From positions 186,001 to 250,000 of the forward strand of contig NZ_JAQPPK010000002.1 of NCBI RefSeq assembly GCF_029952445.1: 64,000 nt of DNA, written 5' to 3'. The notes beneath the pieces are model-generated. The model was not told where the DNA came from and searched no databases. It was given only the letters and a program-made list of their open reading frames with translations. A program made the position numbers and the translations under genes. This DNA is from Paenarthrobacter nitroguajacolicus. Its GTDB lineage: Bacteria; Actinomycetota; Actinomycetes; Actinomycetales; Micrococcaceae. Positions within the stretch are counted from its first letter, which is position 1. Each line of letters opens with the position of its first letter. Below, piece by piece: positions 1-64,000 of this stretch.

Positions 1-1032
1 GCCGGCTTCTCCCACGCTGCCGCCAATGACGATCATGGACGGGTTCAGCAGGTTGACCACGGTCGCCAAGACGTCCCCGACATCGCGCCCGGCCTGTCGC
101 AGCGCCTGGATGGCCTGCAGGTTTCCCTCACCCACCAGGCGCAACACATCGGCTCCGTTGGCCGCTTCAAGCCCTTGCGTTTGCAGTTGGCGCGCGACGG
201 CGGGCCCTGAGGCGAGCGCTTCGAGGCACCCGTAGTTGCCGCAACGGCAAAGGACGTCATCCCCGCGCGGGACCCGGACGTGGCCGAGGTCGCCGGCGGT
301 GCCATTGGCGCCCCGCTGCAGCTCACCGCTGCTGATGATGCCAGCACCGATGCCGGTGGCGACTTTGATGAAGAGAAAGTTGTCGTGGTCCGGCCAGTAC
401 GCGGTCCGCTCACCGAGGGCCATGATGTTCACGTCGTTGTCCACCAATACGGGAACAGGCAGAGAGCGCTGGACGTAAGTGACGACGTCGAATCCGTCCC
501 AGCCCGGCATGATCGGCGGCTTCACGGGCCGTCCCGTGTCGTGTTCGACGGGACCGGGCAGGCCGATGCCCATGCCGGCGAGGTCGCCAAGTTCACGACC
601 GGCTTCGGTAAGCAGCTCACGGCCTGCGGAGACTACGCGACCCAGGACCGTTTCCGGCCCGTCGGCAACTTCCTGCTTCAGCCGGCGCTCGGCCAGGATA
701 CTGCCCCCGAGGTCGGTGACGGCAACAATCACGTGGGTAGCTCCGACGTCGACCGCCAGCACCACCCGCGCGGCGGGGTTGAAGGCAAAGCGCGACGGCG
801 GCCTGCCGCCACTGGAGGAGGCCTCGCCTGCGGGCCCAACGAGGCCAGAGCTGATGAGGGCGTCGATGCGGGACGCGACCGTGGATCGGGCGAGCCCGGT
901 GGTGACTGCGAGTTCGGCCCTGGTCCTGGCCCGGCCGTCGCGCAGGAGTTGGAAGAGGTCTCCAGCGCGGGAAAGACTGCCGGCCTCCAGGACGGAGGTC
1001 GATCCGGCGTCGTTTCCGGTGGCTGTGGTCAT
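1..1032 (-). CDS. ROK family transcriptional repressor (3' end beyond window)
   Basis: Probable sugar-responsive repressor of the divergent operon that begins at 1225. The N-terminus (about residues 20-65) reads as a winged helix-turn-helix with RTRAELAVTTGLARSTVASR. The ROK kinase-like domain follows, with VLAVDVGATHVIVAV near its start and the zinc-binding signature CRCGNYGCLEALASG near residue 257. About 344 residues are visible; ROK regulators are usually 380-410 long, so the last few dozen residues lie left of position 1. The ATG start is on the minus strand at 1032. ROK regulators typically bind a sugar or sugar phosphate; the ligand here is unknown but is probably the substrate or an intermediate of the adjacent operon. 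Confidence 0.9.
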   Translation of the reverse strand, partial: MTTATGNDAGSTSVLEAGSLSRAGDLFQLLRDGRARTRAELAVTTGLARSTVASRIDALISSGLVGPAGEASSSGGRPPSRFAFNPAARVVLAVDVGATHVIVAVTDLGGSILAERRLKQEVADGPETVLGRVVSAGRELLTEAGRELGDLAGMGIGLPGPVEHDTGRPVKPPIMPGWDGFDVVTYVQRSLPVPVLVDNDVNIMALGERTAYWPDHDNFLFIKVATGIGAGIISSGELQRGANGTAGDLGHVRVPRGDDVLCRCGNYGCLEALASGPAVARQLQTQGLEAANGADVLRLVGEGNLQAIQALRQAGRDVGDVLATVVNLLNPSMIVIGGSVGEAG

Positions 1033-1097
1033 GCCTTTAGTGATAGCACGCCGGAGTTATGCGTGTCATCTGCTGGAAGTTTGTCGATGGTTTTTCA

Positions 1098-1134
1098 ACT
1101 TTTGCTTGACGCTCGGCAAAAGTCCTTCTAAGTT
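1098..1134 (+). promoter_or_regulatory. Promoter with embedded inverted repeat upstream of the sugar operon
   Basis: A sigma-70-like promoter is visible: TTGACG at 1106-1111, a 17-nt spacer, and TAAGTT at 1129-1134. A perfect 8-bp inverted repeat, ACTTTTGC at 1098-1105 and GCAAAAGT at 1116-1123, brackets the -35 box. A repressor bound there would block polymerase, which suits the divergent ROK regulator. That assignment is inference; the repeat and promoter hexamers are seen directly. Confidence 0.5.
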
Positions 1135-1224
1135 GTGATCAGCAACACATCACGACAACCGATGCCCGGTATCGCCAGCATCGATCTCCCGCTCTTGATT
1201 CTGCTTACGAAGAGGTAACTGAAC

Positions 1225-2343
1225 TTGTCCAGCCACACAGACGCCGCCCGAACACTCGGGGTAGGCATTCTCGGCGCAGGCCCCGTCACCCAAGCCATCC
1301 ACCTGCCGTCCCTCGCACGACTCGGCGATCTCCTCACCGTCCGCCACATCATGGATGTTGACGCCTCCGTGGCAGAGTCAGTTGCAGCCCGGGTTGGCGC
1401 AACTCACAGCACCAGCATCGATGCCCTCCTCGGCGATCCTGCAGTGGACATCGTCGCCATCTGCAGCCCGCACCAGTTCCACGCTGAGCAAGTCATCGCC
1501 GCCTGCCGGGCAGGCAAGAAAGCCGTCCTTTGCGAGAAGCCCTTCGCCATGAACGCCGAGGAAGCCGCGCGCATCTCGGCCGTCAGCGAAGAAACCGGTG
1601 TGCCGATCATCGTAGGCGCCATGCACACGTTCGATCCCGGCTGGAGCGCCGCACAGGAACACTGGGACAACCTCCCGGACACCGCGCACACCATCCGCTC
1701 CTCGATCGTCCTGCCCCCGAACTCCCGGTTCGAGGACTTCGCCACGGAGATCATCACCCGGCCCGCAGGCGGTACGCCTGACTACTCCGATCCCGAGGTC
1801 ATCAAGCAGTCGCTCAAGGGCGGCATCATGGGCCTGGCCATCCATGATCTCCCCCTGGTCCGCCGTTTCACCCCGGACTTCAAGGACATCGAAGTCCTGG
1901 AGGCACGCATCGTCCGGCCCTTCGGCTACGTCATCTCGCTGCGCACGCCAACGCGGACCATCGAACTTCGCGCAGCCATGAACAACACGTGGAAGCCGGA
2001 ATGGAGCTTCGAAGCCCTTTCAGACCACGCGGCGCTCCGCATCGACTTCACCCCGTCCTATGTACAGGCCGGATCCGCGGTGGCCACCTTCAGCCGCGCC
2101 ACCGAATCCGGTCCCGAAACCACCATCCATGGCCCGTTCGAACACAACGGCTACGAGGGCGAATGGCGCGAACTTGCGGCCCTGGCGGCCGGAACCAAGC
2201 AGCCGCCATCGGCGCAAACCCTGATCGACGACCTCACCTTCGCCCTGGACATCGCCGACGCAACCCTGGCCGCCGTCGACGCCCAGCTGACTGGCGACAC
2301 CCAACCGACCACCCAGCCCGCACGCGAAGGAGCCCACGCATGA
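1225..2343 (+). CDS. Gfo/Idh/MocA family oxidoreductase
   Basis: NAD(P)-dependent sugar/polyol dehydrogenase of 372 residues. The N-terminal Rossmann motif GILGAGPVTQAIHLPSL starts at residue 14, and the family signature CEKPFAMN lies near residue 102, where the EKP lysine is normally catalytic. The C-terminal half is the mixed beta-sheet substrate domain. The start is TTG at 1225 with AGAGG 9 nt upstream. It is the first gene of the operon, and its stop overlaps the start of the next gene (ATGA), implying translational coupling. Substrate unknown; the family covers inositols, glycosides, anhydrosugars and aldoses. Confidence 0.85.
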   Translation: MSSHTDAARTLGVGILGAGPVTQAIHLPSLARLGDLLTVRHIMDVDASVAESVAARVGATHSTSIDALLGDPAVDIVAICSPHQFHAEQVIAACRAGKKAVLCEKPFAMNAEEAARISAVSEETGVPIIVGAMHTFDPGWSAAQEHWDNLPDTAHTIRSSIVLPPNSRFEDFATEIITRPAGGTPDYSDPEVIKQSLKGGIMGLAIHDLPLVRRFTPDFKDIEVLEARIVRPFGYVISLRTPTRTIELRAAMNNTWKPEWSFEALSDHAALRIDFTPSYVQAGSAVATFSRATESGPETTIHGPFEHNGYEGEWRELAALAAGTKQPPSAQTLIDDLTFALDIADATLAAVDAQLTGDTQPTTQPAREGAHA

Positions 2344-3143
2344 TTGGGCACAAGCAGTACACCGTCCGCGCCACACCTGCCGCGCAGGAAGCCGGCGCCG
2401 TAGCCTTGGCCGTCGCGTCCCTCCCGGAGTCCTTCGGGCCCGCAACCGAGGGCGCCGCCGACATTCAGGTGATCGACGGCCAGTCCGGCTGGAGCACCCA
2501 AGCGCAGCAAGCGATCGACGGCGGTGCCCGCGGCATCGTGGTGGTGAACCCGGCGCCGGAAAACACCGACCGGCTCCAGTCAGCGGCCGGGAAAGCCCGC
2601 ACTGTAGTGGTCCTGGACCAGCGCTGGGCTTCAAGCCCTGCTGTTCCTGGCGCAGAGGACGCAGTCCGCTCCATGGCCGGCCGCGCCGCCGTCCTGGACA
2701 GCGTGGCCACAGCTGGGGTGGGAACCGACTCAGCCGAGTTGCTCGCAGACCATCTTGCCGCCGTCGTACGCGTTGCCGGACCGCTTGCGAACCTCCGCAT
2801 CCTGGCCCGCGGACCGCACGGTTACACGGCGACGGCGGTACTGGCCAACGATGCACCGGCAGCCCTGCAGGGTGCCATTTCGAGCGCGCGGCCGGCGGGC
2901 GTGAACGTCACCCTGTTGACCGACGACGGCGGGGTCACCGTGACGCTGCCCGAACCGGTGGCTGCCTGGCCTGCAACGGTCAAAGTCACCGGGCCACAGG
3001 GGGAACTGATTCTCCCAACGATCTACGAATCCGCCCACCGCGCCACGTGGCGCCGGCTCAAGGAACACCTCGACGCCGGCACCCTCCCCGCCGACCTGCA
3101 TCGCTTCGCGGCGCTGACGGCAGCCATCACAGCCCTGAACTGA
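2340..3143 (+). CDS. Unrecognised protein coupled to a Gfo/Idh/MocA dehydrogenase
   Basis: A 267-residue cytoplasmic protein with no signal peptide or membrane segment. It starts at the ATG overlapping the stop of the upstream dehydrogenase. I do not recognise a named family. The first half alternates strand and helix, for example GARGIVVVNPAPENTDRL followed by RTVVVLDQRW, which resembles the central part of a Gfo/Idh Rossmann domain without its glycine-rich NAD motif or the EKP signature. The end, with LILPTIYESAHRATWRRL, resembles the C-terminal strands of that family. It may be a cofactor-less partner subunit of the dehydrogenase; this is inference only. Confidence 0.55.
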   Translation: MIGHKQYTVRATPAAQEAGAVALAVASLPESFGPATEGAADIQVIDGQSGWSTQAQQAIDGGARGIVVVNPAPENTDRLQSAAGKARTVVVLDQRWASSPAVPGAEDAVRSMAGRAAVLDSVATAGVGTDSAELLADHLAAVVRVAGPLANLRILARGPHGYTATAVLANDAPAALQGAISSARPAGVNVTLLTDDGGVTVTLPEPVAAWPATVKVTGPQGELILPTIYESAHRATWRRLKEHLDAGTLPADLHRFAALTAAITALN

Positions 3144-3272
3144 GTCCCACCGTTTTTGTCCCACCGTTCCACAGCATTACCCAGCCATTCAGTACGCATT
3201 ACCCCACTCAAAGTTGAGCTGGACCGGTACACCAACGCAGAGTCAGCGTTTCCGGTCCCGAAAGGAATCATC

Positions 3273-4592
3273 ATGAATGTTCAGTCCGCAGCCAACCGTT
3301 CCTTCTCCCGCCGCGGTTTCCTCGGCCTGACAGCTGCCGCTGCCTCAGTGCCGCTGCTCGCCGCTTGCGGTGGCGGCTCAGCCAGCCAGGGCGGGGGTGG
3401 CGCTGGCGGAACGCTCAAGTTCTGGGACATGCCGTGGGCAACACCGGCCTACAACGACGCCGCGAAGAAGATCGCTGAAGGCTTCTCCGGAGCCAACAGC
3501 AAGGCCACTTACCAGATCATCCAGTGGAACAACTTCTACCAGACCTTCTCCTCGGCCATCGCGTCCAAGACCGGCCCCGCAGTGTCCACCGGTGGCGGTT
3601 TCCAGGCGTTCCAGTTTGAGCAGCAAGGCCAGATCGCGTACGCGGACAAGGTCATTGAAAAGCTGAAGTCCAACGGACAGTTCGACGACTTCCTGCCCGG
3701 CGTACTGGAGCCGTTCAAGACCGACAAGGGCTATGTTGCTGTTCCGTGGCAGCTGGACATGCGTCCGCTCTGGTACCGCAAGTCCTTGTTCGAGAAGGCC
3801 GGCGTGGAAGTCCCCAAGGACTGGGCCTCCCTTCTCGAGGCCGGCAAGAAGCTGAAGACCATCGGTGCGTTCGGCTTCGCCACGGGTTCCGGCGCCGGCA
3901 ACAACATCGGCAATCACTCCATGATCCTCATGATGATCAACAACGGTGGCGGCGTCTTCACCAAGGATGGCCAGCTGGATGTCATGAACGACCGCAACGT
4001 GGAGGCCATCGAGTACATGCTCGAGCTGGTTTCCAACGGCATCATCGATCCCGCTGCCGTCAGCTACACCACGGACAACCTGAACGCCCAGTGGAAGGAC
4101 GGCAAGGCAGCCTTCGGCCCGTACGTCTTGGGTGTTCCCGAGCGCGTCGGCGATACCTCCGGCGACATCGTGGTGGCCAGCCCCATTGCCGGACCCCACG
4201 GCGACAAGACAGCCTTGGTCTTCCCGAACAACATCATGATGTACACCAACACTCCCTCGCAGGACGCCTCCGAGGAATTCCTGGTCTACTACCTGGGCCA
4301 GCTCAAGAACCTCTGGCAGCAGAAGCTCATGAACGCCCTTCCGGTCTTCAAGTCCATCACCGAGCTTCCCGAGTTCACCTCCGACGCCAACAACGTCAAA
4401 GTGGTCAACGAATACGTGCCGATCGCCAAGACCTTCGCTTCTCAGGGCACCGCCCTCAGCGCTGACCTTGCTGCCCTCGACGGCGGCCAGGCCTTGAACC
4501 AGTTCACCCAGACCGTGCTGACGGGCAAGACTGACGCCAAGTCCGCACTGCAGGCTTTCGAGACCGGCCTCAAGTCCGTCCTGAAGAAGTAG
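3273..4592 (+). CDS. ABC transporter sugar-binding lipoprotein (family 1)
   Basis: Extracellular solute-binding component of a carbohydrate ABC importer, 439 residues. The N-terminus has a Tat-like motif SRRGFLGLTAAAAS followed by a lipobox LLAAC, so it is probably exported folded and anchored by a lipidated cysteine. I chose the ATG at 3273 because AAAGGA lies 6 nt upstream and the signal peptide then has a normal length; the in-frame ATG at 3156 would add an implausible leader. The two permease genes follow directly. No ATPase gene is in the cluster, so a shared MsiK-type ATPase elsewhere is likely, as is common in actinobacteria. Confidence 0.9.
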   Translation: MNVQSAANRSFSRRGFLGLTAAAASVPLLAACGGGSASQGGGGAGGTLKFWDMPWATPAYNDAAKKIAEGFSGANSKATYQIIQWNNFYQTFSSAIASKTGPAVSTGGGFQAFQFEQQGQIAYADKVIEKLKSNGQFDDFLPGVLEPFKTDKGYVAVPWQLDMRPLWYRKSLFEKAGVEVPKDWASLLEAGKKLKTIGAFGFATGSGAGNNIGNHSMILMMINNGGGVFTKDGQLDVMNDRNVEAIEYMLELVSNGIIDPAAVSYTTDNLNAQWKDGKAAFGPYVLGVPERVGDTSGDIVVASPIAGPHGDKTALVFPNNIMMYTNTPSQDASEEFLVYYLGQLKNLWQQKLMNALPVFKSITELPEFTSDANNVKVVNEYVPIAKTFASQGTALSADLAALDGGQALNQFTQTVLTGKTDAKSALQAFETGLKSVLKK

Positions 4593-4603
4593 GCGCCGGC
4601 ACC

Positions 4604-5566
4604 ATGTCCTCTACAACAGCACCGTCCGGCCTTGCCCGGGCCCGCAAGGGGCTTGCCCCCGGCGGGTCCGGGGGCGGGGCCCGAAACCGCAAGAGCAAAC
4701 TGTCGGCCCAGACATCCAGGACATTTTTCTGGCTGCTGCTGCCCTCGGTCATCCTGCTCGTCCTCATCCACGGCTACCCGCTCTTCCAGGCCGGCGTCCA
4801 GGCCACCCACGACGGAAACCTGATCCAAACCGGCGACTTCGTGGGCATCGAAAACTTCCAGCAGGTCCTTGCCTCACCGGCGTTCTGGAAGGCCGCACAG
4901 TTCACGCTGCTGTTCACGATTGTTGGCGTGTTCGGATCCTGGGCCGTGGGCCTTGGCCTGGCTTTGCTGCTCCGCACCAAGATCCCCGCCGGCGGCACCT
5001 TCAAGGTCCTCCTGCTCCTCCCGTGGGTGGTCCCGATCGTAGTGTCCTCCACGGCTTGGAACTGGCTGGTAGCTACCCCGGACAGCCTTATCCCGTCCAT
5101 CTTCCGAAACCTCGGACTGGGCACCCCGCTGTTCCTGGCAGACCCCACCCTGGCAGCGGTGACTGTCATGATCTTCAAGGTCTGGGTCAGCTTCCCCTTC
5201 ATGATGATGATGACCTCAGCTGCCCTGGCGTCCGTTGACTCCACGGTCTACGAGGCGGCCAACATGGACGGCGCCTCCCGCTTCCAGCAGTTCACGCAAA
5301 TTACCTTGCCGCTGATCGCCCGCTCCACGTATATCTCGTGGATCCTCATGACGATCTTCTGCGTCAACGACTTCCCCACCATCTACCTGCTTACCGGCGG
5401 CGGACCCGTTGATGCCACCACCTCCCTGGTGGTCCTCGCCTACCGCACCGTCTTCCAGGACTTCGCAACAGGTCCCGGCGTAGCCATCGCCTTCCTCATG
5501 ACCATCACCTTGGTAATCGTCTCGGTCATCCTGTACCGCCAGATCCGAAAGTCGAGCGTCGAATAA
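4604..5566 (+). CDS. ABC sugar transporter permease (MalF type)
   Basis: Inner-membrane permease of 320 residues with about six hydrophobic segments, starting with FFWLLLPSVILLVLIHGYPL near residue 45. The EAA loop near residue 220 reads YEAANMDGASRFQQFTQITLP, the contact site for the ATPase. The N-terminal 40 residues are basic, Gly/Pro-rich and cytoplasmic. It follows the binding protein by 11 nt, and its stop overlaps the start of the second permease by one base (TAATG). Confidence 0.9.
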   Translation: MSSTTAPSGLARARKGLAPGGSGGGARNRKSKLSAQTSRTFFWLLLPSVILLVLIHGYPLFQAGVQATHDGNLIQTGDFVGIENFQQVLASPAFWKAAQFTLLFTIVGVFGSWAVGLGLALLLRTKIPAGGTFKVLLLLPWVVPIVVSSTAWNWLVATPDSLIPSIFRNLGLGTPLFLADPTLAAVTVMIFKVWVSFPFMMMMTSAALASVDSTVYEAANMDGASRFQQFTQITLPLIARSTYISWILMTIFCVNDFPTIYLLTGGGPVDATTSLVVLAYRTVFQDFATGPGVAIAFLMTITLVIVSVILYRQIRKSSVE

Positions 5567-6459
5567 TGAGCGCAGTACTTCACGCCCACCCCGAGTCCGG
5601 GCCCGCACTCGGCGTCGCCAACACCGGCAAGGCCCGCCGCGTCCTCTCCGACGCCGGCATGCGTGGTCGCTGGTGGCGCTTCGCCCTGATCCTGGCCATC
5701 ACGGCGATCGTCCTGATCCCCATCATGGTCACCGTCATCCTGGCCCTGACCCCGGCACCGAACAGCACCACGACCGGCCTGACCTTGGAGAACATCACCG
5801 GCGTCTTCAGCAAAACCCTCGCCGGCGTCTGGCTGCAGAACAGCCTCATCACCACGTTGTCCACCGTTGTGGTCTCCGTAGCCGTTGCGGCACCTGCCGG
5901 GTACGTCCTCTCCCGCGGCCGTTCCAAAGCAGTCTCCGGCTACTCGCTGCTGCTCTTCGTCATGCAGTCCCTGCCCATCATCACTTCCGTGGTGCCGCTG
6001 TTCATCCTCTTCGCCGCCATGGGACTTGTGGACAACCTGATGGGCCTGACCATCATCTACGTCGGTTCCACCATGACGGTTGCCACTTGGATGATGGCCG
6101 CCTACTTCGACTCCATCCCCATCAGCCTTGAGGAAGCTTCCTGGATTGATGGCTGCTCCGTGTTCGGGTCCTTCACCAAGGTGGTCCTCCGGAACTCCCT
6201 GCCCGGCGTCCTCTCCACCGCTATCTTCGCGTTCCTGCTGGCCTGGAACGATTACCTGGTAGCCATCGTGTTCCTGCGCTCCAACGAGATCTTCACCCTC
6301 CCCATGGGCGTCCAGTCCTTCTTCCAGCAAAACCTCACCGACTGGTCCGGAGTCATGGCCTTGGCCGTGATCATGATGCTCCCGCCGATCATCGTCTTCG
6401 CCGCCCTGAACAAGTACTTCAGCGTGGGCGGCATCGGCGGATCCCTCGCCGGCAGGTAG
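5566..6459 (+). CDS. ABC sugar transporter permease (MalG type)
   Basis: Second permease of the importer, 297 residues with six predicted membrane segments. The EAA loop reads SLEEASWIDGCSVFGSF. It ends with the short KYFSVGGIGGSLAGR tail typical of MalG-type subunits. It overlaps the preceding permease gene by one base, so the two are probably made in equal amounts. Confidence 0.9.
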   Translation: MSAVLHAHPESGPALGVANTGKARRVLSDAGMRGRWWRFALILAITAIVLIPIMVTVILALTPAPNSTTTGLTLENITGVFSKTLAGVWLQNSLITTLSTVVVSVAVAAPAGYVLSRGRSKAVSGYSLLLFVMQSLPIITSVVPLFILFAAMGLVDNLMGLTIIYVGSTMTVATWMMAAYFDSIPISLEEASWIDGCSVFGSFTKVVLRNSLPGVLSTAIFAFLLAWNDYLVAIVFLRSNEIFTLPMGVQSFFQQNLTDWSGVMALAVIMMLPPIIVFAALNKYFSVGGIGGSLAGR

Positions 6460-6521
6460 CTCCAGCCAGACTGTCTTTGAGAACACTGTCCTAAAGAACC
6501 GAAACACCACAAAGGAATCCC

Positions 6522-7283
6522 ATGTCTTACTCACTCCAGCTGTACACGCTCCGCAACGCCATCGCCGAGGACCTGCCGGGAACCATCAAGAAGGTTGCCG
6601 GGATCGGCTACACCCAGGTTGAGCCGTACAACTTCGTGGCCACCGCAGCAGAGCTCGGAACGGCCCTGAAGGAGAATGGACTCACGGCTCCTTCCGGCCA
6701 CGCACCGCTTCTGAGCCAGGACCAGGACGAGATCTTCGCGGCCGCCAAGGAACTGGGCATTACTACCGTGATCGATCCCTACCTCCCCGCCGAGCACTGG
6801 CAGGACGCCGAAACCATCCAGGCCACCGCGGCCAAGCTCAACGCGGCCGCGAAGAAGGGTGCTGAATACGGCATCCGGGTTGGCTACCACAACCACGCCT
6901 GGGAGCTGGAGTCCACCATTGAAGGCACCACCGCACTGGAGTATTTCGAAGGCCTGCTGGATCCGGAACTGGTTCTTGAGGTAGACACGTACTGGGCAGC
7001 CGTTGGTGGCCAGGACCCGGTGGAACTGCTGGCCCGCCTGGGTGACCGAGTGAAATTCATCCACATCAAGGACGGCCCCGCCACGACCGATATCAAGGCA
7101 CAGCAGCCCGCCGGCCAGGGCACCATCCCGGTCCTGGACGTGATCGCCGCCGCCAAGTCCCTGGAAGTCGGAGTGGTGGAATTCGATGACTATTCCGGTG
7201 ACATTTTCCAAGGCATCACCGAATCCCTGAACTACCTGACCGCCGCTGCCAGCACCGCACAGACTGAAGGAGCCAAGGCATGA
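6522..7283 (+). CDS. Sugar phosphate isomerase/epimerase-like TIM-barrel protein
   Basis: A 253-residue xylose-isomerase-like TIM barrel (AP endonuclease 2 family). Visible metal-site and barrel motifs are GYTQVEPYNF near residue 30, VGYHNHAWEL near 125, VLEVDTYWA near 155 and VKFIHIKDGP near 180; the His, Glu and Asp residues there are the usual divalent-metal ligands. AAAGGA precedes the ATG by 7 nt. It overlaps the next dehydrogenase gene by 4 bases. In analogous operons such proteins isomerise or cleave 3-keto sugars made by Gfo/Idh partners; the reaction here is inference. Confidence 0.8.
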   Translation: MSYSLQLYTLRNAIAEDLPGTIKKVAGIGYTQVEPYNFVATAAELGTALKENGLTAPSGHAPLLSQDQDEIFAAAKELGITTVIDPYLPAEHWQDAETIQATAAKLNAAAKKGAEYGIRVGYHNHAWELESTIEGTTALEYFEGLLDPELVLEVDTYWAAVGGQDPVELLARLGDRVKFIHIKDGPATTDIKAQQPAGQGTIPVLDVIAAAKSLEVGVVEFDDYSGDIFQGITESLNYLTAAASTAQTEGAKA

Positions 7284-8401
7284 GCTTCACCCCTTCTACC
7301 CGCAAGGGCCCGGTTGGCGTCGCCGTCATCGGTGCGGGCAACATCAGCAAGCAGTACCTGGACAACCTCACCACGTTCCCGGACCTGAAGGTCCTGGTGA
7401 TCGCGGACCTGTTCGTCGAGGCCGCCGAGGCCCGCGCCAAGGAATACAACATTCCCGAGTTCGGCGCCCCGGAGCTGGCACTGAACCATCCCGACGTCGA
7501 AATCATCGTGAACCTGACCATCCCGGCGGCGCACGTGGAGGTGGCCACCGCCGCCGTGAACGCGGGCAAGCACGTGTGGACCGAAAAGCCGTTCTCGCTG
7601 GACCGCGAATCGGGCCTGGGCTTGCTCAAGGCAGCCGACGCCGCAGGCATCCGGCTCGGCACGGCCCCGGACACGTTCCTCGGCGCGGGCCTGCAGACGG
7701 CACGCCGCATCATCGAACGCGGTGATATCGGCACCCCACTGACCGGCATGACCACATTCCAGACCCCCGGTCCGGAGTCCTGGCACCCGAACCCCGCGTT
7801 CTTGTTCCAGCACGGCGCCGGTCCGCTGTTCGATATGGGCCCGTACTACCTCACCGCACTGATCCAGACCTTCGGATCGATCCGCAAGGTGGCCGCCGTC
7901 GGCTCCTCCGCCAAAGCCACCCGCGTGATCGGTTCCGGTCCCAAGGCCGGAGAGGAATTCGCCGTCGAAGTCCCCACGCACGTCTCCGCGATGGCGCAGT
8001 TCGAGGGCGGCCAGTCCAGCCACAGCGTCTTCTCCTTCGAGTCACCGCGGTTGCGGATGGGCTTCGTGGAGATAACCGGCACCGAAGCCACGCTGTCCCT
8101 TCCGGACCCGAACTATTTCGACGGCGACCTGAAGCTCTGGCGACCGGGCGCGGAAGAACCCGAGATCATTGCCGCGACGGGTCCCGCCCAAGGCCGTGGC
8201 CTCGGCGTGCTGGACATGGCCCGGGCCCTCCGCGCCGGGACCGCCCATCGAGCCACCGGCGACCTCGCCTACCACGTGCTGGATTCCATGGTCTCGATCG
8301 CCGAGTCCGTGGAGTCGGGCTCGTTCGTGGACGTCACCAGCAACGCACCTGTTTCGGCGGCCCTCCCTGAGGACTGGGCACCCGAAACAGCAACGCTCTA
8401 G
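7280..8401 (+). CDS. Gfo/Idh/MocA family oxidoreductase
   Basis: A 373-residue NAD(P)-dependent dehydrogenase. The Rossmann motif VAVIGAGNISKQYLDNL is near residue 15 and the signature TEKPFSLDRE near 100. The substrate domain holds LFDMGPYYLTALIQTFG, the GP-x-x-H/Y-type helix of the family. Translationally coupled to the preceding isomerase-like gene (ATGA overlap). Second of four such dehydrogenases in the region. Confidence 0.88.
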   Translation: MSFTPSTRKGPVGVAVIGAGNISKQYLDNLTTFPDLKVLVIADLFVEAAEARAKEYNIPEFGAPELALNHPDVEIIVNLTIPAAHVEVATAAVNAGKHVWTEKPFSLDRESGLGLLKAADAAGIRLGTAPDTFLGAGLQTARRIIERGDIGTPLTGMTTFQTPGPESWHPNPAFLFQHGAGPLFDMGPYYLTALIQTFGSIRKVAAVGSSAKATRVIGSGPKAGEEFAVEVPTHVSAMAQFEGGQSSHSVFSFESPRLRMGFVEITGTEATLSLPDPNYFDGDLKLWRPGAEEPEIIAATGPAQGRGLGVLDMARALRAGTAHRATGDLAYHVLDSMVSIAESVESGSFVDVTSNAPVSAALPEDWAPETATL

Positions 8402-8431
8402 CACGCAAGGCGATAGAAAGAGACTGAAACC

Positions 8432-9673
<1,242 letters not shown>

Positions 9674-9674
9674 C

Positions 9675-10673
9675 ATGCCCCGCCCGTACACCCTGTTCAC
9701 CGGCCAGTGGGCCGACCTCCCCTTCGAGGAAGTCGCGCGCCTTGCCTCGGGCTGGGGCTATGACGGCCTGGAAATCGCCGTCTCCGGAGACCACCTGGAC
9801 GCCTGGCGCTGGGACGAACCCGGCTACGTCGAGTCCAAACTCGCCATCCTGGAGAAGTACAACCTCAAGGTCTGGGCCATCTCCAACCACCTCAAAGGCC
9901 AAGCAGTCTGCGATGACCCCATCGACTTCCGCCACCAGGCAATCGTCGGGTCCAAGGTCTGGGGCGACGGGGACCCCGAAGGCGTCCGCCAACGCGCCGC
10001 CGAAGAAATGAAGCACACCGCCCGCCTCGCCAAAGCGCTGGGCGTGGACACGGTGGTGGGGTTCACCGGCTCCTCCATCTGGCAGTACGTGGCCATGTTC
10101 CCGCCCGTCCCGGAGAAAGTCATCGAGGCCGGCTACCAGGACTTCGCCGACCGCTGGAACCCCATCCTGGACGTCTTCGACGAGAACGGGGTCCGCTTCG
10201 CCCACGAAGTCCACCCCTCCGAAATCGCCTACGACTACTGGACCACCGTCCGAACCCTCGAAGCGATCGGCCACCGCGAAGCGTTCGGCCTGAACTGGGA
10301 CCCCTCCCACTTCATGTGGCAGGGCATCGATCCCGTCTCCTTCATCTGGGACTTCAAAGACCGGATTTACCACGTGGACTGCAAGGACACCAAGCTCCGC
10401 TTCACCGGCCGGAACACCGTGATGGGCTCCCACCTGGCCTGGGGCGACCCCCGCCGCGGCTGGGACTTTGTCTCGGCCGGACGCGGAGACGTGCCCTGGG
10501 AAGCGTCCTTCCGCGCCCTCACCGCGATCGGCTACAACGGTCCCATCAGCATCGAATGGGAGGACGCCGGCATGGACCGCCTCCACGGCGCCCCCGAAGC
10601 CCTCGCCGCCCTGAAGAAGTTCGACTTCCCCGCCTCACAAACCTCCTTCGACGCCGCGTTCAGCCAGGACTAA
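9675..10673 (+). CDS. Sugar phosphate isomerase/epimerase-like TIM-barrel protein
   Basis: A 332-residue xylose-isomerase-like barrel. Metal-site motifs include GYDGLEIAVSGDHLDAW near residue 24, FAHEVHPSEIAYD near 175, GLNWDPSHFMWQG near 206, IYHVDCKDTK near 230 and ISIEWEDAGMDR near 295. I chose the ATG at 9675, with GGAG 7 nt upstream and one base after the previous stop; the in-frame ATG at 9660 lies inside the preceding gene. It closes the first transcription unit and is followed by a 65-bp palindrome. A role after C3 oxidation (lyase, hydratase or isomerase) is inferred from context. Confidence 0.8.
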   Translation: MPRPYTLFTGQWADLPFEEVARLASGWGYDGLEIAVSGDHLDAWRWDEPGYVESKLAILEKYNLKVWAISNHLKGQAVCDDPIDFRHQAIVGSKVWGDGDPEGVRQRAAEEMKHTARLAKALGVDTVVGFTGSSIWQYVAMFPPVPEKVIEAGYQDFADRWNPILDVFDENGVRFAHEVHPSEIAYDYWTTVRTLEAIGHREAFGLNWDPSHFMWQGIDPVSFIWDFKDRIYHVDCKDTKLRFTGRNTVMGSHLAWGDPRRGWDFVSAGRGDVPWEASFRALTAIGYNGPISIEWEDAGMDRLHGAPEALAALKKFDFPASQTSFDAAFSQD

Positions 10674-10685
10674 CCGCCTCCCTCC

Positions 10686-10750
10686 GGAGTTTTTATACAG
10701 ATGACGCCCTTTAGAAGCCTTCTTTAGGGCGTTATCTGTACAAAAACTCC
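10686..10750. repeat. 65-bp near-perfect palindromic element (copy 1)
   Basis: Arms of 32 nt (10686-10717 and 10719-10750) around a single central base; 28 of 32 positions pair. The right arm resembles the right arm of a second element at 30697-30757: TTAtCTGTACAaAAACTC here against TTAcCTGTACAcAAACTC there. Both lie between the last gene of an operon and a closely following start codon. There is no U-run outside the stem, so it is not a classical intrinsic terminator; a dispersed palindromic element or protein-binding site is equally possible. Confidence 0.75.
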
Positions 10751-10774
10751 CATCAAAATGGCAAGGAGCCAGCC

Positions 10775-11674
10775 GTGATCCGCACCCTTCAACCGGGTCA
10801 GCGTTGCGAAGTGTGGACAGCCTCCGTGACCGGCGAAACCGAGCTGCTGTTCAGCACCGATGAGATCCTCCTTGAAGCCCCCAACTGGACGTTCGACGGT
10901 TCGGCATTGATTCTCAACGGAGACGGGAAGCTGTGGCGTCTCGACACGGACACCCGCGAACTTGCGCACATTCCGATCAGCGGCGGCCCGGACCTCAACA
11001 ACGACCACGTGCTTGCACCTGATGGCCGAAACATCTTCCTTTCCGCCAACGACGGCCACATCTACCGCGCCCTGCTCAGCGGCGGCCCGGCCACACGCCT
11101 CACCGAGGACGGTGGATCCTTCCATTTCCTCCATGGTGTGAGCCCTGACGGCGCCCAGCTGGCCTACGTAGGTATCGAGGGCGGAGACTTCACGCAACCG
11201 GGCCACCTCATGACCATGGCGTCCGACGGCGGTGCTGCCGCCGGCTTCGGGGCCAAGCGCATCGACGTCGGCACCGGCCACTGCGACGGGCCGGAGTATG
11301 CACCCGATGGCAAGTGGCTGTACCTGAACACGGAATCCTTCACCACGGCCAAAGGCCATGCCCAGCTGGCCCGGATTCGCGTGGACGGCACCGGATTCGA
11401 GCAACTGCTTGAGTCCGCAACCGTCGACTGGTTCCCCCATCTCTCCCCCGATGGCCGCTACGCGAGTTACGTCCGGTTCCCCAGCGGAACGGTGGGCCAC
11501 CCAGCCGACTTGTCTGTCGACGTCGTACTTGTTTCGACCGAGGACTGGACCACCCCACTCCGGACATGGCCACTTTTGGGCGGTCAGGGTACCCTCAACG
11601 TCAACAGCTGGTCGCCGGATTCCGGGCGCTTTGCGTTTGTGGCGTACCCGATCACTGACTCAACAAAGGACTGA
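10775..11674 (+). CDS. TolB/WD40-like beta-propeller protein
   Basis: A 299-residue protein built from repeated SPDG-type blades: VLAPDGRNIFLSANDGHIY near residue 85, VSPDGAQLAYVGI near 122, YAPDGKWLYLNTE near 172, LSPDGRYASYVRF near 220 and WSPDSGRFAFVAY near 285. There is no signal peptide, so unlike periplasmic TolB it is probably cytoplasmic. GTG start with AAGGAG about 7 nt upstream. In sugar operons, related propellers sit beside oxidoreductases and oligouronide lyases; a sugar-lyase or ligand-binding role is possible but not shown. Confidence 0.75.
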   Translation: MIRTLQPGQRCEVWTASVTGETELLFSTDEILLEAPNWTFDGSALILNGDGKLWRLDTDTRELAHIPISGGPDLNNDHVLAPDGRNIFLSANDGHIYRALLSGGPATRLTEDGGSFHFLHGVSPDGAQLAYVGIEGGDFTQPGHLMTMASDGGAAAGFGAKRIDVGTGHCDGPEYAPDGKWLYLNTESFTTAKGHAQLARIRVDGTGFEQLLESATVDWFPHLSPDGRYASYVRFPSGTVGHPADLSVDVVLVSTEDWTTPLRTWPLLGGQGTLNVNSWSPDSGRFAFVAYPITDSTKD

Positions 11675-11678
11675 CTAC

Positions 11679-12725
11679 GTGACCTTGAACAACGGCGCTT
11701 CCGACGGAACAATCCGCTGGGGCATCCTGGGCACCGGATTCATCGCCGGGCTGCAGACGCAGGACTTGAAGGACAACGGCTTCACCGTGCAGGCCGTCGG
11801 CTCGCGTTCAGCGGAGTCCAGCCATGCTTTCGGGGAGCAATATGGTGTGGCTACGGCGCACGGCAGTTATGAAGACCTGGTGGCAGACCCTTTGGTTGAC
11901 GTGGTTTACATCGCCACGCCGCACCCTTTCCATCATGCGAATGCCCTGCTGGCATTGAACGCGGGCAAGCACGTGCTGGTGGAGAAGTCGTTCACCATGA
12001 ACGCCCGCGAAGCTCAGGACATCGTGGATCTTGCAGAATCCAAGGGACTTGTGGCCTTGGAAGCCATGTGGACCCGGTTCCTGCCGCACATCGTCAGGAT
12101 CCGCGAGATCATCGCTGACGGGACCATCGGCGAGGTCCGCAAGGTGGTGGCCAGCCACAACCAGAGCCTGCCCAAAGACCCTGCACACCGGCTCAACGAT
12201 CCCGCCCTTGGCGGCGGTGCCCTGCTGGACCTTGGCATCTACCCCATCTCCTTCGCTTTCGACGTTCTTGGCACCCCGTCTGCCATCCGCGCCAGCGCAT
12301 CAATGACAGCCACCGGCGTCGACCGCCAGACTGCGGCGATATTTGATTACGACGGCGGCGCCCAGGCTTTGGTGGATTGCGAACTGGACGCGGCCAGCGC
12401 CAACCGTGCCCTGGTGATCGGCACCGAAGGGTGGATCGACATCGAGCACACTTGGTACAACCCCGTTCCGTTCACGGTTCACGCGGTGGATGGCAGCGTT
12501 GTGGAGCGGTACGAGCAAGCAGTGAGCAGCCGTGGCATGCAGTACCAGGCCGCTGAACTGGAACGTCTGGTCAAGGCCGGCGAGACGGCCGGAGCCATCT
12601 TGCCCCCGGCTGAGACCGTCGCCGTCATGGCCGCCATGGATGAGATCCGCCGACAGATCGGGCTGAGCTACGAGGCGGACGCTATCCTGGCCGACGCAGC
12701 CCTGGAGGGGAACCACAATGACTGA
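11679..12725 (+). CDS. Gfo/Idh/MocA family oxidoreductase
   Basis: A 348-residue dehydrogenase of the dihydrodiol/1,5-anhydrofructose-like subgroup. The Rossmann motif WGILGTGFIAGLQTQDL is near residue 10 and VEKSFTMNAREA near 95, where EKS replaces the more usual EKP. Further on are GGALLDLGIYPISFAF and a C-terminal substrate domain. I chose GTG at 11679, with AAAGGA 8 nt upstream and 4 nt after the previous stop; the long upstream in-frame extension runs through the propeller gene and is spurious. It overlaps the next gene by 8 bases. Confidence 0.85.
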   Translation: MTLNNGASDGTIRWGILGTGFIAGLQTQDLKDNGFTVQAVGSRSAESSHAFGEQYGVATAHGSYEDLVADPLVDVVYIATPHPFHHANALLALNAGKHVLVEKSFTMNAREAQDIVDLAESKGLVALEAMWTRFLPHIVRIREIIADGTIGEVRKVVASHNQSLPKDPAHRLNDPALGGGALLDLGIYPISFAFDVLGTPSAIRASASMTATGVDRQTAAIFDYDGGAQALVDCELDAASANRALVIGTEGWIDIEHTWYNPVPFTVHAVDGSVVERYEQAVSSRGMQYQAAELERLVKAGETAGAILPPAETVAVMAAMDEIRRQIGLSYEADAILADAALEGNHND

Positions 12726-13194
12726 TTCACCACGGCTCGCCGAACTCCGCCAGCAGGAAGAAGAACTGGTCTTTGCGAGCTTCGACCACCATGACGCTTG
12801 GCGGCTTGGTTCGTTGATCGCCAACCATGCCATCGCTTCGGAGTTCGGTGTGGCCATCGACATCCGCCGGCACAACATCGTGCTCTTCCGCTGCGTCCTG
12901 CCCGGCGCAACGTCCGACCAGGAAGAGTGGATCCGACGGAAATCCGCTTCGGTGCTGCGGTTTGAGCACAGTACTGCCTTGCTTTCCGAGGAATTCGCTG
13001 GCCGGGGCCACAGCCCGGTGGGCGGAGGTTGGCTGGCCCACGAGGACTATACGCTGGCGGGTGGTTCCTTCCCTCTCCGCGTGCGTGGTGCAGGTGTGAT
13101 CGGTGCTGTGACGGTGTCCGGCCTGAGCTCCGACGAGGATCATCAGCTCGTGGTGGACGGGATCAGGAACTACCTGAAGACGGTGGGGGTTTAA
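12718..13194 (+). CDS. UPF0303 / HbpS-like heme-degrading-domain protein
   Basis: A 158-residue protein with the fold signature of the HbpS/GlcG-related UPF0303 family: FDHHDAWRLGSLIANHA near residue 22, FGVAIDIRRHNIVLFRCVLPG near 42, and GGSFPLRVRGAGVIGAVTVSG near 115. Family members are small alpha/beta proteins, some described as heme-binding or degrading and many encoded in sugar operons with unknown role. It overlaps the preceding dehydrogenase gene by 8 bases and ends the first catabolic region. Function here is unknown. Confidence 0.75.
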   Translation: MTDSPRLAELRQQEEELVFASFDHHDAWRLGSLIANHAIASEFGVAIDIRRHNIVLFRCVLPGATSDQEEWIRRKSASVLRFEHSTALLSEEFAGRGHSPVGGGWLAHEDYTLAGGSFPLRVRGAGVIGAVTVSGLSSDEDHQLVVDGIRNYLKTVGV

Positions 13195-13219
13195 GACGGG
13201 CTTCCGTCGAGCATTTTGG

Positions 13220-13885
13220 TCACTCGACAACCGTCGTGGAAGCGTGTTGGCCTATGGTTTTTGCGAAGCCTGTAAGCGTCTGATCCAGTTGTGGAAGCTC
13301 AGCTTCGGGAAGCCCGTACTTAATGAACTCTGTGGGGGCGAGTATGCGGTGGCCGGTCATGGCCGCAGCGAGCATTTCAAGGTCCAGGTGCGGGTCTCGG
13401 CGCTGGCACAGCAAAATCAGCTGCTGCGGGGTGAAGCGTTTGCTGCTGAGGATGGAGTAGGCATCGAGGTAGTCACGGGCGTAGCCGCGTGAGTAGACGG
13501 TGAGCAACTTCGAAGCCACCGAATCCTCCAGTGACATGACCGGCCCAATGTCCACTATTGCGGGTTTGTTCTCCCACCAGTCCAGTCCTAGATCAATCAC
13601 AACGGCCGTTTGAAACTTGGTCACGGTAAGGCTGGCGAACTCCTCGTATTGACGGGTGACCTCTACCGAGTACCCCGCCTCGTCAAGCGCATGCGTGATC
13701 TTGTCCACGGAAGCTGCGAAGCTCTGCGGGGTGTGGCTCCGGTACTGGGCGAAGAGGTCAATGTCATCGGACATACGGCTGATGACACCGTGTTCGGCAA
13801 GGGCCTGTCCACCAGCGAGGATGAACCCCTCGGCGTCGAGAACGGACAGGGCTAGCTCTGTTGCTACGCGTTGAGCGTCGTCCAT
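13220..13885 (-). CDS. AbiEii/AbiGii-type nucleotidyltransferase, toxin candidate
   Basis: A 221-residue nucleotidyltransferase-fold protein. The N-terminal motif FILAGGQALAEHG (residue 16) followed by RMSDDIDLF gives the GG...DxD polymerase-beta-like site. The conserved SKLLTVYSRGYARDYLDAYSI block near residue 125 matches the AbiEii family. Homologues act as toxins of type IV-like or MenT-like systems, some by modifying tRNA. It overlaps the upstream ribbon-helix-helix gene by 22 bases, the usual antitoxin-first order. Base composition looks lower in GC than the sugar operons, suggesting transfer. Toxicity is inferred. Confidence 0.75.
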   Translation of the reverse strand: MDDAQRVATELALSVLDAEGFILAGGQALAEHGVISRMSDDIDLFAQYRSHTPQSFAASVDKITHALDEAGYSVEVTRQYEEFASLTVTKFQTAVVIDLGLDWWENKPAIVDIGPVMSLEDSVASKLLTVYSRGYARDYLDAYSILSSKRFTPQQLILLCQRRDPHLDLEMLAAAMTGHRILAPTEFIKYGLPEAELPQLDQTLTGFAKTIGQHASTTVVE

Positions 13886-14358
13886 GCGGGATGTTCCTTG
13901 CTTTCGCGATGCCTGGGCAGTTGGGCAAAGGCGTCACTCCATAGCTGACGGCAACGTTCCGGGAGACGTATGGAGGGCCACAAACTGACCAGTCTGCCAG
14001 CGTTAATGATCTCTGCCATCTCCTCCGTGGACCCTGAGTTCTGCAGCGTCAGCTGGTAGAGGGACCTGCAGCTCGCATCATCGGCGACGTCGTAGCGACG
14101 CTCAGGTCCCCAGTCCAGATGGATTGGCAGTTCGATAGTGCCTGATGCTGGGCCCTTGAGGTCTTCCAGGGATCCAGGGACGAGATAGACAAGGGAATCG
14201 GCGATTGTGTGCCTGATTTCTGGTCCGTGTACGTATTCGCGGAGCCCGGCACGCACGCGTTCAGCTACGGTGGTGCCTTCCCTGGCCGCCTTCGCGTGTG
14301 CCTGGTTCCATAGCTCGTCCTCAATACGGACGGAGCGTCTGGGCGTGCCCGCCGACAT
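13864..14358 (-). CDS. Ribbon-helix-helix protein, antitoxin candidate
   Basis: A 164-residue protein. The first 50 residues, including RRSVRIEDELWNQAHAKA and TTVAERVRAGLREYV, read as a ribbon-helix-helix DNA-binding segment. The remainder (residues 55-164) is an acidic domain that could bind the partner nucleotidyltransferase; I do not recognise it. It starts at ATG 14358 with GGGAG 8 nt upstream, and it precedes and overlaps the AbiEii-like gene. Classical AbiEi antitoxins carry a winged helix, so this pairing is a variant arrangement. Confidence 0.6.
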   Translation of the reverse strand: MSAGTPRRSVRIEDELWNQAHAKAAREGTTVAERVRAGLREYVHGPEIRHTIADSLVYLVPGSLEDLKGPASGTIELPIHLDWGPERRYDVADDASCRSLYQLTLQNSGSTEEMAEIINAGRLVSLWPSIRLPERCRQLWSDAFAQLPRHRESKEHPAWTTLNA

Positions 14359-14391
14359 AGTGATCTCCCTTCCAAGGAGTGCTCAAGTCCC

Positions 14392-14414
14392 ATTCTACAG
14401 GGGTGTCATGACAC
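14392..14414 (-). promoter_or_regulatory. Putative promoter/operator of the antitoxin-toxin pair
   Basis: On the minus strand a -10-like TAGAAT (plus-strand 14392-14397) lies about 35 nt upstream of the antitoxin start. Next to it is a perfect 12-bp palindrome, GTGTCATGACAC, at 14403-14414. This is the expected position for an autoregulatory operator bound by the RHH protein. The -35 box is not convincing. Confidence 0.4.
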
Positions 14415-14459
14415 TCGTGCGGGGGTCAAAGTTCGCACTTCGCCTGGACCTCCCGCACT

Positions 14460-14735
14460 TTAACCCTGACTCGGATCGGGACCCTTTGCCCCGCTACGTC
14501 TCGGAGCTGCGACGTCACCCACGCCGCGGGTACATATGCCTCCTTGCGGACCGTGCTGGACTACACCGGCGCGAACGTTGTCGAACAGGCTTGCGTCGAC
14601 ATCCCTGTGCCACGGGCACTCGTCGGCAAGGACGGAATCGTCCACGACGAGGAAGTCCGCTCGACGATCTCTCGAACGATGCGGGCACTCATAGGGGCCA
14701 TCGAAAGTGGCAAACCGCATGATCCGCTGCGATAG
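14460..14735 (+). pseudogene. Remnant of an NADPH-dependent FMN reductase-like gene (C-terminal part)
   Basis: The frame ending at 14735 reads AAGTYASLRTVLDYTGANVV (near 14520-14580) and continues through a VPRALVGKDG-type segment to a helical end. This resembles the last third of NADPH-dependent FMN reductases (after the flavodoxin-like catalytic loops). No N-terminal flavin-binding part or convincing start is present upstream, so I read it as a truncated leftover. The assignment rests on pattern memory only. Confidence 0.4.
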
Positions 14736-14808
14736 ATGGCGGTGCTTTCACGGCGCTGTTTGCCGCGACAGCTGAAGCCTGCTGGGGGCCGTCTGCTAGG
14801 CAAGCAGG

Positions 14809-15477
14809 TCACCGCCCCTTGAGCACGTACCGCCTCTCAGGACGCCCGACGCCGTACCTAAGTCTCACGTCCAGCGCACCTTCGTCGTGGAGGTACTCAA
14901 GGTAGCGGCGCGCACTGACCCGGGACGTACCCAACTGCTCGGCAACCTCCGCTGCGGAAAGGTCACCCGGCGCTGATTTCAATGCGGACTCGACAAGTTC
15001 CAGCGTCTCACCACTGCAGCCCTTGGGCAACGAACGCTCGGAAACACTGAGGCCAAAGACCCTGTTCACGTCGGATTGTTCAGCCTCGACCTTGGAAGCA
15101 TCCAGCCCCTGGTAGGCACTGAGATAGTGCTCCAACCGCTCCTGGAGATCGGACTGTGAGAACGGCTTGATCAGGTAATGGACTATGCCGCCGCGAAGGG
15201 CTTTCCGCACCGTCTCCACCTCGCGGGCAGCACTGATCACCAGCACATCAAGATCCGGGGCAACGTCCCGCAACTGGTGCATCAGGTCCAAGCCATTGAT
15301 GTCCGGGAGATGGATATCCAGCAGCACCAGGTCGGGCTGCAGCCGTTGCGTTTCCGCCAACGCCTGCGCACCTGTGTGGGCCACTCCCACCACCCCGAAA
15401 CCGGGGCTTCGTTGGATGAAGCCCGCATGCACCTTGGCCACCATGAAGTCGTCATCGACAATCAGGACCTTGATCAC
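14809..15477 (-). CDS. CitB/DcuR-family response regulator
   Basis: A 222-residue two-component response regulator. The receiver domain (residues 1-125) has the acidic pocket VLIVDDDF, the phospho-acceptor aspartate in LVLLDIHLPD near residue 55, and KPF near 104. The C-terminal winged helix reads SAAEVAEQLGTSRVSARRYL near residue 173. Its start overlaps the stop of the sensor kinase gene (ATGA), so the two are co-translated. This family usually controls uptake of citrate and other di/tricarboxylates, which fits the divergent tctCBA transporter. Confidence 0.92.
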   Translation of the reverse strand: MIKVLIVDDDFMVAKVHAGFIQRSPGFGVVGVAHTGAQALAETQRLQPDLVLLDIHLPDINGLDLMHQLRDVAPDLDVLVISAAREVETVRKALRGGIVHYLIKPFSQSDLQERLEHYLSAYQGLDASKVEAEQSDVNRVFGLSVSERSLPKGCSGETLELVESALKSAPGDLSAAEVAEQLGTSRVSARRYLEYLHDEGALDVRLRYGVGRPERRYVLKGR

Positions 15478-17099
15478 TGTTGTTGTGCCCCTTTATCCAA
15501 ACCCGTTTGGTTCTTGCTGAATCGTGCGGTGAATACTGCACCGGCGTCGTTGGACACGGTCAAGTCCCCACCGGACCGCCGGCAGATGACCCGTGAAAGC
15601 GCCAAGCCAAAACCCCGTGCATCCCCGGGTCCCGGTTCCTTAGTGGAGTAGCCTTGCTGGAAAATATCCTCGGCGGAACCCGAGGGCACGCCGGGGCCGT
15701 TATCCCGGACGGTCACCGCGACACCCTCCGGCGAGTCCACCACCAGTACGCTGACCGATGCGCCGGCGAGACCCGTGACGGCGTCGAACGCGTTATCCAC
15801 CAGGTTGCCCACCACGGTGGTAATGTCCCGGGAGAGTTCATCCTTGACGCGCGGAAGCGCGGACCGGGGATCCAGTTTCAGGTCGGCACCGCGCTCGGTG
15901 GCCAGGCTGGCTTTGGCGATCAGCAGGGCGGCGAGCGCGGGATCTTCGATGCGGCTGGTGACGTCGTCGTTGAGCCGGGTGCGCTCCACAGTGGCGCCGT
16001 TGACGAACTGCACCACGGAATCGTATTCGCCGATTTGAATCAGTCCGGAGATGACGTGGAGTTGGTTGGCGAATTCGTGGGCCTGTGCACGAAGGGTATC
16101 GGTAACCGTGCGGGTGGCACCGAGTTCACTTTCAAGGGAGGACAGCTCGGTGCGGTCCCTCAAAGTGGTCACTGAGCCGATGTCGCGTCCGTGCGAGTGC
16201 AAGGCAACACGGTTCATCACCACCAGGCGCTCCCCAACCAACACCAGTTGGTCAGGGTCCGATTGTTCGCGGGTGAGCACCACCTTCAGCGCAGAATCGA
16301 CGGGCAGGGACCGGAGCTTCTTGCCCACGCAGTCGTCGGGCAGGCCGAGCAATTGGCGGGCACTTTGGTTGGCTACCGTGATCCTCTCGTGCGGATCCAA
16401 GGCCACCACGCCTTCCTTCAGGCCTTGCAGCATGGCCTCGCGGTTTTCCACCAGTCCAGTGATTTCCCTTGGTTCCATGCCGAGGGTCTGCCGCTTTACC
16501 CGCCTGGAGAGAAGAAGCGAACCGGCAACTCCCAGGATGCTGGCCACTCCCAGATAAGTGAGGAGGTTGGGGACGGCGTCGCCGAGTCTTTCCAGGGTGG
16601 AGGGGTAGTTGCGACTGATGGAGGCGATGCCGATCATTTGACCGGAATCGTCGATTACCGGCACATGCGCCGACAGGACCGCCCCGGTACTGCCGTTGAG
16701 GACACCGGTCCAGGCCCGCCCTTCCATTACCCTGCTCTCGCCCAATGGCAAAGGCCTGCCGATCAGGCCGGGATCGGAGGCAGTGATCACTGTGCCGTCC
16801 AGCTTGGCGAGGGCCACGTGCGCCGAGCCTGAAACGGTCCTAACGGATTCGGCGACGGCGGGCAGTGCGGAGCCGCCGCGTGGCTCCGCGGCAGGGAGCA
16901 TCTCGCGTACGGTGGGGTTGTTGCCCAGGGCTTCAGCTGCCGACAACGCCCGGCGTCCCTCGGTCCGTTCAAAGGCGGCGGCCGACTGTGCCAGGGAGAT
17001 TGCCACCACTGCCACCAGGACGGCCAAAACAATCAGCAACTGCAGCACAAGGTATTGTCCGGCAAGGGACATGCCTCTTCTTCGAGCCAGTCGGGTCAC
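15474..17099 (-). CDS. CitA/DcuS-family sensor histidine kinase
   Basis: Membrane sensor kinase of 541 residues. The first transmembrane helix is YLVLQLLIVLAVLVAVVAIS, followed by an extracytoplasmic PAS-like sensor domain and a second helix with LTYLGVASILGVAGSLLL. Then come a cytoplasmic PAS domain, the SpoB-type H-box AHEFANQLHVISGL and an ATPase domain with VGNLVDNAFDAV and DNGPGVP. I chose GTG at 17099 because AAGGAA lies 6 nt upstream; the longer frame to 17282 would run through the divergent promoter region. It probably senses an external carboxylate for the adjacent transporter. Confidence 0.9.
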   Translation of the reverse strand: MTRLARRRGMSLAGQYLVLQLLIVLAVLVAVVAISLAQSAAAFERTEGRRALSAAEALGNNPTVREMLPAAEPRGGSALPAVAESVRTVSGSAHVALAKLDGTVITASDPGLIGRPLPLGESRVMEGRAWTGVLNGSTGAVLSAHVPVIDDSGQMIGIASISRNYPSTLERLGDAVPNLLTYLGVASILGVAGSLLLSRRVKRQTLGMEPREITGLVENREAMLQGLKEGVVALDPHERITVANQSARQLLGLPDDCVGKKLRSLPVDSALKVVLTREQSDPDQLVLVGERLVVMNRVALHSHGRDIGSVTTLRDRTELSSLESELGATRTVTDTLRAQAHEFANQLHVISGLIQIGEYDSVVQFVNGATVERTRLNDDVTSRIEDPALAALLIAKASLATERGADLKLDPRSALPRVKDELSRDITTVVGNLVDNAFDAVTGLAGASVSVLVVDSPEGVAVTVRDNGPGVPSGSAEDIFQQGYSTKEPGPGDARGFGLALSRVICRRSGGDLTVSNDAGAVFTARFSKNQTGLDKGAQQQ

Positions 17100-17329
17100 T
17101 GAGATTTCCTTAGGTGGTGCCAGAGTGCGGGGTGTCTGGGGCGCTCCCGCGTGGCGTATCGGAACTATACCCCAGAGCTGCAGGCGACCATCCAACACCG
17201 TGAACGCAATGAACTTAAAGATCACTGCGAACACAAGAGTGATCGCCGTCACGCCCACCCCTAGCATCGATTCACGGGGCACAACGTTGATCGCCCTGCA
17301 GAGAATTCAAAACTGAGAAGAGGAACACC

Positions 17330-18340
17330 ATGCGCCAGATCCGCGCATTGCGAGTCGCCGCCGTCGCCGCCGGTCTCGCCCTGATGGCCACCGGTTGCGG
17401 TGCCACCGGCAAGAACTCCACTGGTTCTGAAAGCTCCGGCGCTGCCGCCGGACCCATCACCGGCCTCCAGATCATGGTTCCGAACACTCCCGGTGGCGGC
17501 TACGACACCACCGCCCGGGCAGCAGCCAAGGTACTCGACGACGAGAAGATCGCCAGCAACACCGAGGTGTTCAACCTTGCAGGCGCGGGCGGCACTGTTG
17601 GCCTGGCACGTGTGGTGAACGAAAAGGGCAATGGCGATCTCACCATGCTCATGGGCCTGGGCGTTGTCGGGGCCAGCTACACCAACAAGTCCCAGTCCAA
17701 ACTGACGGACACCACCCCCTTGGCCAAGCTCATTGAAGAGCCCGGCGCCATCATGGTCAGCAAGGACTCCCCCTACAAGACCATTGACGATCTCGTGAAG
17801 GCCTGGAAGGCAGATCCCGCATCGATCTCCGTAGGTGGCGGCTCCTCCCCCGGCGGTCCGGACCACCTCCTGCCGATGCAGTTGGCCGGTGCCGTAGGCA
17901 TCGACGCCACCAAGGTCAACTTTGTCTCCTACGACGGCGGCGGCGATCTCCTGCCCGCCATCCTGGGCAACAAGCTGGGCTTCGCCGCTTCAGGTGCCGG
18001 TGAGTACCTGGAGCAGATCAAGTCCGGAGAGGTCCGCGTCCTTGCAACCAGCGGCGAAAAGCGGCTTGAGGGCGTGGATGCCCCCACACTCAAGGAATCA
18101 AACATCGACCTCGTGTTCAGCAACTGGCGCGGCGTTGTGGCCCCTCCCGGTATCAGCGACGAGGACAAGAAATCCCTGATTGCCGCACTCGAGAAGATGC
18201 ACGAGTCCGCGGGCTGGAAAGAAGCGCTCAAGACCCACAGCTGGACGGATGCCTTTGTCACCGGTGATGAGTTCAAGACGTTCCTGACCGACCAGGACAA
18301 GCGGGTGGCTGACGTCCTCACCAAGCTTGGTTTGGCGTGA
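17330..18340 (+). CDS. tctC: Tripartite tricarboxylate transporter substrate-binding protein
   Basis: Extracytoplasmic Bug/TctC-type binding protein, 336 residues, with a lipoprotein signal (VAAGLALMATGCG, lipid-anchor Cys near residue 23). Family motifs are IMVPNTPGGGYDTTARAAA near residue 50 and SVGGGSSPGGPDH near 165. AGAGGA lies just upstream of the ATG. It is the first gene of tctC-tctB-tctA, divergent from the CitA/CitB system by about 230 bp, which must contain both promoters. The substrate is probably citrate or another di/tricarboxylate, inferred from family and regulator. Confidence 0.92.
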   Translation: MRQIRALRVAAVAAGLALMATGCGATGKNSTGSESSGAAAGPITGLQIMVPNTPGGGYDTTARAAAKVLDDEKIASNTEVFNLAGAGGTVGLARVVNEKGNGDLTMLMGLGVVGASYTNKSQSKLTDTTPLAKLIEEPGAIMVSKDSPYKTIDDLVKAWKADPASISVGGGSSPGGPDHLLPMQLAGAVGIDATKVNFVSYDGGGDLLPAILGNKLGFAASGAGEYLEQIKSGEVRVLATSGEKRLEGVDAPTLKESNIDLVFSNWRGVVAPPGISDEDKKSLIAALEKMHESAGWKEALKTHSWTDAFVTGDEFKTFLTDQDKRVADVLTKLGLA

Positions 18341-18840
18341 GCTCTGCAGTAACAGGCTTGAAAGGCCGCGCCGAGCTGGGGGTTGCCCACCTGCTCGGCG
18401 TGGTCGGGGTCCTTGTCTTCCTGGACGCCAACGGCCTGGTGACCCCGTACTCGAAATCGGATCCGGTGGGTCCAAAGACTGTCCCGTTCATCGTTGCCGG
18501 ACTACTGGTGGTCTGTGCCGTCCTGCTGGCCATCAACGTCCTGCGTGGCGGCAAAGGCGAGGCTGAAGGCGGCGAGGATGTGGACCTGGCCCACCCCGCC
18601 GACTGGAAGACTGTCCTGCCTTTGGCTGGAGCTTTCCTGCTCAACATCCTGCTCATCGACTGGGCAGGATGGGTCATCTCCGGCACCGTACTTTTCTGGG
18701 GCAGCGTCCTGGCCCTCGGCAGCCGCCGCTACATCCGTGACGGAATCATCTCCGTGGCGCTTTCCCTGCTGACCTTCTACGGCTTCTACCTCGGCCTCGG
18801 CATTGCATTGCCGGCCGGGCTCCTGGAAGGAATCCTCTGA
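18337..18840 (+). CDS. tctB: Tripartite tricarboxylate transporter small membrane subunit
   Basis: A 167-residue membrane protein with four hydrophobic segments, the small TctB subunit that works with TctA. GTG start overlapping the tctC stop (GTGA), and its stop overlaps the tctA start (TGATG). The central hydrophilic stretch [18 protein letters not shown] separates two pairs of helices. Confidence 0.88.
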
Positions 18841-20426
18841 TGGACGTCTGGTCCTCCCTGATGGACGGTTTCTCCACCGCCCTGACCCCCTTGAACCTCA
18901 TGTACGCCATGATCGGCGTTATTCTGGGCACCGCTGTGGGTGTCCTCCCCGGACTCGGCCCGGCCATGACCGTTGCCTTGCTGCTTCCGGTCACGTACGC
19001 GCTTGAACCCACCAGTGCGTTCATCATGTTCGCCGGCATCTACTACGGCGGCATGTACGGCGGTTCCACCACGTCGATCCTGCTGAATACTCCCGGCGAA
19101 TCGTCGTCTGTGGTCACGGCCATCGAAGGCAACAAGATGGCCAAGGCGGGACGCGCCGCCCAGGCGCTTGCGACGGCGGCCATCGGCTCGTTCGTGGCGG
19201 GCACCATTGGCACCACCCTCCTTGCCGTCTGCGCACCGATCGTTGTGAAGTTCGCTGTCAGCCTGGGCTCCCCCAGCTACTTCGCCATCATGATGCTGGC
19301 GCTCCTGGCCGTCACCGCAGTCCTGGGCAAGTCACGCCTGCGTGGCTTCGCCTCTCTGGGCCTCGGTTTGGCTATCGGCCTGGTGGGCCTGGATTCCGTG
19401 ACCGGTCAGAGCCGCCTCACGTTCGGCATTCCGCTGTTGTCTGACGGACTGGACATTGTTGTGGTGGCCGTGGCCATCTTCGCCGTGGGCGAGGCACTCT
19501 GGGTAGCCGCCCATTTGCGCCGCACCCCGTTGCACATCATTCCCGTTGGCCGTCCGTGGATGGGCAAGAAGGACTGGCAACGTTCCTGGAAGCCGTGGCT
19601 TCGCGGCACGGTATTCGGTTTCCCGTTCGGGGCTTTGCCCGCCGGTGGTGCCGAAATTCCGACGTTCCTTAGTTACGTCACCGAGAAGCGCCTCAGCAAG
19701 CACCCTGAAGAATTCGGGCATGGAGCCATCGAAGGTGTGGCCGGACCGGAAGCTGCGAACAACGCGGCCGCCGCGGGCACCCTCACCCCCATGCTGGCGC
19801 TCGGCCTGCCCACCAACGCCACGGCCGCTGTGATGCTGGCAGCGTTCACGTCCTACGGCATCCAGCCAGGCCCGCAGCTCTTCTCAAGCCAAGGACCTCT
19901 GGTGTGGGCCTTGATCGCGAGCCTCTTCATCGGCAACCTGCTGCTCCTGCTGATCAACCTGCCCCTGGCACCGCTGTGGGCCAAGCTGCTCCAGTTGCCC
20001 CGCCCCTACCTGTACGCAGGCATCCTGTTCTTCGCCACGTTGGGCGCCTACTCGGTGAATCTCCAGGCGTTCGACCTGGTGATCCTGCTGGTCCTGGGCG
20101 CGTTGGGGTTCATGATGCGTCGGTTCGGGCTCCCCGTACTGCCGCTCATCCTCGGCGTCATCCTGGGTCCGCGCCTGGAAGGCCAGCTCCGCAAGACCCT
20201 CCAGCTGAGCGCCGGCGACCCGGCAGGGCTCTTCAGCGAGCCGATCGCCGTCGGGATTTACGTCATCATCGGCATCATCCTGGCCTGGCCGCTGGTGCTC
20301 AGGCTCATTCGGCGGAACCGCCCGGCGGCAGCGCCCGCTGTACCGTCCAGTCCGGACAGCCATGCAGGGCCCGAATCAATCCACCACGAGACCACCCCGG
20401 TCCAGCACAAACAGGAGAAACCATGA
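18840..20426 (+). CDS. tctA: Tripartite tricarboxylate transporter large permease subunit
   Basis: A 528-residue polytopic membrane protein of about 12 helices. Family signatures are [20 protein letters not shown] near residue 38, [20 protein letters not shown] near 74, [16 protein letters not shown] near 265 and [20 protein letters not shown] near 320. It overlaps the universal stress protein gene by 4 bases. The C-terminal 35 residues are hydrophilic and His/Pro-rich. Confidence 0.93.
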
Positions 20427-20815
20427 CCATCGTGGTGGGATACGTCCCCACGCCGGAAGGCGAAGCAGCACTGACGCAAGCGATTGCCGAGGCCAAGAAG
20501 GGCAACGACACCCTGCTGGTCATCAACTCCTCCAAGGGCGATGCCCTGGTGGACAACCGCTTCGCGCAGGAGCCGGATATCCAGAGCATCGAGGACCGGC
20601 TGGCCGAACACGGCATTCAGCACATCATCAAGCAACCCATCCGCGGCCATGACGCAGCGGCGGAGGTGCTGGATGCTGCCGAGGAACATGACGCCGGCTT
20701 GATCGTCATCGGCCTCCGGCGCCGCAGCCCGGTGGGCAAGCTCATCATGGGCAGCGTGTCCCAGCGCATCCTCCTGGAGGCGGACTGCCCGGTCCTTGCC
20801 GTGAAGGCGGACTAG
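20423..20815 (+). CDS. Universal stress protein (UspA family)
   Basis: A 130-residue cytoplasmic Usp-domain protein. It begins [16 protein letters not shown] and contains [20 protein letters not shown] and [16 protein letters not shown], the nucleotide-binding loop and last strand of the family. I chose the ATG at 20423, overlapping the tctA stop, preceded by AGGAGA. Coupling to a carboxylate transporter suggests a regulatory or energy-sensing role for the transporter; that is inference. Confidence 0.88.
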
Positions 20816-20832
20816 GAGTTTCACGACGCACG

Positions 20833-20875
20833 ACGACGGCTGGTCACTTTGGTGACCGGCCGCCGTCGTTTTTTA
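20833..20875 (+). terminator. Rho-independent terminator after the tct operon
   Basis: Stem ACGACGGC (20833-20840) pairs with GCCGTCGT (20862-20869), with an inner stem GGTCAC/GTGACC and a TTTG loop. It is followed by a run of T residues (TTTTTTAT). It lies 17 nt after the universal stress protein stop. Confidence 0.85.
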
Positions 20876-20883
20876 TGCCAAAA

Positions 20884-20898
20884 TTGCCAAAACGATTT
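20884..20898 (+). promoter_or_regulatory. Upstream LacI-type operator half of the inulin operon
   Basis: The 15-nt sequence TTGCCAAAACGATTT differs by one base from TTGGCAAAACGATTT at 21018-21032, which is part of a perfect palindrome. The two copies are 134 bp apart, flanking the promoter, an arrangement that would allow repression by DNA looping. Confidence 0.5.
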
Positions 20899-20972
20899 GT
20901 CCAAGACGTGCAGTCACTCTATTTCCGCCTCTGGCACATCGTCAAGGGCTGAAATTTTCTGATAACCAACCG

Positions 20973-21029
20973 TTGACAGCCTTCCAAGGATGGGCCTAAT
21001 CTGAGTGCCAAGTCGTTTTGGCAAAACGA
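20973..21029 (+). promoter_or_regulatory. Inulin operon promoter with downstream LacI-family operator
   Basis: The promoter is TTGACA (20973-20978), an 18-nt spacer and TAATCT (20997-21002). A 17-bp palindrome, TCGTTTTGGCAAAACGA (21013-21029), lies just after the expected transcription start, typical of a LacI-family operator. The regulator is probably the LacI protein encoded at 24359 inside the same operon. Confidence 0.7.
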
Positions 21030-21100
21030 TTTTTCAAGCCAAAAAGTGTTACCCCTCATCTCTCTGCAATTTCCGTTCAAGAGAAAGTGAGTCGACAGCG

Positions 21101-22387
21101 ATGTCCACTCGAAACACCATCTCCAAGCTCGTCACCCTCGGCGGGCTGTGCACCGCCGTCGCACTCGTTGCCACCGGTTGTGGCGCCGGCGGTCCCGCAC
21201 CATCGTCGGGCGGCTCCGGCGGCTCCAGCTCCATCAACGTCCTGGTCGAGGCCGGCGGCCACGCCGAACTAACCGGCGTAGCCGAGCAGTGCAAAAAGGA
21301 CGCCGGCGTGGACGTGAACTTCGTCGAACTCCCCTACGACGGCATGTTCAACCGCCTCTCCAGCGAGTTCTCCTCGGGCAACGTGTCCTTCGATGTCGCG
21401 GCCCTGGATTCCGTATGGCTGCCAAGCTTCAAGGACGCCGTCCAGCCCATCGATGAGCTGTTCACCGATGACGTCAAGAAGGACATCTTCCCCGCCCTGG
21501 TGAAGGAAGCCAACGTGGACGGCCACTTCATCGGCATGCCTGCCTGGACCAATGCCGAGATCATCCTGTACCGCAAGGACCTGTTCGAGGACGCCAAGAA
21601 CAAGAGTGATTTCCAGGCCAAGTACGGCTACGAGCTCGCTGCCCCCAAGACGTGGAAGCAGTACCAGGACATTTCCGCGTTCTTCACCAAGGACGGAATG
21701 TACGGCACGGACGTCAAAGGCGCCGTGGAAACCGAATGGCTGGCCCACGTCCTCCAGGCCGGCTCACCGATGGTCCTGGACAAGGACAACAACGTGGTCA
21801 TCGACAACGCCGCCCACAAGGAAGCCCTGGACTTCTACGTAAGCCTGGCCAAGGACGCCCCGAGTGGTGCTGCACAGGTTGACTGGGCTGCAGCGCAAAA
21901 CCTGTTCAACCAGGGCAAGACGGCCATGACCCGCTTCTGGGCCCACGCGTACCGGCAGATCCCCGCCGATGCTCCCGTGGCAGGCAAGGTAGGAGCCGCC
22001 GCGATGGTTGGCGGCAGCGCCGGCGTCGCAGGCGTTCCGGGACCGTGGTACCTGTCAGTTCCCAAGACAACCAAGAACACGGACGCTGCCAAGAAGTTCA
22101 TCAAGTGCGCCTACGACTACAACGACAAGGGAATTGAATCCAAGCTTGGCTTGGCCTCCCGCATCAGTGCCTTCCAGAAGTACCAGGACCAGCCTGGTTA
22201 CGAGAGCTTCAAGCCGCTGATTGAAACCCTCAACGCTCCGGCAACAGCCACCCGGCCCGCAACCGCCAAGTGGCAGCAGATCGTTGACACCGTCCTCATC
22301 CCGCTGCTGCAGAAGGCCGTGGCCGGTGGAGACACCTCGGCGCTCCTGGCCGATGCCAAGAAGCAGATCCAGGACCTCCTGAAGTAG
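21101..22387 (+). CDS. ABC transporter sugar-binding lipoprotein, fructooligosaccharide/DFA candidate
   Basis: Solute-binding protein of 428 residues. The signal is lipoprotein type: a positive N-terminus (MSTRNTISK), a hydrophobic core and ATGCGAGG, with the lipid-anchor Cys near residue 26. The start at 21101 gives a normal signal length; the in-frame ATG at 21005 would add residues encoded across the operator. It is the first gene of the inulin operon. Its substrate is inferred to be a difructose anhydride or short inulin-type oligosaccharide, since the enzymes encoded downstream act on these. Confidence 0.88.
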   Translation: MSTRNTISKLVTLGGLCTAVALVATGCGAGGPAPSSGGSGGSSSINVLVEAGGHAELTGVAEQCKKDAGVDVNFVELPYDGMFNRLSSEFSSGNVSFDVAALDSVWLPSFKDAVQPIDELFTDDVKKDIFPALVKEANVDGHFIGMPAWTNAEIILYRKDLFEDAKNKSDFQAKYGYELAAPKTWKQYQDISAFFTKDGMYGTDVKGAVETEWLAHVLQAGSPMVLDKDNNVVIDNAAHKEALDFYVSLAKDAPSGAAQVDWAAAQNLFNQGKTAMTRFWAHAYRQIPADAPVAGKVGAAAMVGGSAGVAGVPGPWYLSVPKTTKNTDAAKKFIKCAYDYNDKGIESKLGLASRISAFQKYQDQPGYESFKPLIETLNAPATATRPATAKWQQIVDTVLIPLLQKAVAGGDTSALLADAKKQIQDLLK

Positions 22388-22391
22388 AACT

Positions 22392-22442
22392 CCGCGGCCG
22401 GCACCGGCACGCGCACCGCGCGAAAAACAGTGCCGGCCGCGG
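22392..22442 (+). promoter_or_regulatory. Intercistronic stem-loop between binding protein and permease genes
   Basis: A perfect 13-bp stem: CCGCGGCCGGCAC (22392-22404) pairs with GTGCCGGCCGCGG (22430-22442) around a 25-nt loop, with no T-run after it. Such structures after a binding-protein gene commonly protect its mRNA or attenuate read-through, keeping the binding protein in excess over permeases. Confidence 0.6.
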
Positions 22443-22467
22443 TCCCAACCAGCAGAAAAGAAATACC

Positions 22468-23355
22468 GTGCGTATCTCCGATCGCCGCTTCGCCCTCTAT
22501 CTGATGACGCCCGCGGCACTGTTCCTGGCCGTATTTGTGGCCTACCCGCTCTTCCGCCTGGTGGCTGACAGCTTCTTCAAGATCTCCCCCATCGCCGGCG
22601 GACCCCGCGATTTCGTGGGGTTCCAGAACTACGTCACCGCCTTCACCTCCGAAGCGTTCACCAATGCCGGATGGCGGACCCTCGCCTACACCCTGGTGGT
22701 GGTGACCCTCGAATTCGCACTCGGCCTGGGCATGGCCCTGCTGTTCACCACGCTGGGTAAGAAATCCCAGATCTGGCGGACCGTCTTCCTCTACCCGCTG
22801 ATGATCGCCCCGATCGTGGCAGGCCTGCTGTGGAAATTCCTGATGATCGATAACTTCGGCCTCATCGGAACGCTCCTCCACCAGGCAGGCATCCTCTCCG
22901 ACCCCAACCAGATCGGTTGGCTGTCCGATCCCAACATTGTGTTGTTCTCCGTTGCCATCCCGGACATCTGGCTCACCACCTCCTTCATGTGCTTGGTGCT
23001 CTTCGCGGGCCTCCAGAACATCCCGGGCGACCTCCTCGAGGCTGCCCGCCTGGACGGTGCACGGGCTCCGGCACTCCTGTTCCGGATCATCCTTCCCCTG
23101 CTGCGTCCGGTGATCGCCGTTGCCTTGGTGGTCCGCGGTATTGACGCCGCGCGGGCCTTCGACACCATCCTCATCCAAACCAACGGCGGACCCCAGTCGG
23201 CCTCCGAAACGATGAGCCTGCTGATCTACCGGACCATGATCCGCTTCGGCGACCCCGGCCTGGCCAGCGCCATGGGCACCATCTACCTCCTCGCAATGCT
23301 CGCCATTGCCTTCGTTGCAGTGGCCACCATCTGGCGGCCAGGAAAGGACAACTGA
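22468..23355 (+). CDS. ABC sugar transporter permease (MalF type)
   Basis: A 295-residue permease with six membrane segments, beginning FALYLMTPAALFLAVFVAYP. The EAA loop reads LLEAARLDGARAPALLFRI near residue 190. GTG start at 22468 after a purine-rich stretch. It overlaps the next permease gene by one base (TGATG). Part of the inulin operon importer; no ATPase gene is nearby. Confidence 0.9.
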   Translation: MRISDRRFALYLMTPAALFLAVFVAYPLFRLVADSFFKISPIAGGPRDFVGFQNYVTAFTSEAFTNAGWRTLAYTLVVVTLEFALGLGMALLFTTLGKKSQIWRTVFLYPLMIAPIVAGLLWKFLMIDNFGLIGTLLHQAGILSDPNQIGWLSDPNIVLFSVAIPDIWLTTSFMCLVLFAGLQNIPGDLLEAARLDGARAPALLFRIILPLLRPVIAVALVVRGIDAARAFDTILIQTNGGPQSASETMSLLIYRTMIRFGDPGLASAMGTIYLLAMLAIAFVAVATIWRPGKDN

Positions 23356-24287
23356 TGAGCAACGCGAGCCTGGCCACCAAACCTGAGCAGCCGTCGTCGA
23401 ACGTTTCCACCACCGAACCGCCAATGAGGAGACGGCGGGGAGTCAACCGGGAAGGCCTCGAAGCCGGCAGGCGCAGCACCCGGACCATCCTGTGGATCCT
23501 GCTGGCCGCGGCCATGGTGCTTTACGGCTTCCCGTTCCTGTACTTGCTGTTCACGTCATTCAAGACACCGATCGACACCATCGCCGTTCCGCCCACCATC
23601 CTGCCCCGGGAGTGGACGCTGGAGAACTACACCAACGCCCTGGGCCGCAGCGGCGTGGTGGCATCGTTCATCAACAGCATCCAAACAGCGGTAATCAGCA
23701 CCGTGCTGTCCCTGGTCCTGGCCGTTCCGGCTGCTTACGGCATCACACGGTACAAGACCCCCAGCGGACAGGTGTTCATCATGGCCGCTCTGGTTACCCG
23801 CATGGTCCCTCCGGTGGCCATCGGCATTCCGCTGGCTTCCATGATGGCTTCCGTGGGCTTGGCAGATACCCCGATTGCCCTGTCCATTGCACACACCACC
23901 ATCTCGCTTCCCCTCTCCATCTGGCTGATGTCCAGCTTCTTCGAATCCGTCCCCCGTGACTTGGAAGAAGCCGCAACCGTGGACGGGTGCAGCCGGCTTG
24001 GCGCACTGTGGCGGGTGGTGATCCCTGTGGTGTCCGGCGGTATTGCGGTCACGGCGATCTTCGCCTTCCTGGCTTCCTGGAACGAGTTCCTGTTCGCCCT
24101 CCTGATGACAGCCATCCGGTCCCAAACAACGCCGGTGGTCATCGCTAACTTCCAGACGCAGTTCGGACTGGACTGGGGTTCCATGACTGCCCTGGCTGCG
24201 GTCTACTCGATCCCGGTCATCCTGCTGACGCTCCTGCTGCAGCGCAAGATCGTAGCGGGCATGACGCTGGGCGCGGTCAAGGGCTAG
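23355..24287 (+). CDS. ABC sugar transporter permease (MalG type)
   Basis: A 310-residue permease. A basic cytoplasmic N-terminus of about 45 residues precedes the first helix (WILLAAAMVLYGFPFLYLLF). The EAA loop is LEEAATVDGCSRLGALWRV. It ends with the typical KIVAGMTLGAVKG tail. Overlaps the first permease gene by one base. Confidence 0.9.
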   Translation: MSNASLATKPEQPSSNVSTTEPPMRRRRGVNREGLEAGRRSTRTILWILLAAAMVLYGFPFLYLLFTSFKTPIDTIAVPPTILPREWTLENYTNALGRSGVVASFINSIQTAVISTVLSLVLAVPAAYGITRYKTPSGQVFIMAALVTRMVPPVAIGIPLASMMASVGLADTPIALSIAHTTISLPLSIWLMSSFFESVPRDLEEAATVDGCSRLGALWRVVIPVVSGGIAVTAIFAFLASWNEFLFALLMTAIRSQTTPVVIANFQTQFGLDWGSMTALAAVYSIPVILLTLLLQRKIVAGMTLGAVKG

Positions 24288-24300
24288 CGCCACCATCAAG

Positions 24301-24329
24301 CAGTAGCCTACTGATAGCCCCTCCGGGGC
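24301..24329 (+). other. Two short stem-loops upstream of the LacI gene
   Basis: CAGTAGCCTACTG (24301-24313) is a perfect odd palindrome, followed by GCCCC-TCC-GGGGC (24317-24329). They lie in the 71-nt gap between the permease and the LacI-type gene. There is no U-run, so pausing or mRNA processing is more likely than termination. Confidence 0.35.
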
Positions 24330-24358
24330 ATCACAAACCATAAGGACGTGGGAGCCAC

Positions 24359-25399
24359 ATGAGCAGCAAGAACATCGGTATCAAGGACGTTGCCGTCGCC
24401 GCCGGCGTGTCCGTCACCACCGTTTCCCACGTTCTCAACGAGGTCTCTTACGCCCGGATCAGCGAAGAAACCAGGGATAAGGTCCGGACGGCGGCCGAAC
24501 AACTCGGTTACGGGCCCAATCGCCTGGCCCAGGCCCTCCGCACGCAAAGGACCGGCATGCTGGGGTTGGTGAGCGAGGAAATCGCCACGACTCCCCACGC
24601 CGGCCGGATCATCCTCGGTGCTGACGAAGCCGCCAAGGCCAGGGGCTACAACCTGATGATCATCAATACCCCGGGATCAGCGAGCCTCGAGTCCAGGCAA
24701 GCCGATGTCCAAGCCCTTCTGGAACGCCGCGTGGACGGGATCCTTTATGCCACCATGTACCACCGCAACGTCGAACTCCCGGCCAACCTTGGCAGCGTCC
24801 CCTCTGTCCTGGTGGACTCCGTGGCCATCGGCGGGAACATCACGGCCGTGGTCCCGGACGAAGACGGAGGTGCCCGGGCCGCTGTTGGAGCACTCCTGGA
24901 CGCTGGCCACACCAAAGTGGGCTTCATCAACAACACCGACGACGTTCCGGCGACCCGCCAGCGGCTGCAGGCCTTCCGGGCCATGCTCACCGAAACAGGG
25001 CTCGACGGCGACGCGGCACCTGTGGAGTCCGAGGTCTCCGAGGTGCACGGCGGCTATGAAGCGGCCAAGCGGATCCTGTCGCGGGCGGACCGGCCTACGG
25101 CATTGTTCTGCTACAACGACCGGATGGCCATGGGCGCCTATCGGGCCGCCAGCGAGCTGGGGCTGAGTATCCCCCACGACCTTTCGGTGGTGGGCTTTGA
25201 CGACCAGGAACTGATCGCAGCCAACCTCTATCCGGGCCTCACCACCGTGGCCCTCCCCCACTACGAAATGGGGGCCTGGGCCACTGAACACCTCATCGAC
25301 GCCATCGAGGGCAAGGACGATCTCTCCTTGATGGCGCTCCACCCGACCATTCTGGGCTGCCCCTTGGTAAGCCGCGATTCCGTCGCAGCTCCCCGGTAG
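24359..25399 (+). CDS. LacI family transcriptional regulator of the inulin operon
   Basis: A 346-residue LacI/GalR repressor. The N-terminal helix-turn-helix reads IKDVAVAAGVSVTTVSHVLN (residue 8) and the hinge is RLAQALRTQRTGMLGLV. The periplasmic-binding-protein-like effector domain includes RPTALFCYNDRMAMGAY and DLSVVGFDDQELIA. It is encoded inside the operon between transport and enzyme genes, so it probably autoregulates through the palindrome at 21013-21029. The effector may be a fructose-containing disaccharide; this is inference. Confidence 0.9.
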   Translation: MSSKNIGIKDVAVAAGVSVTTVSHVLNEVSYARISEETRDKVRTAAEQLGYGPNRLAQALRTQRTGMLGLVSEEIATTPHAGRIILGADEAAKARGYNLMIINTPGSASLESRQADVQALLERRVDGILYATMYHRNVELPANLGSVPSVLVDSVAIGGNITAVVPDEDGGARAAVGALLDAGHTKVGFINNTDDVPATRQRLQAFRAMLTETGLDGDAAPVESEVSEVHGGYEAAKRILSRADRPTALFCYNDRMAMGAYRAASELGLSIPHDLSVVGFDDQELIAANLYPGLTTVALPHYEMGAWATEHLIDAIEGKDDLSLMALHPTILGCPLVSRDSVAAPR

Positions 25400-25440
25400 C
25401 ACCCACCCAGCCCTTCAACGTCCCAAAAGGAACGCACCAC

Positions 25441-27000
25441 ATGTCCAGTAGCCTTGATGCCGCACGCCCGGAAACAGCCCCGGCCGAAACACCCAGATTC
25501 CGGCCTGCCGTTCACTTCACGGCGCGGGACACCTGGTTGAACGATCCCAACGGCCTGGTTTTCCACGACGGTTTGTACCACCTGTTCTTCCAGAACAACC
25601 CCTACGGCAACGTCTGGGGCAACATGTCCTGGGGCCACGCCACCTCCACCGACCTCCTCCGTTGGACGGAACATCCGGTGGCCATCGCGGGCGATGAGAC
25701 AGAGGACATCTTCTCCGGGAGCGTGGTGGTGGACCACGGCAACACCTCCGGTTTTGGCACCGCGGAGTCACCGGCCTTGGTGGCCATTTACACCAGCGCC
25801 TTCAAAGCAGGGTCGGTTCACAGCGGCACGCAGGCCCAGTCCCTCGCGTACAGCGTTGACGGCGGAATGACGTGGCAAAAATACGATCGGAACCCTGTTC
25901 TCACCAGGGACTCCGCGCACTTCCGCGATCCCAAGGTGTTCCGCTACGAAAGCGCACAGGATTCCTGCTGGGTGATGGTCGCCGTCGAAGCTCAGCAGCA
26001 GAAGGTGGTCCTCTACCGCTCTGATGACCTCAAAACCTGGGACTTCCTGAGCGACTTTGGCCCGGCCAACGCTGACGCCGGCGAGTGGGAATGCCCCGAT
26101 CTCTTTCCTTTGCCGGTGGACGGGGATCCGGAGAACGTCAATTGGGTACTGATCGTCAACGTCAACCCCGGTGCGGTGGCGGGAGGTTCGGGCGGCCAGT
26201 ACTTCGTGGGACAGTTCGACGGCGTCAGTTTCGTTCCGGAGGCAGGCTCACTCGCGGCGCCTGCCGGAATCACCTCGCTGCCGGACGATGCTTCCCGGTC
26301 GGAAGCACTGCAGCAGAGCTTGTGGCTGGACTGGGGACGTGATTGCTATGCCTCCGTGTCCTTCAGCAACGCCCCGGATGACCGGCGCATCATCATCGGC
26401 TGGATGAACAACTGGGATTACGCCAACCAATTGCCCACGGCACCTTGGCGGTCCTCCATGACCCTTGCCCGCGAGTTGCGTCTAAGTTCCGGGAATGGCG
26501 GCGCCCGGCTGGTCCAGCATCCAGTCCTTGGAGGTTCGGAGGAAGAACTGCTTCACGCGGGCAACATCGAGTTGGGAGCATCAGCCCTGCGCTTGCCCGA
26601 CGCCGTTCCGGGTGCAGCCCAGGTGATCGAAGCTGAAATCGCGCCGGGAACCGCAGAGCGTGTTGAGCTGCGGCTGCTCGCCAGCTCCGACGGCCGCCAA
26701 GGCACTGTCTTGAGCTACGCCGCAGGCAATGGCCGGCTCACCCTTGACCGCTCCCGGTCAGGAGAGACCACGTTCCACGAAAAGTTCGCGTCCGTCGAAT
26801 CCGCGCCCGTTGGCTTGGAGGACGGTGTCCTCAAACTGCTCATCGTGGTGGATCAGTGCTCCGTGGAAGTCTTCGCGCAGGACGGAAAGGTGGTCCTGAC
26901 CGATCTTGTCTTCCCGGAAGCCCACAGCCAGGAGAACTCGCTGGCCGCGGAGGGCGGCATTGCAACAGTTCTGAAGCTCGCGGTTTCATCACTCGCCTAA
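25441..27000 (+). CDS. GH32 beta-fructosidase (cytoplasmic)
   Basis: A 519-residue glycoside hydrolase family 32 enzyme. The nucleophile motif WLNDPNGLVFHDGLYHLFFQ starts near residue 32, the RDP motif is in HFRDPKVFRYE near 160, and the acid/base EC motif is WECPDLF near 217. A C-terminal beta-sandwich follows from about residue 360. No signal peptide is visible, so it acts inside the cell, releasing fructose from inulobiose, other short fructooligosaccharides or sucrose. It sits between the LacI regulator and a fructokinase, consistent with the step after DFA III hydrolysis. Confidence 0.92.
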   Translation: MSSSLDAARPETAPAETPRFRPAVHFTARDTWLNDPNGLVFHDGLYHLFFQNNPYGNVWGNMSWGHATSTDLLRWTEHPVAIAGDETEDIFSGSVVVDHGNTSGFGTAESPALVAIYTSAFKAGSVHSGTQAQSLAYSVDGGMTWQKYDRNPVLTRDSAHFRDPKVFRYESAQDSCWVMVAVEAQQQKVVLYRSDDLKTWDFLSDFGPANADAGEWECPDLFPLPVDGDPENVNWVLIVNVNPGAVAGGSGGQYFVGQFDGVSFVPEAGSLAAPAGITSLPDDASRSEALQQSLWLDWGRDCYASVSFSNAPDDRRIIIGWMNNWDYANQLPTAPWRSSMTLARELRLSSGNGGARLVQHPVLGGSEEELLHAGNIELGASALRLPDAVPGAAQVIEAEIAPGTAERVELRLLASSDGRQGTVLSYAAGNGRLTLDRSRSGETTFHEKFASVESAPVGLEDGVLKLLIVVDQCSVEVFAQDGKVVLTDLVFPEAHSQENSLAAEGGIATVLKLAVSSLA

Positions 27001-27012
27001 GGAGAAGTCCGA

Positions 27013-27966
27013 ATGCAAAAAGTACAAGACACCCACCCGGAAACAGAAGTCGTGGTCGTCGGCGAAGCCTTGGTGGATATCGTCGTCTCGTCCCAAGGCA
27101 GCGTGGAACACCCGGGAGGATCTCCCGCGAACGTGGCTTACGGCCTCGGACGGCTTGGCGTGCCTACCGCTTTGTTGACCTCGATCGGAGACGACCACCA
27201 CGGTGCTGCCATCGAGCGGCACCTGGCGAGTGCCGGCGTCGAACTCCTGGGCGGCGCCAGCCTCGGCGGCCGCACCGCGACGGCCACCGCCACCATTGCG
27301 TCGGACGGTTCAGCCCACTACGACTTCGACATCCAGTGGGAGCTTCCCCGGATCGCTCCAATGACGGTGCCCAAGATCCTGCACACCGGCTCGATTGCCA
27401 CCTTCCTGGAACCCGGAGCAGCAGTGGTACGGGAGCTGCTTGGGCAGGTACATCAGCGATGCATTGTCACCTACGATCCCAATATCCGCCCGGCCCTGCT
27501 GGGCACCCAGGCCAGCGCCAAGGCCATCTTCGAGGACCTGATTCCCTTCACGGACGTGGTCAAACTCAGCGACGAGGACGCGCGGTGGCTCTACCCGGGG
27601 GTCTCCCTCGAGGACGCTTCGCAACGCATCCTGGACCTGGGGGCCGGACTTGTAGTGGTCACCAAGGGCTCCGAAGGATCCATGCTCTCGACCGCAGGCG
27701 CTCAGGTCCTGGTCCCGTCCGTGAAATCCACGGTGGCGGACACCATCGGCGCGGGGGACTCGTACATGTCCGCCCTGATCTACGGTCTTCTCCTCACCGG
27801 CGTTGACCGGCTCACACCGGAGGCGTTGGAGTCCTTGGGCCGCCGCGCCACCAAGGCCGCGGCCATCACGGTGCGCCGCGCGGGCGCCAACCCGCCGACG
27901 TCGGACGAGCTGCTGGCCGAACTGCCTGAACTGGCCGGAACAGCCGAACACCAGCCCGCCAACTGA
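27013..27966 (+). CDS. PfkB family carbohydrate kinase (fructokinase)
   Basis: A 317-residue ribokinase/PfkB-family kinase. Signature 1 is GGSPANVAYGLGRLGVPTAL near residue 37. The catalytic signature 2, ADTIGAGDSYMSALIYG near 240, holds the GAGD anion hole and catalytic Asp. It follows the GH32 gene by 12 nt with AAGGAG upstream. Context points to fructose phosphorylation as the last dedicated step of inulin use. Confidence 0.9.
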   Translation: MQKVQDTHPETEVVVVGEALVDIVVSSQGSVEHPGGSPANVAYGLGRLGVPTALLTSIGDDHHGAAIERHLASAGVELLGGASLGGRTATATATIASDGSAHYDFDIQWELPRIAPMTVPKILHTGSIATFLEPGAAVVRELLGQVHQRCIVTYDPNIRPALLGTQASAKAIFEDLIPFTDVVKLSDEDARWLYPGVSLEDASQRILDLGAGLVVVTKGSEGSMLSTAGAQVLVPSVKSTVADTIGAGDSYMSALIYGLLLTGVDRLTPEALESLGRRATKAAAITVRRAGANPPTSDELLAELPELAGTAEHQPAN

Positions 27967-27998
27967 CCACGCTCAACCCCATCAAGAGGATCCACACC

Positions 27999-29351
27999 AT
28001 GTCCAGCAGCAACTACTACGACGTGACCACCTGGCCCACCGGCGACCCGTCCGAGGACGTCGGCGAGGTCATCAACAGCATCATCGCCGACATCAAGGAA
28101 CGGCAAAACGCCTCAGACGTGAACGACGGCGGCAAGCCGGGAGCGGTCATCTACCTCCCGCCCGGTGACTATCGCCTGCGCACCCAGGTGTTGATCGACA
28201 TCAGCTTCCTCAGGATCCAGGGCTCGGGCCACGGGTTTACGTCCTCAAGCATCAGGTTCAACGTGCCCGAGGACGAATGGCCCGATCTCCATGAGCTGTG
28301 GCCCGGAGGCAGCCGGGTCCTGGTGGACCTGCCTGAGCTTCCCGGCAACGGCGCTGACCCGGCCAAGGGAGCTGCCTTCCTCGTGGAGCGTACGGGCAGC
28401 CCCCGGATCAGTTCGGTGGAGTTCGCCAACTTCTGCATCGATGGGCTCCACTTCGCACCGGACGGCTCGGAGCTGCCAGCGGAAAACACGTACGTCAACG
28501 GAAAAACCGGCATCCACGTCTCAAGTGCCAACGACTCCTTCCGCGTCAACGAGATGGGCTTCATCTACCTCGAACACGCCCTGACCATCCACAACGCGGA
28601 CGCACTTTCCATCCACAACAACTTCATCGCGGAATGCGGCAGCTGCATTGAGTTGCGCGGATGGGGACAGGCGTCAAAGATCACCGACAACCTGATTGGC
28701 GCCGGTTTCAAGGGCCACTCGATCTACGCGGAGAACCATGGCGGGCTCCTGGTGACGGCGAACAACGTTTTTCCACGCGGAGCCAGCAGCGTCTTTTTCA
28801 GCGGCGTGACGCGCTCCAGCATCACCAACAACCGGCTCCATTCCTTCTACCCCGGCATGGTGGTCCTGGAGCGGAACAGCTCGGAAAACCTCGTGGCCAC
28901 CAACCATTTCCTCCGCGACCACGAGCCCTGGACGCCGTTCCTGGGGATCGATAACGGGCTCGATGATCTTCACGGAGTCCTCAGCGTAAGCGGCAGCAAC
29001 AACTCGGTGATCGGCAACCACTTTTCACAGATCATCGATTCGGAGCACATTCGTCCGGAAGGCGCGACGCCGGTCACCATCCGGCTGCGCGAGGGCGCCG
29101 GAAATTTCGTGTCCAACAACCACGTGGTTGCCAGGAACGTTCACGCCACTTCCAGCGACGACTGCTTCGAAGGACAGGTGGACGCCCTGCTGGCGACTGA
29201 CGCCGCTGAGGCCCTGGCCGTGACGGCTGTCCTGGTTGATCCCGAATCAACCCGCAACACCATCCTCGATTCCGGCAGCGAAGCCCAAGTACTTGCGGAC
29301 AGGGCTGCCAACGCCATCCGGGCTACGCCCACAACCCACGGAGAAGCATGA
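27999..29351 (+). CDS. Difructose anhydride III hydrolase candidate (IFTase paralogue, cytoplasmic)
   Basis: A 450-residue right-handed beta-helix protein closely resembling the inulin fructotransferase encoded directly downstream, but without a signal peptide. Shared blocks are INSIIADIKERQ, GSGHGF, MGFIYLEHAL, IAECGSCIEL and NNRLHSFYPGM. As I recall them, DFA-IIIases of Arthrobacter are homologues of this kind that hydrolyse DFA III to inulobiose. Glu218 aligns with the catalytic Glu of IFTase, whereas the residue 11 positions earlier is Asn207 here instead of the IFTase Asp. Overlaps the IFTase gene by 4 bases. A second transferase cannot be ruled out. Confidence 0.8.
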   Translation: MSSSNYYDVTTWPTGDPSEDVGEVINSIIADIKERQNASDVNDGGKPGAVIYLPPGDYRLRTQVLIDISFLRIQGSGHGFTSSSIRFNVPEDEWPDLHELWPGGSRVLVDLPELPGNGADPAKGAAFLVERTGSPRISSVEFANFCIDGLHFAPDGSELPAENTYVNGKTGIHVSSANDSFRVNEMGFIYLEHALTIHNADALSIHNNFIAECGSCIELRGWGQASKITDNLIGAGFKGHSIYAENHGGLLVTANNVFPRGASSVFFSGVTRSSITNNRLHSFYPGMVVLERNSSENLVATNHFLRDHEPWTPFLGIDNGLDDLHGVLSVSGSNNSVIGNHFSQIIDSEHIRPEGATPVTIRLREGAGNFVSNNHVVARNVHATSSDDCFEGQVDALLATDAAEALAVTAVLVDPESTRNTILDSGSEAQVLADRAANAIRATPTTHGEA

Positions 29352-30691
29352 AAACGGTCACAAAGATGGACGCAGCAGATCCAAGCCGCCGGCTGCTGGT
29401 CGGCACAGGGGCGGTCGGCACCCTCGCGGCGGCCTTGAGCCTCGGGCTGTCACCCAAAGCGGACGCAGCCGAAGGCACTCCCCTGACCTCGCCAAACACC
29501 TATGACGTGACGTCTTGGCGCATCAAGGGACAGCCAAAGGTCACTGCACAGTCCGACGTCGGCGCGGTCATCAACGACATCATCGCCGACATCAAGCAAC
29601 GGCAGTCGACGCCGGACAGCCGGCCGGGTGCCGTCATCATCATTCCGCCGGGAAACTACGACCTCCGCACGCAAGTGGTGGTTGACGTCGATTACCTGAC
29701 CATCGCCGGATTCGGACACGGCTTCTTTTCGCGGAGCATCAAAGACAATGTCGACACCACCGGTTGGCTCAACATCCAGCCGGGCGGCAGCCACATCCGC
29801 GTCCTGACCTCCGCGGACGCACCCCAGGCATTTCTGGTCCGGCGGAGCGGAAGTCCCCGGCTTTCCGGCATCGTGTTCAGGGATTTCTGCCTTGACGGGG
29901 TGGAGTTCACGCCGGATGCCAACAGCTATAAGAACGGCAGGACAGGAATCGAGGTGGCCTCCGACAACGATTCCCTGCACATCACTGGGATGGGGTTCGT
30001 GTACCTCGAGCACGCTTTGATCGTGCGCGGCGCGGATGCCCTCCGGGTCCACGACAACATGATCGCGGAGTGCGGAAACTGCGTTGAGCTTACCGGTGCC
30101 GGGCAGGCCACCATCGTCAGCGACAACCTCATGGGTGCAGGCCCTGAAGGCGTAACGCTCCTTGCCGAAAACCACGAGGGCCTCCTGGTCACAGGCAACA
30201 ACCTCTTTCCCAGGGGAAGCAGCCTCATCCAACTCACGGGCTGCAACCGATGCTCAGTAACTGCGAACAGGCTTCAGGGCTTCTACCCGGGCATCATGCG
30301 CCTGCTCAATGGCTGCAAAGAAAGCCTCATTACTTCGAACCACTTCCGCCGAGGCGTTGAGGGCTTCCCTCCATTTCTCAACCGATCAAACGGACTGGAT
30401 GATCTCTACGGAGTCCTTCATGTGGCCGGCGACAACAACCTTGTTTCGAACAATCTGTTCGCCTATGACGTCCCACCTGCCCAGGTTGTCCCTGCCGGCG
30501 CCCAGCCCACGATCGTACTGGTCGCGGGAGGGGACAGTAACGTGGTGGCACTCAACCACGTGGTGAGCAACGTCCCGGCCCAGCATGTGGTTCTCGACTC
30601 TTCCACGAGCCACTCCAAGGTCCTGGACAGCGGACCTGCCTCCGCTGTCACCTCCTACAGCGCGGACACCGCCATCCGGCCCACTCCCTGA
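29348..30691 (+). CDS. Inulin fructotransferase, secreted (DFA-forming)
   Basis: A 447-residue exported enzyme of the IFTase family (lyase class 4.2.2.x), which cuts terminal difructosyl units from inulin and cyclises them to a difructose anhydride. The N-terminal signal has SRR, then LLVGTGAVGTLAAALSLGL and KADAAEG (cleavage near residue 40), Tat-like. The beta-helix domain contains NTYDVTSWRIKGQPKVTAQS. Asp236 and Glu247 (in HDNMIAECGNCVEL) match the D/E pair reported as catalytic in a Bacillus IFTase. DFA III as product is favoured by the neighbouring hydrolase; DFA I is not excluded by sequence alone. Confidence 0.9.
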   Translation: MKTVTKMDAADPSRRLLVGTGAVGTLAAALSLGLSPKADAAEGTPLTSPNTYDVTSWRIKGQPKVTAQSDVGAVINDIIADIKQRQSTPDSRPGAVIIIPPGNYDLRTQVVVDVDYLTIAGFGHGFFSRSIKDNVDTTGWLNIQPGGSHIRVLTSADAPQAFLVRRSGSPRLSGIVFRDFCLDGVEFTPDANSYKNGRTGIEVASDNDSLHITGMGFVYLEHALIVRGADALRVHDNMIAECGNCVELTGAGQATIVSDNLMGAGPEGVTLLAENHEGLLVTGNNLFPRGSSLIQLTGCNRCSVTANRLQGFYPGIMRLLNGCKESLITSNHFRRGVEGFPPFLNRSNGLDDLYGVLHVAGDNNLVSNNLFAYDVPPAQVVPAGAQPTIVLVAGGDSNVVALNHVVSNVPAQHVVLDSSTSHSKVLDSGPASAVTSYSADTAIRPTP

Positions 30692-30696
30692 CCAGC

Positions 30697-30757
30697 AGTT
30701 TCCCTTCAGCTAATGCCCTTAAGATTCGTTCTTAGGGGCATTACCTGTACACAAACT
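30697..30757. repeat. 61-bp imperfect palindromic element (copy 2)
   Basis: Arms 30697-30725 and 30729-30757 around TCG; 13 of 15 inner and 9 of 14 outer positions pair. The right arm matches that of the element at 10686-10750 at about 25 of 30 positions. It lies just after the IFTase gene and 15 nt before the next start codon. Confidence 0.65.
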
Positions 30758-30772
30758 CGCAAGGGGGACCAC

Positions 30773-31303
30773 ATGGCCGAGACCATCCGAACCGCAACAG
30801 CCCACGACGCCGGGAAACTGGCTGAGCTTGCCGCCGTCACCTTCCCGCTGGCGTGCCCGCCGGGCTCCTCGCCGGCCGACATCCAGGCGCACCTGGAAAA
30901 GACGCTCAGCGAAACCAGCTTTTCGGAGTACCTCGCCGATCCGAACATCACCATCATGGTGCTCGACGACGACGGACAGCTCAACGGTTACACGATGCTG
31001 ATTGCCAAGCCAACCGGGGACCCCGACGTCGCCTCCGTGCTTTCGGCGCTGCCCTCGACAGAGCTGAGCAAGTGCTACGTCCACCCGGACCACCATGGCA
31101 AGGGCGCGGCGTCCCGACTGATCCAGGCCTCGTTGGCGCTGGCAACGGACAAGGGCGCGGCAGGTGTTTGGCTCGGCGTGAACAGCGAGAACGCCAAAGC
31201 CATCCGCTTCTATGAAAAGAGCGGCTTCCAGCGGGTAGGCACCAAGTCATTCAAGCTTGGCAATACCGTGGAGCACGACTTCGTCATGGAGAACAGGCTC
31301 TAG
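30773..31303 (+). CDS. GNAT family N-acetyltransferase
   Basis: A 176-residue GCN5-related acetyltransferase. The acetyl-CoA loop is LSKCYVHPDHHGKGAASRLI near residue 95, followed by VWLGVNSENAKAIRFYEKSG near 138, the classic RimI-like end. I chose the ATG at 30773, with AAGGGGG just upstream; the longer frame would run through the palindrome. It ends convergent with, and overlapping by 4 bases, the glucosidase gene. Substrate unknown. Confidence 0.88.
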   Translation: MAETIRTATAHDAGKLAELAAVTFPLACPPGSSPADIQAHLEKTLSETSFSEYLADPNITIMVLDDDGQLNGYTMLIAKPTGDPDVASVLSALPSTELSKCYVHPDHHGKGAASRLIQASLALATDKGAAGVWLGVNSENAKAIRFYEKSGFQRVGTKSFKLGNTVEHDFVMENRL

Positions 31304-33435
31304 CCAAACAAGTCCCCGGTCAGTGGCGGCCGCGGGTCGTTGCGCAACTGGAGTCCCTCCGGCAGCCCGGTGACGGTTCCTGAGGAACCGGATGCCCGCA
31401 CTGTGATCCGGGACTTCCCCAGCAGTACGTTGTCCGCCGTGAACTCGCCGAACGAGCTCGGGAGGATCGGCGCCAAATGCAGCACGTCCCGGGTGAAGTC
31501 GGGATCGAACCGCAGCAGGATCCTGGCCAGTTGAACCGGAGCCGCAGCCGCCCACGCTTGAGGGGAACACGCCGTCGGATACGGGACCGGCTCCGGAAAG
31601 TCGCCACGATCGAAGCCGCAGAACAGCTCCGGAAGCTGCCCACCAAAGTGCTCGGCGGCGTCGAAAAGTCCGCTGGCTATCCGGCTGGCTTCGTCCACAA
31701 AGCCGTACCGCATGAGCCCGGTGGCGGCGAGCGCCGTGTCGTGTGGCCAGACCGATCCGTTGTGGTAGCTGACCGGGTTATAGGCACCCATGTCGGAGCC
31801 GAGGGTCCGGATCCCCCAGCCGGTGAACATCTCCGGGGACATCAGCCGTTCCGCCACCTGTGGCGCTTTGTCCTCGTCCACGATGCCCACCCACAGGCAA
31901 TGCCCCATGTTGGAGGTACACGAGTCCACGGGCTGTTTGTCCTTGTCCAGCGCCAGCGCGAAATAGCCCTTGTCCGGCAGCCAGAAGGTTTTGTTGAAGG
32001 CTTCCTTGAGCTCTTCCGCGCGGTCGGCGCAACGGCGTTCGACGGCGGTATCGCCCGCCGCGCGCGCCAGCAGGGACCGGGCAACGTACGCAGCATAGGC
32101 ATAGGCCTGGACTTCGCAGAGTGCAATGGGCGCCTCCGCCATCCGGCCATCGGCGAAGTTGATCCCGTCCCAGGAGTCCTTCCACCCTTGATTGACCAGG
32201 CCGTGGTTGTTGGGGCGCTGGTATTCGAGGAACCCGTCGCCATCCCGGTCGCCGTACTGCTCCATCCATTCGATGGCCCGGTCGGCGTGCGGGAGAAGGG
32301 ATTCGATGATGTCCTCCCCGAGGCCCCACCGGCTGAGCTCGCCCAGGGTGGAGACGAACAGCGGGGTGGCGTCGGCGGTTCCGTAGTAGGCGGTACCTCC
32401 CAGGGACAACCCGGCGGTGATTCCCAGCCTGACCTCGTGCGGCATGCGGCCGGGTTCTTCCTCGGAGTCGAGGTCCACCTTGGTTCCCTGCAGGCCGGCC
32501 AGTGTCTGCAGCGTCCCTGCAGCAAGGCCCGGATCAACCATGAGGGACATGTAGGAAGAGAGGAGTGAATCGCGCCCGAACAGGGCCATGAACCACGGGG
32601 CACCGGCGGCGATCGCGACGCGGCCCGGGTGTTCGTCATCGAAAATACGCAAGGATCCGAGGTCCCGCTGGCTTTGGTCCAGCACGTCCGTGACGTTCTG
32701 GTCGGTGACCGTGATGCGTGGAACGTGCTCCTCCCACTGGGTTTGCCGGCGGGCTCCGGTGCTGTGCTGCAGGGGCGTTCCAACGGTGAAGCGATCGTCC
32801 GGGGCCTCGCCGTTGACCAGTGGCAAGGCAATGATGGTGGTGGTCCAGTCCTCCCTGGCCGGGATGGTGACGTTGAAGGTGAGTCCTTCCGCAGTGACTT
32901 TTGCCCCTTGCGCCTGGAACAACACCCCTCGCCGTTGCCCGGTGGAATGCACGGAGTCGATGTGCAGCCCGTCTTCGCGCGCAACCCGGATGGTTTCCCC
33001 GTCCGTTCCCGCCCTGCCGCCTTTGACGTCGAAGAGGTCGGCAAGGTCGGCGTCGATCAGCAGTTCGATGGTGCAGGTTGACGGCGTACCGGAATAGTTG
33101 GTGATGGTGAGGTCATCGCGCAGGCCCGAGCCCACGCTGCGCTGGTGCCGGACCAGCAGCGGGCTTTCAAAACGCCCGTCCTCCGTACACGCCCGTCCCA
33201 CGTACTCGGCTTGGAACGCCACGGGGTTCCGGGCCACGAGCGGCTCCCGGGGTTCGCCGTTGATCCGCAGCACCCAGCGGGAAACGATGCGCGTGTCCTG
33301 GTAGTACGCACCTTGCGAACCGCCGCCGTGGATGTCGCCGGCGTGGGCGGAAATGCAGAAAGACGAACCTTCGACGACGGTCACCGCCCCCAGTTCGGAT
33401 GCTCCGGCTTCCGTGTCTGCGTTCCAAGCGGTCAT
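31300..33435 (-). CDS. Amylo-alpha-1,6-glucosidase / glycogen debranching-type protein
   Basis: A 711-residue cytoplasmic protein. The N-terminal glycogen-debranching beta-sandwich (about residues 20-250) includes GGGSQGAYYQDTRIVSRWVL. The (alpha/alpha)6 barrel follows with FGRDSLLSSYMSLM near 285, GDRDGDGFLEYQRPN near 397 and SYHNGSVWPHDTALAA near 562. The family acts on alpha-1,6 branches of glycogen-like glucans; many actinobacterial members remain uncharacterised. It lies 52 nt downstream of a glycosyltransferase gene, suggesting a joint role in glucan or stress metabolism. Confidence 0.85.
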   Translation of the reverse strand: MTAWNADTEAGASELGAVTVVEGSSFCISAHAGDIHGGGSQGAYYQDTRIVSRWVLRINGEPREPLVARNPVAFQAEYVGRACTEDGRFESPLLVRHQRSVGSGLRDDLTITNYSGTPSTCTIELLIDADLADLFDVKGGRAGTDGETIRVAREDGLHIDSVHSTGQRRGVLFQAQGAKVTAEGLTFNVTIPAREDWTTTIIALPLVNGEAPDDRFTVGTPLQHSTGARRQTQWEEHVPRITVTDQNVTDVLDQSQRDLGSLRIFDDEHPGRVAIAAGAPWFMALFGRDSLLSSYMSLMVDPGLAAGTLQTLAGLQGTKVDLDSEEEPGRMPHEVRLGITAGLSLGGTAYYGTADATPLFVSTLGELSRWGLGEDIIESLLPHADRAIEWMEQYGDRDGDGFLEYQRPNNHGLVNQGWKDSWDGINFADGRMAEAPIALCEVQAYAYAAYVARSLLARAAGDTAVERRCADRAEELKEAFNKTFWLPDKGYFALALDKDKQPVDSCTSNMGHCLWVGIVDEDKAPQVAERLMSPEMFTGWGIRTLGSDMGAYNPVSYHNGSVWPHDTALAATGLMRYGFVDEASRIASGLFDAAEHFGGQLPELFCGFDRGDFPEPVPYPTACSPQAWAAAAPVQLARILLRFDPDFTRDVLHLAPILPSSFGEFTADNVLLGKSRITVRASGSSGTVTGLPEGLQLRNDPRPPLTGDLFG

Positions 33436-33487
33436 GCGCGGCAGGTCTCCTCAAAGGGGATCGGTTTTCGCGTACAAATGTCCTCGG

Positions 33488-34561
33488 CTACGAGGCCTGC
33501 CTCTGATTCTCTTTCACTAAGGGCCTGCCGTGAAGCCCCTTGCTCCTGAATTGTCCAAGGATGCGTGAATAAAGGTCCAGGTGCTCGGCGGCCATGCGTT
33601 CCGCGCTGAAGTACTCGTCCACGGAGCGCCGGCAGTCCGCACGGCTCAAGTTGGCGGCAGCATCAACGAACCCTGCCAGCTCACTGACGTCGCCCAGGAA
33701 TCCGGTCTTTCCATGTTGGACGATTTCCGGGGCCGCACCCATCGGCGTGGCCACTACGGGCGTGCCCGTGGCCAGTGATTCGATCATGACCAGGCCAAAC
33801 GGTTCCGGCCATTGGATGGGGTTGACCAAGGCAACGGCCCCGCCCATGAGCTCATATTTTTCGGGATCGGATAGTTCGCCAAGGAATTCCTCCTGCGGCC
33901 CCAACGCTGGCTTCACGATGTCCCTGTAGAACTCTCGTTCGTCCTTGGCCTGCATCTTCGCGGCTATTTTCAGGGGTATACCAGCCTCCCGTGCAACAGC
34001 CACCGCTTCCATGAGCCCTTTGTCCGGACACATCCGGCCCACGAAGCATGCATAACCGCCTTGACCGTCGCCCACGGACACTGTGGACAGATCCAGCCCG
34101 TGGTGGATGACGGCCGCAACGTTGAGGTCCGGGAGCATCGATCGCTGGTCGTTGGAAATCGCGATGATGGACGTGTCCTGTTGCATGGCGCGGTACAGCT
34201 CCGCCGATTGGGCCGTGAATTGTCCGTGGATGGTGGTGACCACGGGAATGTCCGGGGGCCGGTGGGCATAGAGGGGGCCAGCCAACGTATGGTCATGGAC
34301 GATGTCCACGCCGCCCATCCCGCGGTACGCCTTAATGACATGGCTCAACTCGCTGAGGGTGAGTCCAATTTCCTCCGGCTGGCTGGGACCGAATCCAGGC
34401 ATTTGCGGCACAGGACAAGTGCTGTCCGACGCCGCTGCCAACAGGACTTCGTGCCCGGCATCAACAAGCGCGCGGGCAAGGGCGTCCACCACCCTTTCCG
34501 TACCGCCATATCTCTCGGGCGGGACGGTAAACCATGGTCCAACAATGAGTCCGATGCGCAT
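33488..34561 (-). CDS. Family 4 glycosyltransferase
   Basis: A 357-residue GT-B glycosyltransferase. It begins MRIGLIVGPWFTVPPERYGG, the glycine-rich acceptor loop. The donor-binding end has CFVGRMCPDKGLMEAV near residue 190, PIQWPEPFGLVMIESLATGT near 270 (E-x7-E motif) and PMGAAPEIVQHGKTGFL. I chose the ATG at 34561 because GGAGG lies 5 nt upstream and the GT fold starts there. Encoded just before the debranching-type gene on the same strand. Donor and acceptor unknown. Confidence 0.87.
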   Translation of the reverse strand: MRIGLIVGPWFTVPPERYGGTERVVDALARALVDAGHEVLLAAASDSTCPVPQMPGFGPSQPEEIGLTLSELSHVIKAYRGMGGVDIVHDHTLAGPLYAHRPPDIPVVTTIHGQFTAQSAELYRAMQQDTSIIAISNDQRSMLPDLNVAAVIHHGLDLSTVSVGDGQGGYACFVGRMCPDKGLMEAVAVAREAGIPLKIAAKMQAKDEREFYRDIVKPALGPQEEFLGELSDPEKYELMGGAVALVNPIQWPEPFGLVMIESLATGTPVVATPMGAAPEIVQHGKTGFLGDVSELAGFVDAAANLSRADCRRSVDEYFSAERMAAEHLDLYSRILGQFRSKGLHGRPLVKENQRQAS

Positions 34562-34689
34562 CCGGGCCTCCGCGCATAACCCCCAGTCCGAGGGCTGGCT
34601 GCACAACCCTCCTCAAGGCTATTCGCCCCGTGAGCAAAATAACAGGCTGTTACCGGAATGCCTCCACGGGCTGCGGGGTTGACGCGAAC

Positions 34690-35388
34690 ATGAAGATAGA
34701 GATCTGGTCAGACGTCGCATGCCCGTGGTGCTACATCGGCAAGCGCCGTTTGGAGACCGCCCTGGCGCAGTTCCCCCACCGCGACTCCGTGGACATCCAG
34801 TGGAAGAGCTACCAGCTGGACCCGTCTGTTCCCGAGCACTATGACGGAACGGAACTGGACTACCTCAGCAAGCGCAAGGGCATGGCTCCGGAGCAGGTCA
34901 AGCAGATGTTCGCGCACGTCACGGAGACCGCCAAGGGCGAAGGCCTGGACTACCACTTCGACAAGGTGGTGGTGGCCAACAGCTTCACTGCGCACCGCCT
35001 CATCCACCTGGCCGGCACCCATGACAAGCAGGATGTTGCCAAGGAAAAGCTGCTCAGCGACCACTTTGAGCACGGCAAGGACATCGGAAGCCGGGAATAC
35101 CTCACGGAACTCGGCGCTGCCCTGGAGCTTCCGGCCAGCGAGGTGCAGGAGCTCTTCACCACGGACAAGTTCACCGAAGAAGTGAACCTGGACATCAACG
35201 AGGCGCGCGCCATCGGTGTCACCGGCGTTCCGTTCTTCGTCATCGACCGCAAGTACGGCATCTCGGGTGCCCAGCCCGCCGAGCTCTTCAGCCAGGCGCT
35301 GAACCAGGCGTGGCAGGAAGCCAACCCGCTGATCCCGGTGGGTGCCTCCGACGCCGAGGCCTGCGGCCCTGACGGCTGCGCCGTTTAG
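34690..35388 (+). CDS. DsbA family oxidoreductase, FrnE-like
   Basis: A 232-residue thioredoxin-fold protein of the FrnE/DsbA subgroup. The active-site motif CPWC is in WSDVACPWCYIGKRRLE near residue 11, with the cis-proline in TGVPFFVIDRKYGISGAQP near 178. There is no signal peptide, so it is cytoplasmic. The start at 34690 gives the canonical MKIEIWSDVACPWC beginning; the in-frame ATG at 34630 adds a poor leader. Confidence 0.9.
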   Translation: MKIEIWSDVACPWCYIGKRRLETALAQFPHRDSVDIQWKSYQLDPSVPEHYDGTELDYLSKRKGMAPEQVKQMFAHVTETAKGEGLDYHFDKVVVANSFTAHRLIHLAGTHDKQDVAKEKLLSDHFEHGKDIGSREYLTELGAALELPASEVQELFTTDKFTEEVNLDINEARAIGVTGVPFFVIDRKYGISGAQPAELFSQALNQAWQEANPLIPVGASDAEACGPDGCAV

Positions 35389-35421
35389 CCAGCCACCCGC
35401 CGTCGTACATTACCCAAGTAA

Positions 35422-35469
35422 GTAACAGCAAACGTCGCAATGAGCGCTCATTGCGACGTTTGCTGTTAC
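35422..35469. repeat. Perfect 48-bp palindrome between convergent genes
   Basis: The left arm (35422-35445, starting GTAACAGCAAACGTCGCA and ending GAGC) is the exact reverse complement of the right arm (35446-35469), with no spacer and no mismatch. It lies between the convergent FrnE-like and arabinofuranosidase genes, so it could end transcription from both sides, though no T-run follows. A dispersed palindromic repeat is another reading. Confidence 0.85.
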
Positions 35470-35485
35470 ACAGTTGGGAACGGCG

Positions 35486-37024
35486 TTAGGCTTTCGCCAC
35501 TTCAAGCTCGACGACGGCCCAGGACAGGGCGGGCAGCGTCAGGCGTAGCTCCGAACCAGTCGCCTTCACGCCTTCCAGCGGCTTGAGCGCCACCCGTCCA
35601 GGCTGGTCCTGGCTGTTGATGCTGAAGCGGTCGCCGCCGTCGGGAATCTCCAGGACTTCGGCGCGGACAACCTGCCGGGCGTCAAAACCGCGCAGGGCGG
35701 TCTCGACGTCGGCCGCCTCTTCCAGGCCGCGGTTCGCGAAGAACAAGGCGACCCGGCCTGTCTCCTCGTTCCACGTGGCGCTGACGTCCACCAGGTCGGT
35801 GTCCCCAAAACGGTCGTTTGAGTACTTGTCAGAGTCGACCGACAGCCGCAGAATCTGGCCCTTTGCGAGCTCCGCCATCCGCGCGAACGGGTGGAAAATG
35901 GTCTGCTTCCACGCCGGTCCGTTTTCCTCGGAAAGGATCGGTGCGATCACGTTGACCAGCTGTGCCTGGTTGGCGATCTTGACCCTGTCGCCGTGCCGGA
36001 GCAACGAGTTGAGCAAGGTCCCTACCACCACGGCGTCCGTCACGTTGTAGTGGTCTTCGATAACCCGCGGGTGCTCGCGCCACGGACCCTTGACGATGTT
36101 GCGCAGCTGGTCCTCGGTGTCCCGGCCGCGCTGGTACCAAACGTTCCACTCGTCGAAGGACAGGTTGATGTGCTTTTTGTGTTTGCCCTTGGCACGCACG
36201 GCATCGGCCGTGGCGATCACTGACTCGATGAAGAAATCGGTATCGACGGCGGAAGCCAGGAAGCTGCCGACGTCGCCTTCTTCTTCGAAGTAGTAGGCGT
36301 GCAGGGAAACGTAGTCCACCTCGTCATAGGTGTGCGTGAGGACAGTTTGCTCCCACTCGCCGAAGGTGGGCATCGCGGATTTTGAGCTGCCGCATGCCAC
36401 GAGTTCGATGGACGGATCCACGTAACGCATGGCCTTGGCGGCTTCCTGGGCCAGGCGGCCGTATTCGTCGGCCGTCTTGTGCCCGATCTGCCACGGCCCG
36501 TCCATCTCGTTGCCCAGGCACCAGAGTTTGATGTCGAACGGATCCTTGTGGCCGTTCTTGACGCGAAGGTCCGACCAGTAGGTGCCTCCCGGGTGGTTGG
36601 AGTACTCCACGATGGCGCGGGCTTCTTCCACTCCCTTGGTGCCCAGGTTGATGGCTTCCATGATTTCGGTGCCGGCCTGCCTGGACCAGTCGACGAATTC
36701 GTGCAGGCCGAAGGCGTTCGTCTCCACGGTGTGCCAGGCGCCGTCCAAGCGTCGGGGCCTGTTCTCACGGGGGCCGATGCCGTCTTCCCAGTTGTAGCCC
36801 GAGACGAAGTTGCCGCCCGGGTACCGGATGACAGTGGCGCCGAGTTCCTTGACCAGCTTGAGGACGTCCTGCCGGAAGCCGTTTTCGTCTGCTTCCGGGT
36901 GCCCGGGTTCGTAGATGCCGGTGTAGACGCAACGGCCCATGTGCTCCACGAAGGAGCCGAAGAGGCGGCGTGGTACTTCTCCAACCGTGAAGTCGCGGTC
37001 GAGGGTGATGCGTGCGCGGGACAT
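35486..37024 (-). CDS. GH51 alpha-N-arabinofuranosidase
   Basis: A 512-residue glycoside hydrolase family 51 enzyme. The acid/base Glu is in WCLGNEMDGPW near residue 170 and the nucleophile Glu in INLSFDEWNVWYQ near 292. The N-terminal sheet VGEVPRRLFGSFVEHMGRCVY and the C-terminal sandwich (ALSWAVVELEV) are complete. No signal peptide: it acts inside the cell on imported arabino-oligosaccharides, releasing L-arabinose. It is the last gene of the arabinoside operon, 51 nt after the permeases. Confidence 0.93.
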   Translation of the reverse strand: MSRARITLDRDFTVGEVPRRLFGSFVEHMGRCVYTGIYEPGHPEADENGFRQDVLKLVKELGATVIRYPGGNFVSGYNWEDGIGPRENRPRRLDGAWHTVETNAFGLHEFVDWSRQAGTEIMEAINLGTKGVEEARAIVEYSNHPGGTYWSDLRVKNGHKDPFDIKLWCLGNEMDGPWQIGHKTADEYGRLAQEAAKAMRYVDPSIELVACGSSKSAMPTFGEWEQTVLTHTYDEVDYVSLHAYYFEEEGDVGSFLASAVDTDFFIESVIATADAVRAKGKHKKHINLSFDEWNVWYQRGRDTEDQLRNIVKGPWREHPRVIEDHYNVTDAVVVGTLLNSLLRHGDRVKIANQAQLVNVIAPILSEENGPAWKQTIFHPFARMAELAKGQILRLSVDSDKYSNDRFGDTDLVDVSATWNEETGRVALFFANRGLEEAADVETALRGFDARQVVRAEVLEIPDGGDRFSINSQDQPGRVALKPLEGVKATGSELRLTLPALSWAVVELEVAKA

Positions 37025-37075
37025 GGATCTCCTTGGTTGTGTTTCAGGTCTGGTTCTGCGTAAAAAGCGGGCCGG

Positions 37076-37972
37076 TCAGGTGCCGGCGAGTCCCGTCGTC
37101 GAGATGCCCTTGATGATCTGGCGCTGGAAGAACAGGAAGACGACAATCAGCGGCAGCGCGGCCAGCAAAGCGGACGCCATGTTCTGCGCATACTGGACGC
37201 CATAGGCGCTCTTGATGGTCTGCAGGCCAACGGGAAGGGTCAGCAGGGAGTCGTCATTGGTGGAGATGAACGGCCACAGGAAGTTGTTCCACGCGCCGAT
37301 GAACACGAAGATCGCGACGGCGGCCAGGATAGGCCGGGACAACGGCAGGATGATCTGCATGAAGATCCGGAGCCGGCTGGCCCCGTCCATCACTGCCGCT
37401 TCCTCAAGTTCATGCGGGATCTGGTCGAAGAACCTCTTGAGGACAAACACCATGGCGGGGTGGATCACCTGCGGAAGGATGATGGCCCACGGGGTATCGA
37501 TCATTTTGAACGCGAGCATTTGGTAGAAGAGCGGAATCATGAGCACCGGTGGCGGCACAATGATGCTGGCGATGATGGCTATCATCAGCACCTTCTTGCC
37601 CTTGAACTCGATCCTGGACAGTGCATAGGCGATGAAGGCGGAGATCACCAGCGTGATGAGGGTAATTGCCGCGGACGTGTAGAGCGAGTTCCACGTCCAG
37701 AGCGGGATGTTGCCCGCTTGGAACACGTTGACGAAAGCATCGAACGTAAAGCCCGACGGCGGGAACCAGCTGACCTTCGACGCCGAGGCATCCGCTTCGG
37801 ACTTGAAGGCGGTGACCGTCGCCCAGGCGAAGGGAACCAGCCAAAGGACGGCGAGTACCGCGGCGACCACGACGGCGGCGATCTTGCCGGCGCTCAGCTT
37901 CTTGCGCGGTTGGCGGATGGCTTGTCCGGAATCGCTGCGCGGGATGGAACGGGTGAGTGTTGTATTTGCCAT
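37076..37972 (-). CDS. ABC arabinoside transporter permease (AraQ/MalG type)
   Basis: A 298-residue permease with six membrane segments. The EAA loop reads LEEAAVMDGASRLRIFMQI, and the end is RQIIKGISTTGLAGT. It is 2 nt after the other permease and before the GH51 gene. The substrate is inferred to be arabino-oligosaccharide from the neighbouring enzyme. Confidence 0.9.
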   Translation of the reverse strand: MANTTLTRSIPRSDSGQAIRQPRKKLSAGKIAAVVVAAVLAVLWLVPFAWATVTAFKSEADASASKVSWFPPSGFTFDAFVNVFQAGNIPLWTWNSLYTSAAITLITLVISAFIAYALSRIEFKGKKVLMIAIIASIIVPPPVLMIPLFYQMLAFKMIDTPWAIILPQVIHPAMVFVLKRFFDQIPHELEEAAVMDGASRLRIFMQIILPLSRPILAAVAIFVFIGAWNNFLWPFISTNDDSLLTLPVGLQTIKSAYGVQYAQNMASALLAALPLIVVFLFFQRQIIKGISTTGLAGT

Positions 37973-37974
37973 GG

Positions 37975-38922
37975 CTATGCGCTCCTGCGGCGGGTGATGA
38001 CGAACTGCAGGGCAGAAACCACCACGATCAGTCCGAAGAAGATGTAGGAGATGGCTGCGGAGTATCCCAGCCGGTATCCGGTAAACCCGGTTTCGAAGAT
38101 GTACTGGACCACGGGTCGGGTGGACCCGCCCGGACCGCCGGAGGTCATCTGGTAGATCTGGTCAAAGACCTTCAGGGAAGCAAGGATCTGCAGCAGCACG
38201 ATCATCACCGTGGTGGGGGTGAGCTGGGGCAGCGTGATGGAGAAGAACTGCCGCCAAGCTCCAGCACCATCCAGCGACGCCGCTTCATAGTGTTGCACTG
38301 GGATGTTTTGCATCGCTGCCAGGTAGAGGAGGAAGTTGAACCCGACCGTCCACCAGAGCGTGGCTATGACGATCGACCACATGGCCACGTTGGGATCGTT
38401 GAGCCAACCGACTTTCGGGATTCCGAACTTGGACAGGAAATCGTTGATCAGGCCAAGCTGCGGGTTGTACATCCAGACGAAAAACAGGGAGACAACCGTG
38501 GAGGCCAGCAGGAACGGGGCAAAGTAGGAAAGCCGCCAGAGCCACTGGGCAGGCAGGCCTATATTCAACAGCGCGGCCATCACCAAAGCGACCACCACCA
38601 GCGGAACCGTGCTGATGACCGTGAAGTAGACGGTATTGCCCAGGGAACGCCACATCCCGGCATCGGCAAAGGCCTCGGAGTAGTTGGCAAAACCGATGAG
38701 GGCGTCATTGGCGCCTGTCAGGGATTTGCCCGTGAGGCTCATGTAGAAGCCATACAGAATGGGCCATACGAGGAATACCAAAAAGAACACGAGGAATGGG
38801 GCGGCGAATGCCCAACCGCTTACGTTGTTCCTGCTTGTGCGCAGGGAGGGCCCGGGCTTTAGGCCGGGGGCTGGTGTTGTCCGTGCTTGGCGGGTCTGCC
38901 GGGACACTGTAGAGGAACTCAT
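37975..38922 (-). CDS. ABC arabinoside transporter permease (AraP/MalF type)
   Basis: A 315-residue permease. About 30 hydrophilic residues precede the first helix (GWAFAAPFLVFFLVFLVWPI). The EAA loop region is YEAASLDGAGAWRQFFSITLP. It follows the binding-protein gene by 36 nt. Confidence 0.9.
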   Translation of the reverse strand: MSSSTVSRQTRQARTTPAPGLKPGPSLRTSRNNVSGWAFAAPFLVFFLVFLVWPILYGFYMSLTGKSLTGANDALIGFANYSEAFADAGMWRSLGNTVYFTVISTVPLVVVALVMAALLNIGLPAQWLWRLSYFAPFLLASTVVSLFFVWMYNPQLGLINDFLSKFGIPKVGWLNDPNVAMWSIVIATLWWTVGFNFLLYLAAMQNIPVQHYEAASLDGAGAWRQFFSITLPQLTPTTVMIVLLQILASLKVFDQIYQMTSGGPGGSTRPVVQYIFETGFTGYRLGYSAAISYIFFGLIVVVSALQFVITRRRSA

Positions 38923-38958
38923 GAAGGACTCCTTTGTCGCTCGGTGTGCTGATGCCGG

Positions 38959-40293
38959 TCAGACCGGGTTGGGCCGGGATAGAAGGTCGTTGGTGCGGGC
39001 CACGAAGCCGTCCCACCCGTCCGCTGCCTTGCTGCGCCCCAGAAGGACGTTCTGGATGTACTCGGCGAAATAGTTCTGCCAGTCCGAGCCGGATCCGCTG
39101 AACCAGGCGTCGGGATCGTAAGAGATAATGTCCGCCGCGTTGGCGTAGTGGACTTGCGGGGTCAGCTCCTTATAGGCCTGTGATTGCACCACGGGCTGGT
39201 ACGCCGGGATGTGGCCTGCCTCTGCCCACGACAACGAACCCTTGAGGATGTCGCTGACGAACTTGTAGGCGTCCTTGCGCTTTTCCTCATCGACAGCGAG
39301 CTGCCGCGGAAGGACGAACGAGTGCGAATCGGCGTAGGAAGCTGGCGTCCCGTACAGGGTGGGAATGGTGAGCGCATCAACGGGCAGCTTTGCCTTCTTC
39401 ATGGTGGGCAGTTCCCAGCCGCCGCTGAAAAGCATTCCCGAGTCGCCCCGGACGAACTCGGCGATGCCGGTGTTGATGTCGTTGCCTTTGGCGGCGATGG
39501 TGTCGTCAAAGAGGGTTGCCATGAACTCCAGAGACTCTACGGCGGCGTCCCGGTCGGCCTGCATGGGTTGGCCGGGAGTGAGGACGATTTCCGCCCCGTG
39601 CTGCTTGTAGAGCGTGTAAAACAGTCGCCACATCTGTGAGCCGAGGTTCAAGTAGCCGAAGGACAGGCCGTGGGACTTGGTGACCTTTTGCATTTCCAGC
39701 GCCATAGCCTTGAACTCGGCCGGGGTGCTGACCTCCCCCAACTGGCCGTTGCTTTCCAACAAGCCGGCTTTACCCGCTATGTCCGTGTTGTAGAACATGA
39801 TGAATGGGTGGGAGTCCAAGGCCAGGGAAAACACTTTTCCGTCCTGCTGGCTCTTTTCCCAGATACGCGGGGCGAAGTTCTCCGGCGTGATGCCGTTTTC
39901 CGCCAGGAGTTTCAGGTCCCAGGGCTCAATGAGGCCACCCGGGGCATAGCCGGGAACGCGGCTTGCGTGCATGATGGCGACCTCGGGCGGCCGGCCACCC
40001 GCAGATGCCATCGCCAGCTTTGTGTAGTACGGCGCACCCCAGGCCAACACCGTGGGGTGGACTTTGAAGCCAGGATTACCGTTGTTGGCGTTGGCGATCA
40101 TGGCCTGCATTTTGGTGCCGTCACCTCCGGAGAGGAGATGCCAGAAGTTGATGGTCGGCACCGCCGCGGCTCCGGCTGATCCGCCACATCCCGTGAGGCT
40201 CGTGGCCAAAAGCCCACCGCCAAGCAGCGCCGAGCCTGCCAATAACTGTCTCCGGGACAAATTTTTCCCGGTCAAAGATTCAAACTGCTTCAC
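38959..40293 (-). CDS. ABC arabinoside-binding lipoprotein
   Basis: A 444-residue solute-binding protein. The signal has LSRRQLLAGSALLGGGLL and the lipobox ATSLTGCGG (Cys near residue 36), Tat-like. GTG start at 40293 with AGGAG about 7 nt upstream. The mature part has the family 1 binding-protein fold (INFWHLLSGGDGTKMQAMIA). First structural gene of the arabinoside operon, downstream of a LacI-type regulator. Confidence 0.88.
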   Translation of the reverse strand: MKQFESLTGKNLSRRQLLAGSALLGGGLLATSLTGCGGSAGAAAVPTINFWHLLSGGDGTKMQAMIANANNGNPGFKVHPTVLAWGAPYYTKLAMASAGGRPPEVAIMHASRVPGYAPGGLIEPWDLKLLAENGITPENFAPRIWEKSQQDGKVFSLALDSHPFIMFYNTDIAGKAGLLESNGQLGEVSTPAEFKAMALEMQKVTKSHGLSFGYLNLGSQMWRLFYTLYKQHGAEIVLTPGQPMQADRDAAVESLEFMATLFDDTIAAKGNDINTGIAEFVRGDSGMLFSGGWELPTMKKAKLPVDALTIPTLYGTPASYADSHSFVLPRQLAVDEEKRKDAYKFVSDILKGSLSWAEAGHIPAYQPVVQSQAYKELTPQVHYANAADIISYDPDAWFSGSGSDWQNYFAEYIQNVLLGRSKAADGWDGFVARTNDLLSRPNPV

Positions 40294-40406
40294 CCGTCAC
40301 TCCTTTGGAAGGGTCCGCTGAAAGGAAACACACTGCTGCACTGAAGTCCGGCTCCGGTACGTCTCCTCGCGTGGGTAAAAGGTGGCCCCGGGGTGACGCA
40401 GCTCTC

Positions 40407-40460
40407 ACATTACATCGTTGTAATGGACTGGGCAAGAGAAATTGTTAGCGCGAACAATTT
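40407..40460 (-). promoter_or_regulatory. Promoter with two palindromic LacI-type operators, arabinoside operon
   Basis: On the minus strand TTGCCC (plus-strand 40430-40435), a 17-nt spacer and TAATGT (40407-40412) form a promoter. ATTACATCGTTGTAAT at 40409-40424 (14 of 16 symmetric) overlaps the -10 and spacer. A second 22-bp palindrome at 40439-40460 (20 of 22 symmetric, core TTGTTAGCGCGAACAA) sits upstream of -35. Two unlike operators suggest two regulators, for example the adjacent LacI protein plus another LacI-family member. Confidence 0.65.
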
Positions 40461-40475
40461 TACTTTCAGGCAGCC

Positions 40476-41492
40476 TTATCGGCTGCTGCCCCGTTCCTCG
40501 ATGGTGTAAGGAACGGAGACGACGCGCTGCGGATGGCTCCTGTCCGCCATCCGCTCGATGAGCAGGCGCAGGGCCTCCGCGGCAATTGCACGCTTGTCAA
40601 AGGACACCGTGCTGAGCGAAGGCACCGCGAACCGGCCATCGGCGATGTCGTCAAAGCCCGCTACGGCGATGTCATCGGGCACCCGGATCCCGCGCTTCCA
40701 GAGCGCATTGAGGGCACCCAGGGCCATCGAGTCCGTGAAGCAAAAGAGTGCCTCGGGAACGGGGTGGGAGTCGAGATATTGCATCAAGGAATCCGCCGCG
40801 GACCCCGGGGTCCATTCTTCGCAGGCGATCATCAAGGTTTCGTCCCGGGGAATGCCCAGTGACTGCAAAGCGGCCTCGTACCCCTGTGTCCGTTGGATCG
40901 CAGTCGCCGACTGCCTTCCCCTGTTGATGCCAAGCACCGCGATACGTCGCCGCCCGGGCCGGGCCAGGGCCAAGGTCATGTCCCTCGCCGCAGCGAAGCT
41001 GTCCACATAGACGCGGTCGGCCAACTCCTGCGACACCTCCCCCAGGAGGACGACGGGCGGCAAGGCCACACCCACCCTCACAGCGCTCTCGTTGAGTACC
41101 ACCGGGTTGAGAATCAATCCGTCGATCAGGTTGGCCCGGGCACGCGTCATCAGCTCCTGTTCGCGATGCGGATCGGAGCCCGTTTCCTCGATCTGCACAC
41201 TCCAACCCTGCGCGTGGGCAACCTCAACAACGCACTGCGCTATCTCCGCGGAGAACGGAGTGCCAAGGTTCGGCAACGCCAGTCCAATGACACCCGAGCG
41301 CCCATTGCGAAGTCCCCGCGCCGAGAGGTTCGGGACGTAGTCCAACTCCTGCATGGCCTGCTCAACCCTGAGCCGCGTAGGTCCGCTCACCGGCACGATT
41401 CCATTCATGACGTTGGAGACCGTTTTGGGTGAGACCCCCGCGCGGCGCGCTACGTCCTTGACCGTTGCGCGCAAGACGCCCCCTTGCTGCAT
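40476..41492 (-). CDS. LacI family transcriptional regulator of the arabinoside operon
   Basis: A 338-residue LacI/GalR repressor. The helix-turn-helix is VKDVARRAGVSPKTVSNVMNG near residue 11 and the hinge includes LSARGLRNGRSGVIGLALPN. The effector domain has EALFCFTDSMALGALNALWK and DIAVAGFDDIADGRFAVPSL. Encoded on the same strand upstream of the transporter, and divergent from a TetR gene. The inferred ligand is arabinose or an arabinoside. Confidence 0.9.
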   Translation of the reverse strand: MQQGGVLRATVKDVARRAGVSPKTVSNVMNGIVPVSGPTRLRVEQAMQELDYVPNLSARGLRNGRSGVIGLALPNLGTPFSAEIAQCVVEVAHAQGWSVQIEETGSDPHREQELMTRARANLIDGLILNPVVLNESAVRVGVALPPVVLLGEVSQELADRVYVDSFAAARDMTLALARPGRRRIAVLGINRGRQSATAIQRTQGYEAALQSLGIPRDETLMIACEEWTPGSAADSLMQYLDSHPVPEALFCFTDSMALGALNALWKRGIRVPDDIAVAGFDDIADGRFAVPSLSTVSFDKRAIAAEALRLLIERMADRSHPQRVVSVPYTIEERGSSR

Positions 41493-41596
41493 TTTTCCGG
41501 TTATCTGGTGTCCCGGTTTTCCACGATGTTACCGCCCGGTTGGGTGCCAGCCGCGCCGGGAGTCGGTTTGCTGACAGATCGCTGTAAAGTGTCTAT

Positions 41597-42283
41597 ATGC
41601 CCAGGATCACGGCTGCTACGAACGCTGCCCAACGTGCCGAGACCCAGCGTCGGATACTCACGGCGTTTGGTGAGCTCCTCTTCACCCATGGCCTTCCGGG
41701 GTTGACCATGACCGACGTTGCACGGCACGCCGGCGTTGGCCGGACCGCCGTCTACAACTATTACGCTGACATGGAACAGCTGCTCATCGCGTACGCCCTT
41801 GATGAGACTGAACGCTTCATCGTGGACCTCCGGGACTCGCTGGCCGCGCTTGAAAACCCGGTGGATCGCCTGGCACTCTACGTCCGTGCCCAGGTGGAGG
41901 ACCTCAGCCGCCGCCATCTGCCGCCGGGCCCGGCGATGGCTGCCGTCCTCTCCCCGGGGTCCTTCGCCAAGCTCGCGGACCACGTGGGCGACCTCAACGC
42001 CCTGCTCCAGGACATCCTCCAGGATGGTGTACAGCAGGGCTACCTTCCGGACATCGACGTCGCCCAGCTCGCGCGGCTTATCCACGGCACGCTGTCCGCC
42101 AGCGCCGCGCGACGCAACCGGACGCCCGACGGCGAGACTCCCCCACCGGCCCCGGCCTCCGACGTCGAGGTTCTGACCGCGCAAACGGTGCGGTTCATCC
42201 AGCTCGGCTCGGGTGCCCGCTTCGATGACAACGGCAAGCCCGTTCGCCTGGACGCTCCGGCGCGGGACGCATTGGCAAGCTGA
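41597..42283 (+). CDS. TetR family transcriptional regulator
   Basis: A 228-residue regulator. The N-terminal HTH (residues 13-60) reads ILTAFGELLFTHGLPGLTMT then VARHAGVGRTAVYNYYADME. The C-terminal ligand domain is helical, and the tail (from about 175) is Pro-rich and probably flexible. It lies 104 bp from the divergent LacI gene. No strong ribosome-binding site is seen in front of the ATG (GTAAAGTGTCTATATG), so the start is fairly but not fully sure. Target unknown. Confidence 0.85.
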   Translation: MPRITAATNAAQRAETQRRILTAFGELLFTHGLPGLTMTDVARHAGVGRTAVYNYYADMEQLLIAYALDETERFIVDLRDSLAALENPVDRLALYVRAQVEDLSRRHLPPGPAMAAVLSPGSFAKLADHVGDLNALLQDILQDGVQQGYLPDIDVAQLARLIHGTLSASAARRNRTPDGETPPPAPASDVEVLTAQTVRFIQLGSGARFDDNGKPVRLDAPARDALAS

Positions 42284-42285
42284 GC

Positions 42286-42999
42286 CTACTGCCCCGCAGG
42301 TCGAGTGGGGATGACTGGCCACTTGGAGTTGTCGGCGATGCGCAGTTCCTCACGCGGACATAGGAGCTTTCCGGGAGTTTGGTCCACCAACTGGGGATCC
42401 ACCAGTCCTTGGTAGCCCGGCGTGATGATGACGTCCACCGATTCGTCTTCCCGGTTGTCCTGGAAGTAGTCCGTACCGGCAAGGTTACGCTGGATGTTGA
42501 AAGCGGCCGCCTGGCCCTTGACTCCTGACACCACCACTCCAGTGCCTGAGTAGGAGGTGTCGCTGTTGCCAACCGACGCCACCTTGTAACCGCGCGCCGT
42601 GAGCTGGTCAGCCACCGTTGCGGCCAGCCCGCCGCGGGACGTGGCGTTGAGGACATTGAGTTGGACGTTAGCGTTGGGCACGTAGTCGAACGTGCCTGAA
42701 GGACAGAGGCTGGCTGGTGCCTTGCTGGCAATCGCCGTGGGGACTTTGATGACGCCGTTCATGACAGCCCAGGCGCCTACTGCACCGGCAGTAATAACCC
42801 CGAGCAGCAGCACCAGCACAATCCCGTGGAACAGCCTGCGCCCGAAACTGCCCCGCCGGACGGGAGCGTCATCGGCAAAAGTTGCACGGAGTTCCGGTCC
42901 CGTCACCACGTGGTGGCCGTGGAGCTGCGTCACATCCTTGGGACGCTTACGTTTTTTTGGCCGGGCGGTGTCCTGCTCCGGACCGGACTGCCTAGCCAT
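42286..42999 (-). CDS. LytR C-terminal domain protein, membrane anchored
   Basis: A 237-residue protein. The cytoplasmic N-terminus is basic (RPKKRKRPKDVTQLHGHH), followed by one transmembrane helix with LVLLLGVITAGAVGAWAVM near residue 75. The extracytoplasmic LytR_C domain includes NVQLNVLNATSRGGLAATVA and VDVIITPGYQGLV. I chose the ATG at 42999, overlapping the preceding gene by 8 bases. Standalone LytR_C proteins are common in actinobacteria and are thought to act at the cell envelope; the exact role is unknown. Confidence 0.8.
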   Translation of the reverse strand: MARQSGPEQDTARPKKRKRPKDVTQLHGHHVVTGPELRATFADDAPVRRGSFGRRLFHGIVLVLLLGVITAGAVGAWAVMNGVIKVPTAIASKAPASLCPSGTFDYVPNANVQLNVLNATSRGGLAATVADQLTARGYKVASVGNSDTSYSGTGVVVSGVKGQAAAFNIQRNLAGTDYFQDNREDESVDVIITPGYQGLVDPQLVDQTPGKLLCPREELRIADNSKWPVIPTRPAGQ

Positions 43000-43291
43000 C
43001 GATGACCAATACACGAGCGTGAATGGCCGTCCTCTGGTGCAGGGCTGTGCGGACTGCCCGGTGAAGGCCGTCCTCGAGGTACATCACGCCCTGGTACTGG
43101 ACGACGTGCGGGAACAGATCTCCAAAGAACGTGGAGTCTTCAGCCAGCAATGCCTCCAAGTCCAGGGTCCGCTTGGTGGTGACCAGATCATCCAGGCGGA
43201 CGGGACGCGGGGGCAGGGCCGCCCAGTCCCGCGGCGCGGAGTATCCATGGTCAGGGTACGGGCGTCCCTCGCCCACTGCTTTGAAGATCAC
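42992..43291 (-). CDS. Small conserved actinobacterial protein (VapB-like in some annotations)
   Basis: A 99-residue protein, GTG start. It reads MIFKAVGEGRPYPDHGYS, then a VRLDDLVTTKRTLDLEALL block and a C-terminal YQGVMYLEDGLHRAVRTAL. I recall similar actinobacterial proteins being labelled VapB-type antitoxins, but no toxin gene is adjacent, and the DGLHR segment looks more like a ParB/sulfiredoxin-type loop. It overlaps the LytR_C gene, implying coupled translation. Function unknown. Confidence 0.6.
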   Translation of the reverse strand: MIFKAVGEGRPYPDHGYSAPRDWAALPPRPVRLDDLVTTKRTLDLEALLAEDSTFFGDLFPHVVQYQGVMYLEDGLHRAVRTALHQRTAIHARVLVIDG

Positions 43292-43436
43292 CCTGCAAGC
43301 CTATGGAAGAAGCCGCCCTAACGGAACTTGTGACCCGCAGCACAGGCAGGTTGTAGCCAAAAGGTGACTAACCGTCGTCGGGCGTCACAGTCGTCACAGC
43401 TGTGAGGGTTCCCGCAGGGACTGACAGAATAGGGGC

Positions 43437-44357
43437 ATGACCCAACCGTTCCAAGGTACTGACCGGACCGCTGCCCGCACCCAGCCCGCACTGGCTTTGC
43501 TGCTGGATGTCGATGGCCCCATCGCAAGCCCTGTGACGCGCGACGTCAAACCGGACATCATCGCCGACATGGTGGCTCTTGCATCGGCAGGAATCCCGGT
43601 CATCTTCAACACAGGCCGCTCGGACGCGTTCATTGCCGAACAGGTCATGGAACCCATGATTGCCGCGGGCATGCCCGCCAACACGGTAATCCACGCCATC
43701 TGCGAGAAGGGCGCCGTGTGGTTCAGCTACACCGCTGAGGGCCCGGGTACCATCCACGTGGACCACGAACTCGCTGTGCCCAAAGCCTACGGCGACGACA
43801 TCCGCCGCTTGGTAGCCGAGGATTACTCCACACACATGTTCTTCGATGAGACCAAGCGCGCCATGGTTTCCGTGGAGCAGCACGTGGACGTAGCCAGCGC
43901 GGACTACCTGGCTGAACAGAAACTCTTCGACGCCGACGCCCTGGGCATCATGGAACGGCACGGCCTGAGTGCAGCCATACTGGACCATCACGCCCCGGAA
44001 TCCGACGACACCGCGGACTACCGGCTGGACCCCACCATCATCTCTACAGACATCGAGTCCGTGCGGCTCGGCAAGGACCTCGGAGCAAGCCGCGCCGTTG
44101 AGCTCCTCGCGGCCCAAGGCATCACCCCGCTCTCCTGGCGTACGGTGGGTGATTCCCGGACCGACTACGCCATGGCAGACTGGCTACACCACAACGACCA
44201 CGACGTGAAGCACGTGGATGTCCGGCCCGCAGACGGCGTCCCGGTGAAGCCGTACACGATTCTGACGGCCACTGACTTGGAACTTGCGGAAGACGTGATC
44301 CACGACGACGCCGGCGGAGCGTTCCTGCGCAGCTGGCGCGAGGCCTTGGACATCTAG
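43437..44357 (+). CDS. HAD superfamily hydrolase
   Basis: A 306-residue HAD-type phosphatase. Motif I is LLLDVDGPIASP near residue 20 (the second Asp as acid/base), motif II is FNTGRSDA near 61, and motif III/IV is WRTVGDSRTDYAMADWL near 238. The long cap inserted between them suggests a sugar-phosphate phosphatase. It is followed 53 nt later by the Stealth gene on the same strand. Substrate unknown. Confidence 0.8.
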   Translation: MTQPFQGTDRTAARTQPALALLLDVDGPIASPVTRDVKPDIIADMVALASAGIPVIFNTGRSDAFIAEQVMEPMIAAGMPANTVIHAICEKGAVWFSYTAEGPGTIHVDHELAVPKAYGDDIRRLVAEDYSTHMFFDETKRAMVSVEQHVDVASADYLAEQKLFDADALGIMERHGLSAAILDHHAPESDDTADYRLDPTIISTDIESVRLGKDLGASRAVELLAAQGITPLSWRTVGDSRTDYAMADWLHHNDHDVKHVDVRPADGVPVKPYTILTATDLELAEDVIHDDAGGAFLRSWREALDI

Positions 44358-44410
44358 CAGCGTCACCACACCCTTACCCCAGAAACACCGACGATCCCGG
44401 AGAAACAGCC

Positions 44411-46000
44411 ATCACACAAGCACAGGTCGATCCGATTTACCACGGCAGCCCGTCCGTCGAAGAGGACACGATTGCGGAGGCGGTCTCGCCTGCCGTTGTC
44501 GCGCATCTCAGGCACCGGTCCGACGTCGTCCGTCACCGCGGGCGGTACGCCCTGGTCAACGGCGACCTCACTCCGCAACAGGCCATGGTTTCCGATCTCC
44601 TGGCTGTACGGGCCGCCCTGGATGCCGCCGGCATCGACTTCATCCTGGTGCGTGGCAACGACGAGCGGCCTGTCATCGCCGTCGACTGGGAGTCCCGCAA
44701 GGACGTCCGCAAGGCGCTGGTCGCGGCGTTCCGGAACGAGCCTTTCTACTCCATGACAGTGGACGCCAAGAAGAAGACCTCCATGCTGGTGGCCGACGGC
44801 GATCTCACTGCCAACCGGAAAGCCCGGATCTTTCGCCTGTACCGGCCGCGCGTCGAAATCGGCGGGGGCCTTTGGTACGGGCCGGCACTCGGTGTCCAGC
44901 TTGAGCTCTGGAGGTTCGAGGGCGACCATCTGGAACTCCCCGTGGAGAACTCCCTGACCCGTCGCACCATGCTCCGGCAGGACGCCGTCCGCGGTACGGT
45001 CCAGCGCCACGGCCTGTCCTGGCCCACCATCGAGAACATGTTCGCCGACCACGCCAGCGACATCGACTTCGACATCGACATCGTTTTCTCGTGGGTGGAT
45101 GGCAGCGACCCCGAATACATCGCACGTAGGCGCGCCCAGCAGGCCGGCGCCGTCCTGGGCGAAGGCGACGACCACGAAGCCCGCTTCCGGCAGATCAACG
45201 AACTGAAGTACGCGCTGCGTTCGGTTCACATGTTCGCCCCCTGGATCCGCCGGATCTTTATTGCCACGGATTCCCCGGCGCCTGCCTGGCTGGCGGAGCA
45301 CCCCGCCGTGACGATCGTCCGGAGCGAGGAATTCTTCGCCGATCCTTCGGTCCTGCCCACCCATAACTCGCAGGCCGTGGAATGCCAGCTCCACCACATC
45401 GAGGGCTTGTCGGAGCACTTCCTGTACTCCAACGACGACATGTTCTTCGGCCGTCCAGTAGGCCCGGACATGTTCTTCACGCCCGGCGGCATCACCAAGT
45501 TCATCGAGGCGGACACCCGCATCGGCCTGGGCGAGAACGACGCCGAGCGCAGTGGCTTCGAGAACGCGGCGCGCGTCAACCGCAAGCTTTTGTGGGAACG
45601 CTTCGGCCGGATCACCACCAGGCACTTGGAGCACACGGCAGCACCGTTGCGGCGCAGTGTGGTGGCGCAGATGGAGAAGGAATTCCCCGCTGAGTTCGCC
45701 AAGACCGCAGCCAGCCGTTTCCGCGCCGCGGACAACATCTCGGTGACCAACTCGCTGTACCACTACTACGCCCTGCTCACCGGCCGGGCGGTCACGCAAA
45801 CCGCTGCCAAGGTCCGCTACGTGGATTCGACCATGTGGGCCGGCCTGCACTACCTGCCCAAGCTGCTGGCCAAGCGCCACATGGACTTCTTCTGCCTCAA
45901 CGATGGCAGTTTCCCTGAGGTGGCCGCGGATGAACGGGCCGAACTGGTGACCGACTTCCTGGAAAAGTACTTCCCCGTCAAGGCACCCTGGGAGAAATAA
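44411..46000 (+). CDS. Stealth family sugar-phosphate transferase (probable ATC start)
   Basis: A 529-residue protein of the Stealth family, which transfers sugar-1-phosphates to build phosphodiester-linked glycans. Conserved region 1 is FDIDIVFSWVDGSDPEYIAR near residue 217, region 2 includes QINELKYALRSVHMFAPWI, and region 3 EHFLYSNDDMFFGRPVGPDM. The shortest ATG start (44585) would cut off coding sequence. The frame stays open upstream with typical codon use to ATC at 44411, which has GGAGA 7 nt before it and reads ITQAQVDP. No ATG, GTG or TTG lies in this 58-codon stretch, so ATC initiation is likely. Confidence 0.85.
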   Translation: MTQAQVDPIYHGSPSVEEDTIAEAVSPAVVAHLRHRSDVVRHRGRYALVNGDLTPQQAMVSDLLAVRAALDAAGIDFILVRGNDERPVIAVDWESRKDVRKALVAAFRNEPFYSMTVDAKKKTSMLVADGDLTANRKARIFRLYRPRVEIGGGLWYGPALGVQLELWRFEGDHLELPVENSLTRRTMLRQDAVRGTVQRHGLSWPTIENMFADHASDIDFDIDIVFSWVDGSDPEYIARRRAQQAGAVLGEGDDHEARFRQINELKYALRSVHMFAPWIRRIFIATDSPAPAWLAEHPAVTIVRSEEFFADPSVLPTHNSQAVECQLHHIEGLSEHFLYSNDDMFFGRPVGPDMFFTPGGITKFIEADTRIGLGENDAERSGFENAARVNRKLLWERFGRITTRHLEHTAAPLRRSVVAQMEKEFPAEFAKTAASRFRAADNISVTNSLYHYYALLTGRAVTQTAAKVRYVDSTMWAGLHYLPKLLAKRHMDFFCLNDGSFPEVAADERAELVTDFLEKYFPVKAPWEK

Positions 46001-46943
46001 CCGGCAGCGACGACGTCAGGGTACCGGGTGAGGTGTGCGCGCCCACGCGTGACTCGTGCGGAATGCGGATGCCGGCGGCAGCCAATCGCCGCTGGACTTC
46101 CGCCGCATCCACGGGTTCGCCTACCGTGACTCCGCCGGACATGGGAACCACCGAATGGACGATGGTGTGTTCGTAGACGTGGATCATGTTGTAGGACTGG
46201 GCGCCGTCGCGGCCCCGTTGGCCTCCCGCGCGCACCCCGAGATCCTGGGTGTAACACGTCGCGGAGGCGACGGACACCGGGATGCCGGCGAAGCTCGCCG
46301 TCGTGGAGTAATGCAGGTGGCCACCCAGGATGGTGCGGACGTCCGTATTACGCACGACGGCGGCCAGGGCGGCTTGCCCACGCAGCTCCACCAGGACAGC
46401 GAGGTCCTGCACGCACGGGACGGGCGGGTGGTGGAGCGCCAGAATGGTGCCGTCCGGTGCGGGCGTGGCCAGTTCGGAGGCCAGCCACTCAAGCTGCGAT
46501 TCGGACAACTCGCCGTAATGGTAGCCGGGGACAGTGGTGTCCAAGGTGATGATGCGGAGCCCGTTGACGAAGTAGCTGCGGTCCACGGGGTCCTGGGGCT
46601 GGCTGGCTTCCGAGGCGTCCACGAACGCGGCGCGGAAGTTGGCCCGGTTGTCGTGGTTTCCCATGGCCCAGATGGCCTTGGCACCGAGTGCGTCGCAGAC
46701 AGGCTCGATCATGACCCGGAGCCGTTTGTAGGCCTCGAGCTCTCCCCTGTCCGCGAGGTCGCCGGTGAAGATGATGGCCGCGGGCTTGATCCGGGAAGCG
46801 ACGATCTGCCGGCAGATCTCCTCGAGCCTGGCTGCGCTGTCAACAGAGCCATGAAGCGTGCCTGGTCCACCCACCAGGTGAAGATCGCTCAAGTGCAAAA
46901 GCACATGACCTGGTTTGGGGTACTCGGCCTCGATGAGCTCCAT
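45978..46943 (-). CDS. Metallophosphoesterase, CpdA/cyclic-nucleotide phosphodiesterase-like
   Basis: A 321-residue calcineurin-like phosphoesterase. Metal motifs are LLHLSDLHLVGG near residue 17, IIFTGDLADRGE near 62, WAMGNHDNR near 93, ILALHHPPVP near 170 and ILGGHLHYS near 208, all complete. I chose the ATG at 46943 (AAGG about 8 nt upstream) over the TTG at 47006, which lacks a ribosome-binding site. The 3' end overlaps the convergent Stealth gene by 23 bases. Substrate (cAMP or another phosphodiester) unknown. Confidence 0.85.
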   Translation of the reverse strand: MELIEAEYPKPGHVLLHLSDLHLVGGPGTLHGSVDSAARLEEICRQIVASRIKPAAIIFTGDLADRGELEAYKRLRVMIEPVCDALGAKAIWAMGNHDNRANFRAAFVDASEASQPQDPVDRSYFVNGLRIITLDTTVPGYHYGELSESQLEWLASELATPAPDGTILALHHPPVPCVQDLAVLVELRGQAALAAVVRNTDVRTILGGHLHYSTTASFAGIPVSVASATCYTQDLGVRAGGQRGRDGAQSYNMIHVYEHTIVHSVVPMSGGVTVGEPVDAAEVQRRLAAAGIRIPHESRVGAHTSPGTLTSSLPVISPRVP

Positions 46944-47083
46944 AGCTTGCCTTAGCGTTTGGTGGGAGACGGCGTCTCCCGTGTCAATCCAGTAGGGCCA
47001 ATCCAACCAGACAACAAGCCAACAACTGGCTAATTTCCGGCGGAATGTTGGAAAATTACTTTCCTCCCTTCAGGTTTTCGCAT

Positions 47084-47566
47084 TTACGCCAACGCCTCTT
47101 CCACTGCCTTCAACAGGTCTTCGGAGTCAGGCTCCACTGCGGATGGGAACCTCCCAACCAATTCACCGGAGCGGCTGACGACGAACTTTTCGAAGTTCCA
47201 TTTCACCTTGACCGGCTGGCCATCCTCGTCGCGGGTCAGCTCGGCGAACAGCGGGTGCTGCTCCTTGCCCAGGACGTTGGCTTTGCTGGTCAACGGGAAC
47301 GTGACGCCGAAATTCCGTTCGCAGAACTCCGCGATCTCCGCATCGGCTCCCGGCTCCTGTCCACCGAACTGATTGCACGGCACGCCGAGGATCTCCAGCC
47401 CTTGCCCGCGGTACTTGCCGTAGAGCTCTTCCAGGCCCGCATACTGGCGGGTGAACCCGCATTCGGAAGCGACGTTCACCACCATGACAGCCTTGCCCTC
47501 GAACCGGCCGAAGTCGCCCTCGGAGCCGTCGTTGAACGTGATGGGAATGCTGTAGAGGCTGCTCAT
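47084..47566 (-). CDS. Glutathione peroxidase family thiol peroxidase
   Basis: A 160-residue protein. The peroxidatic Cys is in VNVASECGFTRQY near residue 36, with GVPCNQFGGQEPG near 62 and WNFEKFVVSRSG near 124 (Gln and Trp of the catalytic triad). Actinobacteria lack glutathione, so it probably uses thioredoxin or mycothiol-linked reductants; that is family knowledge plus inference. Monocistronic, 95 nt from the M23 peptidase gene. Confidence 0.92.
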   Translation of the reverse strand: MSSLYSIPITFNDGSEGDFGRFEGKAVMVVNVASECGFTRQYAGLEELYGKYRGQGLEILGVPCNQFGGQEPGADAEIAEFCERNFGVTFPLTSKANVLGKEQHPLFAELTRDEDGQPVKVKWNFEKFVVSRSGELVGRFPSAVEPDSEDLLKAVEEALA

Positions 47567-47661
47567 GGGATTCGCTTCCTGACGTCATCGGCTGGCGGGA
47601 TCGCCGCCATCGAGCTTACGGGAGCTGGCTCGGGCCGCGAAACGCGCGGCCGTGTTGGCGT

Positions 47662-49221
47662 CTAGGGCGCAGGAATGATGAGCGAGGACAACGGCACAAT
47701 CACGCCGTCCGGCCTCTGGACCAGGTCCGGGGCGATCAGGATGTAGCCGGGCGGGAGCGTCACAACCGGGAGGGCGGACGGGAGGACGGCCACCGGTGTT
47801 GGCGCAGGCGCCGGAGCAACGGGCGCCGGGGCGGGCGCCACGGTCTGCGTCACTGTTGGCACCACTACCGGTGCGGGCTCCACGACTACCGGGGCAGGTA
47901 CCGGAGGTTCGACGACGGCGGCTGGCGGCGGCGCGACGGCTGACTGGACGGTCGGAGCCTGGACAGTTGGGTCCTGGACGGCTGGTGCTTGGACCGTTGG
48001 CGCTTGGACCGTTGTGAGGGGGTCCGTTGCTACGGGCGTCGTCGGGACTACTGGAGCCGTGGTCTCGGGGGCTGTGGTGGTAGTCGTCGGGGTCGGCGTA
48101 ACCGTCGGTGTGGGGGTGACGGTTGGTGTCGGCGTGGCCGTCGGCGTCGGGGTGACTGTCGGCGTCGGCGTGACCGTCGGCGCCGGGGTGACCGTCGGCG
48201 TCGGCGTCACGGATGGTGACGGTACCGGCGTCGTGGTTTGAGGCGGTGACGGGACGGCGGGGCTGGTGGGCGTCTCCACCGACGTGACCGGTGGGACCAC
48301 AACGGGCGGGGCCACGGGTTCCTCGTGTTCGCCGCCGATGACTGCGCGGTTGGTGCCGTCGGCCACGGGGACTGCCCACTGCGGCGCAGAGCTTCCCGTG
48401 CCAACTCCCGGCTGGTAGTTCACGAACGTCATGGTTTGGAGCGGATCCACCTGCTTGATGGGCAGGTAGGTCCAGCCGTTCGGGTTGGTGTGGAGCCCGT
48501 TGACGATCGTCTCGAAGTGGAGGTGGCAGCCCGTGGACCAGCCGGTAGTGCCTACCTCGGCAATGACCTCGCCCACGCGGACCGACTGGCCCTGCGTGAC
48601 GCTGATGTCCTGCAAGTGGTTATAAGTGGTGACCAGGCCGTTGCCGTGCTCGATTTCCACACGGTTTCCGCCGCCCCAGATATGCCAACCAACAGCGCGG
48701 ACCACACCGGCGTCGGCTGCGTAGACCCGGGTTCCGCAGGCGGCCGCGTAGTCCTGGCCCCAGTGGAACTCGCCGGCAAGCCCGGTCAGCGGGCTGTAGC
48801 GGTAGCCGTAGGGAGAACTCGGATTGAGGACTTCAAGGGGCGCGTACAAGCTGCCTGCGGGAGGTCGGGACATGCCAGCCGAGGCTACTGTCAGTCCGGT
48901 GGAACCGTCTTTGCTCACCGTCCGGACTACCGCCCGGTCAAAGTAGACCATGGGCGTGCCAGGCGTTTGCTCGGGCGCTGCCTGGGTGGGGTCGATGACC
49001 ATGGTTTCAGCCTCGGGCGGCGTAAGGCTCCCCAATGCTGTAGGTCCTACGACGCCCTGGGCCACTGTTCCATCAACGGTTCCCATGGGAACGGATGTCA
49101 GCGGCTGGAAGCCGAAGGCGAAGAAGGCCAGAACCGCGAGGCATCCGGCGATAAAGACGCGGCGGAATTTTTCGGTACGGATCAGGTCAACTGCCCGGTC
49201 TGATTCATGATGCTTGCCCAC
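47662..49221 (-). CDS. M23 family peptidase with Pro/Thr-rich C-terminal repeats
   Basis: A 519-residue secreted or envelope endopeptidase. One N-terminal membrane segment (FIAGCLAVLAFFAFGF near residue 25) is followed by an M23 LytM domain with zinc ligands in EFHWGQDYAA near 148 and CHLHFETI near 225. From about residue 300 the chain is low complexity: TPTVTP-type six-residue repeats, then VQAPT five-residue repeats, then Ala/Pro/Val. GTG start at 49221 with GGGGAG about 6 nt upstream. It probably cleaves peptidoglycan cross-links at the surface, with the tail spanning the wall. Confidence 0.88.
   Translation of the reverse strand: MGKHHESDRAVDLIRTEKFRRVFIAGCLAVLAFFAFGFQPLTSVPMGTVDGTVAQGVVGPTALGSLTPPEAETMVIDPTQAAPEQTPGTPMVYFDRAVVRTVSKDGSTGLTVASAGMSRPPAGSLYAPLEVLNPSSPYGYRYSPLTGLAGEFHWGQDYAAACGTRVYAADAGVVRAVGWHIWGGGNRVEIEHGNGLVTTYNHLQDISVTQGQSVRVGEVIAEVGTTGWSTGCHLHFETIVNGLHTNPNGWTYLPIKQVDPLQTMTFVNYQPGVGTGSSAPQWAVPVADGTNRAVIGGEHEEPVAPPVVVPPVTSVETPTSPAVPSPPQTTTPVPSPSVTPTPTVTPAPTVTPTPTVTPTPTATPTPTVTPTPTVTPTPTTTTTAPETTAPVVPTTPVATDPLTTVQAPTVQAPAVQDPTVQAPTVQSAVAPPPAAVVEPPVPAPVVVEPAPVVVPTVTQTVAPAPAPVAPAPAPTPVAVLPSALPVVTLPPGYILIAPDLVQRPDGVIVPLSSLIIPAP
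47946..48005. repeat. 15-bp tandem repeats within the M23 peptidase gene
   Basis: Four 15-nt units (GGACnGTyGGnGCyT-like on the plus strand) encode the VQAPT/VQDPT five-residue repeats of the peptidase tail. Confidence 0.7.
48087..48212. repeat. 18-bp tandem repeats within the M23 peptidase gene
   Basis: Seven 18-nt units, such as TCGGCGTCGGGGTGACTG, encode the six-residue PTPTVT-type repeats. The high unit identity makes slipped-strand copy-number change in steps of six residues likely. Confidence 0.8.
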
Positions 49222-49269
49222 AAAACACTCCCCAAAGCCAGCGGCACCAAACCCCAGCCTGGCGTGCAA

Positions 49270-49920
49270 GCACCATTCTTGCGGGAATCACACCAGAAAT
49301 AAAGGCTTCGCGGGCGCTGGGAAGCGAAAGGTTGGATCAGTTTTTGCTCAAGATGTCTTGAGCTTTGCTGAGGGCGCTTCTGATCTATGTCGGCGAACCA
49401 GGGGACGCCCAATCCGGTTGGTTGTCCACTGCCGGATTGCGTTCTCTCCAGACCGTTGGCCCTCGGTCTGGAAACTCGAGCGGCTCGGCCGGGACCTGCG
49501 ACACCTGGTCAACATCGTCCCTGGCCCCACCGAATGCAGAGTCGGCCTGAAGGTCCTCACAGGGCAGGGCGCTGCCATTGACACCACAACCGCATCCGGG
49601 AAGCTCGTCTTCGGGATCTTTGGTGCCCTAGCCGAGTTCGAACGCGAGCTCATCTCCGAACGTACCCTCGCCGGGCTCGCCTCAACCCGTGCCGCGGTCG
49701 CAACGGTGGACGCCCGTACAAGGTGACCCCCGCTAAACTCAGGCTCGCCATGGCCTCCCTGGGCAAGCCCGCTACCAAGGTCAGCGCACTTTGCGCCGAA
49801 CCCGGTATCACCCGACAGACCTTGTACCGGGATGTTTCCCCGACCGGGGAACTACGGCCTGACGGGGCTAGGCTCTCGAACCCGAAAGAGGGTTTGCTTC
49901 AGGCGGTGACGATCATCAGT
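49270..49920. other. Gap between M23 peptidase and anmK: stem-loop and recombinase remnant
   Basis: About 650 bases without an intact gene. They contain upstream sequence of the minus-strand peptidase gene, a perfect inverted repeat GCTCAAGA-TG-TCTTGAGC at 49346-49363 followed by TTT, and the resolvase pseudogene at 49440-49880. Nothing else is recognisable. Confidence 0.6.
49440..49880 (+). pseudogene. Serine recombinase (resolvase/invertase) remnant, frameshifted
   Basis: One frame reads VWKLERLGRDLRHLVNIV, then GALAEFERELISERTLAGLA, the middle of a Tn3-type resolvase. The homology then moves to another frame near 49723, where AKLRLAMASLGKP and PGITRQTLYRDVSPTGELRP give the C-terminal HTH. 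The N-terminal part with the catalytic serine (Y-x-R-x-S) is missing. The truncation plus frameshift mark it as a dead mobile-element fragment, adjacent to the MurNAc cluster boundary. Confidence 0.8.
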
Positions 49921-51135
49921 TCAGGGCGCGGTGCGGACTTTTTGTTCCGTGTTCAGACGCCCAGCAGTTACGCCGACGATGCTGAGTGTTGTGGGCGCTG
50001 GGACCGCGGTCTGGATCTGAATACCGCCGGTTCCCGGCGTAATCGAGCCGAGGATACTCGCGTGGCGCGCGCCCGTGCAGCTCGGCACTGTGGCCGGAAG
50101 GTTGTGCACTGAGAGGTATCCGAGGACGGCGAACGCACAAGCCTCTTTCATTGACGAGGGAAGTCCGAGTTCGTCTGAGCGGCGCAGCTCGACATTTTCC
50201 AGTTCGTGCTCCAGGTCCCGCATCAGTGTTGGGTTGAGGGTGCCGCCGCCGGAGACAACCACCGATGTTCCTCCCACGGCTCTTACGGCGTCGGTTACGG
50301 TCCGGGCTGTTAGCCGGACAAGCGTGGCAATTACGTCCTCGGCCGGGAGGTCCTGCGTCCCGGTGTCCGCAAGTGCTGCGGTGAGATAGGGCAGGTGGAA
50401 CAGCTCCTTGCCGGTGGTCTTGGGGGCGGGCCGGGAGTAGTACGGCTCGTCGAGCAGCCGGTTGAGCAGTTCTGCGTGGACCGTGCCCCGGGCACCGAGC
50501 TCGCCGTTGTGGTCATAGCGTTGTTTGCCCGCAGTCATCGACGTGATCGCCGCGTCGATGAGCGCGTTTGCCGGCCCGGTATCGAAGGCTATGGGTTCGC
50601 CTGATACGACAGTGATGTTGGCAATTCCGCCGAGATTCAGGGCTACGGGCGTCCCCGACATCCCGCGCAGCCACAGAGTGTCGAACAGGCTCACCAATGG
50701 TGCTCCCTGGCCGCCGGCGGAAACGTCGCGGGATCGGAAGTTTGACACAACCGTGCATCCGGTTGCTTCCGCTATCCAGGACGGTTCTCCGAGCTGGAGG
50801 GTGCCGTGGACTGTGCCGCCTTCTACCCAGTGGAACACGGTCTGGCCGTGGGATGCGATGACTTCAGCCTGGCCATCGCAGAGCTGGTCGTTGGCCTTGG
50901 CCGCGAGTCGGGCAAAGGCCTGACCGATGCCTGCATCGAGCCGGCAGACCTGCTCCATGGAGGTCGTCGCGGGCGGCATCTGTGCCGCCAGGGCCGCCAG
51001 CAACTCATCGGGGTAGGGCTCGCTGATAGCACCCCGGGGATCAATCACCAAGGCATCACCTTCGCGGGTGATGTCAACGGCGACGGCATCGATCGCATCA
51101 TAAGACGTTCCGGACATCATGCCGATGATACGCAT
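49921..51135 (-). CDS. anmK: Anhydro-N-acetylmuramic acid kinase
   Basis: A 404-residue kinase that opens and phosphorylates 1,6-anhydro-MurNAc to MurNAc-6-phosphate. It begins MRIIGMMSGTSYDAIDAVAV, the ATP-binding phosphate-1 motif, with LNLGGIANITV near 185 and FDTGPANALIDA near 205, holding the catalytic-base Asp. ATG at 51135 with GGGAG upstream; the upstream in-frame extension is rejected. It is the distal gene of a murein-sugar salvage cluster and follows the transporter gene by 28 nt. Confidence 0.93.
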   Translation of the reverse strand: MRIIGMMSGTSYDAIDAVAVDITREGDALVIDPRGAISEPYPDELLAALAAQMPPATTSMEQVCRLDAGIGQAFARLAAKANDQLCDGQAEVIASHGQTVFHWVEGGTVHGTLQLGEPSWIAEATGCTVVSNFRSRDVSAGGQGAPLVSLFDTLWLRGMSGTPVALNLGGIANITVVSGEPIAFDTGPANALIDAAITSMTAGKQRYDHNGELGARGTVHAELLNRLLDEPYYSRPAPKTTGKELFHLPYLTAALADTGTQDLPAEDVIATLVRLTARTVTDAVRAVGGTSVVVSGGGTLNPTLMRDLEHELENVELRRSDELGLPSSMKEACAFAVLGYLSVHNLPATVPSCTGARHASILGSITPGTGGIQIQTAVPAPTTLSIVGVTAGRLNTEQKVRTAP

Positions 51136-51163
51136 GTGGATACTCCCTTTTCTTCTGGTTAGG

Positions 51164-52486
51164 TTAGTCGCGCAGGGCGTGCTTGTGGGCGGAACCACGG
51201 AGCGAGGCAAGTGCGAAGACGCTGATGATGCACGTGACCATCACGTAGTAAGCGGGGATGTCTTTGTTGCTCGTGGAAGCGATAAGGCCGGTAATGATGA
51301 GCCCAGCGGATCCCGAGAACACGGCGTTGGAGAGCGAGTACGCGAGTCCCAAGCCGGTGTAGCGAACAGTGGTGGGAAACATTTCCGAAAGCATGGCGGG
51401 GCCTGGGCCGGCCATCATGCCGACGACTGCACCTGCAATGAAAACGCCGGCTCCCATGAGCCACGGTGAGCTACCAGGATCCTGAAGGATTTTAAGGAGC
51501 GGCAGGGCAAGGACGGTGATGAGGATGGCGCCCGCCATCATGATCGGTCGGCGGCCCCACCGGTCGCTGAGAATGGCACTGGGGATGATGGAGGCGGCGA
51601 AGCCTGCATTGGCGAGCACTGTGGCGATCAGGGCCGCTTGGAACGTGGCGTGAAGGCTGGTCTGGAGATAGGAAGGCAGGACCACGAGGAATGTATAGCC
51701 GGCTGCTGACCAGCCCATGAGCCGTCCGATCCCAAGGAGGATCGCCTTGGCCGTTTCAGCTTTGCTGGGATGCGAAACGACGACGTCTGCCGTGTGCGTC
51801 TTCTCCGCCAGTGTGGCGCGCTGGAAGTTCGGAGTCTCCTCAAGCTTCAGCCGCAGGTAGAGTGCCACGAGGCCGAGGGGCAAAGCCAAAATGAAGGGGA
51901 TCCGCCAGCCCCAAGCGCTGAGGTCCTGAGCACTCAGAATCGAGGACATGAGAGCTGCGACGCCAGCGCCTGCCAAGAGACCCAGCGCGACAGTGAAGGA
52001 CTGCCATGATCCGAACCTTCCGCGTTTTCCAGGAGGTGCGAACTCGGTCATGATGGAAACGGCGCCGCCGAACTCACCACCCGCTGACAATCCTTGGAGA
52101 ATGCGGACAAGAGTCAGGAGGATCGGTGCCGTAATGCCCAATGTGGCGTAGTTGGGGAGCAGGCCGATGAGCGTGGTCGCCCCCGTCATCAGCAGCAGGA
52201 CGACGATCAGGGTGGGGCGCCGACCGACGCGGTCACCGATCCGGCCAAATATCCAGGCTCCGACGGGGCGGAAGAAGAACGCGATGGCGAACGAAGCATA
52301 GGTCTTGATGAGGGCCTCGAAGTCCGAGGCCCCTGTCGTCGTGAAGAAGTTGGCAGCGATGACGGTTGCAAACGCACCGTAGATGCCGAATTCGTACCAT
52401 TCGATGAAGTTGCCTACGGACCCGGCCACCAGGGCTCGCCTGGATTGCTTGGCGGGTGGCTGTTGGATGATTGTTGGGGTGCTCAT
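51164..52486 (-). CDS. MFS transporter, metabolite:H+ symporter (MHS) type
   Basis: A 440-residue, 12-helix major facilitator. The MHS signatures are GNFIEWYEFGIYGAFATVI near residue 26, FGRIGDRVGRRPTLI near 80 and GLSAGGEFGGAVSIMTEFAP near 130. It lies between anmK and nagB, where a transporter for murein sugars or for the lactate they release would be expected. Known MHS members carry proline/betaine, citrate, shikimate and similar acids, so MurNAc-type acids or D-lactate are plausible; the substrate is inferred. Confidence 0.85.
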   Translation of the reverse strand: MSTPTIIQQPPAKQSRRALVAGSVGNFIEWYEFGIYGAFATVIAANFFTTTGASDFEALIKTYASFAIAFFFRPVGAWIFGRIGDRVGRRPTLIVVLLLMTGATTLIGLLPNYATLGITAPILLTLVRILQGLSAGGEFGGAVSIMTEFAPPGKRGRFGSWQSFTVALGLLAGAGVAALMSSILSAQDLSAWGWRIPFILALPLGLVALYLRLKLEETPNFQRATLAEKTHTADVVVSHPSKAETAKAILLGIGRLMGWSAAGYTFLVVLPSYLQTSLHATFQAALIATVLANAGFAASIIPSAILSDRWGRRPIMMAGAILITVLALPLLKILQDPGSSPWLMGAGVFIAGAVVGMMAGPGPAMLSEMFPTTVRYTGLGLAYSLSNAVFSGSAGLIITGLIASTSNKDIPAYYVMVTCIISVFALASLRGSAHKHALRD

Positions 52487-52574
52487 GATTTCTCCTACGT
52501 TGTGCGGGGATTCGCCATGTCCTATGACGACGACCGATGGTTATGGCGGTTCAGGCCGCCTTGTTGCAGCGCCT

Positions 52575-53360
52575 CTAGAGTTTTTGCCAGTCCGGTTTGT
52601 GCCTGAAGGAATGGCGGTAGTAGTCGGCCAGTGAGAGCTGTGACGCCGCGGCGTCATCCAACAGCACGGTGACGTGTGGGTGCAGTTGTAGCGCTGATGC
52701 CGGGCACAGGGCCGAGACGGGCCCTTCAACCAAGTGCCGTACCGCTTGGGCTTTGTTCGCCCCAGTTGCCGCCAGCAGGATGTGACTGGCCTCCAGGATG
52801 GTTCCGAGACCCTGTGTCACCACATGCCTTGGGACTTCGTCCAGGGAGTCAAAGAATCTGGCATTGTCGCGCCTGGTTTGTTCAGTGAGCGTCTTGATTC
52901 GTGTGCGTGACGCCAGGGACGAGCCCGGTTCGTTGAAGCCAATGTGGCCGTCCGTGCCAATGCCCAGGATCTGCAGATCAACCCCGCCAGCAGCTTGCAC
53001 GGCTTTCTCGTACGCTTGGCAAGCATAGTGCGTACCTGCGGCGTTGCCCGCCGGGCCGTGGACGTTGGCTGGATCGAAGTCCACCTTGTCGGTGAACTCC
53101 TTCCGGATTACCTCACGGTATTGCTCAGGGTGCCCATCGGGCAGACCCACGTATTCATCGAGTGTGAATGCGCGGGCACGTGCGAAACTCACAGTCCCCG
53201 ACTGATAGCGCTGCTCAAGTTCCCGGTAGATAGGCAGAGGTGAGGAGCCCGTGGCAAGGCCGAGAACCGCGTGGGCTTTACCCGCAAGCAGTGACTCGAT
53301 TTGGTCCGCTGCCAGCCTGCCGACTTCTGCAGTGTTGGGGAGAATAACGATCTCCATCAC
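52575..53360 (-). CDS. nagB: Glucosamine-6-phosphate deaminase
   Basis: A 261-residue enzyme converting glucosamine-6-phosphate to fructose-6-phosphate and ammonia. Motifs are LGLATGSSPLPIYREL near residue 33, ARAFTLDEYVGLP near 62 and GIGTDGHIGFNEPGSSLASR near 136 (catalytic Asp, His and Glu). Its ATG overlaps the stop of the flavoenzyme gene by 4 bases. Length matches the family. It finishes amino-sugar breakdown; the preceding deacetylase NagA is not in this window. Confidence 0.94.
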   Translation of the reverse strand: MMEIVILPNTAEVGRLAADQIESLLAGKAHAVLGLATGSSPLPIYRELEQRYQSGTVSFARARAFTLDEYVGLPDGHPEQYREVIRKEFTDKVDFDPANVHGPAGNAAGTHYACQAYEKAVQAAGGVDLQILGIGTDGHIGFNEPGSSLASRTRIKTLTEQTRRDNARFFDSLDEVPRHVVTQGLGTILEASHILLAATGANKAQAVRHLVEGPVSALCPASALQLHPHVTVLLDDAAASQLSLADYYRHSFRHKPDWQKL

Positions 53361-56212
53361 ACGGCCCCTTCCGTTGGTTTGGTCGCATCATCCAGCAGTT
53401 CGAGGATGTGTCGGTATTGGTGGCCCGTGGCTTGGGTCATGCCCAGTTCGCAGGTTCTGTTGGTTGACGCGTACGCCGAGTGGCCACTCTGGTTGATTTC
53501 GGCTGCCTGCGCCGCGGTCGCGGACTCGGTCAGCTCGGGGTGCAGCAGACCGCGGTCTCCGGCGTATGCGCAGCATCCCCAACTGGGTGGAACCATCACT
53601 TCTCCGGACAGGGAGCTGGCAATCGCTGTCAATGCATCGTTGATACCGAGGCGTGTTGAGGAGCAGGTGGGGTGGAGCGCAAGGGATTCAAGGTGTCGTG
53701 GAATCTCCAGGTGCGGTACTAGCCGCTTGTTGGCGAACTCCACCGAGTCGATGAAAGTGAGTTGCGAATACTCTGAATCGGCCGCCGTGTCCCGCAGGGT
53801 CTCAAGCCCCTCCGTGCAGGAGGATGCGTCGCAAACCACGGGCAGGCGACCCTCGTCGCTTGCGTCCCAGAGTGCTGGAAGGACCTTGGTCCTCATGACG
53901 TCATAGCCTGTTGTGAATCCCTTCGACTTCCACGGCGTTCCGCAACAGAGGTCACCGATTCCTTCAGGAACGGCCAGCACTACGCCAACCCGTTCAGCAA
54001 GGTTCACGAATGCCTTGGAGACCCCGTCGCCCTGACGGCCGTGACCATCGTTGGCAGCGCCGAACATGGCGCCGATGCAGGCCGGAAAATAGACGGCTTC
54101 AGCGGATGGCGGCCGCTGCGCGCCGATCCGCTTGTGGCCTCCCTTGGGCAGCGCGTCAGCGTAGAGCGGCACGTTTTCGTCTCCGAGGGCCAGCCTGCCG
54201 ACGCGGGTGACGGCCTTCACCACAGGGGAGGGCGCCATTTTCACGGCGCTCAGTCCTAGCGACCCGACGGTGGTGACGGCCTCCCAATGCTTTGATGCGG
54301 CAGTCCAGCCTTTGTCGGCCAGGGTGACACGGTTTTCGGATCGGAGCCGACGCACCAGATCCCCGGTGTTTATAAGCACTGGACAGGCAATCTGGCACAT
54401 GCCATCTGCCGCGCACGTCTGAATACCGTCGTAGTCGAAGTCGCTGCGCAGGCGCTTGGCGAGGTCGTGGTCGCCGTGTTGTTCCGCAGTGGCGATTTCG
54501 CGGCGAATGACGATCCGTTGACGGGGAGTCAGGGTCAGGTCCTTGCTTGGGCATACGGGTTCGCAGTAGCCGCATTCGACACAGCGGTCTACTTCGTTTT
54601 CCACCGAAGGTGCCGTCTTGAGGTTGTCCATGTAGGAGCGTGGATCTTCGGAAAGGACAACGCCGGGGTTTAACAGGCCTGAGGGGTCGGTCAGTGCCTT
54701 GATGCTGGCCATGACTTCGTAGAGTTCACGGCCATACTGGCGTTCGACGAACGGAGCCATGATCCGGCCGGTACCATGCTCAGCCTTCAGGGTGCCCTGT
54801 CGCTGGAGTACCAGGTCCACCATGTCTTCGGTAAAGGCCTCGTAGCGGGCCAGCAGCGAAGGATCGCCGAAGCGCTCAGTGAGCATGAAGTGGATGTTTC
54901 CGTCCTTCGCGTGGCCAAAGATCACGCTGTCCTGGTAGCCGTGGCGTTCGAAGAGTGAGAGCAAGTCTTGGCAGGTCTCGGCTAACACGGGGACGGGGAC
55001 CGCGATGTCTTCGAGTAGGGCGTTGGTGCCAACAGGCCGGTTGCCCGCGACGGCCGTGTAAAGGCCCTTTCGGATGTGCCAAAGGGCTGCCCGTTTGGCG
55101 GCGTCTGTCGATAGCTCGAACGGCGCAGCAAGAGCCAGGGAGCTGAACAGTTCGAGGCTTTCCCGATGCTTATGCTGCACTTCCTCCGCGGACGCACCCT
55201 GGTGTTCGACGAGCAGGGCTGCGTGTCGATCGATGTCCAGCCCAGCCAAGGTGGTCGGGGTGTCGACCTGGTGCTGGGCCACGCGCAACGATGCGGCGTC
55301 CATGAGTTCGATGCTGGACAGTCCCGATGCGACCAGATCCGGCAGCGACGAGGCAGCGGCGTCCAATGAAGGGAACACCATCAGGCCGGTCCCCGCATGC
55401 ATCAGGGATTCGATGGTGCGGAAGGTTGCCTGAGCAATAAAGCCCAGGGTTCCTTCAGATCCGATCATGAGGTGCTCCAGGATCTTCACCGGTGTCTCGA
55501 AATCGAGGAAAGAGTTGAGCGCGTACCCCATGGTGTTCTTCATGGAGAACTGGTGCTCAATGGTGCGCACGGAAGCTGGATTGGTCACGATCCGGTGGCG
55601 CAGACGTGCCAGCCCGTCATGCAGTTCGGGTTCTGTTGCGCGCAGGTGCTGGTCGGCCGTGGGATCCGCGGTATCGATCACAGTTCCCGATGGCAGAACG
55701 AACACCATGGACTCGAGCGTGCGGTAGGTGTTGAATTCGGTGCCGCAGGACATCCCGGAGGAGTTGTTTGCAACGACGCCGCCGATCGTGCAGGCACTTT
55801 CACTCGCCGGGTCCGGGCCGAGCTTGCGCCCATACTGGGCCAGCCGGGCATTTACGCTTCGCACCGTAGCCCCCGGACCCAAGCGGACTTTGGCGCCGCC
55901 GGCCAGCACCTCTATCGAGCGGAAGTTCTTGCGGACATCCAGCAGGAGTCCGTCCGTGATTGCCTGGCCGCTCAGCGACGTTCCGCCTGAACGAAAGACC
56001 AAGGGGACGCCGGAAGAAGCGGCCGCCGCCATGATCTGACCTACTTCGGCAGGGTCTAACGGCGCGAGTACAGCCTGCGGGGTTAGGAGATAGTGCGACG
56101 CGTCGTGGGCCAAAGCGAGGCGGTCGAGCTCCCGTGTGGAGAAGCCGCTGAAGCCGCGGAGCGAAGTATCCACTCTCATCGGAGCACTAACCTCTTTCTG
56201 GCATTCGGTCAT
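53357..56212 (-). CDS. FAD- and Fe-S-containing D-lactate dehydrogenase (Dld-II type)
   Basis: A 951-residue flavo-iron-sulfur dehydrogenase. The N-terminal FAD_binding_4 domain has PLVFRSGGTSLSGQAITDGL near residue 72, followed by the FAD-oxidase C-terminal domain. Two 4Fe-4S motifs, CVECGYCEPVCP near 543 and CAADGMCQIACP near 602, and CCG-domain cysteines (DLCCGTPWKSKG, WGCCAYAGDRG) complete the GlpC-like part. D-2-hydroxyacid substrate is family knowledge; D-lactate is favoured because MurQ, encoded 60 nt upstream, releases it. An ATG at 56179 is an alternative start (MRVDTSL). Confidence 0.88.
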   Translation of the reverse strand: MTECQKEVSAPMRVDTSLRGFSGFSTRELDRLALAHDASHYLLTPQAVLAPLDPAEVGQIMAAAASSGVPLVFRSGGTSLSGQAITDGLLLDVRKNFRSIEVLAGGAKVRLGPGATVRSVNARLAQYGRKLGPDPASESACTIGGVVANNSSGMSCGTEFNTYRTLESMVFVLPSGTVIDTADPTADQHLRATEPELHDGLARLRHRIVTNPASVRTIEHQFSMKNTMGYALNSFLDFETPVKILEHLMIGSEGTLGFIAQATFRTIESLMHAGTGLMVFPSLDAAASSLPDLVASGLSSIELMDAASLRVAQHQVDTPTTLAGLDIDRHAALLVEHQGASAEEVQHKHRESLELFSSLALAAPFELSTDAAKRAALWHIRKGLYTAVAGNRPVGTNALLEDIAVPVPVLAETCQDLLSLFERHGYQDSVIFGHAKDGNIHFMLTERFGDPSLLARYEAFTEDMVDLVLQRQGTLKAEHGTGRIMAPFVERQYGRELYEVMASIKALTDPSGLLNPGVVLSEDPRSYMDNLKTAPSVENEVDRCVECGYCEPVCPSKDLTLTPRQRIVIRREIATAEQHGDHDLAKRLRSDFDYDGIQTCAADGMCQIACPVLINTGDLVRRLRSENRVTLADKGWTAASKHWEAVTTVGSLGLSAVKMAPSPVVKAVTRVGRLALGDENVPLYADALPKGGHKRIGAQRPPSAEAVYFPACIGAMFGAANDGHGRQGDGVSKAFVNLAERVGVVLAVPEGIGDLCCGTPWKSKGFTTGYDVMRTKVLPALWDASDEGRLPVVCDASSCTEGLETLRDTAADSEYSQLTFIDSVEFANKRLVPHLEIPRHLESLALHPTCSSTRLGINDALTAIASSLSGEVMVPPSWGCCAYAGDRGLLHPELTESATAAQAAEINQSGHSAYASTNRTCELGMTQATGHQYRHILELLDDATKPTEGAV

Positions 56213-56272
56213 CCGACGCTGCCTTTCTTGCGTGAGTATGGGGGGTGTCCAAAGGTGTTCCCGAAATGATGT

Positions 56273-57205
56273 TTAGTTCTGGCGAAGGGATTCCGTGGCA
56301 CGCCGCAGGTCGCCTCCTGCGGCCTGAACAGCACCGCGGGCTACCTCCGGTTCGGCGCCGGTGAACATGATGGCCAAAGCAACTTTCAAGTCACCTTCGG
56401 CGGCTTCGAGTGCGCTGAGGCAGCCCGCTTCAGCCCCGCCGGTGGCCTCCATCAGGATCCTGACCGTGCGTGCCCGCAGCTTCTCATTGGTGGCCACGAC
56501 GGACACCATCAGATTCGACCAGGTCTTACCTAGTTTGATCATCAGGGTGGTGGAGAAACCGTTGAGCATGAGCTTCTGGGCAGTTCCCGCTTTAAGGCGG
56601 GTTGACCCGGCCAACGCCTCGGCACCGGTGTCTGCTACGAGAAGAAAATCCGCCAAGTGGCCCAGTTCCGGCTCCTTGGCGCAGGAGATGAGTGCCGTCG
56701 TGGCACCCTGTTCGCGACCAGCTGTCAACGCCCCGCCGACATACGGGGTTCGTCCTGAAGCGGCAATGCCAATAACGACATCTCCGGGTCGAGTGTCTCT
56801 CGCCTCTGCAACACCGGCATCCCAGGAATCCTCAACGTTTTCTACGGCATGGGTCAGAGCCCGGCTTCCTCCGGCATGGTGTGCAACAACAACGCCCTCG
56901 GGCAGGTTGAACGTAGGTCTCAGTTCAGCCGCGTCAAGGACGCCCAGACGTCCGGAGGTGCCGGCCCCGAAATAGTGAACCCGTCCGCCGCCGCGGATAG
57001 ACTCCTCTGCTGCTTCCACCAGCTGGGCCATTACCGGAAGGGTGAGACGGACCGCAGCGGGTGCCCGCTGGTCTTCGTCATTGAGCGCTTCCAGGATTTT
57101 GACAGTCGGGAGCTGATCAAGATCAAGAGTCCGATCGCTGCGCGCTTCAGTACTAATGTCCAGCCAAGCTGGGTTCTCGGGGCGGGCATGCGGTTTAGCG
57201 GTCAT
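56273..57205 (-). CDS. murQ: N-acetylmuramic acid 6-phosphate etherase
   Basis: A 310-residue SIS-fold etherase that splits MurNAc-6-phosphate into GlcNAc-6-phosphate and D-lactate. Signatures are VHYFGAGTSGRLGVLDAAEL near residue 80, with the conserved Glu of the DAAE segment, and VIGIAASGRTPYVGGAL near 148. The C-terminal helical part ends ARGAVQAAGGDLRRATESL. First gene of the minus-strand cluster, divergent from the RpiR-type regulator. Confidence 0.94.
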   Translation of the reverse strand: MTAKPHARPENPAWLDISTEARSDRTLDLDQLPTVKILEALNDEDQRAPAAVRLTLPVMAQLVEAAEESIRGGGRVHYFGAGTSGRLGVLDAAELRPTFNLPEGVVVAHHAGGSRALTHAVENVEDSWDAGVAEARDTRPGDVVIGIAASGRTPYVGGALTAGREQGATTALISCAKEPELGHLADFLLVADTGAEALAGSTRLKAGTAQKLMLNGFSTTLMIKLGKTWSNLMVSVVATNEKLRARTVRILMEATGGAEAGCLSALEAAEGDLKVALAIMFTGAEPEVARGAVQAAGGDLRRATESLRQN

Positions 57206-57247
57206 CGAGGTCCCTAATTTCCTTTGTGTGTGATTTACCTGACATTC

Positions 57248-57277
57248 AAGGTAGGTGCTTCACGACCGTCGTGTCAA
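57248..57277 (-). promoter_or_regulatory. Probable murQ promoter with palindrome in the spacer
   Basis: On the minus strand TTGACA (plus-strand 57272-57277), an 18-nt spacer and TACCTT (57248-57253) lie about 45 nt upstream of the murQ start. A perfect palindrome CACGACCGTCGTG (57261-57273) occupies the spacer and touches -35, a good repressor site. Binding by the divergent RpiR-type regulator is inferred. Confidence 0.55.
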
Positions 57278-57369
57278 TCATTTACATGAAATTCAGTTTT
57301 TAGGAAACTTATGTACAAGATCCTGTTGTCCCGGTACCTTGGTAGGAGGGCAACAAGAAGGAGCATCCG

Positions 57370-58278
57370 ATGGAAGATGTCGGACACCAAGGGTCATCAA
57401 GAACGGTGCTGGTGAGGATCCGGTCAGCGCTGCCGTCGCTTCGGCCTTCCGAACGAAGCATCGCGGAAGCCGTCCTTGCCGACCCCTCGCGGGTTGCCAC
57501 GATATCCATAGGTGACCTCGCGGAGGAGTGCGGGACCTCGACCACGTCAGTCGTGCGCTTCGCCAAGAAGATTGGCTACAGCGGATATTCGGACCTCCGC
57601 CTCGATCTGGTGCGTGAGGCGACTCGCGAGAGTCTGGCCAACAATGTCCCGGCCGAAGTCTACGAAGACATTGACCAGGCAGACTCTCTTCAGGACGTAG
57701 TTTCCAAAATTGCTTTCAACGAGACGATGTCCATCGCTGACACTGCCCAACTGCTCGATGTTCAAAAGTTGGAGGAAGCGGTCGCGGCGATCTCAGTGGC
57801 CAGGAAGACCGACATCTTTGGAGTCGGTGCCGGCGCGCTGGTTGGGCAGGATTTACGCCAGAAACTGCACCGGATCGATCAGACCGCCTTCAGCTGGTCC
57901 GAGGCGCACGCAGCGTGGACCTCAGCGGCACTTCTGGACAACTCATGCGTGGCCGTAGCAATTTCGCATTCTGGAACGACGGTCGACACCGTTGATTTCC
58001 TCAGGGTCGCCAATGACGTCGGAGCAACCACGATCGCCATCACCAACCACGCCGATTCCACACTCGGCCAGGAAGCCGACATTGTGCTCTGCACGGCAGC
58101 TCGAGAGACACCCTTCCGGCCGGGCGCTTTGGGCAGCCGCATTGCCCAAATGATGGTCATCGATTGCCTCTTTGTGGGTGTAGCGCAGCGGTCATATGAG
58201 GCCTCGATCGCCGCCCTGCGCAAGACCCACGCAGCCATTCAAGTCCGCCGCCTGTCCCAACGAATGCCGAACCAATAG
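57370..58278 (+). CDS. MurR/RpiR family transcriptional regulator
   Basis: A 302-residue regulator. The N-terminal HTH_6 domain includes ISIGDLAEECGTSTTSVVRF near residue 41. The C-terminal SIS sugar-phosphate-binding domain has IFGVGAGALVGQDLRQKLHR and VAVAISHSGTTVDTVDFLRV. It is divergent from murQ and so is the likely regulator of the MurNAc cluster, probably sensing MurNAc-6-phosphate as described for E. coli MurR; this is inferred. Confidence 0.9.
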   Translation: MEDVGHQGSSRTVLVRIRSALPSLRPSERSIAEAVLADPSRVATISIGDLAEECGTSTTSVVRFAKKIGYSGYSDLRLDLVREATRESLANNVPAEVYEDIDQADSLQDVVSKIAFNETMSIADTAQLLDVQKLEEAVAAISVARKTDIFGVGAGALVGQDLRQKLHRIDQTAFSWSEAHAAWTSAALLDNSCVAVAISHSGTTVDTVDFLRVANDVGATTIAITNHADSTLGQEADIVLCTAARETPFRPGALGSRIAQMMVIDCLFVGVAQRSYEASIAALRKTHAAIQVRRLSQRMPNQ

Positions 58279-59045
58279 GAGCACCCGATTGCGGCGCTGG
58301 ATTCCTCCTTCGGACCGCCCCAAACTGCCCACTTGGGGAGTCGTTGAAGCTTTCCCCACGAAGGAAGCCTAGGTTTGTCAATCGCAGCGCTGGCGCCGTG
58401 CCTTGAATGTGGGCATGTCACGACCAGTTTGGAGTGAAGTATTGAATAGCTCGGAGCTTCTGGAGCTGCTGAGGCGATATCAATTACGGAAGGAGTAGAT
58501 GAATTTCATGAGCTGATGAAGGTGATGCTTCAGCAACTGACGGTTCTTTTCATTCCGCCTGACATCCAATCCTCTCTGCAGACCGCTGAAGCCTATTGGA
58601 GAGGCGATAAGACCGTCACCGCCGATGACTTGGAGTCAGCCAGGTTCAACACTTGGGAGTACTTGGACAGTTTCCCCAAGGCGCTGATCTGAAGACCTGG
58701 GGAGTCCGAACGGCCCGTGCCCTTTTGTGAGTCACCGAACCGGGGGGAGACACCGAAATAAGGTCAATGAAGGCCAAGTGGTTCGCCGCCATGATCTGGA
58801 ATGAGTGGTGAACTCCGGGGGCGTCCCACTAGGAACCCATCGGGTATGTTTGCAGGCGATCTGACTTGGGCCAGAGAGCCACCTCGATACTTGCAGTTAG
58901 GGCCAGGTTCGCCAGTTATGCATTTGGGTAGTCTCGGCCCAAAGCAGCGCCCGTAAGTGCGACGTCCCCGCGCGCGCCTTCCAGTACACTACCTTGATGG
59001 ACTGATTCAAGTTGCGCTTCCCCCTCGGAGCCGGGACGCGTCGCG
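58279..59045. other. Gene-poor region, lower GC
   Basis: About 770 bases with no recognisable intact gene. Base composition is visibly less GC-rich than the flanks. The only coding-like stretch is the short frame at 58516-58692 and its open upstream extension. From 58700 to 59045 I see no gene, hairpin or promoter that I would defend. It separates the MurNAc cluster from the MarR/efflux pair and may be a decayed insertion. Confidence 0.5.
58516..58692 (+). CDS. Possible small protein or remnant (58 residues)
   Basis: Frame MKVMLQQLTVLFIPPDIQSS followed by TAEAYWRGDKTVTADDLESA and ending NTWEYLDSFPKALI. The pattern of an aromatic helix pair (AYWRG, WEYLD) recalls small uncharacterised or immunity-type proteins. 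The frame is open upstream to about 58450 (through ITEGVDEFHEL) but has no start codon there. The AAGGAG at 58490-58495 serves an ATG at 58499 in another frame that stops after five codons, so a frameshifted remnant is likely. Confidence 0.3.
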   Translation: MKVMLQQLTVLFIPPDIQSSLQTAEAYWRGDKTVTADDLESARFNTWEYLDSFPKALI

Positions 59046-59438
59046 TCAGCCCAGGTTTTCCTTCAGCAGCGCACGGTGTTCGACGGCGGCATTTGCGTGG
59101 ATCGCGCGGCCGGCCTCAGTCAATTCCAGGAACAGCGAGCGGCGGTCTTCAGCGCAGGTTTGGCGGGAAACGAGGCCTGCCTTTTCCAGGCGGTCCACCA
59201 CTTTGGACACGGCGCTCTGCGTCATGGGTGTCCGCTCCCCCAACGACTTCATGCGACAGGACGATTCTTCGCTGTCAGCAACGAGATCCAGGATTTCGAA
59301 CTCGTTCAGCCCGATATCGAACTTGGCTTCAAGGGCGCGGTCGATTGCTCCTGCGGTACGGAAGTAGGAGCTCTGGATGCTGCGCCACTGCTCAACCAAT
59401 TCCCGGTCTTCCAGCTGGCGGTCACGCGTCGTTGCCAT
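59046..59438 (-). CDS. MarR family transcriptional regulator
   Basis: A 130-residue winged-helix regulator. The recognition helix is MTQSAVSKVVDRLEKAGLVS near residue 72 and the wing CAEDRRSLFLELTEAGRA near 97. It is divergent from the MFS efflux gene across a 96-bp region rich in repeats, the standard layout for a drug- or phenolic-responsive repressor of an exporter. Confidence 0.9.
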   Translation of the reverse strand: MATTRDRQLEDRELVEQWRSIQSSYFRTAGAIDRALEAKFDIGLNEFEILDLVADSEESSCRMKSLGERTPMTQSAVSKVVDRLEKAGLVSRQTCAEDRRSLFLELTEAGRAIHANAAVEHRALLKENLG

Positions 59439-59458
59439 GTCCCCATCTTAGGTCATCA

Positions 59459-59523
59459 GTGGATTAAAATCCACGTCATAAGATTCCGTGTCATATTCCT
59501 TGTCATTGAATGACGTGTCATAT
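59459..59523. promoter_or_regulatory. Operator-like repeats between marR and the MFS exporter
   Basis: The region holds an inverted repeat GTGGATT-AA-AATCCAC (59459-59474), a direct repeat CGTGTCATAT at 59487-59496 and 59514-59523 (27 bp apart), and a perfect odd palindrome GTCATTGAATGAC (59502-59514). GTCAT recurs four times within about 50 bp. These are good candidates for MarR binding sites over both divergent promoters. Confidence 0.55.
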
Positions 59524-59534
59524 AGATTGATCGC

Positions 59535-60977
59535 ATGACCTCACCCACCACCCTCAAAACCTCTGTCGAGCCGACCTTGGCCACAGCGGTCCGCTGGACG
59601 CGGGCGCAGTGGCTTCTGCTAATGGTTGTCTGCACCGTCCTGGCCCTCGACGGGCTGGACGTCTCCATGGTTGGCGTCGCTTTGCCGTCCATCGGACAGG
59701 AACTCCACCTCGGAACCGATTCCCTGCAGTGGATCGTTTCCGCCTACGTCCTGGGCTACGGAAGCCTCCTGCTCCTTGGTGGGCGACTGGCAGACCTGTT
59801 GGGCCGCCGTCGAATCTTCCTCATTGCCTTGACCGTCTTCGCAGCTGCGTCGCTCCTCGGCGGCCTCGTCGACGATCCCGCCGTCCTGATCGCCACACGG
59901 TTCGTCAAAGGGCTCGCGGCCGCTTTCACCGCACCCACCGGGTTCTCCATCATCACCACCAACTTTGCCGAGGGACGCGAACGCAACAAGGCGCTGTCCA
60001 TCTTCACCACTTTTGGCGCCAGCGGATTCTCACTGGGCCTGGTAGTCGGCGGCCTGATGACCAGCCTGAGCTGGCGCTGGACGTTCCTGGTATCCGTCCC
60101 GATCGCCGTGATCGTGGTCCTGCTGGGCATGAAATTCATCCCCAAGGACAAGCCATCGGCGGAAAACAGCGGACACGACATCTGGGGAGCCGTGACCCTC
60201 GCGCTGGGCATGCTCGGCCTGGTGTACACCTTGGTTTCAGCACCTGAGCAGGGCTGGGGATCTGTGGCAACAATCGCCGGATTCGCAGTTTCTGTTGCCG
60301 TGCTGGCAGCCTTCGCAGTGATCGAAAACAAGGTCAAGCACCCGCTCATCCGCTTCGGCATCCTCAAGGAAGGCTGGGTGGCGCGGGCCAACTTGAGCGC
60401 AGTGGGGCTCTTTGGGTCCTACCTGAGCTTCCAGTTCATCGTCACCATGTTCCTGCAGTCCGTGCTCGGCTGGACTCCACTGGGGATGGCGTTGGCGTTG
60501 CTCCCGGCGGGTCTGTTGGTGGCCACCAGCGCGCCGTTCGCGGACCGGCTCATCGAGAAATTCGGGGCCACGCAGCTGATCCTCACCGGTCTCACAGCGC
60601 TCGGCCTGGGGTACGTCCTGTTCCTCCGCGTAGGCACCACCCCGAACTACGCCATGGACATCCTTCCATCGGTGGTCCTCCTGGGCATCGGCTTCGCCCT
60701 GGCCTTCCCGTCCATCAACGTGCAGGCCACAGCGGGCATCAAGGATTCGGAGCAGGGACTGGCCGCCGGTTTGATCCAGACCAGCACGCAGGTGGGAGCG
60801 GCTTTGGTCCTGGCCGTCACCACAGCCCTGGTCAGCGGCCACGGCCAAGCGGCCGGCACCGTCAGCGCGCAAGCCATGCTGGAACAGTACCGTCCGGGGC
60901 TCATCCTCAGTGCCGCCGTCGCCATTGCCGCGTTGCTGGTGGCAGCCGCCCCAGCCCGACGACGCGCCACCCGGTAG
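59535..60977 (+). CDS. MFS drug exporter, DHA2 (EmrB/QacA) type
   Basis: A 480-residue major facilitator with about 14 helices. Motifs include LDGLDVSMVGVALPSIGQEL near residue 27 (motif D1 region), LLLLGGRLADLLGRRRIFLI near 77 (motif A) and GLMTSLSWRWTFLVSVPIAV near 170 (motif C region). Divergent from and probably repressed by the MarR protein. Substrate unknown; proton-driven export of toxic organic compounds is the family role. Confidence 0.9.
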   Translation: MTSPTTLKTSVEPTLATAVRWTRAQWLLLMVVCTVLALDGLDVSMVGVALPSIGQELHLGTDSLQWIVSAYVLGYGSLLLLGGRLADLLGRRRIFLIALTVFAAASLLGGLVDDPAVLIATRFVKGLAAAFTAPTGFSIITTNFAEGRERNKALSIFTTFGASGFSLGLVVGGLMTSLSWRWTFLVSVPIAVIVVLLGMKFIPKDKPSAENSGHDIWGAVTLALGMLGLVYTLVSAPEQGWGSVATIAGFAVSVAVLAAFAVIENKVKHPLIRFGILKEGWVARANLSAVGLFGSYLSFQFIVTMFLQSVLGWTPLGMALALLPAGLLVATSAPFADRLIEKFGATQLILTGLTALGLGYVLFLRVGTTPNYAMDILPSVVLLGIGFALAFPSINVQATAGIKDSEQGLAAGLIQTSTQVGAALVLAVTTALVSGHGQAAGTVSAQAMLEQYRPGLILSAAVAIAALLVAAAPARRRATR

Positions 60978-61013
60978 ATTTTCCTCTGTACACCTCCGCC
61001 AAAGAGCGGTCTC

Positions 61014-61937
61014 ATGGGATGCATGAGGAACTACCTCACTGAGTACCGCCACGAACTGCAGCGCACGTTCACCGGGACGTCCGGGACGCCGCCTGAGTGG
61101 GTGCCGCGCCTGGCGGAAGGGAACGACGCCGGATATCACCTTCCGGGGTCGGCCGTCTGGGCGGTGCATGGACACGTGGCCACCATTGTGGCGGGGATCA
61201 GGGTCCTGTTGATGCAGGCCCTGCACCCCGGCGCTCTGGCCGGAGTTTATGAGCACTCCGGTTTCCAGAAGGACCCGTTGGGCCGCCTGGCCAACACCGT
61301 GCGCTGGATCTTCACGGTGACGTACGGATCCACCGAGGCCGCCGAATCCGCCACCGCCGTGGTGCGCAGGATTCACGAACGCGTCCGAGGAACGTATACC
61401 GACGGAAACGGTGCCGTCCACGAGTACGCCGCCAATGACCCTGAACTTCTCCGCTGGGTCCACGTCACCTACGCGGACTCGTTCCTCACGGCCAACCGCA
61501 TCTGGGGTGTTTCCATCCCCGGTGGAGCTGACGCCTACGTCCGCGAATGGGCAGCGGCCGGGCGGCTCATGGGAGTGCAGGACCCGCCTGTTACCGAAGC
61601 CCAGGTCCGCGAGGAATTGGAGGGATGGTACGCATCCGGGATCCTGCGGGCCGATGAGCGACTGGCCGAGACCGTCTCCTTCATCCAACACCCGCCGTTG
61701 AGCCCGCTCCTCAGGCCTGGTTACCGCATCCTGTTCGCGGCCGCCGTCGCAAGCCTTGAACCAAAGTACCGGGAGCTGATGGGCCTCCAGCGAGCCAGGG
61801 TTGGCCCGGTCCCCCTCCCCGTGATCACGGCGGCGAGGGTAGTGCTGGGCATGGTCCGGCTCGCCCTTGGTTCACATGGGCCCAGCGAACAGGCGGCCCG
61901 ACAAAGGTTGCAGCGGCTGGGGTACGCGGACGCTTGA
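61014..61937 (+). CDS. MpaB family (DUF2236) oxygenase-like protein
   Basis: A 307-residue helical protein of the oxygenase MpaB family. Motifs include VPRLAEGNDAGYHLPGSAVW near residue 25, LLMQALHPGALAGVYEHSGF near 65 and WVHVTYADSFLTANRIWG near 145; the conserved His residues are candidate heme or metal ligands. The ATG at 61014 has AGAG about 8 nt upstream; an in-frame ATG three codons later is an alternative. Related proteins include rubber oxygenase (Lcp) and MpaB; the substrate here is unknown. Confidence 0.85.
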   Translation: MGCMRNYLTEYRHELQRTFTGTSGTPPEWVPRLAEGNDAGYHLPGSAVWAVHGHVATIVAGIRVLLMQALHPGALAGVYEHSGFQKDPLGRLANTVRWIFTVTYGSTEAAESATAVVRRIHERVRGTYTDGNGAVHEYAANDPELLRWVHVTYADSFLTANRIWGVSIPGGADAYVREWAAAGRLMGVQDPPVTEAQVREELEGWYASGILRADERLAETVSFIQHPPLSPLLRPGYRILFAAAVASLEPKYRELMGLQRARVGPVPLPVITAARVVLGMVRLALGSHGPSEQAARQRLQRLGYADA

Positions 61938-61948
61938 ACTCCCCTTTC

Positions 61949-62100
61949 GCCGAGGGTGAGATCTCACCCTTTTCGCGCGCCCATAACGGCGAAAGCCAAC
62001 CCCTCGGCGCGTGCCCACATTGTGTGGGGTTGCGCCGAGGGGTTGGCTTTCAACCTTTTGGGGCGTTCATTGCGTCGAGAGCTAACTCCTCGGCGCACGC
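61949..62100. repeat. Nested palindrome cluster between convergent genes
   Basis: Seen here: a perfect 18-bp palindrome AGGGTGAGATCTCACCCT (61953-61970); a 20-bp perfect inverted repeat with arms 61991-62010 and 62032-62051 (GAAAGCCAACCCCTCGGCGC and its complement) whose loop holds CCCACA-TTG-TGTGGG; and a 17/20 degenerate direct copy of the left arm at 62077-62096. The octamer CCTCGGCG or its complement occurs four times in alternating orientation. It lies between mpaB-like and putA genes, so bidirectional termination or a REP-like repeat is possible. Confidence 0.8.
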
Positions 62101-62111
62101 CGCGAGGACTG

Positions 62112-64000
62112 CTAGATCAAGTGGTCCGACAGGTGGTTCGGGGTGCCGAAGCGGTGGGCCGTGATGGACACTGCCTGCTCGCGGAGGAACGGCAGCATCT
62201 CGATCCGGCCGGCCTGGGTCACGGCACCGTGGTAAACCGCGACGTCGGGACGGCCACCCATGGCTGCGCTCAGCGCGGCGAAGTCGCCACCGATCAGGCG
62301 AATCCGACCGGCGTCGAACTTGGCCGCACGGGCCAGCCACGCGGCGTCGTCCTCGATCCGGACGCTGACGCCCAGGTTCGCGAACACGCTCACCACGGTG
62401 TCGGGAAGCACGACGGCGGAGCTCACCGTGAGCTTCGAACCAGCCACTGCGCCGGCTGCCACAACACGCAGCAGCTCTGCGAGCCGCTCGCCCTCGGAAA
62501 GGCGGATGGTGACAGGGAGGGAGCGGTAGCGGAAGACGTTGCGCTCTGCGGTCAGGGCGGAGACGTCCTTGCACGTGCCGAACTCGGATTCCCAAGCTGC
62601 GGCGTCACTGAAGAGTGCCTGCTGGAGGGTCTGGAGTTCCTCTGCGGTCACGTCGGCCGACTTGGCTGCAGCGAGGATCTGCGAAGCTGCACCCTGGAGC
62701 ATGGTGCCGCGCTTGGCCTTGGCCTCGGCGGGGAGCCAGCTGCCCAAACCGATCAGGTAGTTCGGGCCGCCGGCCTTGGTTCCGGCACCCACGGCCGACT
62801 TCTTCCAGCCACCGAACGGCTGGCGCTGGACGATCGCACCGGTGATGCCGCGGTTGACGTACAGGTTTCCGGCCTGGATCTTCTCCAGCCAAACACCCAT
62901 CTCTGCGGAATCCAGGGAGTGCAGGCCGGCGGTGAGGCCGTACTCGATCTCGTTCTGGATGGCGATGGCTTCCTCGAGCGTTTCGGCGGTCATAACGCCC
63001 AGCACCGGGCCGAAGAATTCGGTCAGGTGGAAGTAGGAGCCACGCTTGACGCCCGAACGGATGCCCGGGGACCACAGGCGGCCGGTCTCGTCGAGGCGCT
63101 CGGGCTTGATGGCCCAGCTTTCGCCGTCGCCCAGGGTGGTGAGCGCGTTCAGGAGCTTGCCATTGGCGGGCTCGATGATCGGGCCCATCTGGGTGGTGGC
63201 GTCCTCCGGGTAGCCGACAGTCAGTGAGCGGGCGGCGTCGATGAGCTGGTTGTGGAAGCGGGCGCTCTTGGCCACCGAACCCACCAGGATCACCAACGAT
63301 GCGGCCGAGCACTTCTGGCCCGCGTGGCCGAACGCCGAGTACACAACGTCCTTGGCAGCCAGGTCCAAGTCAGCGCTCGGGGTGACGATAATGGCGTTCT
63401 TTCCGGACGTTTCCGCGAGCAGCGGCAGGTCCTGGCGGAACGAACGGAACAGTTCAGCGGTTTCGTAGCCACCGGTGAGGATGACGCGGTCAACGCTCGG
63501 GTGCGAGACCAGCTGGGTGCCAAGGTCGCGCTCTTCAAGCTGAACCAGGGCCAGCACTTCGCGCGGCACGCCGGCTTCCCACAGGGCATCGACCATGACG
63601 GAACCGGAGCGGCGGGCCTGCTTTGCAGGCTTGATCACGACGGCGGAACCTGAGGCGAGCGCTGCGAGCGTCGAGCCTGCGGGGATGGCCACCGGGAAGT
63701 TCCACGGCGGGGTCACAACGGTGAGGTTCGCTGGGACGAACGTGGCGCCGTCGACCGTTTCCAGGTCCTTGGCGCGCTCGGCGTAGTAGTGCGCGAAGTC
63801 GATTGCTTCGCTAACCTCGGGATCGCCCTGGTCGATGGTCTTGCCGGTTTCGGAAGCCATCACCTCAAGGAGTTCGGCACGGCGGGCTTCGAGGACCTCG
63901 CCGGCGCGGTGCAGGATGGCTGCGCGCTCAGCGGCGGGACGTGCACCCCAGGCTTTGCCGGCGTCCACGGCCGTGGCGATGATGCTCTCGAGCTCGGCGG
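62112..64000 (-). CDS. putA: Proline utilisation protein PutA, aldehyde dehydrogenase part (5' end beyond window)
   Basis: About 629 residues of the C-terminal part of a bifunctional proline dehydrogenase / L-glutamate-gamma-semialdehyde dehydrogenase. The ALDH domain shows TVVTPPWNFPVAIPAGS, LAETSGKNAIIVTP (catalytic Glu), HAGQKCSAASLVIL (catalytic Cys) and QPFGGWKKSAVGAGTKAGGP. A further domain of about 170 residues follows, as in long PutA proteins. The frame continues open to position 64000, so the proline dehydrogenase part must lie to the right. The GTG at 63968 is internal, not a start. Confidence 0.88.
   Translation of the reverse strand, partial: AELESIIATAVDAGKAWGARPAAERAAILHRAGEVLEARRAELLEVMASETGKTIDQGDPEVSEAIDFAHYYAERAKDLETVDGATFVPANLTVVTPPWNFPVAIPAGSTLAALASGSAVVIKPAKQARRSGSVMVDALWEAGVPREVLALVQLEERDLGTQLVSHPSVDRVILTGGYETAELFRSFRQDLPLLAETSGKNAIIVTPSADLDLAAKDVVYSAFGHAGQKCSAASLVILVGSVAKSARFHNQLIDAARSLTVGYPEDATTQMGPIIEPANGKLLNALTTLGDGESWAIKPERLDETGRLWSPGIRSGVKRGSYFHLTEFFGPVLGVMTAETLEEAIAIQNEIEYGLTAGLHSLDSAEMGVWLEKIQAGNLYVNRGITGAIVQRQPFGGWKKSAVGAGTKAGGPNYLIGLGSWLPAEAKAKRGTMLQGAASQILAAAKSADVTAEELQTLQQALFSDAAAWESEFGTCKDVSALTAERNVFRYRSLPVTIRLSEGERLAELLRVVAAGAVAGSKLTVSSAVVLPDTVVSVFANLGVSVRIEDDAAWLARAAKFDAGRIRLIGGDFAALSAAMGGRPDVAVYHGAVTQAGRIEMLPFLREQAVSITAHRFGTPNHLSDHLI

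Follow-up and report, generated by a model that had tools for sequence, protein, structure and literature searches.

A probable horizontally acquired island for 1,6-anhydro-N-acetylmuramic acid catabolism carrying an anmK-paired MHS-like transporter in Paenarthrobacter nitroguajacolicus

The sugar 1,6-anhydro-N-acetylmuramic acid (anhMurNAc) is left by lytic transglycosylases, and the reactions of AnmK, MurQ, NagA, and NagB are established for these families. The murQ-murP/AnmK route of Escherichia coli shares with the locus analyzed herein the chemistry of these four enzymes and a divergently encoded regulator of the RpiR type (layout in E. coli according to the accessible part of PMC5061867), but our locus has neither a MurP-type PTS nor a penicillin-binding protein gene, carries anmK inside the operon, and has an MHS-like transporter and a predicted lactate dehydrogenase of its own. 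According to the accessible part of PMC7670621, free anhMurNAc does not support the growth of E. coli and is thought to be exported if unphosphorylated. The murT-murK-murQ system of Tannerella forsythia likewise combines PTS-free uptake of muramic sugars with a kinase and MurQ, the kinase being MurK as opposed to the AnmK of our locus (PMC5790795 and PMC7670621, in their accessible parts). PMC5790795 is not consistent on MurT, giving it once as a sodium symporter and once as an MFS protein; as the importer of anhMurNAc in that organism, AmpG has been ruled out and MurT only considered (PMC7670621). Among actinobacteria, Streptomyces coelicolor has a MurQ-based recycling operon containing a MurNAc-6-P etherase gene, in which the partners SCO4305 and SCO4306 were of unknown function and for which the accessible text describes no transporter or lactate enzyme (PMC5061867). 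In a 2026 preprint, as far as it was accessible, mycobacteria were reported to take up MurNAc by an unknown transporter, and a MurNAc probe, which reports wall incorporation and not catabolism, produced no fluorescence above background in Arthrobacter globiformis, which is kin to the host analyzed herein (PMC13041923). Engineered Corynebacterium glutamicum fed with MurNAc was described as accumulating lactate (PMC6165865, in part). Finally, HP1222 of Helicobacter pylori, a Dld with an extra C-terminal 4Fe-4S domain (Dld-II), was needed for growth on D-lactate and was studied for external lactate, whereas the similarly built dehydrogenase described below is encoded in a muramic-sugar operon (PMC4117512, accessible part). 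In the open-licence literature, as partially covered, we found neither transport of anhMurNAc by an MHS or MFS protein nor a pairing of such a protein with AnmK.

The window, i.e., the whole stretch of DNA analyzed, comprises 64,000 nt of Paenarthrobacter nitroguajacolicus (GCF_029952445.1, contig NZ_JAQPPK010000002.1, positions 186,001-250,000 of the forward strand), and all coordinates are positions within it. Five genes lie on the minus strand in the order murQ-dld-nagB-mhs-anmK, with rpiR divergent on the plus strand; because the spacings of the five, counted from the anmK end to the murQ end, are short or overlapping (28 and 88 bases, an overlap of 1 to 4 bases, and 60 bases), they are consistent with one operon. 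The same gene set occurs in a different order in Plantibacter (loci L040, L041, and L045). A sequence-only reading had named anmK, a transporter, nagB, a dehydrogenase, murQ, and rpiR here, and all six were found where it had placed them, with family-model support; the gene context also backed its suggestion of a MurNAc-6-P salvage cluster. The gene identities, operon layout, recurring gene pairs, and insertion are established at the sequence level. We consider it likely that the locus was gained horizontally as an island for the catabolism of free anhMurNAc, with a pathway leading from import to pyruvate.

The insertion, of about 9.7 kb, occupies 49368..59047, flanked by an M23 peptidase gene on one side and a marR-type gene on the other. 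DNA similarity to all five relatives compared ends at 49366-49382 and returns at 59043-59050, and the island is absent from 5/5 of these relatives, in which the flanking gene order is kept. At its left edge lies a plus-strand frame (49214..49726) that starts outside the island and contains a degenerate serine-resolvase stretch (PF00239, residues 85-160, 63.7 bits). A comparison of the island ends (49351-49500 versus 58851-59060) for repeats that could identify the mobile element gave no exact match of at least 9 bases, either direct or inverted. This island setting had been missed in the sequence-only reading.

The kinase gene anmK (49921..51135, minus strand) has a frame open from 51210, in which the family match starts at the ATG at 51135, and its product passed the NF007146 equivalog test with 572.5 bits (cut-off 440; PF03702, 402.6 bits). 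The product of murQ (56273..57205, minus strand), the predicted N-acetylmuramic acid 6-phosphate etherase, passed the PRK05441 subfamily test (349.4 bits versus 168) and matched the solved etherase 4s12 at E 3.6e-72, although it fell just under the cut-off of the stricter equivalog TIGR00274 (284.4 versus 302 bits). NagB, glucosamine-6-phosphate deaminase (52575..53360, minus strand, with a likely ATG start at 53357), passed TIGR00502 with 270.4 bits against a cut-off of 236.9. It had been noted that NagA and a MurNAc PTS were absent, which holds for the locus; genome-wide, NagA is encoded on another contig (227 bits, just over the cut-off of 225.65), and as to PTS permeases of the PF02378 family, none lies in the cluster, and the two in the genome are of the mannitol and fructose types, neither being of the MurNAc/GlcNAc type. 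A further murQ of the host genome is accompanied by a BcrAD/BadF-type (MurK-like) kinase and by a different MFS transporter, and this set probably serves MurNAc.

The regulator gene rpiR (57370..58278, plus strand) encodes a MurR/RpiR-type protein with HTH_6 (PF01418) and SIS (PF01380) domains. In the divergent promoter region (57206..57369), a 16-base direct repeat occurs at 57233-57248 and 57280-57295, the copies being 88% alike and 47 bases apart, and this may be regarded as a weak candidate for the RpiR operator. When nine regions lying upstream of other clusters were scanned for its 14-base core, with up to three mismatches allowed, matches with 2 and 3 mismatches appeared upstream of murQ in one locus (L037) and none was found in the other eight regions; the two perfect matches in the window exist by construction.

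The transporter gene (51164..52486, minus strand) had been labeled as MHS. Its best NCBIfam model is indeed TIGR00883 (metabolite/H+ symporter), matched over 399/400 positions at E 9.6e-114, but since the score of 380.5 bits lies under the curated cut-off of 443.45, MHS-like is the exact label. An AlphaFold2 model (pLDDT 89.4) adopted the MFS fold, and fold comparison pointed to nothing more specific. Identity to the paralogues within the host genome does not exceed 44% over part of the sequence or 39% over its full length, and no paralogue adjoins anmK. Residues R255, W259, N293, and W161-Q162-S163 are invariant in 87 compared members of the transporter clade and occur in 0/8 paralogues. In a profile alignment to E. 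coli XylE, W161-Q162-S163 falls on a helix-5 stretch, which we take to hold a sugar-binding glutamine; the R255/W259 region gave no reliable profile alignment to XylE.

When 296 genomes were drawn evenly from the class, the transporter (E under 1e-120) was present in nine, including the host, and in 9/9 of them anmK lies directly downstream on the same strand, as judged by coordinates; murQ is likewise present in 9/9, within the same cluster in two and away from the pair in seven. Among the best 80 named loci (63 actinobacterial and 17 proteobacterial), for which gene calls were home-made, anmK stands beside the transporter in 59/63 actinobacterial versus 1/17 proteobacterial loci, the 20 exceptions being 16 of Enterobacterales and four of Nonomuraea; an earlier ORF clustering of these loci, which often captured shadow frames, served for exploration only. 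Of five plasmid loci inspected, three have anmK adjacent and two do not. Because the neighbors at loci lacking adjacent anmK include an aromatic amino-acid lyase in Serratia (L079), FhuF-like and Fe-ADH proteins in Rahnella (L058), and a trehalase in Winslowiella (L104), part of the clade may carry another substrate. A sodium:solute symporter (E under 1e-80) was found beside anmK in nine of the ten class genomes having it, and 0/10 of these genomes contain the MHS-like transporter; in 33 of the 51 class genomes with anmK, neither family adjoins the kinase gene. That the transporter-anmK pair is common across Actinomycetota goes beyond the account in the sequence-only reading.

The dehydrogenase (53357..56212, minus strand) contains FAD_binding_4 (PF01565), FAD-oxidase_C (PF02913), and Fer4_8 (PF13183) in that order on one chain, i.e., the Dld-II architecture, and keeps GHxxDGNxH and EHG in alignments to the solved D-2-hydroxyacid dehydrogenases 8jdc (mitochondrial D-lactate dehydrogenase), 7qh2, and 3pm9. 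Among 47 class genomes with relatives, these lie near murQ or anmK in five and near a lactate permease in four, two of which supplied the permease probes and one of which also has LUD and CCG proteins at the locus; the remaining 38 show neither context. The enzyme is thus most plausibly a D-lactate dehydrogenase of the Dld-II type, as had been proposed, the contexts near murQ/anmK and lactate permeases backing this assignment. Oxidation of another 2-hydroxy acid (glycolate or 2-hydroxyglutarate) or of L-lactate seems rather unlikely. Its best PDB chain is glycolate oxidase, D-lactate dehydrogenase being next, glcD scores highest among the NCBIfam models (183.8 bits, under the cut-off of 567.9), and for a Dld-II relative in Campylobacter the activity was assigned to L-lactate (PMC4117512, accessible part). 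Against these stand the D-lactate produced by MurQ, the two genomic contexts above, and a score far under the cut-off of the YdiJ 2-hydroxyglutarate model (164.6 versus 1350 bits).

As for the MHS-like protein, its earlier designation as an importer of anhMurNAc or MurNAc was supported by the pairing with anmK and could be narrowed, in that anhMurNAc is the likelier substrate since the cluster has AnmK and no MurNAc kinase and the genome encodes a MurK-like kinase elsewhere, together with another murQ and another MFS transporter. Known relatives under the TIGR00883 model mostly carry organic acids, and with a lactate-type dehydrogenase in the same cluster the protein could instead import D-lactate or another accompanying carboxylate, anhMurNAc entering by another route. 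This is improbable, however, considering that the transporter tracks anmK (9/9 class genomes; 59/63 actinobacterial loci), that the dehydrogenase accompanies it in only 4 of the best 80 named loci, and that some dehydrogenase relatives outside MurNAc clusters adjoin LctP-type permeases (4/47). Import of MurNAc, alone or along with anhMurNAc, has a small but real chance: the two sugars are closely alike and share murQ on their routes, E. coli MurP also admits anhMurNAc (PMC7670621, accessible part), and the kinase on contig 6 could act on imported MurNAc. It sits poorly with the kinase content of the cluster and with the separate murQ, BcrAD/BadF kinase, and MFS transporter of the same genome. 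A role of the pair in the use of levoglucosan (1,6-anhydroglucose), be it only where murQ is missing beside it, as in 7/9 class genomes, is highly improbable; levoglucosan kinase does occur among the PDB relatives of AnmK (E 1.9e-55 versus 1.7e-60 for the best AnmK), but AnmK exceeds the equivalog cut-off, murQ accompanies the pair in 9/9 genomes, and murQ and nagB are inside the operon in the window. Equally slight is the chance that the transporter exports anhMurNAc, harmful if not phosphorylated, because its gene shares an operon with those of the kinase, the etherase, the deaminase, and the lactate enzyme, which is a layout for consumption, and the other family beside anmK, the sodium:solute symporters, are uptake systems. 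Such export has been suggested for E. coli (PMC7670621, accessible part). The D-lactate transporter, the exporter, the levoglucosan pair, and another dehydrogenase substrate were accordingly weighed and set aside, and import of free anhMurNAc is most likely the function of the MHS-like protein.

In the pathway proposed from these gene assignments, the MHS-like transporter would bring in anhMurNAc, probably with protons, AnmK would open the anhydro ring and phosphorylate the sugar to MurNAc-6-P, and MurQ would split this into GlcNAc-6-P and D-lactate. The former would proceed to fructose-6-P through NagA, encoded elsewhere, and NagB, and the latter would be oxidized to pyruvate by the Dld-II-type enzyme, with electrons passing to the respiratory chain. 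RpiR would control the operon, its SIS domain presumably sensing MurNAc-6-P or a like sugar phosphate.

The cells thus look able to use anhMurNAc through a kind of transporter without a known role in carrying it, together with a lactate-consuming enzyme of their own in the same operon. As three of the eleven carbons leave MurQ as D-lactate, the latter enzyme would allow the whole sugar to be used. The insertion points to the acquisition of cell-wall scavenging in a single event. We slightly favor the broader view that the residue-marked MHS-like clade consists of dedicated proton-coupled anhMurNAc importers, forming with anmK a mobile two-gene unit for feeding on the wall debris of others. The pairing of transporter and anmK is constant in Actinomycetota, and the MHS-like protein is therefore a definite and testable candidate for the anhMurNAc importer of cells without a MurNAc PTS.

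As the sequence-only reading had indicated, all six genes from anmK to rpiR were present at 49921-58278, on contig 12 of a genome whose 83 contigs total 4.78 Mb. The genes for AnmK, the MHS-like transporter, NagB, the FAD/4Fe-4S dehydrogenase and MurQ lie on the minus strand, and rpiR is divergent from these five on the plus strand. With minus-strand intergenic spacings of 28 bases, 88 bases, one overlap and 60 bases, the five genes thus read as a single operon in the order murQ-dld-nagB-mhs-anmK. Two 16-base repeats in the rpiR-murQ intergenic region are a possible candidate operator, for which outside support was weak.

The cluster resides in an inserted island. In five relatives, taken from the seven genus genomes best matching the neighbouring M23 peptidase, DNA similarity invariably ended at 49366-49382 and restarted at 59043-59050, and the flanking gene order was unchanged. 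The two flanks are 15-17 bases apart in three of them (G022, G367 and G032), and in the other two (G346 and G033) the site is occupied by approximately 1.4 and 2.9 kb of other DNA; the site is therefore variable. Given this other DNA in two relatives, it may be a hot spot. A degenerate serine-resolvase remnant lies at the left edge (49214-49726), and end repeats of the island were sought and none was found. Window-type murQ is rare among close relatives: murQ occurred in 9 of the 36 other genus genomes searched, and all nine were 43-47% identical to the window copy, as was a second copy in the own genome (46%).

The association of the transporter (51164..52486, minus strand) with anmK was surveyed in an even draw of 296 class genomes. 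The transporter (E < 1e-120) was present in nine, the window's own counted, and comparison of coordinates showed that each of the nine has anmK immediately downstream in the same orientation; anmK (E < 1e-40) occurred in 51 of the 296. These nine genomes all carried murQ, in the same cluster in only two. Within the best 80 of 578 confirmed named loci (best-segment identity 63-87%), anmK adjoined the transporter in 60. When these loci were grouped by record title, two Rhodococcus loci labelled cyanobacterial being taken for a homonym, anmK was adjacent and downstream in 59/63 actinobacterial loci, and adjacent in 1/17 proteobacterial loci, there upstream. The remaining 20 of the best 80 comprised 16 Enterobacterales and 4 Nonomuraea, and enterobacterial members adjoined other genes, for example an aromatic amino-acid lyase (Serratia, L079:7196-8842) or a trehalase (L104:7239-8918), not anmK. 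Among the best named loci listed, the closest relatives of the transporter were from Arthrobacter (87% and 80% identity), which marks the host as Arthrobacter-like. On a tree of 87 members of the transporter clade, built by a quick method and having many weak forks, the anmK label changed 4 times versus a mean of 19.8 with shuffled labels; because near copies make labels cluster, this result says no more than that the linkage is not scattered over the tree. As evidence, the adjacency is strong but indirect.

Another transporter family served as a control. Ten class genomes had a sodium:solute symporter (E < 1e-80); it adjoined anmK in nine of them, all but G332, and none of the ten had the MHS-like transporter. 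Such symporters lie directly beside anmK at the compared loci L150:5599-8403, L152:8569-11392 and L138:5576-8291. Beside anmK there is thus a transporter place, occupied by either of two families. The remaining 33 of the 51 class genomes with anmK had neither family beside it; some had ABC transporter genes there, e.g., L140 with an SBP_bac_5 protein. At L145:7878-12683 and L146:6889-14440 (genus relatives G030 and G017), murQ, anmK, rpiR and nagB stood together adjoining apparent ABC transporter genes, which look like a third uptake solution within the same genus.

The transporter model built from 49 sequences (mean pLDDT 89.4, pTM 0.89) adopted the standard MFS fold, with top matches including SV2A and xylose, phosphate and oxalate transporters; these matches do not point to a particular substrate. 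Twenty polar or aromatic positions combined a constancy of 95% or more across the 65 anmK-linked members with occurrence in no more than one of 8 paralogues. Most were also constant in 22 members not linked to anmK, so that the unlinked members may share the substrate of the linked ones; alternatively, the constant positions may mark descent only. Concerning the transported sugar, an importer of anhydro-MurNAc or MurNAc had been proposed, and the former is favored because the cluster holds AnmK and no MurNAc kinase, and a separate set occurs on contig 6 (L143:138-3411). There, the second murQ is flanked by an MFS transporter of another type, whose best model was that of aromatic acid/H+ symporters, below cut-off, and by a kinase of the BcrAD/BadF family, the family to which MurK belongs. 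Apparently the same trio, judged by protein starts, was found at L147 in a genus relative. The two murQ sets would divide the labour, although some use may be shared. NagA and a MurNAc PTS, previously noted as absent, were indeed missing from the cluster; NagA was located on contig 56 (227 bits, cut-off 225.65), and the PF02378 permeases of the genome were of mannitol and fructose types only.

The dehydrogenase (53357..56212, minus strand) has the Dld-II build, FAD parts being followed by 4Fe-4S, and printed alignments with a solved mitochondrial D-lactate dehydrogenase chain showed that GHxxDGNxH and EHG are kept; in the variant chain 8jdb, alanine replaces the second of these histidines. Sixty other class genomes matched it at E < 1e-100, with at most two candidates scored per genome, and neighbourhoods within 7.5 kb, less at contig ends, were compared in the 47 with at least 50% identity, leaving out 13 more distant ones. 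murQ or anmK lay nearby in five (G043, G056, G338, G128 and G266) and a lactate permease in four (G330, G002, G248 and G322), of which G248 and G322 were independent finds, the permease probes having come from the other two; 38 of the 47 had neither. In G330, the closest relative in the draw (66%), the neighbours were the lactate permease, a GntR/FCD regulator, and LUD and CCG proteins. The enzyme clustered with anmK, the transporter, murQ and nagB in four of the best 80 named loci (L037, L040, L041 and L045); the gene order of the Plantibacter clusters differed from that of the window, and no rpiR was found within the 19.3 kb of L037. H. pylori is reported to require Dld-II for growth on D-lactate, though the enzyme of a Campylobacter relative has been assigned to L-lactate (PMC4117512).

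Five plasmid loci were inspected among 1440 records with a match. Two Streptomyces plasmids carried the transporter-anmK pair, and anmK was not found nearby at the Pandoraea and Pantoea loci. Klebsiella pneumoniae plasmid CP032835.1 (L007:4801-9293) carried rpiR-anmK-murQ-transporter in this order, at identities of 37% (anmK) and 62% (transporter, of the same clade). In Enterobacterales, plasmids can thus carry genes for the use of muramic sugars.
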